A stretch of DNA of 64,000 nt. Origin: Paramyrothecium sp. XJ0827. Taxonomy: Eukaryota; Ascomycota; Sordariomycetes; Hypocreales; Stachybotryaceae. Both the position numbers and the translations under genes were made by a program. Position 1 is the stretch's first letter. Each line of letters starts with the position of its first letter. Location of the stretch: positions 1,178,001 through 1,242,000 of the forward strand of contig JAJFPB010000001.1 in the NCBI GenBank assembly GCA_020881915.1. Direction: 5' to 3'. This document shows, piece by piece, positions 1-64,000 of the stretch. A model generated the notes under the pieces. That model was given only the letters and a program-made list of their open reading frames with translations. It searched no databases and had not been told where the DNA came from.

Positions 1-1492
1 GATACCTGCTCATGCGAAATATTAGCAATGTTGCAATAGCGAATAACGGTTCAAAAGAATGCTTCAACGGGACTCACCAAAATAGCCAACATTTACATCC
101 AAGCCCTTTGAGGTTGAGATTGTCATGAGAAAGATACTTGGTATCCCGGGTGACGTTGAAACACACCCAACAAGAGGCAGTGCTGTGAGGGTAAGTCAAC
201 CAGCGCGTCCTTGAGAATTGAGCTGCGAGGCAGTCTTACTGTAAAGGAGGATGGTTGTAACCAGTAAAATCACAAGTAGATACCGGAACGCTATTTGATC
301 TGGAGTTTTGATGGGCAGCCGGGTTAGTCAAATGTGGCCAATGCAAGGCGGTTGTGCACACTCCTGCAGAAGATGGAATCTCAACTCACTCATAGTGTTT
401 GATAGAGCAGATAAGATGCTTTGAAGTGGTTTTGGTGTCGCTAGCGAATACCGTGGAGATTTGGCGGACAAAACAGATTGCTGTCAAGGGTGGACGTCAA
501 GGCGGAGTTTCAACAGAAAAGAACGGAAATGAATGAACTTTGCGGGCATTAAACTCCAAAAAAAGAAGGAAAAAAAGAGATTGACCAAATGCCAATTTTG
601 AATGGTCAGGGTCCCTGCTTTTAATACCAACAACTACGCGCTTGCATCTTCGACACGGTTACGGCGCTCCAGATCTCCAAGTCTAATCTTGGTGCTAACA
701 GCACGGGAACCGGTAGACCAACGGCGTGCTAGTATCAATTTGAATAAAGGTCCATCGCAGGATCCAATGGAGGGTATCAAGACCAGCGTCAAATGAAACA
801 AAGGCCTTTGAGGAGCGCTTTGAGGCCAACTTTGTCGAGGCCATGGCATGGTCCCAGCCAAAAATGCCAGCGCTTCAGGTCCTGGCGCTTCAACCATATC
901 TCTTTACCTGTTTGTTGCAGGCTTTGGGCCAACGGCTAAAGGAGTGAGATGGACTACGATTGGACAGTCATGCGTCCTCTGTGCTGGAGTTAGGATCTCG
1001 TAGCCGCTTGATTTGACGCTAAGTGTGTCTCGTCACCAACACTCTCCTAATTTGGACCAACTACCAACACACATCGGCTACTGTGGAGTGGAGACTGAGT
1101 AACAACGTAGGCAATCGTTTCCCTTCATGTTTGCAAATTTTCGTTTTTGAATATTGTTCCTTAGGGCCTGATGGCTTTTGGTTCTTCCTGCTCTACAGCC
1201 TGGTCCGAAGCTTAAGCTAATAATCGAGCATGTAATCGAGGACAGAAATCTGGTGAAATCTATCGTTCTGTTTGCTCATATGCATCCCACCTGTGAAGTG
1301 AAAAACACGGATTGCCGCTGTGCTGGGAATTAGGGAAGCGAGCAACCGCACATGGGGAACGTCGTCAAAATACCATAGTTTTGTTTAAATCTAGCACTCC
1401 GCACTTGCTCAGCTCTCAATGATAGTGTATTGCAATAAGCCTAATCATATATTTGAAATCACTTTAATTTGCTGTGCCGTCTACTCTTCTAC
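1..1492. other. non-coding stretch, nothing recognised
   Basis: No open frame here has a recognisable domain, a signal peptide or a plausible splice structure. The short frames around 600-900 and 1020-1220 look like chance. I see no repeat structure beyond short A-rich runs near 560-580. Confidence 0.6.
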
Positions 1493-1954
1493 TCAGTCGA
1501 GCTTGTTGTCAGACAAGAGTTCCACGGGGCAGCTTGTGGAAGTACCGTCTTCGATCCTCTTCCTCCTTTCCCAGTACTTCTGGCGATATGTATCAAGCAC
1601 TTTCTCATCTCGCTCTCTATACTCTTCCGGAAGAGGCTCGGGAATGAGTTCCTTGCGAGGGTGGAACCATTCTTCTTGAGGAATATTCCTTCCATCGACT
1701 CCCCGCAGGGCAGTCTCCATTTTGTTATCGTAGGGGAGGCGGTCAAGGTATGCTTTGATCAGAGCAGGGCTCAGTGCAACTGCGTCAACCACATTACGGT
1801 CTGCATCCCAGGAGCGAAGGACACCGTCTGTGCCAAGTAGTAAAATACCCATAAGCGTTGGGTCTTGTTTTAAGTGCAGTATGATTGTTGTTAGCTCGTT
1901 CTGAGCAGGATCGAGGCTGGGGTCTCTTTTGGACGAGTTGTTCTCCTGAGTCAT
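1493..1954 (-). CDS. small hypothetical protein, 153 aa
   Basis: A single uninterrupted frame of 153 codons starts with ATG at 1954. The protein is hydrophilic and charged, without a signal peptide or membrane segment. Its start is Asn/Ser/Lys-rich; a middle part reads like a small globular fold (around LMGILLLGTDGVLRSWDADR); the end is rich in Glu and Arg (EEYRERDEKVLDTYRQKYWE), likely helical. I do not recognise the family. Codon use and composition are coding-like, and the frame is longer than the chance frames on the other strand. It stands alone, with no gene within about 1.4 kb. It is probably cytoplasmic or nuclear; no function is proposed. Confidence 0.55.
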   Translation of the reverse strand: MTQENNSSKRDPSLDPAQNELTTIILHLKQDPTLMGILLLGTDGVLRSWDADRNVVDAVALSPALIKAYLDRLPYDNKMETALRGVDGRNIPQEEWFHPRKELIPEPLPEEYRERDEKVLDTYRQKYWERRKRIEDGTSTSCPVELLSDNKLD

Positions 1955-2399
1955 GATGATATTCTGCGGCGTGAACTTCGCAAAGAACTAGACAAGAAGA
2001 CGGAATAGTGACTTTTCAAATTGTGTTAATTTGTCTGTGTAATATGCATTCGAGAAACATCTTCAATCCTTAGCTGCGAGGTTTATTAACCTCGTTGCAT
2101 TCATACGTAATAGCTTAATTTGTCTTTATGGTCTAAGGCTATCCTTGTTCTTGGCAGGTCTGTCTTTGAGAAGTTACGGTGAGTGCATCGGCCCATCACT
2201 TCGCCACCACTCGTCCCGTGATTGACAGGATCGGACTCTTGGATCCACTCATCGGACCATGAACTCCGTGGATCAGATTAGATTATCGGCTCCACGCCAA
2301 TCCAGGGGTTTAGCGCAAACGTCTCCATCCAAGCTGTGCCTTATCGACTCGAAAGATTCGCCCGTCGCGCTACTGAGGAGGACACAATGATACGGTTCT

Positions 2400-3100
2400 G
2401 AGGTAGACGAGTTTATTAACGATCAATTCGATTACCGAGAGGCCTGAAGTATTGCACCCCGTAGACTTCGCAAATCATATAGTCCAATCCTCTATCTGTT
2501 TAACCTTGATATCAGGGCTTGCCCCTGCTGCCCTTGTCTTGGCTCCTGGGGAATAGATTTAAATAGCAGGGGCAGTATTGCTAGACCGGGCCTGAATCCG
2601 CCGGCTATGCTATTGGCTTTCTATCGCTTTATTGGCTATTAAGGTATTACCAGAGGCCGCCTGCATAGCATTTTTAGTGCCGTGGAGTTCAGAAGTAACC
2701 TCGTATCACGATATTATAAGATAATTAGGACATTATGGGCCAGCTACAAATCCTGAGCCTTAATGCACTCGAGGCATAGTAGTATTAGCTAGCAAGGTAT
2801 CCTTACCGTAGGATTCTAGCTCTCCATAGTAATAAGTAAAGCAGTGGGGAGCTTCTAGAGGTTAATTGAGAATATTATCTCCCTCGTAGTGTGGAGCCGT
2901 AAAGCATGTTTCTTTGAGGGATCAGATCTAATAAGATATATTAGATCTCCTGCTACATAATAATCAGTGGCTCCTCATAGTAATCGGAGTATCTACTGAG
3001 TTATTCTTATACCTGAAGCTACTTTATTTAAGAAGAAAAATATCCAGTTATTAGAGTAGCTAGATACAGGTGGGGACTAATTAAGCAGGCATGGAGACAG
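2400..3100. repeat. AT-rich, stop-riddled relic (possible RIP-mutated transposon)
   Basis: This stretch is much richer in TA, TAG, TAA and ATA than its surroundings and is full of stops in every frame, although parts still read like degraded coding sequence. That pattern is what repeat-induced point mutation leaves in fungal transposons. I cannot assign an element class, and I see no terminal repeats or target-site duplication. The neighbouring 1955-2399 holds nothing I recognise. Confidence 0.35.
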
Positions 3101-3260
3101 TGGCATGGATTATGGTCCGCAATGCCAAGGAGATGGAGCGGCGCCAGCTCCTATCGTCTGCTCATGCATATTTCGGAGCGAGCTTGGCACAAGACACCGT
3201 TATCAGGATCTTTTAGCAACGAAGGATTCAGATCAGACGAACCATACTGAGCCTTCCATC

Positions 3261-3268
3261 TATAAATA
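3261..3268 (+). promoter_or_regulatory. TATA box of the Kex2-type secreted peptide gene
   Basis: TATAAATA lies 105 bp upstream of the ATG at 3366, within a CT-rich leader that is typical of strongly expressed fungal secreted-protein genes. Confidence 0.5.
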
Positions 3269-3365
3269 CAGGATTGTCTCAGCATGAAGTAGCTCAATTC
3301 ACCACCCTTCTTCACCACTTCATTCTCATCCCCCACTACCAATCAATACTCTTAATCTACTCAAG

Positions 3366-3853
3366 ATGAAATGTAGGCATTAATTATTCTGCGGTCTCAC
3401 ATCAGGAATACTGATACTGTGGTTATAGTCCAAGTCGTCCTTGTTTCGCTCTTTTCGAGCATGCTTGTCAGCGCCTCGGCCATCAAGCGCGCCGATGACC
3501 AGCCCATCCTCATGACCAATATCGATCAGCTGCGCCTCGAGGCTACTAAGTTCCCCAACTCCATGCTCATCTTCAAGGACGGAGCGTATGTCTTCGAGGT
3601 TGATGGAGCCGTGAAGGCCCTGACGGACAAGAGCCTCACCGAGCAGCTGGACGACATTAATGCGCAACTGGGTCCTGATACCGACGAGGAGCCCGTGTCT
3701 CCTGCTAAGCGTGATGAAATCTTTTCGGATCTGAGCAAGAGGGCCTGTTCTTTTCCCTTTTGCTTTAACAGCTCTCTCTGCCTCTCGTATACCGACTGCC
3801 ATGTCTGCATGGGTTCTAACCCTGGTTCTATGAAGAGGGGTCATTGTATCTAA
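3366..3853 (+). CDS. Kex2-processed cysteine-rich secreted peptide precursor, 143 aa
   Basis: The start is hidden in a 7-nt first exon (3366-3372, ATGAAAT). A 56-nt GT-AG intron (3373-3428, branch-like CTGAT) follows, then exon 2 at 3429-3853. Splicing gives a clean signal peptide, MKFQVVLVSLFSSMLVSASA, cut before IKR. A pro-region runs to about residue 107 and holds Lys-Arg sites at 96-97 and 106-107. The remaining 36-residue mature peptide carries six cysteines spaced C-x4-C-x5-C-x5-C-x2-C-x12-C, which could form three disulfides. The design (signal, propeptide, dibasic cut, compact cysteine-rich end) is that of secreted fungal effectors or antimicrobial-type peptides. The target is unknown and I recognise no named family. 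Without the intron the protein would have no signal peptide, which supports this start. Confidence 0.75.
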
Positions 3854-4240
3854 GAAACAAGTCAGCCTTAGCGCTTTCTTCACTGAATTGGAAGCTCTAT
3901 AGTATAATTTCACAACTGCTTGCTAAAAAAGGTATTACCGATACTACGCTTCTTTGACGTCCTATGATTTCTAAATCTGGGGATATAGGTAGGCATGGTA
4001 TTTCAGGTCCTTATATCCTCAAGTTCATGTTCCCTTGTGAACAATTATGCAATTGCAGGCTGTAGTAATGGTATTGACGTTTCTTTCGCTTCTATTCGGA
4101 TAAGTGTTAGAAGCAGCTATTGCATCTTATTACCTAGGCGAAGCACCCGAAAAATATTTAGCAATTGCAGCTACTCAAAGCTGAATATCCATAGTATTCA
4201 GCTACAAGGCTCGACCTCTGGGTCCATGACAAACAAACCA

Positions 4241-4271
<31 letters not shown>

Positions 4272-5128
4272 AAGTTTTAAAACCATCATGATTTTAAAAT
4301 GTATTAGTAAATAGCAATGACGCTTAATTATGTGCTAGGCTGTCATCCATTGGGCGTTTATAAACTGTTCAACTAATGTTCGCAGGCGTTTACAGTACGT
4401 AGGCCAATCCGCTTATGTAGCTCCTTAACCATGAACAAAGCACCACAATTAACTCGGACACGCATTCAAGGCTAAAGGCATTATTAATAATAATATAGCT
4501 ATGTTCATGGACGTGGTCTATAAGCCCTCATTATTTGTTATCAAGCGGGGTCTGCTATTGCTACCCGGCAAATCTTTTGTTAGCGCTGACTTCAAAGATA
4601 ATAGACTAGTTCAGCTTTAAACCGAATGGTTTATAACTCATTGGTGCACTGGTCCCTAGAAGTCATAAGCTTTGATTTTGAGAGACTTAAGCTAGGCCAG
4701 TGGAATAGCTTGCAATGTTGTCTAAGCGAAGCTCGGTGGAATTGGGAAGAATTGAGGGTTGTTTTAATATGCTATAATTAGTATGAGACATGATTGGAGT
4801 GTGATGCACTGGCACGTACTGTCTTAAAAAGGAATGTGCTGTCTTGTTTGTGACTGGGTTTTATCTCGAGAACTTATAAGAACTGGGGTAATGATTGAGC
4901 GTCTTTTATGTTCTCATTCCTAGCGTCATCAAAGACGTCAAAGAATAGGCTGCGTTGTTCAAAACATTTCGTGTTACCTAAAACGCTCGAACACCTTGAA
5001 AAGGTCCCTGGTCCAGGCAACCATTGGCTGCTCATTCAATAAAGACACGGCACTCTCTCGTCTAGACGCTTGAAATTGGCACAGATTATGGCACCCGGTA
5101 TTTTGCCTGTTTCTCGATATAAATCAAT
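3854..5128. other. AT-rich non-coding stretch with a poly(A) tract
   Basis: No gene is supported. The frame at 3995-4291 ends in the poly(A) tract and looks like chance. The region is AT-rich and lacks recognisable repeat ends. Confidence 0.5.
4240..4266. repeat. 27-nt poly(A) tract
   Basis: An uninterrupted run of 27 adenines lies in AT-rich DNA. It may be simple-sequence slippage or the old 3' tail of a retroposed element; no target-site duplication was identified. Confidence 0.8.
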
Positions 5129-6400
5129 ATGCAGGCAATGAGAGTCATCTTATCACGATTGCTCCGGGTGCAAAACGTACGTCCATCACTCCTGGCACGC
5201 CTGCTTAGCGAAACCATTCTTCGTATCATCGAGCTTCTTCAAGAGATGAGCCCAGAAAGCGTAGATTGTGTTGCGTCTTTGAGCCCGTATCTCGAGAAAG
5301 TGGCACGATATGCAAATATCCGTCACCTCGTTGTCCACTTGACTAAGGTAGATGGCGGAAAGGCACTCGAGGCGGTCGCTCGCCGCGGCTTGTAAAGAGC
5401 CGTTCGCAGTCTAGAGGTGTACGGCGGTCGTCATCGCAATTGGTGATGGGACGATGTATTATCTCCACTGCAAAGACTCTTACCTGAATTGACGGGCCGT
5501 CGTGACCTTCACTGGAAGGACGTTGATATTCCAGAGGCTGTCGTCGATCTGCTGAGGTCTTGTTACGCACACAACTCCATCTGAACATTTCCTACAAACG
5601 TCTCCGTGGTGACCTCAAAAGCAGACGATTAGGCGACAGCTTGATGGGGAGCCCAAGCCTTGCGTCACTACGCGTTCGCGTACCGTACCTGAACACTCCA
5701 TCGTGTGCCGACATCGTGTCTTCTCAAAGAGTCATCCTATTAACCTGTCCCAATTTGCGCAATCTGCGACTCCACATCGCCAAGCATACGGGTGGGTGTC
5801 TCGTCTTTCCCCAGGACACGGGATACGTATGCGTTGAATTAAGAAGGATGAGCGGCCCGCCGCCGCTGAGGGAACTGGAAGTAACCGCGTACCCCTGGGG
5901 CAGCGGGAGTGAAGACTTGTCGCAACAAGACCCATCGTCAGTAAGATATCCTTGCAAAGGTTTCGAGATCCGCCACTGGGCTAACACGTTCGATTGCTCT
6001 CGCCTTGCGTAGATTGCGCGAGGCCTATGCTGATATCGCATCGCAAATCTCGTCAAATGCTAAAGTATATCTAGTTTGGAAAGTGCAGACATGACAACAT
6101 CGATTGCATGGCCTCCTTCTTCAGGACCGTACCAACCATGCTCGAGTCAATTAGCATGCCACGATTAGCCTGTGCCGGGTTGCGGGGGTTTCGCGCCACA
6201 GCGAAAGCTTGCAGAGGCTGAAGGTTCACCAAGATGAATCAGTAACATGGACTCGAGGAATTCCTACTGCAGTTGAGTTGTTTGGGCTCCGTGAGGGGCT
6301 TCCACACCTGCTCAAACTCGGCGTCGACACTGATGAGAATGAGCCTTCGAGAGAGGAGGATTTCTAACACGAACGAGACAGGGTGAGCAACCCAACAGCG
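5129..6400 (+). pseudogene. degenerate F-box/leucine-rich-type protein pseudogene
   Basis: The first frame reads like the N-terminus of the large fungal F-box family (a Leu-rich ARLLSETILRIIELLQEMSP segment). It then hits an in-frame TAA at 5393-5395, continues in the same frame (RSLEVYGGRHRNW), hits a TGA, continues again (LSPLQRLLPELTGRRDLHWK), and stops near 5577. Similar Leu-rich text resumes one frame over at about 5580-6012, with LTCPNLRNLRLHI and PPLRELEVTAY, typical of the repeat-like C-terminal part. Further fragments reach about 6370 (EEFLLQLSCLGS). With at least two nonsense codons and one frame change, the locus is almost certainly not functional. The exact ends are uncertain. Confidence 0.55.
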
Positions 6401-8130
6401 TTAGTGGTTCCGAGCTCGTATTGCCCGAGCACAACAGACCCAGCCATTATCTCGCTGAAGCAATTTTGATCACGCGGGACGCAAGTCCTTGAACTTTGCA
6501 GGAGCCATAACCTTGTATGGTGCAGACCTGAGGAGGGGGCAGCTGAAAGGCATTAGTCTGCGTGTAATGATATTGCGGAACTTTTGCAGATTCACACTTC
6601 TCCAGGGTGGGATGCATGTCAGCGGCTACACAGGGAGTACAACCGGAATCCGCGGCTCACATACCCGGAACAGAACATGCAGCTAGAGAGGGTCTTTCTT
6701 AGTACTCAAGTAAATACCTTGACGGCTAGTTTTTGAGCAGAGTTCCAAGCACTATCCACTCAGTGCTGAGCTGTTCTTTGTCCGATCAAAGTACGGCGGC
6801 TAAGCGGTCATTTTATGAAGCATATGATATTGAAATCTCATGGTACCTTCCTATTTGGCACTGGACTGCCTGATTAATGTATGCCTATTCAGTTTCCTTC
6901 ACTACCTATACCCAGCTCGGATCCATTTATCTCGGATACATTATTCAATGAGCCGTGGGGCTTCGTTCTTGGATCTAGACTATTTTGTAAGCCTGACGCG
7001 AGGAGCATTTGTTATTGAGGGGTAAATAAGCAAGGCTGAAGGCATCTAGGGAATAGTCATACGGAGTGGGTAACACCAGGGGCGGCATTGCACCCAATAT
7101 AGAGAAGCGTCCAGACGCTTACAGGGGCAAGACTTTGCAATGAAGGAATCGACGGGCCAGCCAACACGAGATTCGTATGAGCCGCGGCCCCTGCTGCCCA
7201 TGTACCCAAGAGAATTGTGGATTCGTAGGCTGCCATCGACAAGTTTCTTGAAGAGAATAATATGGTCACCAGCGCCAGCGCTGCGGTGCCCCCTCCGAGC
7301 GTAGGGCGGCATAAGGCGTTCGGGAGTAGCAACGGGCATGGGCCAGTAGTGAGAATAAGGGAAACGGCAGCGAGAAAAGGATAACATTGGGGTAAGGGGT
7401 GAGAAAATTAACGTGAGTATTGGAGTTGAACTTCCTGATGGTTGGAGTTCCGGCTGCAATTCTAGCTTACATTCCGGCTGGGCCCTGCATTGCCAAGTGT
7501 TGGTCAGACGTAGCCTGATTGTGGCGCCCATGTGGGGTTTGCAGCCGCATGCAGGACAGCAACTTTCTTTGCAACTGATTAATTGGCTCGCCAAATACCA
7601 TGGCTCACTAGTAGGTGATGCAGGACGCTGCTACCGTACCGATTCGGAGACTTTAGACAGGTGGGTCTAGATCATAACCCTCTTATCATTGTAGTTTGGC
7701 ACCCTGAATATATACTACGTTTTCGGGTCGACAAAAGTCTCATTGGTCGATCGTCATCGCTTTGTCAAGTCCCACCGGCCAGTTGATTAGTCGAATCGGG
7801 ACAGTATTTTGCGATCTCTTGTGCCATCCCTGCCCATGGCCGCCCCACGGGACGAAATGACCCATGCTGTCTGGTTGAAAAATGTTCTAGTTCTACAATC
7901 CATGTGATTCGTTGTGCATGAATCATCGGATCTCACGACGCTATGCTTGGAGTCCATAATGCTGGTAGGAGAGGAAGGGGGTGGCGAATATCTCCTCTGG
8001 TATAGCAGAGGGCGGCTTCTCGGGACGTAGTCCACAACTAACACCAAACGGGCAGCATTGGCCGAGCTTATTGTTTAATCACTTTGCGTGTTAGTAGCTT
8101 ATCTCCAGTGAGGACGAGAGTGAGATTTGC
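6401..8130. other. non-coding stretch, nothing supported
   Basis: Several open frames occur (for example 7046-7594 on the minus strand), but none shows a domain, signal peptide or splice-consistent extension. They are not annotated as genes. Confidence 0.45.
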
Positions 8131-8137
8131 TATAAAG
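8131..8137 (+). promoter_or_regulatory. TATA box of the 217-aa secreted protein gene
   Basis: TATAAAG lies 118 bp upstream of the ATG at 8249 and is followed by a CT-rich and CA-rich leader. Confidence 0.5.
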
Positions 8138-8248
8138 CCCATAGCATCTTCTCCCTCTTCCAGTACGAGAATTCAGCACCACTCACCCCAGCTTAAGTCT
8201 TTCTATCACTAAGTCACCTCTCCCCTCATCAGTCGAGTCCTCTTCACC

Positions 8249-8902
8249 ATGACGACCCTTAAGCAAGCCCTCATCGCCATAGCCGGCTCCGCCGTCAGTG
8301 TCCTTGCCAATCCGTTGTCCGCCGATACCACCCCAACGTCTATTATTGGTGCTCCAGAGTCTGCTGTGACCGAGATTTCCAAGCCGCTTGAAGGAAAGGA
8401 GCTTAAGGACTTTTTGTCCAACGGGCAGAATATCCCCGAGGGCGCCATTGATATCACCAACACGACACTGGCCGCCGAGTTAATTGCGTTCCAAAGATCT
8501 CACGATGACGGCACTGGCTTGACTAAGAGAGGCGCCTGTGATCAAGGCGCTTGCCCTGATTTTCATGCCGGCTTCGACTTTTACCAACAGCATTGGGTCA
8601 TACCCCAGTGGGGCACAAACCAGCCTCCTTTGGTTTACTGGGCGTACTTTGGCCGGTGGAATGACTGTGGCCAGTGCGACAAGATTCCCATCACTAGCGA
8701 TGGCTGTTTCAGCTTCACTGGATGCGGTCGCCCACAACACATCTGTGTTGACACCCATCATGGTAGGGCCCACCGCATCTGGGCTGATAACGGCGACAAG
8801 CGATGCTGGAAGACCAAGCTGGACTTCTACGGCAACTGTGGCCCAAACTTGGTAGCTGCTAGGATTTTCCACCCGGACTACGAGGTGCCATGCGATTGGT
8901 AG
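8249..8902 (+). CDS. secreted cysteine-rich protein with Kex2 propeptide, 217 aa
   Basis: An intronless frame with ATG in good context (CACCATGACG). Residues 1-20 form a signal peptide ending SVLA before NPLSAD. Residues 21-94 are an acidic pro-region closed by a Lys-Arg Kex2-type site (LTKR, 93-94). The mature part, about 123 residues, starts GACDQGACPD. It is rich in Trp, Tyr, His and Gly and has ten cysteines (CDQGAC, CGQC and single cysteines to the C-terminus), enough for five disulfides. I recognise no catalytic motif. The compact, disulfide-rich, aromatic mature domain fits a secreted effector or host-interaction protein. It repeats the architecture of the gene at 3366, though the mature sequences do not resemble each other. 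Function unknown. Confidence 0.75.
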   Translation: MTTLKQALIAIAGSAVSVLANPLSADTTPTSIIGAPESAVTEISKPLEGKELKDFLSNGQNIPEGAIDITNTTLAAELIAFQRSHDDGTGLTKRGACDQGACPDFHAGFDFYQQHWVIPQWGTNQPPLVYWAYFGRWNDCGQCDKIPITSDGCFSFTGCGRPQHICVDTHHGRAHRIWADNGDKRCWKTKLDFYGNCGPNLVAARIFHPDYEVPCDW

Positions 8903-9556
8903 TCAAGCAATGTTCATATTGCGAGGACTCAACGAGTTTTTCGCAGTATAGAATGGTAATTATTCGAGGAGGAGCATGCAATTGCAGGAGCAATAACGGC
9001 CGAGGCTTTTCCAATAGCTAATTTAGGATAATTTCTAAACCAATAAGTCCTCTCCCGGTGGTTATTGCTCTGGGCCGAAAAGGCCTGCTTGGGACCTACT
9101 GCCAGCGTGAAAATGTCCTTACTCTAGATATATCCTGTTGGAACGCAGGGATTGTAAAGATGTTTGATTGATTCTTCCCCGCGCCTTCCGGCGCTCTGGA
9201 GAGTTATTCATCTGCCTTTAACTGTACTAAATACATTTGAGGCTTGTATTTGCCTTTTGAGCTGCGTAGCACTAGTGTGTCTACACCTGGCCACAGGGCC
9301 TATGGTTCAACAGGAGTGATATGCATCAGGTGCCAAACTGTAAATAGCTAGCTTGGCCAAAACCTCGAGGAAATTCCTATCGGGGGCGGAAAAATGGCTT
9401 CCGGGCACTTGACTAGATTTGTGGTTATTGTAACGGCTACGTTTCACTCCCTCCAATTGCACAAGCCAGCCAGGAACCACGAGTAGTTTGGACTGCACAT
9501 TTATCAGCTCGAGTCTTTGAAAGATTTATCCAACTACCAATTTGGCTGTTGCGGAG
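8903..9556. other. non-coding stretch, nothing recognised
   Basis: 3' flank of the secreted-protein gene and 5' flank of the bZIP-like gene. No supported gene, repeat or RNA. Confidence 0.55.
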
Positions 9557-10522
9557 ATGGATACAAGTGGGAATATGAGTCCTCCTCGGCCGGAATCAGA
9601 CCTCTCGCATGAGGTGGTCGTGGTGCGCATGCCACAACAGACAGAAGTCATTGCACCTGAAGATGACTGGACAGGCCGCCATGACCGAAAAACGAGGCGC
9701 AAGCTGCAGAATCGCCTGAACCAAAGAGCTTTCAGTCAGTAGCCACTCCTTTGTTTGAGCCGTACCTTCATGTCTAGGGCTGTCATCACTAAATGGCCTC
9801 TGTTGTAAGGAAGACGACATATTTACCAGGGCGGTTCTACAAATGTCGAATCCTCCAAACCCCCGGACATGGGCATCCAAACTCCCGGTAATGCCGAACT
9901 AGCAGCCACCACGTCTATGGTGATGCATTCGCTGCGCACCCGACACTGCCACCTGTCCGTCTTGGAGAATAGGATCAAGCTGGATGAATTTACCAGACAG
10001 GTGTATCAGGACTACCTACTTGCATCCCCAAGGCCGAGTGCGCTACAGACGTTGGTGCAGTTGAACGTACTTCACGCCCTAGCTCAAAATGCCGAGGCCT
10101 TGCGCATTTCCGTGGCTTCGCTATGCGACGATGTGGCTCTCTCCCCATTCAATTGCAACGGCCCGCTCCGGCCAGATTTGCCCCCGAGCCTGAGGCCGAC
10201 TGTTTTGCAAGCCGCTGTAAACCATCACCCGTGGATCGACTTGTTTCCCTTGCCAGAGTTGAGAGACCGGGTCCTGCAAATCGCAGGCACCGCTATCGAG
10301 GACGAATTGAATCTTGACCTAGTGGACGTGGAAGAAGGCGTCCACGACAAGCCGCAGTTGATTGTATGGGGCAACCCCTCAGATCCTGGGTCCTGGGAGG
10401 CTACCGTGCCATTCCTGCACAAATGGGGCTGGCTTATCCAGGGTTGCCAGGAGTTGTTTGCCGCTACCAACTATTGGCGTGGGCGGAGAGGGGAAAAGAG
10501 CCTGAACTTCGGGGTGATGTGA
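9557..10522 (+). CDS. bZIP-like transcription factor with DUF3425 domain, 296 aa
   Basis: Two exons, 9557-9734 and 9810-10522, are joined by a 75-nt intron (GTCAGT...TAAG). Splicing rebuilds the basic region KTRRKLQNRLNQRAFRRR at about residues 45-62. This is the signature of the fungal family in which a reduced bZIP basic region is followed by a DUF3425 domain. The C-terminal 200 residues match that domain in style: a Leu-rich helical middle (LQTLVQLNVLHALAQNAEAL) and a Trp-rich end (WEATVPFLHKWGWLIQGC). No long leucine zipper is visible after the basic region, as usual for the family. The protein is expected to be a nuclear DNA-binding regulator; its targets are unknown. The divergently placed neighbour is the ketoreductase gene, on the other side of a 194-bp gap at the 3' ends. 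Confidence 0.8.
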
Positions 10523-10716
10523 AACAGCAACTTAGCATCATCAATCTCCGGGAAAGACTGCAAGCTCTTCAAATCGTTCACGTTGCCACGTACACAGCCT
10601 GAGATCGGATATGATTCATTCTCATGAGACATTTACAAGATATGCTCGAGAAGCTGTCCTGTATAGCTCGGGCACAATATAGTCCGGCGTCTTCATACAT
10701 GATTATATCCTTGACT

Positions 10717-12037
10717 CTAATTTCCGACATTCTGGAACGACTTGATCGTGTCCACAATGCACTCCTCAAAGCTCCTGTACTTAACGCCAAGAATCGACTT
10801 ACTGGGATTGTTATCAATCTTGAAAACTGGAGATGGCATTTCTTTCACCTTGTTAGCGAAAAGACTAGTTGTGGCACAAGTGGACTCACCACCACCCCTA
10901 GCTGACTCGGACGGTAACTGTGCGCGGTACTCGGGGAAGTGCTTGCGGATGATATCTGCAATCTCCTTGTTGGAGCAGTATCCGTTTGCAATGAAGAATC
11001 GCTTGCCTCCCGCTTCAGCCTTCTCCATGGCGGCAATATGGGCGAAGGCTACCTCGCGGACATCGGCGAAAATAGGATTCTATGACGAGGTCAGACATAC
11101 AGGGCTGCAGAAGTCAGGGATAAAAAAAAGGCATGCACTACCATGGTAGCGGCGATTCCATCTTTATATGCTCCGATGATGAAGCTACGGATGAATTGGT
11201 TCGAGGTGTTGAGATCGTCGAGGGAGGCGAGCTTCTGTGTGGCAGGGCCAAAAACCAACGGTGGCATAATAGTCGACAATGTAAAGGAAGGGTTCGTTTT
11301 TGTCACAAAGTCCCAAGCCGCCTTCTCCGCAAAAGTCTTGCTGGCTGCACGAGAAAAGTTTGATCAGTCATCTAGCTCCTCTGCAGCCTTTGTTTCGGCG
11401 GGAGACGTACCTTGATATCCGGCTCCAGGGTCCTGCAGGGCTTCTTCGTGGGTTAGGGGGCACCAGTCAGTGTCTGAGTAGGTATGTTCAGGCCAAAACC
11501 CTTTGGTACGGTCCATCATGGAGCCGAACGACGATGTGATGACCTAGCCTCAAATGAGCACTTTTGATGGCATACTATGCGGTACCCTTAATCAAGAGAT
11601 ACGAACCACTCGCTTCACCTGAGGGGCCTTGTTGACGATGGCCTTGAGGATGCTCGTTGTGCCGTTCACGGCAGGGTCGAGAAGATCTTTCTGGATGTCG
11701 GTAGTGTTGAAGTGGAAGGGGCTTGCCGTGTGGATGACAGCCTCGAAGGGAGGGTCGGATACCAATGCTTCGTCGAAGGCACCGGGCGCCGCCACGTCGG
11801 CGACAATGGCGAAGTCCAGTTTGTCCTTACCGTAGGAAGGATAGGTTTCGTGGAGCTCATTGGCCTTGGCTTGACTACGAACCGTGGTAACGACGGAGTG
11901 ACTATGCAAATCGATACCGGTTAGCATGCCGATTCTGAGCAAGGCCATTTTATTCTGTCGTACCCCTTTTGTAGGAGTTGTTGTAGGACGTGGGTGGCAA
12001 TGAAGCCAGTGCCCCCTGTGAGTAGAACTCTAGTCAT
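10717..12037 (-). CDS. NAD(P)-dependent ketoreductase, extended SDR (dihydroflavonol/cinnamoyl reductase-like), 339 aa
   Basis: Six exons (11964-12037, 11607-11901, 11411-11543, 11142-11344, 10890-11079, 10717-10841) close in one frame. Introns are 48-66 nt, and the last has a perfect GCTAACA branch site. The N-terminus has the Rossmann glycine motif TGGTGFIATHV. The middle has AVIHTASPFHF and VKRVVITSSFGS, then the catalytic Tyr and Lys in GYQASKTFAEKAAW. The C-terminal half carries the substrate-binding region of the Gre2 / dihydroflavonol-4-reductase-like family. The protein is expected to be cytosolic and to reduce carbonyls (aldehydes, ketones such as methylglyoxal, or phenolic intermediates) with NADPH. 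The length is normal. The specific substrate cannot be read from sequence. Confidence 0.88.
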
Positions 12038-13299
12038 TTTGGTATGTAGTCGAGATAGAACCGCGAATTTCGAGGAGAATTTTATTTTTCAAGGTTTCCA
12101 AGGTAGGATGGATGCCACGACTGGAGGTTGTAAAGAACCATGAACGAAGCCGAAGATCCGACCTCTTTATAGTTTGCCATCCTAGTAAGAGCTTCAAATG
12201 GGCAGTGGAAATAATGAATTACTCCGTAGTAAAGACCGTAATGTCCGATGCAAATTTCCACATGGTACGAGGCTTGCTGTTATCTATCCCAACGCATTCT
12301 AGCAATGTGACTGACTACCTTCAAAAAAACAAGGAGAGGCATCAGCGTTGTGAGCATGACGTTTTCGGCTAGTGAAATCCAGGGTTTGACGCTAATGCGG
12401 AAGGCTTACACCACGTGACACGGCACTTGTGGGTCGATCATCCACCGTACGGCACTGCCGATAACTTGGTCGACCCCTAGAGGCGAGGTCTCGAGCCAAT
12501 CGACAGCGGGCAACGCCTCATTATGTTAGTGTTACTACGTGCAAGGAGATTGTTGACCATGGGGGCGAAGGACCTTGGTGTTACGCCTAAATTGGCTCTA
12601 TCACTAGTAACTAGAAGGCCGCGAATGCCACAAGCCACTTCCAAGGTCCAGTCAATCATACTCAAGGTAATGACGCTATTCTTACTCTCGAATTCTGGAA
12701 GTTTCAAACTAAATGAGATATCTTGTTTTTCTGATCATCTGGTGAGCCATCATCTTCGGTGTTTGGATGCAATAGAGTGCCAATGCACCTTTGAAAGGCA
12801 CATTGACTTTGGTTACAACATCAATCCTGAGTTTCTGTCTGGAGGAATAAAACTGGGCTAAACCGCGAGGCTTAAGCTAAGAATCGGAGGTGGAAGGGAA
12901 GTTGATAGAGCGAGCTGTTTCGTCAGCTTTCCAAACTAGGATGCCTTCAGCAAAGTAGCACACGGGTACCATGCGCATTCTCCATTGCGGACCTTTCTCC
13001 ACTTGCATGGGCATGGACCGCAGCTAGCATACCGTCAGTGGCATGGCCGGGAGGGGGTTAATCGCTTTGAGCTCAAGGAGATGTAAGAGCCTGAGAAAAA
13101 TCTCTAATCCTAGAGCTTCGGACATATCGGACCAAGGCATATGTGCTCTGACGCCGGCCAAGGTAGTTTGACCGGCTTTTCGTAGATAAATACCCCCCTC
13201 CACTCCCTTCCATTTCCATTCCAGCAGACATCTCGTAACATATCTTACAAGCTTCTATATATCCTTGTTTCAGGTGCCTTCCATTTCGACGTGTTAAGA
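12038..13299. other. intergenic; one unexplained minus-strand open frame
   Basis: This holds the promoters of the ketoreductase (leftward) and carboxylesterase (rightward). A minus-strand frame at 12477-12707 reads like real protein (IDWTLEVACGIRGLLVTSD) but is short, stops at a TAG and cannot be extended by splicing that I can see. It may be a gene remnant. Confidence 0.35.
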
Positions 13300-15154
13300 A
13301 TGACACGCTGCCATCAAGCTGGTACAGCTGTCCTTTGGCTGCTTTCCTTCAGCCAAGCATTTGGCGTCGCTGCGTCCATCAAGCGATCGTGCTCTTTACC
13401 CACCGTGGACCTCGGGTACGAGATCCATCAGGCCATTACGCTAGACGTATGTACGCTGGCGTTTCTTTTCTTGTGCACCGGTTTCGTCGCCAGGTCAACA
13501 CGTTGAAGTACTGACGTCGTGCAGGAGAGCGGTCGGTACAACTTTTCGAATATTCGATACGCCGCTCCTCCTATCGGGGAACTCCGGTTTGCAGCCCCTG
13601 CGCCGCCTGAAAAAAATAGGTCCACCGTTCAGATAGGCGATGAGGTTCGCATCTGCCCTCAGGCACAGCCAACCTGGCTCAACCGGAATATCCTTCAAGG
13701 TATTCCCTACGTTCTCGGGCCCAATGGAACCATTCCGCCCTCCTTTTCAGGTGCCACTAGCCCTCAGAGCGAAGACTGCCTGTTCCTGGATGTTGTCGTG
13801 CCTAGGAAGATATTTGACAACGCTCAAACAAACGATAATGACCGCTCGAAGCAGGCGCCGGTTTGTCGTTCCCACCCGGTCTTCAGAGCTCATTCTCACA
13901 TTAGCTAGGTCATCGTTTGGATCTTTGGTGGGGGTTTTGTGAATGGCATCAAATCGAGCTCAAACAGCGGCCTTCCAGGAGGCCTGTTGGACCGCGCTAG
14001 CGACAATGCTGTCTATGTCGCACTGAATTATCGGCTCGGCGCCTTCGGTTTCCTAGCGGGCTCATCTTTCGAAAGAGATGGTGGCGTACCCAACGCTGGT
14101 TTACTCGACCAGCGGTTTGCGCTGGACTGGATTCAGGAAAACATTCACCTCTTTGGAGGTAATGCAGAACAGGTGACTGTTATTGGCGAATCTGCCGGCG
14201 GTGGTTCTATCTTGAACCAGATCACTGTAGGTGCAGCTGAAGCCTTCAATAGGGCTGGCCATTGCTAACGTTGTCCAGGCCTATGGTGGCTCCCAGGGGC
14301 CAGTCCCATTTCATCGCGCCATCCTACAGTCCCCAGCCACCCAACCAGCCAATCCCGAGTCATTCAAGGAGCGGGCATATTACGAGTTCCTCCAGGCTCT
14401 GAATGTAAGCTCATTGGCTGAGGCCCGACAGCTACCAAGCGAAATTTTGATTCAAGCCAATGCGGAATATATCGCTGGGCAACCGACTGGAGTTCTTCCC
14501 TTCTTACCTGCCCACGATGAGTCCTTTTTGCCCGACGAGCCCGCGACGTTGTTAGCAGATGATCGTTTTGACAAATCAGTCGAGGTCCTTGTTGGCTCTA
14601 ATACGAACGACGGGTTGTACTTTGGCGATTTCGAAGTGACTAACGACGAAGACTTCCTGCAATGGTTGACGCAGGTCTACTCTAGCATTCGGCCGGAAGA
14701 CCTAGACGTGATTACGAACACTCTGTACCCCTCCATCTTCGATGGCTCCCAGGGATATACCGATCAACCTGGTCGAACGGGAAGATTTGCGCAGGATTAT
14801 CTCTTCCAATGCAATGGACTTTCTTTGGCCTGGGCAAAGGAGAATAAGACATTCAACTACGAGTTCGCTGTCAGCCCTGCTCTCCACGCGTTGGACATTG
14901 CTTATACATTCTTCAACGACGACCCATCGACTCTTCTGTCTCCCGATGCTGCTATCACGTTACAAGAATACATCACAAGCTTCGCTCTCACTGGTCGACC
15001 CACCAGTTCAGGAGACCCTGATATTCCCTCGTACGGGCCAGACGGGCAAATTCTAGTCTTAAACTCTACCGCTGCCTACATCAATCTTGATACTACCCTG
15101 CAGAGCAGACGTTGCTTGGAGCGTTCGCGAATCTTGGCGAACCTGACGCTGTGA
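13300..15154 (+). CDS. secreted type-B carboxylesterase/lipase, 558 aa
   Basis: Four exons (13300-13446, 13525-13860, 13909-14226, 14279-15154) with introns of 78, 48 and 52 nt, all phase 0. The N-terminal 26 or so residues form a signal peptide. Family marks appear in order: IRYAAPPIGELRF, the EDCLFLDV block, VIVWIFGGGFVNG (oxyanion hole), the nucleophile elbow GESAGGGS with catalytic Ser, SNTNDG near the acidic residue, and HALDIAYTF with the catalytic His. The length is typical of the family. It hydrolyses carboxylic esters outside the cell, with broad or unknown substrate (lipid esters, plant aromatic or acetyl esters, xenobiotics). The start is the first ATG of the frame and gives the signal peptide directly. 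Confidence 0.9.
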
Positions 15155-18016
15155 ACTGTCAGGACACACGAAACGGCGACTGTTCCAGCCCCTGAGGGCG
15201 CAGATAACCATATAAGGAGCCGCTGCTCTCTCGTAGCTAGGGCTCTTCAGAGATTAATTTACAGTTATTTGCACCATGTAGCGCTCTCCACCCTGATTCA
15301 GCAACCCGGTCTCTGACATGAACCAAACTAATATTTTCAAGTTCCTTGCATCTTCGCCCTGATCTTTTCGGTGATCTAGCGCCATTTCTCCAGTACGTAT
15401 ATATGCGTCGGAGTTGCGTGAGATTTGAGGTCCACCAACGCTTTGTGTACGGCGACGGCTTAGCTTTATGTATTTTGTGTGCCTCCTCGCGGTGATGGTG
15501 AACCAGGTGACGACGAGTTAATGGCAGAACTAAGTATAAGGTCTCCTGCAGAATCGTGAGGCTGGATGTGCCAGGAAAGAAATCCTTCCACCTCGTGTAT
15601 TGCATTTCACATCAGAGCAAATTTCATGGCAATGCGGAATTGGCTATGAATCGGAGGATGGTATCGAGCAATGGAGTCAACACAACAGGAGCCCGCCGAG
15701 GACAGGCACTGTTATCGCCCCTGAGCTGGCAAATACGGAATTGACGCAAAGTCCCTCTGAAACAATGTAAAATTGGTACCGACTCAAGGAAACTGATTAT
15801 TCCACCCGTCAAATTTCCTTTCAGCAAGACAAACTTGCTGCTATATCCGGCTTGGCCCGTTTAGCAGCCAATCGCGCTATAGCCGGGCTGTGGGAATGTG
15901 GATTATGCTTTGGCCTCGGCTTGAATGTTGTCTATTCAGGTTTGGCTAGCCAAGAAGATTATGAAGTGTACATCTGTGCCAAACACCAAATTTCTCATGG
16001 GCCGCTAGAAACCACCAAGTCAACTGGGCACCAGGGTATTATATGTCAATAGGCCCACCTGCTGCTTTGTTCACTCTCGTCGGATGGAGGTCGTTTCTTA
16101 CGACCAGGGACAAGTACAGCCGACTTTCACAGTGTGTTATTAAAATCACAGAATTGTTTGAGACCGCTATCGTGCAATCGACACCCGTGCGACCTTGGCC
16201 AAACCACTCGAACGCTCCTATCGTGGGCTCAGAGGACTCGCATGTCTGGATTGATATGACTACGAAAGATAGGGAATCGCTGTTGGCGATGCTGGGTTCC
16301 CTAAAAAGAGGGCTGACCGATGTGTCTCATATTTAGGCAATACTATTGTCGGAAGAGCTGGTTCAACGGACAGGTGCAATTATGCGAAGGGGATTAGCTG
16401 CCTACTCGAATGAGCAACCGTCCAGGTTTACCGTAAACACTATCTTATTGAGTTGATATTAAATCCAAAGTCTGTCGAGCAGCGCGATTCTTGCTTGCGT
16501 GCATCTCAGAGACACGAGTGGGCACTTGGGCGATCATACTTCGTATAAACCTCTCGGCGCCTTCGGGACAGCGGTGAACGACCGTGCGCGACGCGCGAGG
16601 AGATAGCCCACTTCGGCTAGCTCTGTCAACCAGATGCCTCTTTTCGACGAGGCTTCAGTGCAGCCGAGTGACAACATGTCCACGAAAGGCGCACTTATAT
16701 CGTGCGTAGCCATCTTTGGCTGCTTTGTTGACGATGATGACAGGGCTTCTTTAGAATTCTAGACTCTGGAACCATATTCCAAGAACAAACTGCAGTCCAG
16801 CGCCGCGAACGGATGTAGAGTTGATGGTTGATGGAGGAGGGGATGAGGTTTCGCCTACCCAGCCCAGCTCCATCAGGGGGCCTTGACTCAACAATCTGCC
16901 ACGCTTCCTGTACGAGAAATCGATTGATCATTTGCTTCAGCATGCTGTAATTAAATCCACAGGCTGTGTAAACATTGTCTTTCCAGACCTTAATTGGGCT
17001 GTACCCATGAGATCATTTCGTCCCAAAAGTGGCACTGACCAAGCTGCTAATAGAATGCGCTCGTTGTCCGAAAAGACTGGAACAAAATATGAAGGAGCGG
17101 AAGATACGATGAAGTGATGCCGGAAATGGGAGCATTGCGGAAGACGAGGATTATCAAGCCTCGTCCGGTGGCCGAAGCGTTGACGCGGACGGTTGAGATT
17201 GACATGACAGCTGGTCGTTACCACTGCTACTCGGAGAGAAAAAAAAGGCCCAAAGGTGAAGGAGAGCACGCTAGATCAAAAGTGCCCTTCGGATCACTGG
17301 CGTCCCGTGCCTGACAACTCTCGGCCGGTCGCGCTTCCGGATGGCTTGGGCGGGTGCAAGTAGAAGTGCTGTTGGTCTTTCGTCTTGTTTCTTTTCACTA
17401 ACGTGAGATGGGCGCAGCAGGCCACGGGCCGTTGGGGCTTGGGGCCTGACGTCGACGCTCTGATTGGCCCAGTGTTTCCGACACAGCACTGTTGTGGGCT
17501 ACACTATTTCCCAATTGAGCAAATACTTCTATTTTTATCCCATCGCCGTCCTTGTGCGCGTTGCGTTGCGCCAGTGAGCGCGAGCACCGGCCAACATGTG
17601 GCCCGGCTGCTGCCACCTTGCCGTGGCAGTGAGTGGTAGGGAAAAAAAGCAGATGTCGGCTCGGATCTGTACCGGCACGTTGTGGGCTGATCTGGGGATT
17701 TGTTTAGTTTCCCGCTGCAGAAGACAGGGCTGATGCTGGTCGCGGAGGCTTTTCCTTCGCCGGCTGTTCGGTGTCCCGAGCGGAAGGACGCTGTCTGGCA
17801 GGGCGGAGCAAAATGGTCAGCTCAACCGACCATGCTTCCATTCTTGTCTTGATGTTGCGAGGCAATCATCATGTGTATAATAAGGACAGATGAGCCCGCC
17901 TTTGAGTTAGAATTATCATCACCAGCAGCATCACCCACTCTAAAGCTACAACACTTCAACAGCTCACACACACAACCAACAACCACTCCACCTTCACACC
18001 AACCAACACTATCAAC
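15155..18016. other. long non-coding stretch, nothing supported
   Basis: Short frames occur (for example 16043-16336 plus, 15237-15605 minus) but none shows a domain or closes with splice sites. The last 150 bp are a CA-rich leader of the cupredoxin gene. No repeats were recognised. Confidence 0.5.
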
Positions 18017-18643
18017 ATGCAGTTCTTCACCACTTTCGTCTCTGTGGCTCTTCTCGCCGCCGCCGGCGTTTCGGCAGCCCCCACCAAGACCTCCTTCGAC
18101 TCGCCCACCCCCGTCAAGCTCACTGGTCAGACCCAGAGAGTATTTGCCGGCCGAGGCGGCGCTCTTATCTTCGACCCTGACAATGTCGTCGCCGAGATTG
18201 GCGATGTTGTTGAGTACGCCTTGAACCCCATCTTTGGAGCTCCACAGCAGACAACTAACGTTACATCTTCTAGGTGGCACTTCCTTCCTCGAAACCACTC
18301 CGTCGTTCAGTCCAGCTTCGACAAGCCCTGTGAGCCGCTCGCCGGTGATGCGGGCTTCAACTCTGGTTTCAATTTCGCCACTCCTGTCGGTCAATCAGAG
18401 AACGTCTTCCAGATCGTTGTCACGGACAAGAAGCCCATCTGGTTCTACTGCTCCCAGACCGTCGGCAACCACTGCCAGAAGGGCATGACGGGATCCATCA
18501 ACCAAAACTACGACAACCAGGACTTCAGCCTCCGCAGGCACAAGGAGCTCGCTGTCAATGCTCCCGTCTCGGTCACTCCGGCTGAAGTTCGCGGCGGAAA
18601 GGTCATTCCCAACCCCAACCCTCTCGCGGGCTTCAAGCAGTAA
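18017..18643 (+). CDS. extracellular cupredoxin (serine-rich/plastocyanin-like protein), 188 aa
   Basis: Two exons, 18017-18213 and 18274-18643, with a 60-nt intron (GTACGC...CTAACG...TAG). Splicing restores the hallmark VVEWHFLPRNHSVVQSSF. A signal peptide is present (MQFFTTFVSVALLAAAGVSA). The single cupredoxin domain shows a plausible type-1 copper site: His in RNHSV, Cys in FYCSQ, His in GNHCQ and Met in KGM. The protein ends in a short Pro/Asn-rich tail without an obvious GPI-anchor signal. Such fungal proteins are secreted or wall-associated. Electron transfer or copper binding is inferred from the fold; no substrate is known. The neighbouring copper-dependent LPMO gene is convergent, so a role in the same extracellular redox setting is possible but not shown. 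Confidence 0.88.
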   Translation: MQFFTTFVSVALLAAAGVSAAPTKTSFDSPTPVKLTGQTQRVFAGRGGALIFDPDNVVAEIGDVVEYALNPIFGAPQQTTNVTSSRWHFLPRNHSVVQSSFDKPCEPLAGDAGFNSGFNFATPVGQSENVFQIVVTDKKPIWFYCSQTVGNHCQKGMTGSINQNYDNQDFSLRRHKELAVNAPVSVTPAEVRGGKVIPNPNPLAGFKQ

Positions 18644-18986
18644 AATACGCTGATGGTTTTGAGATAACGTGGAATGACTAATGCCTTGGGCTCGGCATAC
18701 ACGGTTATGGGTCACAGAGGTCATATTACGGTCACTCTTGCTTGCATATTTAATGTTTCGTTCCTTGGTCATGTCATAGAGATAGATGGAGAGCAAACTC
18801 TTCTAATTCCTTAATATCTACATAGATGTTTTCAGTGCAAACTCTTCCACTTACAAAGGGTCCGTTGAGAAGAACATTGAGCCGTGAATGATTGTCTCTT
18901 AATCCCTTCCAGAGAATCAGAATATTTAGATGGAAAGAAAATCCAAGCTTTGCGCGAGAAAAGTGCTTGGCTTTAGGTGCGGGCTC

Positions 18987-20086
18987 TCAACCGCTCCAGA
19001 CATCGGGTTTTGGTGGCTGGAATTTGCCCAGGGTCATACCATTGCTTAGCACAAGACTGTAACTTGAGAAGTAGACGTCTGTTGGAGCAGGTTAGCAATA
19101 TTCCCTGGATTGAGCCTGGGTTGTAAATCATACCTTTCTGTCCACGCTGGTACACACCAGGGATCTTCACGAGTGGACCTGGCGTTCCGATATCATCTCC
19201 ATCGTTGGTAATCTCGACATGGGCGCAGTTGACAAAGAACTGCGAGTCTTCGGGGTTGGGGAAGATGTGTTCCCATCGAAGCAAGTACTTGCCAGCTGGG
19301 GTTGTGCTCGGAATTGTGAAGTTCCACTAGGCGAGAATATGTCAGAGTAGGCGCTTAACAATGCCATTCATTCAAGGGGTTGTCACTTACGCTGGAAGCC
19401 AAGTAAGTTCCCCAAGGAAACCTCAGAGGGTCGCTGTGTGCGCGAAAGTATGGATCTGTGAAGTTGACAGATTGCTCGGTTCTGTTCACCACGTTGAGAA
19501 TCTTGAACCAATCACCGTCGCCAGCGTATGAGTCAAGATCATCATTGGGTGCCTTGGAGAGCCAGGCCGAGGCAAACCCAGGGTGATACATCCACGGCTG
19601 AGGACTTCCCTGAGCAAATGTTAGCGGAGGACCGGAGACGATGCCTTGGAACAACGAGAAGAAAGACTTACGACTACTTTGGGCTCGCCGGCAGCGAAGC
19701 CGACTGTATCACCAGCGCGGATTGTAGCTGTCTTTGGCTGGCTCCAAGCAGTGGACGCATTACGGCCGCAGCGAAGGTCTGGCGATTCGATGACAGTGTT
19801 AGGGGCGACGAGTGCCGTGTCTTCCCCTTGATCGGCGGCGGGGCTGACCTCACTTGTGCCGTGTCAGAAAGTACAATAGATACCCAGGGGGCCGGAGTTG
19901 ACTTACCGAACGTACTCCCAAGTCTCGGTCCACTGGCCATTGAGAATCAGGCGCCCAAAAAGGTCTAGGTTTCCCTCTGTAAGTAGGTGATCGTCGAGAC
20001 ACCAAAGTCGAGGGGTATAACGTACAATGGGCGCTGGCAGAGTGGAACAGCGCAAGGCTGGCAAGTGAAATAGCTGAAAACTTCAT
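18987..20086 (-). CDS. lytic polysaccharide monooxygenase, family AA9 (formerly GH61), 267 aa
   Basis: Six exons (20026-20086, 19907-19964, 19672-19852, 19391-19609, 19134-19326, 18987-19078) close in one frame with introns of 54-64 nt. The signal peptide MKFSAISLASLALFHSASA is followed directly by His, the N-terminal copper-brace residue of AA9. The second histidine is in WMYHPGFASAWLSKAP. The C-terminal QFFVNCAHVEI block carries the conserved Gln and axial aromatic residue. No CBM1 is attached; the protein ends after FQPPKPDVWSG. The enzyme oxidatively cleaves cellulose or xyloglucan outside the cell using copper and H2O2 or O2. It indicates plant biomass or wall attack. Confidence 0.92.
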
Positions 20087-22112
20087 GTTGGGTACTAGCT
20101 CGTGCAACTGACTTGATTGCGATCGCCAGAAGATCTTTGGGCGATCATCAAGCCTCTTTTATAACTCTTAAGTCGTATTGTTGACACCCATTCAACACCA
20201 TCCTGCCATTCTGAACAACGCACGGCGTCAGCACTTGCCGTCCTTTTAATTTACGCACCAGTGGAAACTCGTAACGGGACGCGGACGGCTGGGCAAGACG
20301 TGTGTTTTAGGTATTCCGGCACTTTGCCCTCCGCCTGGGGATGACAAACCGGCAGTCGTTGGTGGTGCATGCAGCGGGAGCCATGCATGATGATGCCAAC
20401 GCAAGCAGTGACCCCGGCGTTTTATGCGGGGATTATGCTTTTCGTTGGTAGGATGACGGGAAGCGAGCTGCACAGCGCTCAGGGGGTCGTATTCGGGCTG
20501 CCACATGACCGTTGAGGAGCATGAGTACGTCCTGGTCGTGCTGGACGGAAGCAAGTTCCCCAGGGTTTGAGGACTCTTCGGCCACTGCCTGATCCAGGGT
20601 GGCCGCGAGTCAGGCAGGAGGTTAGCAAAAACGATGCTACGAATACATAACCACTACCAGGTGGTATTGATGTCTCTTGTTTGCACTGAACATCGCTCTT
20701 TTTCCCAAAGGCAAAGACTCTCAAATTATCCTAAAGCGTTCCATTTGAGAAAGATTTTTGGTACCCCTTGGCATTGTCCATCCACCAGCTCATATAGAAC
20801 CCAAGAGAATACAGCTTTGTAGTGTCAATTTTTGGCTCAATGTTTTTAGGATAGAAATAATAGCCTTACAAGAAAACTATGAAGTGCCATATGATGGGTT
20901 CTGAGAAACAATGTCTCGTGTTAAGCGAATGATGAAGATTGTAGCTGGAATACAATCTCAAAATTGTGGGATAAGACGCTGAGCCATAACAGTACAGTCA
21001 AGCTCATGCTTAACCCCGTCACTATGACCGTCAGCAAGAGCTCAGTAACGCACATAATGACTGGCATGTAATCCTTGCAACACGCGGGGTATCAGTACCC
21101 GAGTTTGGGCCGACAACAGCGATAGAGGTGCAAAAGAGAGCACAGTGGCAGTGCATATTTGCGTCCGTACACCCTACTGCGGAGATAATGCGCACAGAAG
21201 TGCCATCAACAGGCCTTGAGAGGTGAGTTGATATGTAGTGTGGGATGCACTAAACTGTGACCTTCTTTTCTAAGCGATTGATAAAGCTAATGTCGAGTTT
21301 GATTATGAGCATAATGGAGGATCTTACGTGTGCAGTGATGCGAAGTTCCCGTACTAGACCTCTGTGTTTGAAACAACGCAATGGTGGAGGGCTCCCCAGA
21401 AGATGTGTGCTAAACTTCCTTGGATTGCTCGAGAATCACCATATCATGAACGTATAATCTCTTCTGATTGTGAGATTCATGCATAAAAGGCAGGTCTTTC
21501 AGGTATTGTAAGAAAATAGAACAAAAATATAGTTCAGTAATCAGAAATTCCTTTTGGAGTTTTTGAGGTATTTCACAATTAGTAGATACAACACTTGCAC
21601 TCATGTGATGTGAGAGTATACCTGAATCATCTTGACAACAGGAAGCCAAAGATATAAGAAGAATTTGAACGATTAATAATTCATACCCCGTAGTGACAGA
21701 AACAGTGGTGCCAATATCATTCCGCGATCCACAGGAGAGACCAGACCCATGCTCCAAAGGAAACTGCAAATATTCATATACCTACCATCCAAGAAGTAGT
21801 CGTCGTGTTCTGTTCTTTCTTTCTCGCACTGCGTGACGTCCTGCTCTTCAAATGCTTCATACAACATTGGATGAGATGCAAGACACAAGGGGACCTAACC
21901 CATTTCCGCAAGGGATTTTTGACCCAACGAATGGACCTAACGATTTTGATGCATGGTTCAGATTTCTGAGCGGCCAGAGTAATTAGCTAGGGAGAGAACA
22001 AAGATGTTGAAGAATGCTAATCTTCATTTTCTTGGGGTTCTTAGATACTGTAGAAGTAGAAACTATTCAAAAACAACTCCTGATGCATAGCTCACATGCC
22101 TACCACAACACT
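20087..22112. other. long non-coding stretch, nothing supported
   Basis: The part next to the LPMO start is its promoter. The rest shows only chance frames. No RNA gene or repeat was recognised. Confidence 0.5.
20157..20163 (-). promoter_or_regulatory. TATA box of the AA9 LPMO gene
   Basis: TATAAAA on the minus strand lies about 75 bp upstream of the LPMO ATG. Confidence 0.5.
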
Positions 22113-23333
22113 TTACGAAAGGTGAAGCGTGTTCGTCCCGTTACCGAAAACATTGGATACAATGTTCTTTCCATTCACAGGACCATGATACACTGCACCG
22201 GTAATCGTCGCGGCCGGGGTCTCGGCATCCGCCTGCATGCTCGCCGTCGGACGGCCCTCCGTGCGCGGATACCTCTCCACAATCGCCCTTGTCACACACG
22301 CCGCCATCGCAGAGGAAAAGTTCTGCCATGCCTTATTCTTGTGGCTGTCCGCATAGTCCGACACCCCTTTGACAACCAAGCATGGCAGCTCGTTCCAGAT
22401 ACCCGCGCCCTCCATCTCAACACCGAGCAGCGGCGAGCCAGTGCGTTTGAGCAGGTACTCGGCCAACGTTTCGCGCTTCTCACTAGACATGAGGACATTG
22501 TCAGCCGACGAGAAGCAGCCAAAGAACACCTCGCGCTGCTGGGCGTCATCAATGCTGCCCGCACTTTCGAGTGCGAGCAGCCGTTTGTGGCGGTTCCGCC
22601 GCTTGACGAGACGCGAAACATCGCATTTGAGATCGATGCACGAAGCCTCGCGAGCCTCCTCACAGACAGGATCCGAGTACTGAAGGCAGCTGTCACACTG
22701 GGAGCACGAAGCTGAGGATTGATGCTTATGGCGGTAGTTCGCCTCGAATAAACGGTCCTGGCTTGCACCGGGATAGGCGTAAGCTGCTCTTGGCTCGCCA
22801 TCGCGGCCTTTGCCTTGGATAATCTTCAGCAACTCTTTGGCGCGTTCCTCGAGATCGTCACGTTCCGAATCTGTCTCCAAAGTGGCAATCAGGTGCGCAA
22901 CACCTTTCGGGGGTCCCCCGAGGGCTGAGTCTAGGCGTTCCGCAATCTCGAAGTGGTCAGGAAATTGCCTACCCAGATCGGTTTGCACCACATGCTTACC
23001 AACGACAACGTCGCCCAGTAGTAGCTCATGGAATTTGTTGGGAACGCCTCCGCATACCCCGGTGAGAATCACGAGAGACAAGTTTGGAAAACTTGATCGC
23101 AGGCTTGCCGCGGTGCCTGCGGCATTGATTTTCCCCAGCCTTGGAATCCGAACTAGAACGACTGGATGATCGCCCATCCGTCCGATTGTGTAAACATTCG
23201 GGTCTCCTGGAGCGCGTGCATGGGATCTTGTCTTGTCCTTGTCTTCGAGGAGAATCTCGATGGCATTGTACTCGCACGCCACCGTGCACAAGATTGCCAA
23301 TTCGATTTGGTCCGGGCTGGCAGTGGAGGTCAT
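22113..23333 (-). CDS. nucleoside phosphorylase-domain protein with C-terminal amyloid-like motif (putative NLR effector), 406 aa
   Basis: Intronless from ATG 23333; the frame stays open upstream to 23558, but that part is not domain-like. Residues 1-360 form a PNP_UDP domain of the type found at the front of fungal NLRs. It has ILCTVACEYNAIEILLED at the start, YTIGRMGDHPVVLVRIP, LTGVCGGVP, the Cys-rich middle (SCSQCDSCLQ), GVEMEGAGIW and KGVSDYADSHKNKAWQ. It carries no NB, ankyrin or TPR part, so it is a free-standing effector domain. A Pro/Ala/Thr-rich linker leads to the final 25 residues, which contain YHGPVNGKNIVSNVFGNG. That motif closely matches the N-terminus of the divergent NLR gene. 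The domain would cleave or transfer nucleosides in the cytosol. Regulation by recruitment to the NLR is inferred. Confidence 0.85.
   Translation of the reverse strand: MTSTASPDQIELAILCTVACEYNAIEILLEDKDKTRSHARAPGDPNVYTIGRMGDHPVVLVRIPRLGKINAAGTAASLRSSFPNLSLVILTGVCGGVPNKFHELLLGDVVVGKHVVQTDLGRQFPDHFEIAERLDSALGGPPKGVAHLIATLETDSERDDLEERAKELLKIIQGKGRDGEPRAAYAYPGASQDRLFEANYRHKHQSSASCSQCDSCLQYSDPVCEEAREASCIDLKCDVSRLVKRRNRHKRLLALESAGSIDDAQQREVFFGCFSSADNVLMSSEKRETLAEYLLKRTGSPLLGVEMEGAGIWNELPCLVVKGVSDYADSHKNKAWQNFSSAMAACVTRAIVERYPRTEGRPTASMQADAETPAATITGAVYHGPVNGKNIVSNVFGNGTNTLHLS
22116..22190 (-). other. C-terminal amyloid-signalling-like motif of the phosphorylase-domain protein
   Basis: Residues 382-406. 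Gly/Asn/Val-rich and almost free of charge, with YHGPVNGKNIVSNVFGNG at its core. It lies behind a flexible linker, as amyloid motifs of fungal effectors do. It pairs with the N-terminal motif of the adjacent NLR. Confidence 0.65.
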
Positions 23334-23698
23334 TTTGAAGCACTGAACGCAATATTTAGAGCTGAGACTACACATAAATTCGCAGATGCTTTTTGTTAAG
23401 TGCGCCTGCTGCAATGACGGCCTTATATGATAAGGGTTTGCCCTCAGGATCAGGCTGAGGCTGAGACTGAAAGTGCAGAAAGTTGCATAGCCGATGGTAC
23501 TCACGTGGAAGGCTCTCTGATGTTGCATTAGGCATCCGTGATCTTTCCCCGCAAACAAATGCCTCTATCTCTTTGTAGGCTAATTTACACCTTACAAGCT
23601 GCTGAAGTGCGACTGGAAGGCGTGTGCTCGGCGGTTGCTCATGCCTCCATGCGTGCGGCTTCAATCCGCCTCAAGCACTTCCCTTCAACCCTGGCAGA
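23334..23698. promoter_or_regulatory. shared divergent promoter region of the effector/NLR pair
   Basis: Only 365 bp separate the two start codons of the head-to-head genes, so their promoters must overlap. No individual element is certain. Co-regulation is inferred from the arrangement. Confidence 0.5.
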
Positions 23699-26417
23699 AT
23701 GAATGGCACGGAATACCGCGGGCCGGTTAACGGTCACAACGTAGTTTCTGCAGCAGTTGGCGCCGGCGGGATCATCAACAACAATTTCAGCGCGCTGTCA
23801 ACAGCTCATCGCGCCCCACAATGGATTCCTCTTCCCCAGAATGAGGGTATTGTGTCCCGCCCCGATCTTGTTGCGCAGATCAATAGTCTCCTCCCAGACG
23901 CGGGTGGTGGCCAGACTGCAGCATTGTATGGCCTCGGTGGTTCAGGGTGAGTCCCTCATCGCTTGGATTCGAACTTTTCTAGCGCGATTGTTGCTGAATA
24001 GATTCCCCAGGAAGACACAACTGGCGCTCGATTACGCATACCGGCGGAGCAAAGATAAATCTTGTGCCGTGTTTTGGGTACATGCTGAGGACGAAGTGAC
24101 ATTCACACGGGATTACCTGGAAATTGGTAAACTCCTCGAGCTGAAGGGCGAGAATCTAGCCCCGGACGATCTACTAAGTGCTGTACGGAACGGCATCCAG
24201 AAGCAAACTCAGTGGGTGTTAATTGTTGATAACGCTGATAATTTGGGATATTTTGGTGTGGGAAATACCGTTGAAGAGACAACCGAGGCTATGGACAAGA
24301 TGTCTCTTGGTAGAAAACCAACACTTCAGAGGACCAAGCCCGCGCTATTCCCAAAATCAAAGCCTGAGACCTTGCCAGGAAGATTGTCCACCTCGAAACG
24401 AATGGAATCCACCACTAAGCACATGACAGCTCAGAATGCGGTGCTAATCACTCCCAAGAGGCTTGACAAATACATTCCCACTGGTCCTCAAGGCACAGTT
24501 CTGTGGACGACCCGTGACGAGGACATTATTGTGAATCTAGTCGATGCGCATCGAGGGGTCGAAGTATCCCATATGAAAGAGGAGGAAGCGAGGCAACTTC
24601 TCACGAGAACAAAAATAAGGCGTACTGGCAGCGAGGACGCAATCGAAGATATCGATGCGCTGCTCAAGGAACTTCAATGGCTCCCTTTGGCCATCTACCA
24701 GGCTGCCTCTTATATGCGCGAAACAGACACGAGCGTCAAAGACTACCTGGCCATGCTGTCGGGGGGAGAGCAACGGTGGAGCGTGCTCAGCGAGACGCAC
24801 CATGACCGGCACCGGCCAGAAGGCGCATCAAATTGTGTTCTGGCGACTTGGGACATTTCCATCAAACGCATCGAGGGGATAGATCCGCTCGCGCACAAGA
24901 TCCTGCACATCATCGCATTCTTTGAGAATCAGAACATCCCATTCGATTTGATCCAAGCCGCAGCAATGTATACTCAAGCCGTTGATGGAGAAAAAAGGAC
25001 AGTCCAGCATAGCGCAGCAAAGGTGGGAAGGGCAGTCAGACGGCTCATGAACTTCTCATTCCTCTCGAAGCAAACCAATGTGCTGCGATACGAGATGCAC
25101 AAGTTGGTGCAGGAAGGCGTGCGATACAGACTTTACGGAATGGCGACAGAGACTGCAACACAGCTAGAGGGGCCAAGGGCGGCGCTGGCATTGAATAAAG
25201 GGCCGAAGCCAACGACAAGAATAAGGCCGGTAACGCTCAGGGGCGAACAGGGGCGAAGAGCCTCGCGACAAAGCCCAGTGCGACCGACAGCTGACGAGCA
25301 GCAGCAGAAACTTGGGCAATACTTTGCAAGGGCCGCCTTGTCCATAATCGAGGAGAAATTCCCAGAGGAACCAGAATACGGAACATGGGATGAGTGCGAG
25401 AAGTACCTACCGCATGCGATGCAAGTCACAAATGACGTCGACGTGTGCCAGCAGAACGTCCGCCTAGGTCTCTTGCTTCAAAAAATCTCGGGGTACCTGC
25501 ACGAGCGCCAAAGGTGGAGAGAAAAAGAGTCTGTGGATCTTAAGTCGCTGTCATTACTGCAGGAAAAGCTTGGTGAATCCCATGCTCATGTCCTTAAGAG
25601 CCAGGAAAATTTGGCTTCCACGTACTGGGGCCTTTGCCGTTATAAAGATGCTGAAAGTATTGATCTCAAGGTCCTCCGAAAGCTGAAATGTTTCTTGGGG
25701 GACACGCACCCCAGTACACTTGCAAACATATATAATCTTGCATTGACATATTTTAAGCAGGGTCGGTACCTCGATGCAGAGAACCTGGCCACTCAAGTGT
25801 ATCAAGCGTACAAGCAGAAATTTGGGGAGAGATCGCGAGACACCATGGACTCCCAACGCTTGCTTGCTCACACATTCCTCCACCAAAGCCGATTAGAAGA
25901 CGCAGAGACCATTCTTGGGAAATTATTGCTCATATCCAATGAAGCTCTAGGAGAAACACATCCAGACACATTAGAATCGCAAATCTTGCTGGCGGTGGTA
26001 TATCGAGATCAAGGCCGACTTAGTGAGGCCGAAGAACTCCAGACAAAAGTAATGGAACACCTAAAAGATCGCCAAGAGGAGTTGGCCCGTGTTTTTGACT
26101 TCACACGAGCGAATCTCGCATTTACCTATTACAAGCAGTGTCGGTATCAGGAAGCAGAAATACTAGAGCGCCAAGTGCTCGAGTACCGATGTAAAGTTCT
26201 AGGAGATAACGATTCCAAGACTATTACTACAAAGAATAACATGGCATGCACTTACCATGCTCAAGGAAAAGTTGAGCTTGCAATCGCCATGATGGAAGAG
26301 GTGGTAGCTCAGAGGTTTCAAGTACTAGGAGCCGACCACCCTTACACGGTGGCTTCACAGGAAGGACTTGAGTGCTGGAAGAGCTCCCTGGAACAGTCTG
26401 AAAACCAAGAACCATGA
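23699..26417 (+). CDS. NLR (STAND) receptor: amyloid-like motif, NB-ARC, TPR repeats, 884 aa
   Basis: Exons 23699-23946 and 24011-26417; the 64-nt intron splits the P-loop, as it does in the second NLR here. Residues 6-31 are a Gly/Asn/Val-rich motif (YRGPVNGHNVVSAAVGAG). A linker, WIPLPQNEGIVSRPD, leads to the NB-ARC: Walker A LYGLGGSGKTQLAL (residues 76-89), Walker B WVLIVDNAD, an unusual Lys/Ser/Thr-rich insertion of roughly 70 residues, GTVLWTTRDED, and LPLAIYQAASYM. A winged-helix-like region follows. From about residue 600 to the end there are six or more TPR units of about 42 residues (recurring LGETHPDTLESQ, LAxxYxxQGRxxEAE). This is a cytosolic self/non-self or stress sensor; its ligand is unknown. 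The effector is probably the divergent phosphorylase gene. Confidence 0.9.
23714..23791 (+). other. N-terminal amyloid-signalling-like motif of the NLR
   Basis: Residues 6-31, YRGPVNGHNVVSAAVGAG followed by an Asn-rich end. It precedes the NB-ARC directly in place of a folded effector domain, which is the position of amyloid motifs in fungal NLRs. It matches the C-terminus of the neighbouring phosphorylase-domain protein. Confidence 0.65.
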
Positions 26418-27616
26418 AGTTCGGCTGTGGAATATTATGACCGCCGGTTTTTGCACCCTGTGCTTTAGTAGAACTGGGTAAAATTGCCCTGGAGATGTCG
26501 TGTGAGATCACGGTAATAGTACGCTAAGAAATATGGCAAATACAGTGGTGCTGAGGTTACTTTCTCAGGGTTCACGAACTTGCCAGCTGATGTGATATTG
26601 TGGAAGAACTACTAGTCATTCGTGTCTCACGTTTTACATGATTCAGCGCAGACTCAGAGTAGTTTTGGGGTGGCAAAGAATACAATTATTGTCATGCCTC
26701 ACCGGCTTTTAGTGGATGTGCATGCCTCAATTGTTTCTTTGAAAAATTCCAAAAATCTCTTGGCTATGTATCGGGCTAGACAGGACTCTTGGCGGAACTT
26801 CCATCTCGCAATCCGGTCAATTATTTGTGGTTGCATTATGGTCGTCGCATGATTCTAGCCTGCGAGCATGCCATTCTCCATTCCTTATTAGTATTGCATT
26901 GAAGAATTTGCTTTAGTAGAATGCCCCCAGCCATCCATATGTACGGCCTGTCATGTTCAGCCTTTCATTATCAGCGGTGAGTCGTTTTGCCATTGTTGCC
27001 CTCTACTATTCACTTGATTTGTAGCTAACTAAGCTCTTCCTAGATTCTGACCTGGCTAGTTTTGCATAAATTACCCGAGTCGAAGAATGGTCGTATAATA
27101 TTTCATTGATAACCGCCGAGGGCTAGTGTGAGAGAATGTCTATTCATGCATTCGCTCTACCGGAGTAAACGTTCTTTTACTTATTAGAGAGCTTGGGTTT
27201 GGGTGTCATTGTCTGCCAAACAGCAATTAAGACTTTCTGAGAATTCAAACTCTTAATTGTAGATGTTAATTGGCCGACCGAATACTCCTGTCGATAGTCA
27301 CAAGAAATCTGTCCCAATTTTGATGATTCAGCACGAGACCAGAAAATAAACAAGCGGAACAGGGAGAGTTTTCTTTGAGATTTATCATCAACAAGCTTAG
27401 CACAGTGGTAGTGGAAGCACTATGAACAAATCGAGATCTGTAAAATAAAGTGGCTCATTCAATTCTACTTCTTTAACCATGCATCGTCAAACTAGCAGGT
27501 TCATTCTTTTGCACAATAAATTCGAGGGGCGTACTATCTATCTCTTGTACAGAATACCATCGCTCTCTTCACCTGATACTTTCTTCTCTTATGGATTCGT
27601 TCTAACTTGTTTTCTC
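26418..27616. other. non-coding stretch, nothing recognised
   Basis: AT-rich flank downstream of the NLR. No supported gene or repeat. Confidence 0.55.
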
Positions 27617-28024
27617 TCAGATCTTCTCGGGGACAGCAGTGAAGCCACACACAGCTGCTGCCCTCGTAATCGAAGCACCGTAGTATTGCCAGATGTTGAA
27701 GTCATTGGCGCATTGTAGGCAAGCGTCGTAGCGGGCGATCCAAAGATAGTTCTCACAGTATCCGGCCTCCCGAGAAAGGGAGATGGACAGACCTGAATTG
27801 ACACATGAGCACTCTCCTTGAAGCAATCCAGATACCTACTCCTCGAACGTACCGCAGTTTTCGTGGCAGAGATATGCGGGAGTTCCCGGGGCAGGTGTTT
27901 CCTGTCGTGCCGCAAGCGGCATGGTTTCTGGGAATTCCCAAGCTCCCTGAGATCGGGAGCTCAGAGGATTGGCAGCTGCGAACGTAGCAGCCAAAGCCGC
28001 GGCTGAGATTTGCGAGAAGAGCAT
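27617..28024 (-). CDS. small secreted cysteine-containing protein, 115 aa
   Basis: Exons 27853-28024 and 27617-27792 flank a 60-nt intron (GTACGT...TTCAG). A signal peptide (MLFSQISAAALAATFAAA) is followed by a short linker and a domain with PAYLCHENCG, GYCENYLW, YDACLQCANDFNIWQYYG and AAAVCGF. That pattern (CHxxCG, then CLxCA...IWxYYG, then a final C) is a family of small secreted proteins common in filamentous ascomycetes and without known function. Six cysteines could make three disulfides. It is likely secreted or wall-bound. It sits between two immune-type loci but on its own, with a long gap upstream. Confidence 0.8.
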
Positions 28025-30295
28025 TCTGGTTGTGGTATAGGGAATGGCGGAAGAAGAAACAAATGGACTTGCTGTTGAGGGAAGCTGAGGATGGGACTGA
28101 AGATCAGGAGTAGCAGAGGGTCAAGTATTTGTACTCGAACTTTCTCAAATAAGTACTCTCCGAGAACCCGAAAAATTGCCTGTGCAAACAGGATAATAGG
28201 GGCCATCCTTGTAGACTCTAAGAACCGTCCTACGCAACGTCACGAGCGCGTACCAAAGCGCTCTAGATGCTATGCCAAGCCTTTTCAGATTACTTCACAA
28301 GCAATTAAAGTGTCTTGGAAGTGGAGACTGATCCCAAGAATGGAATCTGGGCCGGAAATCTGACCACAATAATTCCTCTTGCCCTGAACCCTGACCCTGC
28401 CATTATGGCTGTTCCTGTGTGGGAACCACGTTAGTTCGTCCAACGTTAATCTAATCTCATCTTATCAGATCATCAAAAGTGGTTCCCTCCTTTCAATTTG
28501 GTTTAGTGTCGGCTTTCCATCACCACATTTCTCTTGGCAAGCTCCTTGGCTGGTGAAGTCTCGTGGAACCTTTGACCGACACTCGGACCGGTGTCGGAGT
28601 ACATCAGCGTTGCACCACGGGGATTATTGCAATAATACGCTCATCAGAGCTAGATGAATTTGCAGCGTCCATCTCTTGGCTGGTCTCCTCCAGCCCTTCC
28701 AGCTCGGAGGTTGGTAATCGAACTCTTGCGCATCTCATCAGCTCTATGTACAATCCCCTGTCGAGACGGTTGCGGCTTTTAATTGTTACCGATATACTCC
28801 ATAGTGGGCTCATGTTAATCTTGCGTGAACAGTCGGCAGCAGATTTTTCCCATTGACCCAGAAGAGGGAACTCAAGCGCCACGATGCATATACAAAACAT
28901 CCACTAACGTCTAAGTACGCTAGCGGGCTCAAATTCCCAAATCTGTAAAAACCTAGGCCGGGTTGTGATTCACTATCCTCGAAAATTTCGCAAATCATGA
29001 GTAAGGCCCTAAAGCGCTGTTCCTTGTTGGCCTCGCACGGTTGGCGAAAAATCCTCGAACCTTCCGTAAGCATATCATCGATTCTTTCTGCTGGCCGGAA
29101 CTAGAACGGTTTACTGGTTGACTCCGTGATGAAGAAGCTCGCTTCTCTTCCCTGTCGCCTTGGGGCCCACAATTGCGTTCTTCTAGGATCTCATTGATAT
29201 CGAGGAAGTCGGGCTTTCTGTTATCGAGCTATTTTGCAGAGTCAGAAGGAGATTTGTCTAGAATCGGTAAATGCACCTTCTTTCTACAATTCCCCACTAC
29301 TGGAGGGTTTGATAAAAAGAGGCAGCGGCCAAGTGGGCTATTTATTACCCATTTTCGTGCTTTGGAGAGCGAATTTGCGCATGATTTCCAAACTGAGAAA
29401 AGCACCTCAAATTTGGGCAACCCAGCCTCCGGAACCTATGCAATGTGGTAAAACACCTTCAACTGTTCTGTGCGGACCCTAATATTCTACTCGACCACTC
29501 CGTCCCACATCTGCTCGAGTCTAGAGTGTTCAGCAAAGACATTGGCCTAGCAAGATATTATCCATGAAGCAGCCTAAGAGACGACATTTTTGACACACCC
29601 ATACCTCCTTTGCTTCAGTTTGAGCGCATGGAGTTTGGTTATCGCCGAGTCACTGGTTTAAATGATCTGTACTCTCTCACAGCGTGGAATGATGAAGAGT
29701 TGCATTTTGGCCTATCCCCAAGAGATGCCGATCTCGAAGCCACGACAAGAGAAGCCACCAGGGAGAATTAGAACAATGCTTTGGAGCTCCACATTGGCGC
29801 ATTAAATGCGTGAGGTGTTTGGCCGCGCGAGCCAGCGGCATGACTTGGACGCGCGCTTGCGAGTGAAACGAGTTTGGTACTCAGGTACCATGCAATATCT
29901 ACATGCTGCTTGACAAATCGTTCCCTCTCGCCGCTTCTATTCTCTTCTAACTGACAGCCCACTGCATAAGAAGACCTGAGTTGGCAGGAAGTGGGTACGG
30001 GGGATACAGGCTGAGTGCCACAGGTTCACAGGTAAAGCTACTGTTTAAAACTTCCACGAAAACATTGACTTGGCTGGGACTTGGCATTCTTCGCTAGTGA
30101 GGTAAACAAAGGAAGATAGAGGCCAGTAGATCGCAATAGTCCAAGGCACCATCAGTTGCTTACAAGGCATAATTTTTCAGCAATAAATGTTATGCACCTA
30201 TTGGACTTGTGGAATCGTGAGGTATGGCCGAGAAGTCAGTGAGTCATCTTGAATGCGATTGCGACTCCCTTACGCGCTGACTGACATTCTATATC
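28025..30295. other. long gap with faint coding relics
   Basis: Between about 28560 and 29780 on the plus strand several broken frames read like protein (LDEFAASISWLVSSSP, then LRLLIVTDILHSGLMLIL, and later DLYSLTAWNDEELHFG). They lie in different frames with stops between, and no splice model joins them. They are probably the remains of one gene of unknown family. The remainder shows nothing. Confidence 0.25.
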
Positions 30296-31966
30296 TCAGA
30301 TGTCCCTCTCCACGACTTGCACCCACATATCGGACATGATGAATAACCCAAGGATGTACTGAGCATTCCAGGGCTTTGTCGGGTCAATCAAAGCAATGTC
30401 AAAATTTCGAAACAACTAGAAAGGCGGTCAGTATGCTGCGTCCGATATCCTGACTTCACTTTGTGCCTGATCCTCACGGAGTTCAAACAAAACACGTACC
30501 TCAAAAACCGTCTTGACAATCTCCAGTTGCGCAACTGGCCTGCCCAGGCACTTCCACCGCCCATGTCCAAAAGTCAGCTCGATCGTGCGGAGCATGCGCT
30601 CCGACTTCTCCTCGTCCGGCTCGAATCACCGCTCAGGCCGGAACACGTTGGTATCCTCGCCGTAGATCTCCTTGTTGCGGTGCATGGCGTTGCCGGAGTA
30701 TCCAATACAGGTGCCGCCGGGAATGAAGACGTCCTTGCCGTCGACTTCTATCACGTCTCCGCCACGGGGGACGTCGCGGGAGAAGAACGACGGGACGGGC
30801 GGGAACATGCGCCAGCCCTCGCGGATCACTGCCTGCAGGTATGGTAGCTGCTTGCCCTGCGCGGCGGAGATGATTCCTTCTCCTGCGGCGGGCGCCTTTC
30901 CATCGCGTACAGCGTCATCGATTTCCTTTTGTAGCGTGGCATACACACGTGGGTTGGTCATGACGTGTAGCAGAATAGCCCGGATGCTCCCGGCCGTAGT
31001 GTCGGAGCCCGCGATGATCTGCTCCGCTGCCTCAGAACGCAGCGCATCATCGCGCAAGCCATGCCGCATGAACGAGGCTAGCATGTCCGAGCGTTTATCT
31101 GTTGGGTTCGCCGCTCGCTCATTCACATACTGGTAGCACGTCTGCAGCATATGCCCGTAACCGGTGCCGTCGCCCGCCGCTGGGGCGATGAACTTCCCAA
31201 TGATGGGTGCCTGAACGATCCAGCTGAGCCCCATGGCCAGCAACAATCTGTTGGCGAGGAGCCCCTCTTCAGAAGACTTGAGATAGTCGTGGACGTCCGA
31301 GTCGACATCCAGCATACCAAACGTCTTGCCGAGACCAACGCCGCTGATAACGTCGAGTGTAAAGTACTGAACCTTCCTCGCAAGGTCCATGGGGACGGCT
31401 TTGGTCCCTGTGGAGATATACTTCGTGCGAATAAGGTGAAGAAGCTTCTGAACGCTTCCATCAATGGAGTTTTCGAGGTCGAGATTCTCGCGGCCAGAGT
31501 ACTAAATAAGGTAAGCTAATGACGTCCTCGTGATGAACGACCCTTATAGAATGAGTCCTACCCCTGGCATCATTTGCAATCGTCGTATCTCATGCTGCTC
31601 AGTATTCGACATCGTGAAGACATTATCGCGTCGGTACTCGATCCGCAAAGCCTGGTAGTACCAGTCGCTGCGCTTGTACTCTGGCTCCTTGTTCACATGC
31701 ACCCAGACCTCGGGCGACGACGTGAGAAGAAGGTTGGGCCCTATGCGCGCGATGGGGCCATGTTTCTCATTCACCGCGGCATACCATTCATGACAGTCCC
31801 TGCTAAGCAACGCCAGGCTATGCGGCCAGTCGCTGAAGCCGGTCCATGCTGGGCCTCCGAATTGTCTTAGGCGATGGAAGACAAAGAATTTTCGAAGGAC
31901 GTAGATTAGCCCCAGAGCACCGGCGATGGTAAGGGCGTGCTCGTATAAGACCGCGAGAATTGCCAT
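30296..31966 (-). pseudogene. cytochrome P450 interrupted by one in-frame nonsense codon (508 codons)
   Basis: Three exons (31562-31966, 30500-31501, 30296-30415; introns 60 and 84 nt) close as a full P450. It has an N-terminal membrane anchor (LTIAGALGLIYVLRKFFVF), the I-helix AAEQIIAGSDTTAGSIR, the K-helix ExxR in VIREGWRMFPP, a FRPER block, and the haem loop FGHGRWKCLGRPVA with the cysteine ligand. The single defect is a TGA at 30626-30628, exactly where the family normally has Trp after FRPER. Translation would stop before the haem cysteine, so the product would be inactive. Everything else is intact, so the loss is recent, the codon is a sequencing error, or readthrough occurs. The intact form would be an ER-bound monooxygenase of unknown substrate. 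Confidence 0.85.
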
Positions 31967-32788
31967 GACGAGCTAGGCTTTCTTACTAGCTAACGAAAGG
32001 GGGAAAAAAGAGTCGATGTTGGGCTGCGAAGCATATCGACCCTCCAGACGTGGACAGCCGAGGCAGTTATGACTTGGAGCTTCCCCGCCCGGTCTCTTCA
32101 GCAAGAGCCTGTAGCATCACAAGGAGATGCGTGAGGCACGGGTTCTGAACCACCAATCTTACGCCAAGCAGTTGCATGCAGCGTTGTCAACAACCCAATG
32201 GCAATCGCCATCGTAATCAGGTGCAGATCAGCCCTCAGATAGACAGTCAGAAGTGCATAGAGATTCCCAAAAAGCAACATATGCCGCGGTGCACCACAAC
32301 GGGACCCACAAAGAAGGGTGCGTAAAAGCGGACTCGATCAATTGCAACATCTTACCTCCAATCCGAGCCATATCCTTACTGCGTTCTGACTTGAGCGCAC
32401 CATTTCGCCTCAAGCATACGGTCACCCATGACAATGCGTGGTCTATTCACTGGAGGCTCTGGCTATGTGTCATTGTTCAGGCGGTATTGGTGCACATGAT
32501 GTGTGGTAAGCTGCGAGTTTCTGCCAAACAAAATAGTGATTGCGTCGCAAGAATATCTGCATTTGCAAATACGTTCATGTCTTTTGCCTGGTACTATTCC
32601 GTTTCATGTGCCACGGTTCAGTCAGGCTCATTCTGTCCTACATATATGACGCACAGGGTGTTGCCACCACGAAGCTATCGAGTCGCACATATAAAAAAAA
32701 ATGTACTAGGCGAAACCCACATATCACATATGAGAGTAACGCTGACGTGTTCTTGAGTTACCAATCTCCAGTCGCATTTGTGATCCAA
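31967..32788. other. gap with a possible broken membrane-protein fragment
   Basis: On the minus strand at 32098-32434 two overlapping frames read as hydrophobic protein (HPSLWVPLWCTAAY, then MLLFGNLYALLTVYLRAD and ITMAIAIGLLTTLHA). They join only by a frame change near 32280. This may be the remnant of a small membrane protein; it is too weak to call a gene. Confidence 0.25.
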
Positions 32789-35425
32789 TTACTTCCCATC
32801 GAGCTCCCCGCTTGGCTCCGAATCTGACCCCTCTTCGCTCAGGTTCGGCGAGCTCACTGTGGAGTTCAGACGTTCCAGCAACGACTCTATCATCCCAATC
32901 ATCTTTTGGCTGTATGAGCTACTCTTCCTCGGCCCGTCCCGCGCCCCGTCCAAGGTACGCCCGCACAAGTCCCTCGCTTCCGATATCCTACCCTCCTTCC
33001 TCAGCAATTCGGCGAGGTTATGTGCAGTGACCAGTGCGCCGCCATGGTCCACCCCGTACAGCTCGTGCCACGTTTTCAGGTTGCGCTCGTACAGCTCAAA
33101 CGCCTCTGGTATCGTCTCTTCCTCGTACGTGAGGACCAGAGCCAGGTTGCACTCCTGACTCAGCACATCGGGATGCGTAGGTCCGAAAAGCTCCTTCTTG
33201 TATTCGTAGACTTCACGCAGGAGCGGTCGCGCTTCTGAGATTTTGTTCTGTTCTTCGAGAACGTCCGCGAGGTGGGCGATGCAGTTCAATGTGTCATTGT
33301 GTTTGCGTCCCAGTACGCGCTCGCTCAAAGCCAAAGCTTCGCGCTGCATCGCTTCGGCTCCGGCATAGTCTCCGGTGACGCCGATAGCCGTTGCAAGATC
33401 GCTCAGAGCGTCAATTGTTCTTGGATTCTCGTGGCCCAGGATCTCCCGTCGCATCTCCACAAGCTTCGTGAGCAGAGACACAGCCTCATGCCCATCGCCG
33501 CTGTGTATGAGCGTCCATCCATACAGTCCGGTGCTTTCCATTGTCTCCATATCACTCTCTCCAAGATGCTTTTGACAAATGGTCATCGATTTCTCAAATC
33601 GGACTTGTGCTTCTTTGAAGTCTCCATACCAGATGTATTTGCCCGTAGAGCGTAGGAGTTTTGCCTGGGCCATGTCTGTGTCCTGGTTGGCGGCTTTGAA
33701 CTTGTGCTGTAGCATAACTTCTGCGTGTGGCAGCAGCGACTGGCAAACCCGAAAATCTTCTTCGGTGTGGCTTGAGTGTGCGTTAGGAAATAGCTTCTCG
33801 AGAGCCCGCAAAGCTTGAAGCGCCCAGGCATCCAGGTCAGAAGTCTCCCGCTCTAGCCACCATTTCGTGGCCAATTGAACAAGACGATGTGTGCTGAAGG
33901 TGCTATTGGCGTCATCCACGTCGACGAATGAGAATGCCTTCAGAATGGCAACAGCATCGTCGAAGTCGAAGTCGTCTTCGTCTTCCAACTGCAAGAGGTA
34001 TCCAGGAATGCTTTGGTGTTGAAAGAAAGCTATCAAGCAAAGCATGTCTGCGGCCCTGGGGTTTGACTGACGAATAGATCCAAAGGAAATCATCCATGTT
34101 TTTGCCACTGACTCGAGGGAGCTCGCTTGGCGCCCATGATCAGAAAATTCGTAACTCAGCAGTTTCGCCCTGACAGTATCGTCTTTCCGATACAGCTCAA
34201 GGTATTGCGAGATTGACTTTCGTCTTTTCACCATAAAAGCAACAGCCTGATTTATCGCCAGAGGGATGTCTTCCAAAACATTGAGGAGCTCAAGCACCAA
34301 TGGATCGTTGACTGCAGTTGGCAAACGCCTTTCAATCAGCCTAATGCCCTCTTCCTTCTCCATCCCATGGACCAAAATTGGATTGGATGGAGTAGCGACA
34401 TCGAAAGCGACGTCGCGGTTCCTTGTCGTGAACAAAAGGCAGCCGTGTTGGCATCTCGGGATACACTCGGAAGGCGTCTTGCCAATCCTCATATGTTGCT
34501 TGAAGAATGCATCTTCGTCATCAATATTGTCAATGACCATGAGCCACGGGCTCTCGTGCTGGGTTTCCAGCCAGTTCTTCAGCCGCATAGCTGCGTCGGA
34601 AGTTCCGTTGTCGTGAGTGGCCAGTCCGCACTCCACCGCGATGTGGTTGTACGATTCTTCGAACCGGGCAACGGTGGCAGCGTTCACCCAGAATATCGAG
34701 CATGCATAGTCGACCTTGCGCTTCCGATGGCAATATTCAAGGGCAACTTGGGACTTGCTGATCAATCTTCAGTCAAATGAAACGGACTACGGGATACGAC
34801 GCACAACTCACCCTATGCCACCTAACCCGTACAGTGCCGCCTTGGGTTGGGTTCCCTTTGGGACTGAAAAAGCCGTCTCCATCTCGGCGAAGATGCCATC
34901 TCGGCCTATGAAAGACGGGTTTCTGTCGAATGGTACCAACCACAATGGTGTGCGTCCTTGCGGGGGCTGCTGTGGCTCGACTCTGAGGTTGTGGAAATTG
35001 TCAATGACCTGGTGAAAGGTCAAGGTTGAGACATAACCTTGCAATGATTCAGCAACCTGGTCGACCTTTTTGTCGTAATGCAGGCTTTTGAGAGCCTTTA
35101 CTTTGCGATCCCACGAGGACGAGTCTGCTGCGGGCAGGGCCTTCTCCAGAATGTCTTGCAGCAACTCTATGTCGGCCATGCAGCCGTTCACGACGGGTAC
35201 GAGGGCATCTTGGGTTTCCCGGTCAACCTTTCCAGCTGCGATGCTCTTCTCGATTCTCCTTAAGCCATCGATTATCATGGGGAGAACCGTCTTTATCTGC
35301 CGGAACGCTTTGGGCGCACTGTCGACGGCACCGCTAAAGTCGGCGAGGCGCTGCGTGACTTCTGCGCCAAAGTGAATAAGCTGCAGAATCGAGGCGGCCA
35401 AGCCGATGACGGAGACGGGGTCCAT
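32789..35425 (-). CDS. second NLR: HeLo/SesA-like N-terminus, NB-ARC, TPR repeats, 860 aa
   Basis: Exons 34812-35425 and 32789-34757 with a 54-nt intron again inside the P-loop. Residues 1-135 form a helical N-terminal domain starting DPVSVIGLAASILQLIHFGA, with the pattern of the HeLo-like/SesA class of fungal STAND proteins. A linker, WLVPFDRNPSFIGRD, leads to the NB-ARC: ALYGLGGIGKSQVALEY (Walker A), SPWLMVIDNIDDED (Walker B), GCLLFTTRNRDV, and LEDIPLAINQAVAFM. Winged-helix-type sequence follows (LCLIAFFQHQSIPGYLL). The last 330 residues hold TPR units of about 42 residues (LGRKHNDTLNCIAHLADVLEEQ and similar), then an acidic Ser/Glu tail. It is expected to be a cytosolic receptor whose own N-terminal domain acts as membrane-targeting or signalling effector. 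The ligand is unknown. Confidence 0.88.
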
Positions 35426-36098
35426 GCCCGGGGTCGTGGTCTGATGGGAGGCTGCCGAGATGCCTTGGGTCTAACAAGACGGAGGAGCATTGCGATCGAC
35501 TGCTCGAAGCGGGGTCTGCCATCTGGGTGATGACGGTGGGGGCAGCTGAGATGCCACAGCCGCGCGAATATTCGGGACATCGTAGGTGGTGTCAGAAGCT
35601 ATTTTCCGGACACCAACTCATTTTGTTTCTTAAACTAGATTCTCCAGACTCATTTTTGGCATTCTAAGTCGTACCGCTGCCAGGGCTCGTGTTGGTCATT
35701 ATAAACAACGGCACAATAAGAGGTGGGTTGAGATAACCGCCTGTGTCAGCAACGCCATTTTCGTCTTCTTGTTGAACATCAGCACGATATCAATGCTTCT
35801 CCATATCATCCATGAGATCTAACCATTGCTTATTTCATTTACGGAGTCATCCTTTGCTGTCAAAGCTTGAATTCTCATTTGGTTTAGCAGGATTATAAAC
35901 CGGGCACTAAAAATGTCAAAATGTCCTGTACAGGGTGCCACTAGCCTCTTCTGTTGGATGCTACCTCGAGCAAAGCTTTGGCTATAAATGCTGCACTGCC
36001 AGTCTCAATCGAATAAATGTCTTCACCGCAATGTTGCAATCAGCGGAGTCGTCACGTATTTCTCAATTCGTCCAATTCTCTACATCCAAACCGCAATT
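35426..36098. other. intergenic, divergent promoters
   Basis: Holds the upstream regions of the second NLR (leftward) and the ACT-domain gene (rightward). Apart from the TATA box at 35983 nothing specific is seen. Confidence 0.5.
35983..35989 (+). promoter_or_regulatory. TATA box of the ACT-domain gene
   Basis: TATAAAT lies 116 bp upstream of the ATG at 36099. Confidence 0.45.
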
Positions 36099-36533
36099 AT
36101 GTCCGTCATGACAGATCCCGGCGAGACGTCGCTCAATACGCTTCTCGCAACCATGACGACGACGCTCCACCGTACCACCTACGTCTTCACCACCATCCGT
36201 GACGAGGCCAAGCTGCCGCCGCTTTCCCAGATGCAGCTCTTTTTCCGCGAATCCGAGGGTCTGACGGCGATAGTCAGCCTGGAGTACGCCCGAGCGCAGA
36301 ATCTCGATTACTTCTTTCCATGCAAGATGATCTCGCTCAATGTGACGTCGAGCCTAGAGGCCGTTGGGTTTCTGGCCGTGTTGACTACCGAGTTGGCGAA
36401 AAGGAAGATGGGCGTCAATCCCGTCAGTGCCTTTTACCACGACCATCTCTTCATTCCTGAGGGCAGGGAGGAAGAGGCCGTTGCGATCCTGGACGAGCTG
36501 GCCAAGCGCAAAGCGGAGGAGATCAAGCAGTGA
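36099..36533 (+). CDS. ACT-domain protein, 144 aa
   Basis: Intronless. The start is the ATG giving MSVMTDPGETSLNTLL. The two-part pattern is YVFTTIRDEAKLPP...ESEGLTAIV in the first half and FPCKMISLNVTSSLEAVGFLA...VSAFYHDHLFIP in the second. This is the paired ACT-type fold of the small DUF2241/ACT_7 proteins. Such proteins are cytosolic and bind amino acids or act as regulatory partners; no catalytic residue is expected. It converges on the proline-biosynthesis gene with only 130 bp between stop codons, which is suggestive but not proof of a link. Confidence 0.8.
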   Translation: MSVMTDPGETSLNTLLATMTTTLHRTTYVFTTIRDEAKLPPLSQMQLFFRESEGLTAIVSLEYARAQNLDYFFPCKMISLNVTSSLEAVGFLAVLTTELAKRKMGVNPVSAFYHDHLFIPEGREEEAVAILDELAKRKAEEIKQ

Positions 36534-36663
36534 TGCATGTGTCGCGGTTGTTCATGGGCAGATTTCGAGCTTTGTTGATTCTATATACGCTTTTCCTCCA
36601 TGGTCTCCATGAGATCCCTCCCCTATTTTGGTTCGCAATCATTGCCCCCAACTCTTCAATCAA

Positions 36664-37576
36664 TTATAGCTTAGACAGCTCGATGGAGCGGTTTGTCGCC
36701 GCCTTGACCGACTCGTCCACAATCTTGTCAAAATCGAGCGATGCAAACTTTTGCAGCGCCGCGTGTGTCGTGCCGTTGGGGCTGGTAACGTTCTGGCGGA
36801 GCTGGCCGGGGGACTCGGTCGACTCGACGAGCATCTTGCCGGCGCCAAGGCACGTCTGCTTGGCGAGACGGGCGGCCTGCTCCTCGGGGAGGCCTAAGGC
36901 GGTGGCGCTGGCGATGAGGTGCTCGACCATGTTGAAGAAGTAGGCGGGGCCGGAGCCTAATGAATAGTCAGTCAATGCCACATTTTCACGCTGTAATCTT
37001 TGTCCGCGCATTGGCACTCTTACCCGAAAGACCAGTCACGACATCCAGGAGACCCTCCTTGTGCACCCACTCGGTAGCTTTGCTGACGCTGGCCATCAGT
37101 GCCGTCACCAACTCCTTCTCCTCCTGCGTGACATCCGAGCCGGCGAACAGACCGGAAGCACCTTCGCCGACCAGCGCCGGTGTGTTGGGCATGACCCTAA
37201 CCACGTGCGCGGTACGTCCGTCCTTAGTCTTGGACCATCCCACAATGCTCTCCAGTGTAACACCGGCCGCGACAGACACGACGACGGGCAGAGACTGACG
37301 TCCCGCCCAGGCGGCGCCCAGCTCCTCGCACACGGGGCGCGTGACCTGGGGCTTGACGGCGAGTATGACGACGTTGGCGTCCTGTGCGGCGTCCGTGTTG
37401 GAGGTGGTCGTGGGGATGCCCTGCGCGTCGAGCTTGCCGCGGTTGACCTCCCAGGGCTCCGAGACGATGACGTTGGTCTTGGGGATGCCCTTGGCGATGA
37501 GGCCGGAGATGATGGCCGAGGCCATGTTGCCTCCGCCAATGAAGGCGATCTTGCTGTCCTTGAGTGCGGAAGTCAT
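36664..37576 (-). CDS. pyrroline-5-carboxylate reductase, 281 aa
   Basis: Two exons, 37024-37576 and 36664-36956, with a 67-nt intron (GTAAGA...TTAG). The N-terminal Rossmann motif is IAFIGGGNMASAIISGL, followed by VILAVKPQV, VSVAAGVTLESI and VVRVMPNTPALVGEG. The C-terminal dimerisation domain carries the family signature LSGSGPAYFFNMVEHL and ends with SPNGTTHAALQKF. The length is normal for the enzyme. It catalyses the last step of proline synthesis, NAD(P)H-dependent reduction of pyrroline-5-carboxylate to proline, in the cytosol. The gene is housekeeping in type, unlike its neighbours to the left, so the accessory character of the region is not continuous. Confidence 0.93.
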
Positions 37577-38148
37577 TGTGTACGAGGATCGGAGTTTAGA
37601 AACGACGAAGAAGGTACACGAGGGACCAGCCAAGATAAAAAGTGTCCAGTGGGATGGTTACCATCGGGTTTGCCAAAGCGAGATCGGCGCCCGTCAGTTT
37701 GCTTATCGGGCTTATCTCATGGCGGGGGAGGGGTAATTTCCCCTCGTAGGGCGTAGCTACCCTGCAGCTTGACTGTCAGTTCGGCAATTTGGTGTTAGAG
37801 ATGGATGAGCTTCTTGAATTTCGGAATTGAATTGATTTATCATGTTTAAATGCACTATAGCACGATACGAATCATTGATAGAGGAGAAATTGAGTGCTAA
37901 TAAAAGGTTGGTATTTCATTCCACCATCAATGCAACAAGTGTAATGAGTAAGACACATCTGGAACTCCGTCCATAAGCTGCATTCGAGCTGCAGGTCTTT
38001 ATGCCAACTCCGGAAACGCCTCCAGACCCTGAACGCCAAGCTCCTAAAAGTAGAGTGGGATATAGTAATAGATGCCAAACATGGAAGTACTACCTAGCAA
38101 TTATGCAGGCTGACTTCATAGGAAACCCAAATCTCATAACGGCTACGC
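37577..38148. other. intergenic, nothing recognised
   Basis: Promoter side of the reductase gene and 3' flank of the next gene. No repeat or small gene supported. Confidence 0.55.
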
Positions 38149-38886
38149 TCAAGTCGTGATCATGACAATCTTGTTGTCGTACTTTGAGTTCCTGTTCAGC
38201 ACCAGGTTGTCTGCGATCCACTTGCCCGAATCTTCCCTGGAGATGAAGTAGCCAATCTCGCAGCTCTCGCGGCCCGTCTTGGGGTCTTCCACGCCGACGC
38301 GAACCGTCTTGGTCGTCTCGCCGTCGTAGAGCAGACTCATCCGCACAACAGTGAAGTCCTCGCCGCTCTCACTCAGGCGCTCTTCCATCTCGCCCTTGTC
38401 CTCATGGGGCACCTTGAGAAGGACATGGTAAAGGGGGATCATGGCGAGCGGCACGTCGCGGCCGAACTTTGACATGCCTGTGGTGCTGCAGGCGATGACG
38501 TGCGGCCGGCCGGTGATGCCCTCGCTCCGCAACTTGGAGATGGCACCGAGAACGACGGCGATGCCTTCGCGACAGACGAGCGGGTCATCGACCGTCAGCT
38601 TGGAGAGGATGGGCGAGGCGCCGACGGAGAAGACGACCGTGTCTACGAGACGGCCGTCAATAACAAGGCATTGAGAGACAACGGAAGCGTCGCGGATGTT
38701 GCCTTGCTTGATCTCGAGGTTGGCAGAGAGCTCGGTAGGAATGAGGGCCTTGAGCTTGTCGGCTGTGCGGCAGAGGGCAACGCATCGATTGCCGGCAGCG
38801 AGGTTGTGCTTGAGGGCTGAGAGGCCGACGCCGCCGGTGGCACCAAAGAAGGCGATGCGCTTTTGCTGTTGTTGGCCTGAAGCCAT
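38149..38886 (-). CDS. NAD(P)-binding atypical SDR (NmrA-like), 245 aa
   Basis: Intronless from ATG 38886. The N-terminus has the nucleotide-binding glycine motif IAFFGATGGVGLSAL, then VALCRTADKL and a typical QGNIRD turn. The catalytic Tyr-x3-Lys of classical SDRs is not obvious. The C-terminal part has YHVLLKVPHEDKGEMEERL and SGEDFTVVRMSLLYDG, as in fungal NAD(P)-binding-domain proteins of the atypical SDR group. It is cytosolic, and either a redox-sensing regulator or an oxidoreductase; the substrate cannot be assigned. Confidence 0.8.
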   Translation of the reverse strand: MASGQQQQKRIAFFGATGGVGLSALKHNLAAGNRCVALCRTADKLKALIPTELSANLEIKQGNIRDASVVSQCLVIDGRLVDTVVFSVGASPILSKLTVDDPLVCREGIAVVLGAISKLRSEGITGRPHVIACSTTGMSKFGRDVPLAMIPLYHVLLKVPHEDKGEMEERLSESGEDFTVVRMSLLYDGETTKTVRVGVEDPKTGRESCEIGYFISREDSGKWIADNLVLNRNSKYDNKIVMITT

Positions 38887-39599
38887 TTCAACTGGTTGTC
38901 TTACTATTTAGGATTGTGATCTTTTAGAATGAGAGGATATGTGGTAGAGTGGTATATGGGATTGTGCGATTGATGCGCTTGGTCCTACCTCAACTCAGGC
39001 CTTCAAAGGCTGCCTACCTTATTTATCTTTGCACCCACGGCATGCTGCATAGGCTTCAGGTCGCTCATTTCTCGCAAGCTTCCCCCTTAGCCTGTCCATC
39101 AGGCCGGAGAGCACCCAAAACGCGGCTGCAGGGCTGCCGAGAAGGGTGCGAAGGATGCGATATCCGGAGGGCTAGCTTGGACTAGCCTTTGGGCGTTGTC
39201 GGAATGGGGACTAGGCTCGCCATTTTCTCGGTCATGCAGGGAATGTTGATGCAGTGACAAAGCCGTTATGAACCGTCTTTTCTGGTAGTGCCAGGATACT
39301 GTTAGCTTGAGCCACATGGTCCGGCTTACCAATGGACGGACGACTCTCGCTCTCAGCTCTGCTTGGTCTTGGCATAGACTTTCGTTTAAGTTGAGAGCCA
39401 GCATCCATTTGTCTCGTGATATTCTATAGCTTCAAAGTAAGAGGGCACTGTTCCTGCCCTTATGGAGCTGGTGAATGGAGCTGGTGACTGGAGCGCAGCT
39501 TGTCTGCGTCGGTTACATAAATGGCACACATACACCCCCAGCTCCCAATGAGCTTATCAGCGGCTGCTCCATGGTTCATGAGACTCACCTCGATCGAGA
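38887..39599. other. intergenic, nothing recognised
   Basis: No supported gene, repeat or RNA. Confidence 0.5.
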
Positions 39600-40238
39600 A
39601 TGGCACGAATCCTTCGTATTTTCGTACTGCTGGCCTTTTTCCTTCCCATCTTTGCTGCACCAAAGCCGGGATGCGACCAGCCTCCGTACAGGGTGTTTCT
39701 CCCATCGTCCAATTACCCCCCGGCGGTGAGCTACTGCTCACGAGTCTACCCATTTCCAGCGGTCTCGGTCACGGAGTTTGCTGCGACACGCACGGTGACG
39801 AGAACCAACTACTTACGTTGAAGTTACGGTCAAGACGAAGACTGTCACCTCCGGAACGGTTCAGCCTCGAGCCGACGATAACGCCGCTGCACTAGCCAAG
39901 CTCAAGCGCAACGGGGCAAACATTGTCTCTGCGGTCTGCTCGTGCGTCCAAACACCTCGGACTGCGACTGTGTGTACTTTTAAGTATCACTTGCCCGAGC
40001 TGTGCTGAAAGAAGTGTAGGTCACCATCAGACGCACCGCCGTAACGACGATTCAAGTCGCGAGAACATCAACGAAGACCTTAACAGACATAAAAACAATC
40101 GCCGTGGGATGCAAGCCGGACGGGGAGCCTTGCACGCTCGAACGCCCAGACCTCTGCTGCAGCTTGGGATGTGTCGTCAACCCATTCCCTGAAAATGGGC
40201 CCTTTGCTTACTGCGTTGATTTCAACAACCCGATATGA
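39600..40238 (+). pseudogene. secreted Thr/Val-rich protein with C-terminal knottin-like cysteine cluster, frameshifted
   Basis: The N-terminus is a good signal peptide (MARILRIFVLLAFFLPIFAA). The frame stops at 39821 within a Thr-rich segment (AATRTVTRTN), but one base out of frame the same kind of sequence continues at once (VEVTVKTKTVTSGTVQPRAD). It runs to a splice donor near 39971 (GTGTGT) and resumes after GTGTAG at about 40020 (VTIRRTAVTTIQVA). It ends in a compact cysteine cluster, GCKPDGEPCT...DLCCSLGCV...AYCV, reminiscent of inhibitor-cystine-knot or small chitin-binding folds. The coding signal on both sides of the shift indicates a single-base insertion near 39813, or a sequencing error. 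If intact it would be a secreted effector-like or wall protein of unknown function. Confidence 0.55.
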
Positions 40239-40840
40239 ATTTGATAAACATGCGACGCCTGCGCCCGTTTGTGTGCTCTCCCATGTCTGGGGGATATGCT
40301 GCTATGGGGGATGGTGCCTCTGTAACTATCGAAGCCGCGTATCGACTCGGAAAGTTCCAAGGTGAAAAATGCTCGAATGATGCACAGAGGACGTCCTTCT
40401 ACTTTCAACGGATCTTCGCATGACATGCTCTTGTGTGTGCAATTCAACGGATACCTTGTTATTCTGAAGTCAAAGTATAAGCGAAGGTGAGTTATGCTGG
40501 TGGTATTTGCGACGGTCTTCGTTGTGAAAAAATGACCCTGCGGCACAGGCGCACCTCTAGCACTTGAATAACCGACTAACTTATAGTCTAGGTGCCTAGT
40601 GCCCCCAAGCGATGGGAAACAGGGGCAACTGACAGCGCAGGCCAGGCCGTCGCACGCGTGGCTTGTCTGTGCCACGCGGCGGGGGAAACGCAGCTGCCTG
40701 ATTCGCTAGCGTCGACAATCCAGCGTCCATTCGCCAGCACGATGGAATCCATCAATGTCAGCCTTTCACAAGCACGAAACCTCCTCAGTTTCATTTCCTG
40801 CTCGCCTCGGATACTGTTGTTATAACCGCCTCACCCTTGA
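40239..40840. other. intergenic, promoter of the Zn2Cys6 gene
   Basis: No gene supported. The minus-strand frame at 40208-40675 shows no domain. Confidence 0.5.
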
Positions 40841-43829
40841 ATGACTAGCGAACAGGCCGAAACCAACCCGCCGAGCCATTTACGCCGAAAGCCTCCTCGC
40901 TGCCTCTCTTTGCACGGCAAGCCCCCGTTTGAGCGCCATCTCGCATTCACCCAGCAAACGGCCATGTCGTCGTCTCCGCCAACCATAACTGTAACAGGTG
41001 CACAACCTTACGGGGCCTCTCATACCGCCATGTCACAACCATCGGCGGCTCCAAGCAACCCTGCCACGCCAAATTCAGGCACAAACGTCGAGGGGGCAGC
41101 CTCACCCGGGGCCGGCGCGGCTTCAGCTGCTCCGTCCGTCATGCCGCGCAGCTGTGTCGTTTGCCGATCCCGCAAGGTCCGCTGTAGTCGAGAGTCGCCC
41201 TGCTCAAACTGCCGCCGCGCTGGCATCCCTTGTATCTTTCCGTCTAATGACCGTCCACCCCGGTGGGCCCGGCGGCTTGATCGTTCTGGCTTCCCCGCCG
41301 CTGTCGCCGCTGCTGCCGCGGCGGGCACCACAGGAGCCAATGCTGGAGGCCGTACTGTTGCTGCCCCTGCTGCTGCGCAAGTCATGGAACGTGTTCACAA
41401 CCTCGAGAACCTTGTCAAGGAGTTGAGAGGGCAGTTGGACCAGGCAAATGCTGCCGCAGCTTCGGCCACCGCCACGTCGGCCACAACCTACTCTGTCGGC
41501 GGCTCTTCCACCGCCGTGACGTCTCCTGGTAGCACGAGTAACTCAGAAGGGCCTTCGGCTGGCGCCTCATCGAACATGCAGGAGCAGTTTGGCCGGCTAG
41601 TGGTGAGCGATGACAAGCAGAGCCTCTACGTGAGCAGTGGTTTCTGGTCACGTGTCAACGACGAGGTAAGCTCATGTGTTTGAGGCTGACAGCGCGGCAA
41701 GAGCTGACTGAACTTAGCTGGATGCACTCAAGACGGAAACTCAAGGTCTTGCTGCCGAAGACTCCGACTTCTCCGAAGATGAGCTGTCTGCTGGCAGGTC
41801 GCCGTCCTTGTCGGAGTATGAACGCACCCCTTCAGAACGACATGCCTTCGTCTTCCGTCACAATCTCGGTGGCGCCGTAACTGACTCCAGCACATTTCAG
41901 CCGCTGCCGTTTCAAGTGTCTTTCCTCGTTGACATATTTGCTGAGAACGTGAACACAATTGTGCAGGTTGTCCATATGCCCACCATCCGTAAATTGGTTC
42001 GGACGTTGCGAGCCAGCAGTCCCACAGGTCTGAAACCGACGGAAGAAGCGTTAATGTTCTCCATCTACTATTCAGCCGTCGCAGCGATGGAAGAAGACGA
42101 CGTGCGTATTCTCACCAACGGCACATTTATGGAACCAGCTGACATGAATTCCTGTCAGATTCTGACCAACTTTGGCACCAGCAAGGCGGAGCTAAGTCTG
42201 AAATATCGCCTTGGCTTTGAACATGCTTTAGCGAAAGCCGACTTCCTCCACGTCTCCGACATTGTTATTGTGCAAGCTCTGTGCAGCTTTTTGATGGTAG
42301 GACGCCGGCACGACAGCCCTAGTTTCATCTGGATGATGACCGGCTTGGCTATTCGCATGGCTCAAGCTCTCGGCATGCACCGTGATCCGGCACGCTTCGA
42401 TAATCTCACACCTTACGAGGTGGAGATACGTCGGCGAGTGTGGTGGGTGTTGTGCGTTCTCGACACGCGATCATCCGAAGATCAAAGAGCAGACCTGACC
42501 ATAGCGCCTGGAAGCTTCGACACGAAAATTCCTTTGAACCTCAACGACTCGGACATTGATCCCGAATCGGATCAAACGCCCGTAGAACGCGAAGGTGTCA
42601 CAGACATGACATGGGCCCGCATCTCCTTCGATCTATGCGAGATCATACAGCGCATCGTGGAACTTGGGAAGAAGGGGGAAGGGTCAGATCTCGAAGAACA
42701 AACCCGTCTCCTAAACGACATGCAAGAGAGCCTCCAGCGCGCTTACAGTGATAATGCCTCGGAGAAAGGAAGCATTACCTACTGGGCCTGGATTGTTGTT
42801 GTGCGCATCACAGTAGCCAAGATGACGCTCATCACCCACCTTCCCGTGCTCTTTTCCTCGCCTAACGACAACTTCTCGGAGGAGGTGAGGAACAAACTAC
42901 TTATAACAGCCATTGAGCTTGCAGAGCATAACCATGCCCTCAATGCTGAGCCACGGTTTCGCCAATGGCGTTGGATCTTACAGACTTACAGTCACTGGCA
43001 CGCCATCATCTACCTGTTCATAGAAATGTCCCGGCGCCCATGGTCATCCATCGTCGAGCGCGCGTGGGTGGCCTTGCAAAGCCCTTATGCAATTCCGATG
43101 CATCAGTTTAGCATCGACAAGAACTTGCGAGTCTGGCTACCGCTGCGAAAGCTGATGGGCAAGGTAAAGAGGCACCGCGAGGCAGAACTGGAAAGACTGA
43201 GGTCTGACCAGTGGGCCGCGCGAAATCTGGAAGCTGAGGATGGAAATCTTGCTGTTCCGAGGACTGCTGGGCCTGTGACCGCCCAAGATGCTGTGCTTGC
43301 ATTTCGCGCACGATGGCGGAAACTGGTTCAACTCCAGGACCCAGTTGCGGAAATAGGTCAGCAAATGGATCCATCCTCTCATATCTCTCAGTCCTGGGTT
43401 CCTAATCAGACCGGCCCAGCCTACAAACCACAAACGACTGGACAAAGCAAAGGCGATGCGAGTGTTGGCCAAGGCCTTGGTAATGAACCAACTTATCTTC
43501 TTATGGGTCAGGATATAGCGAACCTGGGTGCTGGCCAGGCTTTCGGCACACCTTACCAATTCAACAACGCGCTCGGACTCGCTCAGGGCGTACCCGCAAG
43601 CATTAACCCAGTGTCCACAGCCATACCTTCAGGCGACGACCAAGCTACGGGCTTGGGTGTGCTTGACTGGCTGTGGGCCGATGCGGACCCGGCTTCTGGT
43701 GCATTTTCTCAAGTCAACGTTGGCGACATCAACATGGACCTGGACCTGGAGGGAGAAGTGGACTGGTCGCAATGGGTCGAGTCGGCTCAGGGGATGGAGA
43801 TGGATCTGGGGAAAGGAGGGCCAGCGTGA
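40841..43829 (+). CDS. Zn(II)2Cys6 fungal transcription factor with Fungal_trans domain, 978 aa
   Basis: Exons 40841-41665 and 41718-43829 with a 52-nt intron (GTAAGC...TTAG). The first ATG gives 978 aa; a second at 40964 (MSSSPPTITVTGAQ, better context) would remove 41 non-conserved residues and may be the true start. A Ser/Pro/Ala-rich lead precedes the binuclear zinc cluster, C-x2-C-x6-C-x5-C-x2-C-x6-C (about residues 105-132, beginning RSCVVCRSRKVRC). A short coiled coil follows (VHNLENLVKELRGQLDQA). The large middle part is the Fungal_trans region, with FIWMMTGLAIRMAQALGMHRDP and RRRVWWVLCVLDTRSS. The C-terminus is acidic and Gly/Asp-rich, probably activating. It is a nuclear regulator; targets are unknown. 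Confidence 0.92.
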
Positions 43830-44427
43830 GATGATCTCATGGGCATTTGAACGCCTCCCCATCTTTTGGAAATCCCAGCGCGTGTGAAGACAGACCACGT
43901 GCTTACAGCTCTGCTGCTTGTGGATTGTGACGCCGGGTGACCGTAGTACATCGAGCAATTTCACCAGATGAACTCTGTCTCTGCACTCAAGGTCTTCATT
44001 GGACTGACCTTGGATTGCGAGATTTGTAGCTTTTTGGGAAACTACAGCAGGTGACAAGACGGAGCAATGCAGCTTGGGCCTGATTCTATCTCACTAACCG
44101 AGCTGCCTGCTCCTCACACCTGCGCAACACACCCTTACACAACCGTCAACTGCACGTTGCACTTTGCAGACAGTGACCTCCGAACCACTGCCTGTCATTC
44201 GCAGCGCCGCATCAACCGCGCTTTTCCCATATTATGCTGCGGCGACGTAAGACGATTGCTTCCTGCTTCCGCTGATCGTTTTTAACCCAAGTTCGCCAGT
44301 CAGTAGTAGGGCCTGGGCACTGCTTCCACTCCAACCTCCTTCGGAACGCCACGAGCTGCACGCGCAACCGAGTAGGCTCTCACCGAACTTTGAGTCGCTT
44401 GTGCAAGAATTACTTGAAAGCGACGAG
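43830..44427. other. intergenic; open frame without ATG runs into the next gene
   Basis: From 44251 the frame of the next gene is open without an ATG, so an upstream spliced start is possible, but no donor/acceptor pair I tested closes the frame. Confidence 0.4.
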
Positions 44428-45201
44428 ATGAGCTTCTCACGCGATGAGATGCAGCGCGAAGCTCTTTTTGATGCTTTCGAGAAGGGCACCGTTTGCGACG
44501 CCATTTCAAAACCGATCAACGACGACGCGGATTTGGGCAAGTGGGAGCTGCACCGGTGCTTTGAGATTCTGCATGTCTGCGGCACCACGACGGATCCGGA
44601 GGCGACGCGCAAGACGACCCGACAGAGTATCAAGGGCTTTCTGGATGCAATCTTCAGAGGATGGACGAGCTCTTCGGAGGAGGAGCTGGCTAAGCCGTCC
44701 CTGGAACTGCCCCTCGAGGTGGAAGTGGAAGCTGGAAGGATCTGCCGTACATCTCCATCCCTCATCTTCTCTTTCTTGCTGGCGCATGGTCTAACTCCCT
44801 ATCTAGAAGATCCAATGTGGCACACAAACTTGGAATGCTGCAAAGCAACTGGTCTTTGCACATCTTCGGTAAAGGCAAAAGCAAGACTGAGCGCCAACCC
44901 ACCAGTCCTCACCATCGAATTCTGCTGCGAACACGACAGCCACAATGACATATCACCCATCATGCGAAGCGACATCCGTTGGACCACGAATGACTGGGCA
45001 GAGGAATTGAAGCAGAGCCTCCAGGCCAAGGTATTCGGCAAGGTCAGGAAGTACAACAAACTGATGGCAATTTGGCACACCAGGAAGATCATCAATGATT
45101 GGTCCAGAGGACTTCTTACAGAACCGGATACCACGAAGATGGAGTTTTTGGATCCGAAGGTTGTAGAGAATGCGCTGCGAATTCTTGGCGTAAGCCCTTA
45201 G
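44428..45201 (+). CDS. hypothetical protein, about 257 aa, start uncertain
   Basis: A long frame with good coding character. The first ATG is at 44428 (MSFSRDEMQREALFDAFEKG). No signal peptide or membrane helix is seen. Features include an acidic Ser/Glu-rich patch (TSSSEEELAKPSLELP) and several Trp- and Cys-containing segments (MWHTNLECCKATGLC, IEFCCEHDSH). A basic, helical C-terminal third follows (VFGKVRKYNKLMAIWHTRKI). I recognise no family or catalytic motif. It lies between the zinc-cluster factor and the pectin methylesterase, converging on the latter with 184 bp between stops. Because the frame stays open upstream of the ATG, a longer product remains possible. Confidence 0.6.
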   Translation: MSFSRDEMQREALFDAFEKGTVCDAISKPINDDADLGKWELHRCFEILHVCGTTTDPEATRKTTRQSIKGFLDAIFRGWTSSSEEELAKPSLELPLEVEVEAGRICRTSPSLIFSFLLAHGLTPYLEDPMWHTNLECCKATGLCTSSVKAKARLSANPPVLTIEFCCEHDSHNDISPIMRSDIRWTTNDWAEELKQSLQAKVFGKVRKYNKLMAIWHTRKIINDWSRGLLTEPDTTKMEFLDPKVVENALRILGVSP

Positions 45202-45385
45202 TTTTACGACTTTGGAGGAATTCTCATGAAATCAGGCATATGGAGAGAAGCCCGACGCATCAGATATTAGGCAGTAGAGATGGTGGGATCATACTGGCGA
45301 AATTATGGGATGTTCACTGGGCCACAGGAGTAGACAGCATCTCTAACAAATCTTCTAGATAGCAAAGTTCTATTCAGTCACCGCC

Positions 45386-46686
45386 TTATGAGCGCCACGA
45401 GCACTGCTTCAAGGCGACAGGGTCTATCCAGTCAACGTTAGGCTGCTCTCCTTCAGGCGTCATGAAGACATCCCTCGACCGGAAGTACGGCTTTACATCC
45501 TCCTTGCCAAACACGCTCGTGACGTTGCCCGCCCGCTGCGCCTCCACGTCGTTGCCCGGGCCGTACGTCTCGTACGTGGCCATGACGGTCCTGTTGCCAA
45601 AATTTCCCGACGGCTGGCCAGACCACACGGTGTACCCGGCGGGCAGGACGGCCTCGTCCATGTAGGTGCTGATGAAGACGGAGCGGTGGAGCGAGTTCCA
45701 GGGGCGGCCGAGGGAGCACTTGCCCTTCCGCTCGGCGAGGACGGTGGTGTTGGCGGCGATGAGCTGCGAGTCGGACACGTAGACGCCGTACTTGTTGTCG
45801 AAGGTGGTGTTGGTGCCCTTCCAGGCGGTGACGCCGCCGCCGCAGTTGCGCATGAGGAGCGTCGACTTCTCGACGAAGAGGGTGCCGAAGCCGTAGAGGA
45901 AGTCGGTCTGGCCGGCGATGATGCTGTCGTACATGATGGTGTTGCCGAGCTTGCCGACGAATACCTGCAGCGAGTGTGTTAGTCTTGTTCGAGGGGACTG
46001 GACGGTTGTGGTGCACTCACGGTATCCTGGTAGCTGTAGAAGCCGCACGAGTAGAAGCCCGTGTTGGCGTAGCCCACGGCAATGGCATGGGCAGGACCCG
46101 AGGATCGAGGCGCGTACTCATTGCGGAAGTCGATGTTGTATGCTCGGAAGTCGGAGCAACCAAATGGTGTGTTGGGGTCGACAGGATAGCCAGTCGGTCC
46201 CGCGCCGGTCAGGGTAGCGTTGTAGGTTGGACCAACGGCGAGCACGCTCGTGTGCAGGTTGTCCGGATATAACCGATCATGGTTCGCAGCGTTGAAGAAC
46301 ACCTGGACCTCGTTGGCGGCGTCGGTGTTGTACGTGACGTCTGCGTAGAGCTCGGCTTGGGACGGAGCATCGCTCTGACCCAGGAGCGTCAATGGCCCGG
46401 GACGCGTGACGTTGAGCTGCTCATAGTAGATGCCGGCGCCGATGAGGATTGTATGCGAGGAAGTGTCGTTCGGCAGAGAACGAATTGCGGCCTGGATGGT
46501 TGAGAAATCGGCACTGGTCCCGTTTTGACTGACGAAAAGCGTGCCAGGAGGGCATCCCTCAAGAGGATCGGCCGTCTTCTTCTGGCACGCGCTGTAAGTC
46601 GTCACAGGAACGGTTTCGGGACGGGCCAACGCAGGCAGAGCGCCCGCACCGACCGCAATCAGACACGAGAGCCTGTTAATTAACAT
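45386..46686 (-). CDS. pectin methylesterase (CE8), 414 aa
   Basis: Exons 46021-46686 and 45386-45964 with a 56-nt intron (GTGAGT...CTGCAG). A signal peptide is present (MLINRLSCLIAVGAGALPALA). The right-handed beta-helix motifs of CE8 follow: STIQAAIRSLPNDTS, the GFYSCGFYSYQDT segment with Gln and Asp, GQTDFLYGFG with the catalytic Asp, and SLGRPWNS with the conserved Arg and Trp. There is no inhibitor-like pro-domain, as expected for a fungal enzyme. It demethylates homogalacturonan in plant walls, exposing it to pectate lyases and polygalacturonases. A weak TATA-like TTTAAATA (minus strand, 46775-46782) lies about 90 bp upstream of the ATG. Confidence 0.93.
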
Positions 46687-47126
46687 GATGAGCTGGACGT
46701 CTGTCTAAACTGTGTCCAATTGAATGCCCGGCTCGCTTGGCAGGACTTATGCATATCTGACAGCGACCTCTGGCTATTTAAATTGCCCATTCTTTTCTCT
46801 ATGCATCTATTTGGCTGCCATTTACCCCGACTGCGGTGTAAGTGGGACGGCAACACAACAGTCGACATCGACAGATAAAAAACGAATCTCCCGGACATAA
46901 CAGATTCCACGAACCAGCGCCTCTGGGTGAATTGCTCGCCTGTCTGTCCAAGGATGAACCCCCCCGTCTAGTGCTTCCCTTCTCCAGATTTCTCCGCACT
47001 GCCTCCAGCTGCGCGGGCTTCCCCACAGTCCGCCCATCGAACGCGGCAACAGATTGCCGTGACCCACCGGCCTTTGAGATTGAGGGCAGCAGCCCATGCG
47101 GAGTAATCCGCGGATTCGCAGGGCTT
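46687..47126. other. intergenic, nothing beyond promoter sequence
   Basis: Upstream region of the pectin methylesterase and 3' flank of the TatD-type gene. Confidence 0.5.
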
Positions 47127-48329
47127 TCATGGAGACTGGCCGAAGATGAAGTGGCGGAAGTTGGAGGCTATCCTCGACACCCCGTCCTCCAAGCCCCAGC
47201 CTTTGATGGCGCAGATCCTCCTGTACACCTCCTCGAGGTGCGCGTCCATCGTGTCGCCCGCCGTGTGCAAATCGCTCTCCACCAAGATCCGATCGTCTGG
47301 CACCAGCATGATTGCGTCCTTGGCCTTTTCTGCGGCGTCATCTGACCCAAAGTTGTTCCTCTTGGAGAAGGAGAAGAAGATATGGGCGGGAATGGACGGC
47401 TTGAGGTACTGCTTCACGGCGTCGGATTTGCCGCTGAATGAGTGCAGGCAGATACGAGGCGGGTATGGCTTGCCGCTAGACTCTTTTTCTTGGTCAACTT
47501 CCGCTACCTGTTGTCTGGCTTGTCTCTGCTGCGCTCGTTTGCCCTTGCGCTCGTGGCCCTTCCAGCAGCTCGTCAGACAGTCGTACAGCAGGCCGTGGAC
47601 CTGGACGCCGTGCACACTGACTGCCCTGTTCAATTCGCCGGCCAGCTTCAATTGGGCCAGCAACACCGTCTTCTGATGCGACATGTCGATGTTGTGCTTG
47701 GACAGTGGCCTTCTTTCCCGACCACCTGGCGTGCGGGCTGGATCTCGTGCAGGCCGCGGCCCCGGCTGCCACGGCATGGGCAGGCGGAAGGCCTTGTCTA
47801 GTCCAATTTCCCCAATCACTGCCGTGGGATCCGCTAGCAGCCGGCGTCTTGTGTCTGCGATGAAAACTGATAGTGGTTTTGGCGTTGGCAGGCCTAGGGA
47901 GAACGCCTCATCCTCGGGCTTTGGTGTTAGAACTGCTTGGTAATGCTTCCTCTTTGCATCTTCAACATCGTCAGACGGTAGGTATGTCGGAGATGGCAAG
48001 GCGTCGTCGTATAACTCATGCGAAAACCACGGATGCCATCCGTACCCGGCGACAACCCTGGTGGTAGTCTCGGATAAAGCAGCCTCATCTCGGAGACCGT
48101 GAGCAGACGCAATGTCTGCGACGAGCGGCTGATCCTGGGTCCGGGTCGCCATGATTGTTATCGCCCGCGCTCTCATGTTTGGTAAATCTTGGACAGTGTA
48201 AGTGCGCTCAGCGACATGGTTGTGGACATCGAAAACACCCAGGTGCCACGGGAAGCTGTCGGCATACACAGGCTGTGGCTCCTGCTCGGGAGCCAGTGCC
48301 CCTCCATCGTCTTCATTCTCTCCGCACAT
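47127..48329 (-). CDS. TatD-family metal-dependent hydrolase (Scn1-like), 400 aa
   Basis: Intronless. The TIM-barrel amidohydrolase motifs appear in order: the HxH metal motif in GVFDVHNHVAE, GYGWHPWFSHEL, the glutamate of VIGEIGLDKAFR, the histidine of RAVSVHGVQ, the histidine of CLHSFSGK, and the aspartate of ILVESDLHTAGD. Two low-complexity insertions (about 190-210, Arg/Pro-rich; about 265-290, Lys/Gln-rich) make it longer than bacterial TatD. This is usual for the fungal group related to fission-yeast Scn1. It is probably a metal-dependent phosphoesterase or nuclease in the cytosol or nucleus; the substrate is unproven. Confidence 0.87.
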   Translation of the reverse strand: MCGENEDDGGALAPEQEPQPVYADSFPWHLGVFDVHNHVAERTYTVQDLPNMRARAITIMATRTQDQPLVADIASAHGLRDEAALSETTTRVVAGYGWHPWFSHELYDDALPSPTYLPSDDVEDAKRKHYQAVLTPKPEDEAFSLGLPTPKPLSVFIADTRRRLLADPTAVIGEIGLDKAFRLPMPWQPGPRPARDPARTPGGRERRPLSKHNIDMSHQKTVLLAQLKLAGELNRAVSVHGVQVHGLLYDCLTSCWKGHERKGKRAQQRQARQQVAEVDQEKESSGKPYPPRICLHSFSGKSDAVKQYLKPSIPAHIFFSFSKRNNFGSDDAAEKAKDAIMLVPDDRILVESDLHTAGDTMDAHLEEVYRRICAIKGWGLEDGVSRIASNFRHFIFGQSP

Positions 48330-50068
48330 AGTGACTGCAGCAAAGGGCGTCTATGATCTGTCGAGGCTCTTCTTTGTTTGTCTTATTTTTTCTTCTTTTT
48401 CCCAGCCTGTAGGATCGTAAATGATGATTGAACTCTGACTCATACCCGGGGAGCGATGGATCACAACAGCGCCATCCCTGCCATTCCTGGTGAGCGCCAA
48501 AATCCTTCAAAACAGCTGTGGAAACTTTGAGCGGGTAATTTAGAAATGGAAAAAAAAAAACCATCTCTCGAAGATAGTACAGCTCATGAAATTGATTGGC
48601 TGTAGACAATGCGAATGCATGAAATGGGACTGCGGCGGTTCGTTCGCTTGCGCCATGCAGAACCACTGACATATGTAAGTTACAGGTTCGCCTTCATAAC
48701 TGCCACAAGCTGCTGAGTTTTAGGATAGCCTATGTCTCTGGGACTATCTTGATATCGTTCGTGAGAAAAATATTGTCATGCAGTCTTGGGATCCCACTGA
48801 AGTCATGGCCGCCTCTGCTCACAGCAAAGACTGGTTTGTCTTGATCCTAAACCAACATACCGCCCAATTGGGCCATGCAACGGATAATTTATATACAGCT
48901 GCCATAATTTCCGAGTCTATGGTGTTGAAGTCCAATGAATCGCAACGATTGGATCACCTCCACTACAAAGCCAAGTGATCCAGATTCGTCGCGAGGCTTG
49001 GCGTGTACGGACAACTCTTGGGGCTTTAAGCCAATGAGTCCTGGATCGTGATATCGAAATCAGGGTCTGAAAGTCGGAAGTCGAACTTGTGAACGAGGAG
49101 CGGTTTATCAAGAGCGCGACAGAAAACAGGAATTTGTTTCCTATGGCTGACGGACCGTCACCGCTGCGCTTTTCAGAAAAGCGCTGCGCAGCATGAGGTA
49201 AATGACAAGCTTGAGCTGTTCATCATCCTACTTGTGCGGCCGGCTTTTGGACCCCCTACAGTACCTCCTCCCATGATTCAGCCAGCAATGTAGCAATTTG
49301 AGTACATCTTCATTGTCGACCTTCGTCACTAAACACCAAAGTATGGGGATTGCCAGCCGCCGATAAGCTGACTATCAGTAGAGCAGCAAGACTTATCTAT
49401 GAGAGAGGAGCGCGCTTCGACGCCTGAAATCTTCTCAGGCCCATGCTTGGCTTTCGAGTTAAGTTGATGAGCCGCTGCTTGTGCAAGGTTCAGGGCTGAT
49501 GTGATATGAAGCCTAGACATCCGCTTTCCAGGAATTTAGAATAAAGGAGAACGGGTCAATCTGACCACTTGATTGCTGTATCTTCCGAGAGTGAATGACA
49601 TCCCATTATTTCATCATCACCACCATTGGCAAAAAATCAAGACTGAACAGATTCTGGTGACGCAATGAGAAAATGCCAAGATTGGCGGTAGCGACATGAT
49701 CACTGGGATCTTGCTCAATCCCTGGTAGGGCTCTATTATTATACTACTCACAAGTGCTGACAACACCCAGGCTAAGCGACCATCGCGCCCTCGGAAGCCA
49801 ATCAAAGGCAGCTCAATTTTAAGTCTGAGACGTTGGCTGGACCAACCAATTGTGACGTGGATCGGCACAGACCATTTATAAACTAGCTTGAAGCCGGCTG
49901 CCGCGCGAGTCGGTGACGTTGCGAGGAGAGGAGAACGTTGTGCTTCTCCCCATCCGAACTTTCCAGCTAACCCCCAGCTACACTTTTCGAATTGTACACA
50001 GTCTTTGTGAGTTGGAGGCGCAGAGGTTTTCGATCCTGTCTCGCCAATTGTCGCTCAATCGACACACC
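48330..50068. other. non-coding stretch, nothing recognised
   Basis: Contains a short A-run near 48550 and otherwise only chance frames. The last 200 bp are the promoter and leader of the P450 gene. Confidence 0.5.
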
Positions 50069-51974
50069 ATGGATTATCCTCTTGCCACCTCGTTGGTGAT
50101 TGCCCTTGCCGCATGTCTGGCTTACTATACCTATCAGCGGGCTCTACCTAAACCAATTCCTGGTATTCCGTACGATGAAGCAGCTGCGAAGAACGTCCTC
50201 GGCAGCGTGCCCTCAATGCTGTCCTATCTAAAACAGCATGGCGTTGTGCTTCCGTGGTTGTTCGGTCACAACGACAAGCATCGAGCCCCGTTGATTCAAT
50301 TCTTTGGCGCACCCTTCGCCAAACCAACCTTGGTCTTGTGCGATTTCCAGGAATCCCAAGATGTGCTATTACGGCGGACGAAGGATTTCGACCGCGCTCG
50401 GAGATCGTTTGATTGCGTGAAATACGTCATACCTGAATCTCACCTCGGCATGGCTTCTGCCCATCCAAACTTCAAGGGGAACAAAGAGCTCATCCGAGAC
50501 TTGATGAGCCCTAGCTTTCTGCACGACGTAAGGCTCCTCACACGAACCCCTTGTATGCATCCCAAATGTGCTGAACCAGTTGTGTAGGTGTCCGCCCCCC
50601 AGATATACGCGAAAAGCTGTTTTCTCATCGAGCTATGGTCCGAGAAAGCCAAACTTGCAAATGGCAGTCCTTTCGAAGCCCATCGAGACATTGTCGACGC
50701 AGCGATGGATATGATCACCGCTGTCGCGTTCGATTTTGGAAATGATTTGAGTATCACAAAGCGGAAGGTGGACTACCTGAAGTCGCAGCCCGACCATGCA
50801 CGCCGGGAAGACTCTGGAAATGGCGTCGTTGAATTTGCAAAACCGGAACCTCCCAAGGAACAAGTCATCTTGCAGACTGCTGCAGAGTTCCTCGGCACCC
50901 TGACCATTGCACCTTTTCCCGACATTACCTACTGGTACAGCGTGCTTACGAAGCCCTCGCTACGCCGGATAGTGGAAACAAAGGACAAGATTATTAAGAC
51001 GCACATTAAAAAGTCCTTTGAAAGGCTAGAAAGTGGTGACAAGACACAGTTTTCTGCGCTGGACCATATAATTCAACGAGAAACGTCCGTTGCGCGAAAG
51101 GAGAACCGAGCACCGAACGTTTACTCAAAAAGAATCGTCGACGAGGTAACGAATCCTGACCTTTTGTTCTATTCAATTGCTGATAAGAAAAAGCTTTTCA
51201 CTTACATTGTTGGGGGACATGAAACCACATCGTCTGCGCTGGCATGTAAGTCTTTTACCGTTCGATGAGGGCTGCGATGGCAAACAGAGATTATGCGGCG
51301 GTTTCCCGAGTGTTTAACCAACTGATAGTATTATAGGGATGATCAAGGTCCTTTCAGACTACCAGGATGAACAGCGAAAGGTGCGAGAATCATTAAGAAC
51401 GACATTTACCGATGCTGTTTCTGAGTCGCGTCAACCCACTGCCTCTGAGATTGTTCAGGCGGACGCGCCATACCTTGACGCATTCATCGAAGAAAGCCTC
51501 AGAATCTTCAGTCCAACGCCCATGTTTGCACGCGAGGCAATTGTGGATACTGTGCTTCTCGGCCATCACATTCCGAAGGGCGTCACGCTTCTTTTCAACA
51601 ATGCAGGCCCAGGATTCCTCACGCAACCTCTCGAGATGCAGGATGCACAGCGGTCTGAGACTTCTGTGATCAAGAATCGCAGCAAGACTTGGGACTCGGA
51701 AGACCTCCGTTTGTTTAAGCCAGCACGATGGCTCAAGGAGGAAGACGGAAAGATCATTTACGATTCGCAAGCAGGGCCCTTCTTGACATTCAGCTTAGGC
51801 CCCCGCGGCTGCTTCGGAAGAAGGCTGGCGTATCTCGAGCTCAGAATGGTCATGACCCTTCTTATCTGGAACTTTCGGTTCGCTAAGCTTGAAGGCAGTC
51901 TGGCAAGTTATGAAACAAAGGAGTCGGTGACGGTGATGCCAAAGAGTTGCTTTGCCGCTGTCGAGCGGCTGTGA
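50069..51974 (+). CDS. cytochrome P450 monooxygenase, about 570-584 aa
   Basis: Exons 50069-50527, 50588-51245 and 51337-51974; introns of 60 and 91 nt. A 42-nt in-frame segment at 51146-51187 (GTAACG...GATAAG) may be a third, very small intron. The N-terminal anchor is LVIALAACLAYYTYQ, followed by a proline-rich hinge (PKPIPGIPYDEAA). The I-helix is IVGGHETTSSALAW, the K-helix ExxR is in FIEESLRIFSPTP, and the haem loop is FSLGPRGCFGRRLA with the cysteine ligand. It is expected in the ER membrane, receiving electrons from the P450 reductase. The substrate is unknown. A convergent glutathione transferase gene lies 200 bp downstream, an arrangement that would suit detoxification or a small metabolic pathway. 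Confidence 0.88.
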
Positions 51975-52176
51975 AAGCTACAAGCGAGTTGAGTTTCAGT
52001 TGGACACGCTTCTGGAATGGGAACGGGCAAAATACCGAGATAACAGGATCACGGGTGATGCAACGCACAGGAACAACCAATGACCCTACAAGTGAAGCTG
52101 CCGCACGTCGAAACAACTCATATCGTTATTCTTATGGCAACTTCGAGCATAGCAAATACCAATCTGTTTCAACAAA

Positions 52177-53029
52177 TCAATAGCTACCCCTCTCAAACCA
52201 CTTGCTGCAAGCCTTGTAAAACCCGGTGATTTCCGGCCACTTGGCTAGTCGCTGCTCGAATTCCTCTTCGCCTAGCAGGCGCTTTATGAAATCCAAGATT
52301 CCGACAGTGAGGAAGTCTTCGTAAGTTACTATAATATGTTTGTCAGCCACTTTCAATCCTCGTCAGGCCAAATTTAGTACGACAAACTCACCAGTATCAC
52401 CCAGAAAAAATGGACCTGTCTCCTCCCTCAGAGCCTCCGCGAGCTTTTCCCAAGCCGGCTGGCTCTTTTCCCACGCCTGTTCACCACCCTCCTTCTCCTC
52501 AAATTCGTCGAGGGTCATACCAAGGTCTTCCTTTCTCGTCCGATAGAAGAATTCGACACTCGCATCATTGAGCAGCAACCGTGGCACGCGCGGAATCAGG
52601 ACACCGACAATAGCACTGAAAACGGGAGCCACAAGCCCGATGCTGCGACCTGCAATCTTGCTATCCAGTCGCAGAGATGGGTACTCGGGCGCCGGGTACC
52701 GCTTCTCAAGCTCAGGAGCGATGAGCTTGGAGTTCATCACGTATGTGCCATCGGGGAAACGGACAGCAGGCAAGGTCCATGGTGTCTCTGGATCCTTGTT
52801 TGGTGAGACGCCAAAGGATTTCGTCAAAGGTTCAATATCCGGGTACTCAACCCATACTGTCTCATAATCAATCCCTTTGTAGTTGAGCGCCAAGCGCGCT
52901 GCGTCTTCAGTCAGCCAGAGCTATGAGGCGATGTGGATAGGACGAACTCCTCCAAACATTGTAGGACCATGTCGTGCAGCCCTGGTCTTTGCTGGGAATG
53001 TCGTACAAAATGAGCTTCCCGTCTGACAT
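52177..53029 (-). CDS. glutathione S-transferase-like protein, 248 aa
   Basis: Three exons (52948-53029, 52392-52904, 52177-52328); introns 43 and 63 nt. The first is short but has a clear CTGAC branch, and both close the frame. The N-terminal thioredoxin-like domain starts LILYDIPSKDQGCTTWS, then RLALNYKGIDYETVWVEYPD, LPAVRFPDGTYVMNS with the cis-Pro, and the Ser before LIAPELEKRYP. The C-terminal helical domain includes WEKLAEALREETGPFFLGD, VTYEDFLTVGILDFIKRLG and a final WPEITGFYKACSKWFE. This is the fungal GST group often called etherase or URE2-like. It conjugates glutathione to electrophiles in the cytosol, or acts as an ether-cleaving enzyme. Confidence 0.87.
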
Positions 53030-53574
53030 CGCGGGGAAAAAAATCAGGCTTGAGTTAGGTTGCGATGAGGATCAGTCCATGGCGCAGGATTCATAGTAAG
53101 CGCGGGGCAGCCTCCTAGATATCGCCGACTTACAGCAACCCCTGATCTGACACAATCAAAAGATCCTCGACTATCTGGCTAGCTTGCCAGATGCAGACGT
53201 TAATACGTCCTACCAACACGTCCAGCCCCACTCATACGTCCCACCCGACTTTATGGCGTAATCTGGCTACCTTAGCCCCTCTCTCTGTTGCTTATCTCTG
53301 CTTGACAATCGTCGAATATGTCGACAACAAGAAGCTCGCCTAGCACAATAGTCTATCTTGTATTCAAGAGATTGAGGATATCTTCAAGTCCACTTTTTAA
53401 TTATTCACGATAAAAAATAGAAGGAAAATAGAAGGAAAATAGAAAGGAAAAAAAGGAAACCCCAAAAGTCTGGCACATTGAGCAGAACGCCAATGGACAA
53501 GAGCATATTCGAGGAATCGGAACTAGTTGACAAAAGGCAGCTTGGCCGCCAAGATTGAGCCTTGCGCAGAAACA
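53030..53574. other. intergenic with a purine-rich simple repeat
   Basis: At about 53410-53460 an imperfect repeat of GAAGGAAAATA units forms a purine-rich tract on the plus strand. Otherwise nothing is recognised. Confidence 0.5.
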
Positions 53575-55327
53575 ATGTCCAACACCAAGCCTGCTGCAGC
53601 CGTGAAAAAGGATGCCAACGTACAGGCAACCATCGAATCCAATCGGATGCTAGAAATATGGCTGGAACGGTACCCAAATCTCGCCAGTGTGTATCCACAT
53701 GAATCCTTAGCGGAGTACTCTCCTGGTGGCTTTCACCCAGTTTCACTCGGGGATACGTTCTGCGAAGGGCGGTACATTATTCAACTTAAAATTCAGTCGG
53801 GAGGCTTCTCCATCGTTTGGATGGCCCGAGATACATTGCTTGAGTTCGTATTATGGCACCCTGTCGCAGATCATTCACTCACTCACAGCTTCGGTCTTTA
53901 TAGACGATGGGTCTCAATCAAGTGTAAGAAAGCTAGAGATTCTGTCGATGATCCTGAGAAAGATCCAGAAATCCAAGCTCTTAGAAGGCTAGAGGATTAC
54001 TATGTTAACCAGGGGCCAGTGTTGAGGCAACGTGGATTTGTTCAGTTGTATGACTGCTTTAATCATCATGGCCCCAATGGACGGCACACATGTCTGGTTA
54101 TGGAGCTGCTAGGTCCAAGCGTGGACTGTGTCTCGACCCAATATAGGAACGAAGAAGATCAGTATCGTCCAGACACGATCCTCAGAGCATCGCGACAACT
54201 CCTTGAGAGCATTGATTTTGCACATCAAGCTGGCATTGCGCATGGAGGTATATATCTGACCTCCAACCCATTTTCTGACTTTATCACCGAATTAAAAGCT
54301 AATACTAAACCATTTTATTTCTCTTGTAGATATCTCAACGACCAACGTTGTTTTCACGTGCAAGAAACCATTGAGCTGGGATGACGAAGAGCTCCTCCAG
54401 ACTATCGCTGCCGGAGCACAAGTAGCGCGTTACGAAGGAGCGGAGCCGAAGCCTCCGAACCTTCCTGCCGAACTACATCAAGACGCTCATTGGTTTGGCT
54501 GGTTCGATGATGTGGAAGAAGATGTACGACTTATTGACTGGGGTGGCTCTTTCTCAAAGGATACAACCTGCAATGAACTACCACAGCCCCAAGATCTTCG
54601 AGCCCCAGAAACATTTTTTATTGGCTCTTTCGATTATACGCATGATGTGTGGCGCGCAGGAACTGTGGTAGGTAAATCCCATTGGTTATAGTTTCGTGGC
54701 TAAAATTCCTAGATTTACGATCTAGTCTACCAGGTTCCAATTTTTTTCTGGTCCTTCACGCCTGCTACGGCCATTTCAATTCAGGTCAGGGTTTTAGGCC
54801 CGCTGCCGGCGAAGTGGCAGCCCAAGTATGACGAAATTGCTCAAGAAAGAGAAACGCGCAGCTCTGACAGGTAAAGGCCAAGAAAAGCTTAATGAATGAC
54901 CTTGTCATACTAACAATTTCTCTGCTTTGCAATAGAGGAGGACAAGAATAATATCTCCATTTTGCGGACCTTTGAGACGCAGAGGCAAAAGATTATTGAG
55001 AGAATCCAAGCAAACGAGTACTATGAAGTATCGCATGCTTCAGAGGCTGACTATCAGGCTTTGAGATCTCTCGAGGGCGTTATGTTGGGCTTGCTTCAAT
55101 ACGAGCCCTGCAATCGTATCTCTGCTAGAGAAGCTGTGTCGATGATTCACTGGACAGATACATGGAGGGATGATGACGATGAAGAAGAGTATGAAGCTGA
55201 TCAGGATGAAAGGGAGAAGAACATAAATCCAGATGTTAGCCATGAAGCAGAGTGGACAGGAGAGAGGCAAAAAGAAACCGAAGCAGAGTCAGCGGATGAC
55301 GAGGAAAGTATCCCAAAGCAGGAATAG
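53575..55327 (+). CDS. SRPK-like protein kinase, frame break near the last intron
   Basis: Exons 53575-53843, 53904-54247 and 54330-54667 splice cleanly (introns 60 and 82 nt). They give the start of an SRPK-type kinase: FHPVSLGDTFCEGRY, the glycine loop SGGFSIVWMARD, WVSIKCKKA (VAIK-like Lys), LVMELLGPSVD, a catalytic loop read as AHGDISTTNVVF (Asp, Asn) and LIDWGGSF in place of DFG. Exon 4 (54713-54870; IYDLVYQVP...LPAKWQPKYDEI) and exon 5 (from about 54936; LLQYEPCNRISAREAVSMIHW) continue the C-lobe in good homology. However, the available donor and acceptor leave the frame one base off. Either a one-base indel or an unusual splice is present. The protein ends in an acidic tail. Substrates are unknown. 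Confidence 0.6.
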
Positions 55328-56239
55328 AAAGAAGAAAAGACGGTCTCGGGATCCAGAGAACTATTTACGCGATAGCAGGATCTTGAGCTCTCCCAAATTT
55401 ACATTGCTGGAGCAGATATTGCTATCTTCTTCTCTAGGCAGGTGTTTTTCATTCCATAGAATACTACAAGGCTCTTTTACAGCCTTAAGGTGACTGGGTA
55501 ACTATACTCTGTAGAACCTTCCGATCTCTTGCCGGGCAGAAAACTCCTATACTTCGTTGGACAGAACCAGCCCTCTTGAGAGCTTCCCTTCAATACGATC
55601 TTGAGTCCAGTAGAGCCGATAGTGCGAAGGGACCGAAAATCTTAGATTTCCTGGTTTGTTGACGTGCACTCGCAAACTAGCTGTAGGAGACGACCGGATA
55701 AATTGACGAGCCTGGGACTGCCTAATTACAACTTCTCCGACAGGGTTCTCCGCATACACCACGAGCGGGGATCATGGCTGCCCCAGTTTGTGAATCCTTA
55801 TCCCCATTGCGTGTGTGTAATTCAGGGCATCGTCGACGGGCCAATACTGTATCTTTTGCCGATGTACTAATCTTACTGGCGGAATTCAGTGGGATATTTC
55901 CCAGGCCTTGTCAAGTTGACCCCATTCGCGCTGCGAGCAATCCGCTGTCCCCAAATCCCATCCTCGACCCCAACAACCCCATTCTTGGCTGAATCTGCCC
56001 AATATACCCCACACAATGACATGTCTGAACCTTCGAATGATGGCCATTCTTCCGTCGCTTGAAGGCCATGTCTCCGCATTTACATTAGATACCCGTCGGT
56101 AATTTTTTTACTGACGAGACCCTCAACTGTAAGTACTGTAAACTATAAAATGCACGAGCACTCTATAGGGACTGAGAACACCTCAAGTTATCGAGGACAG
56201 ATCCAATCGCCCTCAGCTGTGCCTTTCATCTAAAATATT
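55328..56239. other. intergenic, nothing recognised
   Basis: No supported gene. Short frames only. Confidence 0.55.
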
Positions 56240-58819
56240 ATGTTATTCCTCGCCTTTCTTTTCTTAGCCACCCTAGTTTGCGGTGATGAATTCGCTTTAC
56301 CAGATTCCAAGTCCAAACCACTGAGGTTGTGGTATTCTGCTGGGGGCTCATTATGGAACGATTCAATGCCAATTGGAAATGGACGCCTGGGTGGCATGAT
56401 ACGAGGCGGTGCAGCCTCTGAGATAATCTCGACTAACGAGGACTCCTTTTGGTCCGGCACCAAGCTGAACCGCCTCAATCCCGATGCTTTGTCGACTCTG
56501 AAGTCTGTTCAGTCTTTGCTAGTCAATGGCGCTGTCTCGCAGGCAACCCTGGAAGCAGCTCTGGGCCTTAGTGGTACACCTACGAGCATGAGGATGTACC
56601 AACCCGGCGGAGACCTGCAAATCATCTACCAAGGTCTTGGGAGCATTCGAAACTATGAGAGGTGGCTTGACCTTGGCGATGCTACTGCTGGAGTCTACTT
56701 CCAATCAAACGGTGTCACATACAAGCGAGAATATTTCGTCAGCGAGCCTGCTAGTGTTTTGGCAATCCGCCTCACAGCGTCGATTTCTGCATCACTCAAT
56801 TTCTACATCAAATTCCAGAGACCATCTAACTCGCAAAATCGATTCGCTGAAGCCGCATTTGCAGAAGGCGGTGACACCATATACACCAAGTATAGTTCCG
56901 GAGACATTGAAGCCGTCTTCGGAGCACGCGTCAAAATCATCGGTGGATCGAAGAGGCAGATCGGCGATAACATCCAAGTTACAAAAGCTGATGAGGTGTG
57001 GATCTATTCGGATACGGAAACGACTGTCAGGCATCGTAACCCGTATGCAGAGGTTCAGAAGAAGCTCTCTTCGGCTGCTTCATCGACGTACCACAAACTG
57101 CGCGAGAATCATGTAGCTGATTACCAGAAGCTTTTCAACAGAGTTGATTTGTCACTTGGAAGCTCCACGGACGCCCAAAAAGCTCTAGCTACAGATGCAC
57201 GCCGGCGAGCGTTACGCGGGGCATTTGATCCGGAATTTGTCTCGCTCTACTTTCAGTTCGGCCGATACCTCTTGATCTCGTCTTCTCGAGTCGGAACCTA
57301 TCCTGCAAACCTCCAAGGCATCTGGAACAATGATCTAAATCCTGCATGGGTAAGTAGCGGAACAAGAGAGTACTTCGTGTAGCCAGGCTGACTCACACTA
57401 TTCTTATAGGGCTCAAAGTACACTATCAAGTGAGTTTCAGATTGAAGATGAGAAGATATCTGTCAAGTGTAGGGGTGCTAATGAGGCTCCAGTATCAATC
57501 TTGAGATGAATTACTGGCCAGCAGAAGTCACTAGTGAGTACGTATTGCACCAGCGGTATCTACATGCTAACTTATTAGATCTGCCTGAACTTACGCAGCC
57601 ACTGTTCGATCTCATTGAAACGGCCTATAAATCTGGAAAGAAGACAGCCAAGCAAATGTATGGCGCCAAGGGCTGGGTCATCCATCACAATACCGACATC
57701 TGGGGCGACACAGCTCCTCAGGATATTTGGCCTGCTGGTACGTATTGGCCTCTAGGCGGCGTTTGGCTTACGAGCCACATTTTCGAGCACTATCGCTACA
57801 CTGGAGACAAGAAGTTCCTAAAGAAGTACTATTACCTCTTCTATGAGGCCGCTGAGTTCTTCAATGACTTCTTAACCGACTACAAGGGGTGGAAGGTCAC
57901 CAACCCGTCCAGCTCACCAGAGGCTTCGTACAGGAACGGCAGTGTCAGCGGAGGCCTCACCATTGGCTCGACAATGGACAACTCCCTTCTGAGGGAGCTC
58001 TTTACTAACCTCAACGACGCAACGGAGATACTTGGTCTACCTCGCACCAAGCTTGTGAAGAAGGCAGAAGAGCTCAAGTCAAAACTTCCTCCATTGCAAA
58101 TCTCGCCCAAGACAGGGCGACTGATGCAATGGATCGAGGATTTTGAGGACGTAGAGCCCGGACACCGCCATTTGTCACACCTATATGGTCTGCATCCTGG
58201 AAATGAGATAACTCCCGAGAACACGACGCTCTGGGATGCAGCAGAGGCTGCTCTTCAGTGGAGAGTAGCGTGAGTAAAAGAGCCCTAGGCCCGTCATATT
58301 GTGTTAACATGTAATCACAGGAATAATGCCGGCAACATGGGCTGGTCACGCGCATGGACACTGGCACTTCACGCACGTCTATTCAACAACGCTGGGGTGG
58401 AAACGGACATTGTTGATTTGCTCTACAACCTCACTCACAACAGTCTCTTGGACGCCGGTCCACCGGCTGGATTTCAAATTGATGGCAACTTTGGAGGCAC
58501 TGCTGGAATCGCGGAATCTGTTTTGCAAAGTCATAACGGTGTGATCCATCTGCTTCCCGCCCTTCCCCCGTCTTCCAAGGTCGGTTCATTCAGCGGGCTT
58601 GTAGCGCGCGGCGGTTTCGTCGTCGGCGCAGAATGGAAAGACGGTCTCCTAACTGCGGCTACGTTTGAGTCCCGCCTTGGGAACCCGTTGAATGTAACGA
58701 TCGGAACCCGAAAGGAAACGTCCCGGAAAGGGAGTGACAGCTCGTCAGAATATATGAGTATGAAGACAAAGCCTGGGTCAAAGTACACATTAAAGGGAGG
58801 GTCTTTGATAGAAGTTTAG
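56240..58819 (+). CDS. secreted alpha-L-fucosidase, family GH95, 786 aa
   Basis: Five exons (56240-57349, 57410-57429, 57493-57533, 57579-58269, 58321-58819), two of them tiny (20 and 41 nt), all closing in one frame. A signal peptide (MLFLAFLFLATLVCG) precedes the GH95 N-terminal domain: LWYSAGGSLWNDSMPIGNG, LGGMIRGGAASEII and NEDSFWSG. The (alpha/alpha)6 catalytic part shows NLQGIWNNDLNPAW, MNYWPAEVT, WVIHHNTDIWGDTAP, GHRHLSHLYGLHPG, NNAGNMGWSRAW and GFQIDGNFGGTAGI. The Asn/Asp-containing WNNDLNPAW and NTDIWGD blocks and the Glu/Asp-rich centre carry the catalytic residues of the family. It removes alpha-linked L-fucose (or galactose in some members) from plant xyloglucan or other glycans outside the cell. 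Confidence 0.92.
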
Positions 58820-60117
58820 GATCCACATAATCTTATTTTTCATGGTGTTACTTTCCACAGGAAGGAAGGCAGTAAGATGAGGCTACCAAGCCCTTTATTA
58901 GAAGAAGATTAGTGTTCGGTTCTCGTAAGTTAAAAAATATGAAGGCCGGCGGATCTCAAGGCACGATTAATAGTGATTTAAATGTTACCTACTGCGAATG
59001 GTAATTGTTAGTTCCAGTGCTGGTGGAATCATAAGCCAGGATTTTCTTCTAGCACGAAAGCCTTTGTGTCGTTCCGGTGCTGGGGACACAATCCGTCATA
59101 CGCAACTTGTTCTCATATTGATTGCCAGATTGCCGGACAAATCGCCGCTGGAAGGCATGCTCGATCAGCCCGCCCTTTGAGAACGACTTGGATGTCTCAA
59201 TCCCTTGACGCGGTGGTGGAACAAATGTTGTACATCAACGATACCCCGCCCAAAATCCTGCGTGATTCTCTACAGTATGAAGTTTGAGGTGCCACCTAGG
59301 TTTTGAACCTAGGATATTTGCTCGCATTGAGGCTTGGTTAAGCCAAGGCACCACTAAACACGAGTGCTGTGAACCAGCGGTCCTTCCCCCACAGTTGCCT
59401 ATTACATTCACAGAACGCCCTCATGCTCAAGGCACACCGAGCCAATGTAAGCCAAACGGATTAGAAGGGTTGTATCAGCTTTGCTTACAGGTTTGCTGAC
59501 TTGCGATGCAGTGTACAGCTTCGGACCGACAGCTTCGCTCAGTGTGCTGTCCTTCGAATTCACAAATTTCGGGGAAGGAATCGGCACTGAATATTCTAAA
59601 AAAAAAAAAAACACTGAGCATCAGGTATATCAGCTTCCAGCCGGCAGGGACGTAGTCTATCTCCGCTGAAGAAAAAAAGGGTGGTTTGTCATTTGAAGGA
59701 AGACGAAACGTGGGGTCCCATGGCCCTGGAGGACTCCAAGGTCTTCATTTTAAGTAATGGCCGAAATAGTGTTCATCCACAAAGCCTGTTCTCCACGCGG
59801 TCTGCTTAAATGATTTACAAGTCAATTTCCGGCTTCTTGAATTCCTGGAAGCCCACCCGAGCCCAATGAGAGGCTGGTCAGAGTTTCTGGTTCCAAAGTT
59901 TGTCACCAGATGCTAGCTTGCTGCTCACCGACTCGCAGTGGAGCCGATGTACGCACCGCCCCTGTCGCATGCGCACACTGGCTTGACTCTCTTTTAAGCA
60001 TCTTGCATAATCATAAGCCCCCTCGTCTTCGCTCATACTGTCTGGGTACACCGGTCTGATCTAACCTCTTGGAATAAACGAGATCTCGCTAACATATATT
60101 ACTTATAGGAAGCCAAG
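58820..60117. other. intergenic; holds a tRNA-like relic
   Basis: Apart from the tRNA-like element near 59288 and a short A-run near 59600, nothing is recognised. The last 60 bp are the leader of the transporter gene. Confidence 0.5.
59288..59352 (-). other. tRNA-like relic (degenerate tRNA or tRNA-derived SINE head)
   Basis: Read on the minus strand, GGTGCC at the 5' end pairs with GGCACC at the 3' end as an acceptor-like stem. A perfect T-arm, CCTAGG-TTCAAAA-CCTAGG, contains a good Pol III B box (GGTTCAAAACC). The A-box region TGGCTTAACCAA lacks the usual GG, and no proper anticodon stem can be folded in the shortened middle. A functional tRNA is therefore unlikely. It looks like a mutated tRNA gene or the head of a tRNA-derived retroposon. 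Confidence 0.4.
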
Positions 60118-62007
60118 ATGTCAGTGAGGGCAGGGGACGTGACTTGGGGGTCTTTGCCCAACAAGAGCCAGCTAGCCATTGTTGTCATCGCCCGGTTCTC
60201 GGAACCGGTCGTGCGACTGTCCATCTGGGTATGCGTCCCATCAGACGGCACAATAAGATTGGAAAATACTCACTTAGAACAAAGACGTACATATTTTACC
60301 AGCTCCAGTGGATGGATCCTTCTAAGCCGTCAGAAACCATCGTGCGAGATGCCGCCATGCTCCAAACAGTCTTCACTCTCGCTCAAGGCTCTACAGCGGT
60401 TCTTTGGGGTCATTTGGCTGATTCACCAAAAGTAGGACGGAAGAAAGTACTCCTTATTAGCCTCGCTGGATCCCGTAAGCCCGAGTCACCTCTTGCGCTG
60501 AGATGATAGCTCACGAGCATTGTCATAGTTTTGAGTACGGTAGCCTTTGGCTTCATCCGTACTTATCGCCAGGCTGTGTTCCTCCGATTGATAGAAGGTG
60601 CAGTAAATGGCAATACGGCGATGATAAGAACAATGGTGTCCGAAATTGTCAAAGAACGCAGGTGGGTGATTAGTTCTCCCATACTGTCGACAGTACACTC
60701 TGCTAAAACTTTCTACATCCGCTGATCGATTGTAGGTATCAAGCAAAAGCCTTTGTCCTTATGCCGATGGCATACAACGTTGCGGCTATATCTAGTCCGA
60801 TGGTGGCTGGATTCCTAGCCGACCTTGCCGGGCAATATCCCAACACTTTCGGTCACATCGCTTTCCTCCGCAAATTCCCGTATGCCCCACCCGCAATTGC
60901 CAGTGGCACAGTTGTCTTGATTGCTTTACTATTGGTCTTCTTCACTCTGGCTGAGGTCCGTTCTTACTACCCACGTATTAATCCTAACTCGGCAAATCTA
61001 CTAATGCAGAAAGGTAGACACACAGCGAAGCTCGCCACAACTATGATCTCGGGTTGGATATTGCGTCTCGAATAAAATCTTTGTACGAAAAGTCGAACAA
61101 AAAAATGCTGCCAGATCTAGAGTATTCTTCAGCCACAGAAGATGAAGCGAATCGAGAAATCGAACCACTTCTTAATGGAGACGCTCAAAGTATGCCTCCG
61201 GTCAACAATGTGGAAGTAGTGAAGCAACGACTTCCCTGGAGAAAGATGTTCACGCGAAACCTTTGCCTTACACTAGCAGCACAGGGCATTATGGAAGGTC
61301 ATTTTGCAGTCTACAATACGCTTTGGCCAAGCTTTCTCAGTGATCCAGTAGCAAATCTGGGACAACAGAATATTCGACTTCCGTTCCATTTTGTTGGCGG
61401 TCTTGGGATGCCAGCCAGAATGGTTGCTATTTCACTTGCGTTCTCAGGCATACTGGGCATTCCTTTGCAGATCTTTGGCTACTCGCCGGTTGTGACCCGG
61501 TTGGGTATGTTGAGGGCGTACCGTATCTTCCTAAGAGGCTACCCCATCGTTTACTTCTTGATTCCTTACCTCGCCCTTGTCCCGTCGAGTACGCCTCGAC
61601 CTGAGCACCGGGATGGCCCTTTGGTTTGGATTTCAATCTTTTCAGCACAGATAGTGATGATGTCGAGCGTATCATTTTCCCTCCCTACGCAGATCGCACT
61701 CACCAACAAGTAAGTGGCGTATTCAATGCTTCCATTGCAAGCAAGAGTTCTGATTATGACCTATAGTGCATCGCCGCATCCAACGGCATTGGGGAGGACT
61801 CACAGTGCAGCCGAAATGCTGTGTAGCTTTACTCGTACTGTTAGCCCAATTGTTGCAGGCTCTCTTTACTCGTACGGGTCAGCGCATGGGATGACGGGGC
61901 TTCCATGGTGGGTGATGAGCGTACTGACACTGATACCTTGTGTCATGAGCTACTTCATCTATGAGGGCAATGGACATGAAGTGAAACTTCAAGGGGAGCA
62001 GGATTGA
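60118..62007 (+). CDS. major facilitator superfamily transporter (DHA1/ZIFL-like), 528 aa
   Basis: Six exons (60118-60228, 60285-60474, 60529-60661, 60736-60955, 61018-61709, 61767-62007); introns 54-74 nt; the frame closes fully. The fungal ZIFL-like/DHA1 pattern is visible: NKSQLAIVVIARFSEPVVR in helix 1, TYIFYQLQ, then VFTLAQGSTAVLWGHLADS before the MFS motif GRKKVLL. Helices follow with LIEGAVNGNTAMIRTMVSEI and KAFVLMPMAYNVAAISSPM. A long charged central loop contains EIEPLLNGDAQ, and the second six-helix half ends with LPWWVMSVLTLIPCVMSYFI. It sits in the plasma or vacuolar membrane and is probably a proton-driven exporter of small molecules or metals. The substrate is unknown. It runs tandem with the fucosidase gene but about 1.3 kb away. 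Confidence 0.88.
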
Positions 62008-62850
62008 TGTCAGAAAGATGTCTTGTCATTAGTGAAGCTGTAAATGGTTTGAAGATGCACAATTAGGCTAAAAGCAGATGACGTAAAGTAGCCACGATGA
62101 GGAATGAGAAGGAATACCGAAATTGACATTGAAACGTATCTGACAGTCCCCAGAAGTTGAGAATTGCCCAAATCCTTCCTGTGGTAGCAGGTAAGTCGAG
62201 TGAAACCCAGAGAAACTGGGCTAAGCTATTCTTTTTATGAACAGCCCGACAATCCTTGACGTCCGGCACTACTATCTCAGACTGTCGGTCAAAATCGGTA
62301 AGTGGAATACCATCCATACATTTGGAGTCAGGCAGTAGTGTAGAGTGTCAAGAAGGCATAATCTCTGGGTGCTGTAGTCTCCAGCCCCTCTGACCTTCAG
62401 CCTTATCAGCCCAAGAAGACCATGATACCAGTACATACGACCATACCTACAAGAAAGCATGGGATCCCGTCCGCTCTCCCCGAATTAAACTTGTAAGGGG
62501 CAGATTAGTAGTTGGGTCGGTGACGACCAGCGAACACCGGCTGTTGTATGTGTTTTCTTTTGCTCATTGTTCTATTCTTTCCACCTGATCTCGCTTCGGG
62601 TTTTGTATTTTGCTGCTCGCGGCTGTGAATAGTCTACAATTCCTCTTGGCCAGGTCAATCACGAAGTTGAAGTGGTAGCATCTTGTGTTCACCGCGCTAT
62701 TCTAGAGCCTATATTTGAGAAGTGGTTCAGCGCATTGTGTAAGCTATCAAAGTGCTCAAGTATATCGATAGAAGTCAATTACACATGGCCAAGTCATTTA
62801 TCAAATTGCGTCTATAGAGACACAAACGCTTTGAATCAGTTATGGTGTAT
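62008..62850. other. intergenic, nothing recognised
   Basis: Lies between the converging transporter and TPR genes. No supported feature. Confidence 0.5.
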
Positions 62851-64000
62851 TCACCAAGTAAGCTTCCGATCTCTATCGCTGCTTTTTCTAATAAATCGTG
62901 GTGAAAATTCTGGGTCCCATTTGTCCTCTTTCCGAACAGTATGCTCGCCTATGCGGAGAACTTTATGCTTATGGTAAGTTGCTGACGATTTGGAATCATT
63001 CAACCCCCGTACCATTTCTTCCAGGTCGTGCCTCAAGGGATGTGATGGTGTCAATCTGTCGTTACTTCGTTCTAGACCCCGCTTGCTTGCTTCCAATGCC
63101 TTTCCGCGCTCACCTTTAAGAATATAGAGCTGCGACAGTTTCCATAAGCCGTAAATATAGTCAGGATGTCCAGCGCCGCATGATTCTTCCAGCTGGCTTA
63201 TGGTCTTCATTGTTAGTTCCTCCGCCTTGTCCAATCTCCCCTGTCTTGCGTATACGCGGGCAAGTTCTCCGCGTCCCATTAGAACACCAACGTGACCATT
63301 TCCTAGGCTCCGTACGCCGGCCTCAATACCCTCCAGTAGTATTTCCTCGGCCTTATCAAGCTCTCCAGACTCAAGGTAAGTTTTAGAAAGGTAACATAGG
63401 GCCCAAAGTGTCCATGGATGTTCTTTCCCAAAAATTTGACGACGTTGTTCATAAACGTCAGTGACGTATGTTTGAGCTTTTCCAACATTCCCAAGGTCTA
63501 ACAACGCCATGGCCAGATTAGCTTTTGTAGAAAGCGTGTCGGAATGAGTTGGACCAAGTAGTTTTTCCCTTGCTTTTAAGACTTCTTCGTGGATACTTGC
63601 GCTTTCATGAAATCGACGCCAAGCACTGAGGGTTACTCCAAGATTGTCCAAGGCTGCTAAGGTATCAGCATAATTTGGGTGCTCTGAGCCAACTGTTTCC
63701 TTCATGCAGCTTGCGGCGGTCTGTTGTATGTCCAATGCCTCTTGATGCATGCCGTGTAACCAATAAGATCTTCCCAAGTGATTCATGGCTTGAAGCGTCT
63801 TTAGATTGGTGCCGCCCAAAGATTTTGTCCGTCCATGTACGACGGTCCTCTGAAGCTCTATGGCCTTCTCTGGCTGACCTAGGCCCCAGTAGACGCCTGC
63901 CAGACCTAGCATTGCATTTGTGGTCTTTTCGTTTGAGCTCCCCAGTGAGTTTAGAAGAACATCTTTCACTACTTCAAGATGGTCTCGAGCCTTCTCGAAC
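62851..64000 (-). CDS. TPR-repeat C-terminus of a third probable NLR (partial, runs off the window)
   Basis: The frame ends at 62851 and is open through position 64000, so the 5' part lies outside. The 383 or so visible residues hold at least six TPR units of about 42 residues with the TPR_12 pattern of fungal NLRs: LGSSNEKTTNAMLGLAGVYW, VGSEHPNYADTLAALDNLGV, LGPTHSDTLSTKANLAMALL, FGKEHPWTLWALCYLSKTYL, and others. A basic tail follows (ATYHKHKVLRIGEHTVRKED). The repeats are the same type as in the two complete NLRs, so an upstream NB-ARC is expected, although a TPR-only or kinesin-light-chain-like protein is possible. The repeats would sense a ligand in the cytosol. Confidence 0.75.
   Translation of the reverse strand, partial: FEKARDHLEVVKDVLLNSLGSSNEKTTNAMLGLAGVYWGLGQPEKAIELQRTVVHGRTKSLGGTNLKTLQAMNHLGRSYWLHGMHQEALDIQQTAASCMKETVGSEHPNYADTLAALDNLGVTLSAWRRFHESASIHEEVLKAREKLLGPTHSDTLSTKANLAMALLDLGNVGKAQTYVTDVYEQRRQIFGKEHPWTLWALCYLSKTYLESGELDKAEEILLEGIEAGVRSLGNGHVGVLMGRGELARVYARQGRLDKAEELTMKTISQLEESCGAGHPDYIYGLWKLSQLYILKGERGKALEASKRGLERSNDRLTPSHPLRHDLEEMVRGLNDSKSSATYHKHKVLRIGEHTVRKEDKWDPEFSPRFIRKSSDRDRKLTW

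Follow-up and report, generated by a model that had tools for sequence, protein, structure and literature searches.

The window analyzed here, a 64,000 nucleotide stretch of Paramyrothecium sp. XJ0827 DNA, contains a divergent gene pair made up of a putative nucleosidase and an NLR (Table 1). The first-pass annotation had placed the two genes head to head, 365 bp apart, and the positions of the start codons confirm this layout. A similar short motif is found at the N-terminus of the NLR and at the C-terminus of the neighboring enzyme, referred to below as the effector.

Table 1. Features of the divergent effector/NLR locus (window coordinates).
Feature	Position	Strand	Remarks
Effector gene, stand-alone PNP_UDP_1/MTAN-like nucleosidase	22113..23333	-	406 aa, single exon
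Effector-side motif	22116..22199	-	residues 379-406, GAVYHGPVNGKNIVSNVFGNGTNTLHLS
Span with the three catalytic-type residues of the effector enzyme	22356..23273	-	E21 23271-23273; E308 22410-22412; D326 22356-22358
Intergenic region	23334..23698	.	separates the two start codons by 365 bp; presumably the promoter region of both genes
NLR gene, NB-ARC/TPR	23699-26417	+	one intron, 884 aa; ATG at 23699
NLR exon 1	23699..23946	+	encodes the motif, the linker, and the start of the P-loop
Receptor-side motif	23705..23791	+	residues 3-31, GTEYRGPVNGHNVVSAAVGAGGIINNNFS; match to effector-tail model
NLR intron	23947..24010	+	GTGAGT...AG; cuts the P-loop after GLGGSG (GLGGSG/KT)
NLR exon 2	24011..26417	+	NB-ARC/AAA core, DUF7779, tetratricopeptide repeats; Pfam matches

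The effector has a Pfam match and a fold typical of PNP_UDP_1/MTAN proteins, together with the Glu/Glu/Asp residues. In alignment with the MTA/SAH nucleosidases 4jos and 1zos, E21, E308, and D326 fall on Glu, Glu, and Asp at the catalytic positions (E. coli Glu12, Glu174, and Asp197), and they are kept in 50/50, 50/50, and 47/50 aligned rows (window enzyme counted). Positions 12 and 197 are also named in PDB titles. The effector resembles nucleosidases of the MTAN type, which makes hydrolysis a likelier reaction than phosphorolysis. The tail (residues 361-406) is disordered in the predicted model, with a block-mean pLDDT of 39-46.

The receptor combines an NB-ARC core with C-terminal TPR families, as is characteristic of fungal NLRs (STAND). 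Pfam matches include PF00931 (30.7 bits, cut-off 23.5), PF13401, and PF25000, and the TPR-family matches include PF13374 (E 1.2e-39) and PF13424 (E 7.4e-39). The intron acceptor was chosen from six tried and yields GGSGKTQ and an open 884-aa frame. The intron is absent from the first-pass annotation.

The motif shared by the two termini

The common motif that had been noticed at the two protein ends spans about 28 residues, and its alignment stands above every shuffle. The last 40 residues of the effector and the first 40 of the NLR align locally with a score of 64 (BLOSUM62, 11/1). None of 20,000 shuffle pairs reached this score (maximum 54), which rules out chance similarity of the termini. 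We also compared 40-residue windows taken from both proteins in 5-residue steps; of the 12,506 pairs, the best eight all lie at the motif-bearing termini. A model of 29 effector C-termini from other fungi, with the near-ortholog omitted, matched NLR residues 7-31 with an E-value of 1e-5 (152 proteins), and reversed sequences gave 0.51 or worse. Under the same model the window effector motif, which is divergent in its second half, has an E-value of 9e-4. With hhalign, a profile of the effector motifs that includes the window enzyme aligned over 27 columns with a profile of four receptor motifs built without the window NLR, at a probability of 95.8 and an E-value of 6.7e-9.

The two copies are identical at 11/23 aligned residues, and only one of these 11 residues has the same codon. 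The other 10 are encoded by different codons, and DNA identity between the copies is 35/69, which rules out that the motif DNA was recently duplicated or spread by gene conversion. The amyloid-likeness of the motif was judged from composition: it contains 4.2% DEKR, vs. 22.1% in the preceding 25 residues, and 1.7% Q.

Comparison with published motif families

The earlier caution against placing the motif in HRAM, sigma, or PP was borne out as far as tested by hhalign, Pfam, and consensus comparisons; within these tests, the motif sequence fits none of the published patterns of HRAM, sigma, PP, PUASM 1, and GDQN. HRAM is described in PMC4518210 as a 21-residue pattern with a preferred K/R at position 15, hydrophobic residues at 16 and 18, and G19. 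Against 17 HRAM-like sequences, hhalign gave probabilities of 0.3 for the effector motif and 0.1 for the receptor motif, rejecting an HRAM/HET-s assignment. The simple pattern [KR]hxhG[DN] was found in 0/33 motif rows, but it is insensitive, matching only 6/17 HRAM-like sequences, and Pfam missed the HRAM-like controls; the HRAM verdict therefore rests on hhalign.

The sigma motif was defined by Pfam PF17106 (NACHT_sigma), of about 40 residues with repeated submotifs. It matched 0/30 motif rows at E-values up to 10, vs. 2.2e-20 for the positive control (P0065), and had no match to the window NLR start or the window enzyme tail. In comparisons with a set of 11 sigma-like sequences, the hhalign probability did not exceed 3.8. 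The PP motif is a pseudo-palindrome around a conserved Q (PMC5485727). The consensus of our motif alignment (A1) has no Q at majority positions, a Q occurring somewhere in 17/33 rows, and this assignment was rejected; no Pfam PP model was among the matches of the motif rows, in a search that also missed the HRAM-like controls. The only Pfam match among 30 motif rows was a weak, chance-like one to PATR (E 0.029).

PUASM 1 (FxGxGxQxxGxGxF) was rejected with at most 3/7 fixed positions matched in the 33 motif rows. The GDQN motif, given in PMC12261475 as NxxxGxQYxxxGxGDQNxVSxxxxQxN, was rejected with at most 4/13. A second motif of that paper, PUASM 2, is reported only with PNP_UDP effectors and from four gene pairs. 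The motif at our locus may equal PF01048_015, which is apparently PUASM 2; the two were compared by description only.

Occurrence within the genome and among relatives

A 7-codon DNA pattern of the motif core occurs four times in the 51.8 Mb assembly, and two of these are the window genes. The reversed pattern, used as a control, occurs twice. The other two matches (L003 and L004) are attributed to chance, with no enzyme or NLR frame and motif-model E-values of 5.5 and 0.87. Genome counts are lower bounds, as stop-to-stop scans overlook any motif that an intron interrupts; one blended motif query found a single place and missed both window copies, and another found four places including both.

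An NLR paralog (L020) also carries the motif and scores 61 against the window effector, vs. 64 for the adjacent NLR. On its contig, PF01048 is first matched about 9.8 kb past the gene end, in frames that look like part of an enzyme/NTPase/ankyrin gene. A motif-bearing NLR thus lacks a PF01048 neighbor over this distance, and enzymes and receptors do not pair one to one. The motif-model scan found no motif-bearing partner in L020 or L028. Elsewhere (L010) a motif-like segment lies between an enzyme and an NTPase (E 0.018). Besides the window pair, the genome contains another enzyme and receptor gene arranged head to head, at C8 (L013), with an HRAM-like motif on both partners. The cognate scores are 64 for the window pair and 56 for the C8 pair, vs. 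cross scores of 19 and 19.

Both genes recur with the motif in Paramyrothecium foliicola (enzyme P0001, NLR P0121), on contigs of equal listed size, and their adjacency there is putative. Between the two fungi, the effector motif is identical at 24/28 residues (86%) vs. 11/23 (48%) in the linker, and the receptor motif is hardly better kept than its NB region (21/29 vs. 197/290). The near-ortholog-omitted effector model gives the P0001 motif an E-value of 1.4e-3. Among the 30 NLR relatives listed, it matches P0121 at 7e-4 (single-domain E 1.4e-3) and P0126, also from P. foliicola, at 0.1. A receptor-side motif from a third species was found neither among these NLR relatives nor by a composite-query protein search of other fungi, which returned only the already known P0126.

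On the enzyme side, 34 of the best 120 (of 1730) relatives have the motif, a share that overstates its frequency because the query itself carries it, and most of these rows were also used to train the motif model. The motif-bearing enzymes include some from Colletotrichum, Fusarium, Trichoderma, and Neurospora. In 28/35 enzymes, counting the window enzyme with its hand-set span, the motif ends at most one residue from the C-terminus. An enzyme tree was built after omitting 18/120 relatives of at least 480 aa and adding the window and L013 enzymes; of the resulting 104 rows, one without the cutting pattern was dropped and 103 were used. The motif is found at C-termini across this PNP tree, with 11 state changes between motif and other and 23 over all labels, counts that are inflated because truncated gene models were labeled as lacking a motif. 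Among the nearest relatives in the tree is P0022, an enzyme joined in one protein to this NLR start, with a score of 113 that 0/2000 shuffles reached; such fusions also occur in other enzyme relatives.

A candidate amyloid-signaling pair

From these sequence features, we consider the locus a probable fungal amyloid-signaling receptor/effector pair whose output would be nucleoside or nucleotide (perhaps ATP) cleavage. The analogy to fungal amyloid signaling drawn in the first-pass annotation is strongly supported at the sequence level, by the motif match, the head-to-head layout, and an effector motif kept above its linker, with further support from the motif in many other phosphorylase-superfamily proteins and from the parallel HRAM-like pair. 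Oligomerization of NB-ARC modules is established for NLRs. In the proposed mechanism, the TPR repeats would sense a ligand, and the NB-ARC module would oligomerize and gather several copies of the N-terminal motif. These may nucleate a beta-arch amyloid that would serve as a template for the corresponding motif at the C-terminus of the adjoining enzyme, which is otherwise disordered. Clustering of the MTAN-like domains would then activate the enzyme, which would split purine nucleosides or nucleotides at the glycosidic bond, with ATP as a candidate substrate, and the cell would be starved or killed.

The motif might instead be a homotypic docking tag, i.e., a soluble beta-hairpin or strand-swap pair that recruits the enzyme stoichiometrically with no amyloid templating. 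Every sequence sign of pairing fits this explanation equally, and the motif is glutamine-poor (1.7% Q). It is nevertheless unlikely, as the motif resembles published amyloid motifs in its low charge, its spaced glycines and beta-branched residues, and its terminal site, and the effector C-terminus is predicted to be disordered. The HRAM-like pair of the same genome also has the same layout, and HRAM is a HET-s-related amyloid family (PMC4518210). Fused forms such as P0022, and the motif-like segment between enzyme and NTPase at L010, would also fit a relic of fission, in which a former enzyme-motif-NLR fusion came apart and left a linker copy, with no present signaling role, in each half. We regard this as very improbable, given that the effector motif is 86% kept while its linker is at 48%, that almost every codon compared has changed, and that the motif recurs at enzyme C-termini across the PNP tree (11 state changes, inflated). 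Fission may be the origin of the split genes, yet it leaves the retention of the motif unexplained. Least probable is that the motif is functional but the neighbors are not mutual partners, the effector answering another motif-bearing NLR. L020 does match the window effector almost as well as the adjacent NLR (61 vs. 64), but the head-to-head linkage and the recurrence of both genes in P. foliicola on contigs of equal listed size argue for the neighbors as partners.

Under the amyloid-signaling reading, the locus can be compared with several known systems. In NWD2/HET-S of Podospora anserina, the N-terminal motif of an NLR likewise matches the C-terminal motif of a next-door effector, but HET-S forms pores and carries two repeats of the motif, whereas the window effector is an enzyme of the nucleosidase type and carries a single one. 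The PNP-domain ATP nucleosidases of bacteria are similar in being immune effectors with PF01048, and review text describes them as ATP-cleaving. The bacterial effectors are activated by another route than that proposed for the window enzyme. The C8 pair has an enzyme of the same superfamily, a single copy of its motif, a receptor of the NB/TPR type, and genes that likewise lie head to head. The HRAM3/NLR12 PNP_UDP-NLR pairs (PMC9815663) share the enzyme superfamily and the single motif copy. In both the C8 and HRAM3/NLR12 pairs, however, the motif is HRAM-like and unrelated to that of the window. The PUASM pairs of Pezizomycotina covered there (PMC9815663) are also alike, with a stand-alone PNP_UDP enzyme whose short C-terminal motif matches the N-terminal motif of a nearby NLR, but their NLRs are annotated as NACHT or NACHT-WD40 and the window NLR is NB-ARC-TPR.

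A literature search with both terms together found no paper joining purine phosphorylase with amyloid signaling. PNP_UDP effectors with C-terminal motifs matching neighboring NLRs are published, and one such motif made foci in Podospora and was termed prion-forming (PMC9815663). Thus, the idea is less new than the first-pass annotation implies, with comparable pairs (HRAM3 and PUASM) in the literature. A more tentative possibility, which we rate at somewhat less than even odds, is that xVFxGPISGxNVVxGxxxTGGTxNxxFxx defines a distinct amyloid-signaling family at the C-termini of many nucleosidase-type enzymes, forming a second insulated channel beside the HRAM-like pair, and that the window NLR, L020, and perhaps L021 may share one effector. 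One genome has two head-to-head enzyme/receptor pairs of the same enzyme superfamily with different motifs and, if the amyloid-signaling reading is true, would offer a compact test of specificity between parallel amyloid channels. Under that reading, an amyloid relay would end in a nucleoside/nucleotide-destroying enzyme and not in a membrane-piercing protein, which would connect the NLRs of fungi to the PNP-type effectors of bacterial immunity. The present work gives the motif a clear consensus and sequences from named fungi; should it equal PUASM 2, its prior description is the four gene pairs.

Matching termini of a head-to-head gene pair

The source assembly comprises 15 contigs (51.8 Mb), and the window lies at C7:1178001-1242000. 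The best matches to both proteins of the pair, among the best 120 of 1730 relatives listed for the enzyme and the 30 listed for the NLR, come from Paramyrothecium foliicola (Stachybotryaceae, Hypocreales). The match is 75% for the enzyme and 78% for residues 1-120 of the NLR.

The first-pass annotation described a divergent effector/NLR pair with a matching terminal motif, and the observation is confirmed. The start codons of the two head-to-head genes are 365 bp apart, and the C-terminus of the enzyme aligns with the N-terminus of the NLR at 11 identities over 23 positions. The alignment score, 64, was reached by 0 of 20,000 shuffle pairs (shuffle maximum 54). The eight best segment pairs printed, from 12,506 sampled within both proteins, all lie at these termini. 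The codons differ at 10 of the 11 identical residues and DNA identity across the motif is 35/69. The likeness is thus kept at the protein level, and a fresh DNA copy is ruled out as its source.

Two histidines and two cysteines of the enzyme (H202, H204, C213, C237) are invariant in 50/50 aligned rows and are a possible metal site. This stretch falls outside the MTAN alignments shown.

Features of the window and of related loci in the same genome (outside the window, positions are those within the locus)
Feature	Location	Strand	Remarks
Window enzyme	22113-23333	-	Phosphorylase superfamily, 406 residues; PF01048 50.5 bits (cut-off 25.1)
Window NLR	23699-26417	+	884 residues; AAA/NB-ARC core, DUF7779, TPR repeats
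Window NLR intron	23947-24010	+	Single intron
Additional NLR in window	32792-35470	-	SesA N-terminal domain (PF17107), NB-like region, TPR repeats
TPR-rich frame in window	62854-63999	-	Extends past window end; possibly another NLR
L013 enzyme	G000:C8:5858000-5867999, 4604-5953	+	Second head-to-head PNP_UDP/NLR-TPR pair
L013 NLR	same locus, 1946 to about 4500	-	
L022 NLR	G000:C8:4184500-4194499, 4743-5150	-	Window type, HRAM-like N-terminus
L010 fusion	G000:C13:3886700-3896699, 4757-8871	+	Enzyme, motif-like linker, NACHT-type NTPase, ankyrin repeats; apparently one gene
L027 short frame	4637-5101	+	Resembles a divergent phosphorylase-superfamily end (by eye), then good motif copy
L027 neighbour	5432-6235	+	HET-domain-like frame (by eye)

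The motif in enzymes and receptors

The motif model matches 34 of the best 120 enzyme relatives (of 1730), which describes these proteins and is not a frequency, as the model was trained largely on the same relatives and the query favours motif bearers. Among the bearers named are species of Colletotrichum, Fusarium, Trichoderma, Neonectria, Verticillium and Neurospora. The motif ends at most 1 residue from the C-terminus in 28/35 enzymes (the window enzyme, its span set by hand, included), and its 30-row consensus is xVFxGPISGxNVVxGxxxTGGTxNxxFxx. Charged residues (DEKR) make up 4.2% of the motif versus 22.1% of the preceding 25 residues; for V/I/F/Y/W/T the values are 41.7% and 16.6%.

The motif also ties the enzymes to the receptor. 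We trained a second model on 29 enzyme C-termini, with the near-ortholog from P. foliicola (P0001) and the two window proteins excluded, and ran it on 152 proteins. It recovered residues 7-31 of the window NLR (E 1e-5), the P. foliicola NLR P0121 (7e-4), the window enzyme (9e-4) and P0001 (1.4e-3), and weakly a second P. foliicola NLR, P0126 (0.1). None of the other listed NLR relatives, 30 in all, matched at E 1, and the best E among reversed sequences was 0.51. With hhalign, an effector-side profile including the window enzyme matched a receptor-side profile of four sequences without the window NLR over 27 columns (probability 95.8, E 6.7e-9). Compared with its P. foliicola counterpart, the effector is identical at 24/28 positions in the motif, 11/23 in the linker and 269/355 in the enzyme domain. 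On the receptor side the motif (21/29) exceeds in conservation only the short linker (4/9), the NB region being at 197/290. The contigs of P0001 and P0121 are both listed at 3,631,708 bases, and the two genes are possibly adjacent.

A tree built from 103 enzyme domains, tails removed, places the window enzyme in a group (SH-aLRT 96) with P0001, P0022 and P0002, the last of which bears the motif. The motif is dispersed over this tree; its state changes 11 times, a number that truncated gene models inflate. In P0022 the enzyme continues directly into the start of a window-type NLR (score 113 against the window NLR linker and P-loop, 0/2000 shuffles), and the model ends just past GLGGSG, the site of the window NLR intron. 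Similar junctions occur in P0006, P0011, P0059, P0073 and P0077 (scores 48 to 91, 0/2000 shuffles each). The receptor relatives are modular like the enzyme relatives: 16 of the 30 listed have an HRAM-like N-terminus by pattern, SesA (PF17107) is listed for three, and some others have an enzyme-like or hydrolase-like start by eye. Enzyme and receptor type are therefore joined either in one chain or by matched tags. The models of P0006, P0011, P0022, P0059 and P0073 end, and exon 1 of the window NLR splices, just past the P-loop glycines, which suggests a conserved intron position.

A second pair and other loci in the genome

A genome search with PF01048 gave 17 matches at 16 places. For each of the 15 outside the window, stop-to-stop frames in a 10-kb neighbourhood were checked for the motif. 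A search with the first 478 residues of the window NLR gave 62 matches. Most telling among these loci is the second pair, L013 on C8, where enzyme and NLR alike carry an HRAM-like motif (FG.D..INQGDV) in place of the window motif. We compared the termini of four effectors and five receptors, with 5000 shuffles for the cognate, crossed and C13-fusion scores. Cognate scores were 64 (window) and 56 (C8), each reached by 0/5000 shuffles; both crossed scores were 19 (1437/5000 and 3797/5000). The special value of the locus is that one genome holds two putative signalling channels, apparently insulated from each other.

The C8 effector scored 51 against the NLR L022. On C14, the NLR L020 carries the motif (E 0.0015), has two stretches of 50% and 57% identity to the window NLR, and scored 61 against the window effector. 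The NLR L021 on C12 matches the motif weakly (E 0.47). The C13 fusion (L010), the enzyme half of whose long frame was recognised by eye, has a motif-like linker (E 0.018) that fits L021 (score 42, 5/5000) and does not fit the window NLR (27, 678/5000). The short frame L023/L027 combines an enzyme-end-like part, seen by eye and without a Pfam match, with a motif copy (E 9.7e-5 with a blended query). Frames upstream of it appear broken, and it is possibly a relic. The C14 relic scored 64 against the window NLR and 54 against L020.

Relation to known amyloid motifs

Stand-alone PNP_UDP effectors paired with NLRs via HRAM3-type or PUASM motifs are already described in PMC9815663, so this kind of system is known. 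The motif here does not fit the patterns published for HRAM, sigma, PP, PUASM or GDQN, as far as the accessible text allows them to be applied. For HRAM the assignment was rejected by profile comparison, since the simple pattern recovers only 6/17 HRAM-like sequences. The first-pass annotation had left the motif unassigned to HRAM, sigma or PP, and this caution holds for all three. The same paper (2022) describes a further motif, PF01048_015, found with PNP_UDP only in four pairs and apparently the later PUASM 2 (PMC12261475). We somewhat favour identity of the motif here with PF01048_015, whose sequence lies in supplements. If that motif differs, the one here would be a new motif family. The best reading of the window pair, and one we hold to be quite probable, is the amyloid-signalling pair originally proposed, with putative amyloid formation, templating and cell death.

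Sigma-like G-x-G-x-Q repeats were seen by pattern at the N-terminus of 11 of the best 120 enzyme relatives of 1730 (P0038, P0042, P0049, P0050, P0062, P0074, P0079, P0096, P0099, P0101 and P0110).
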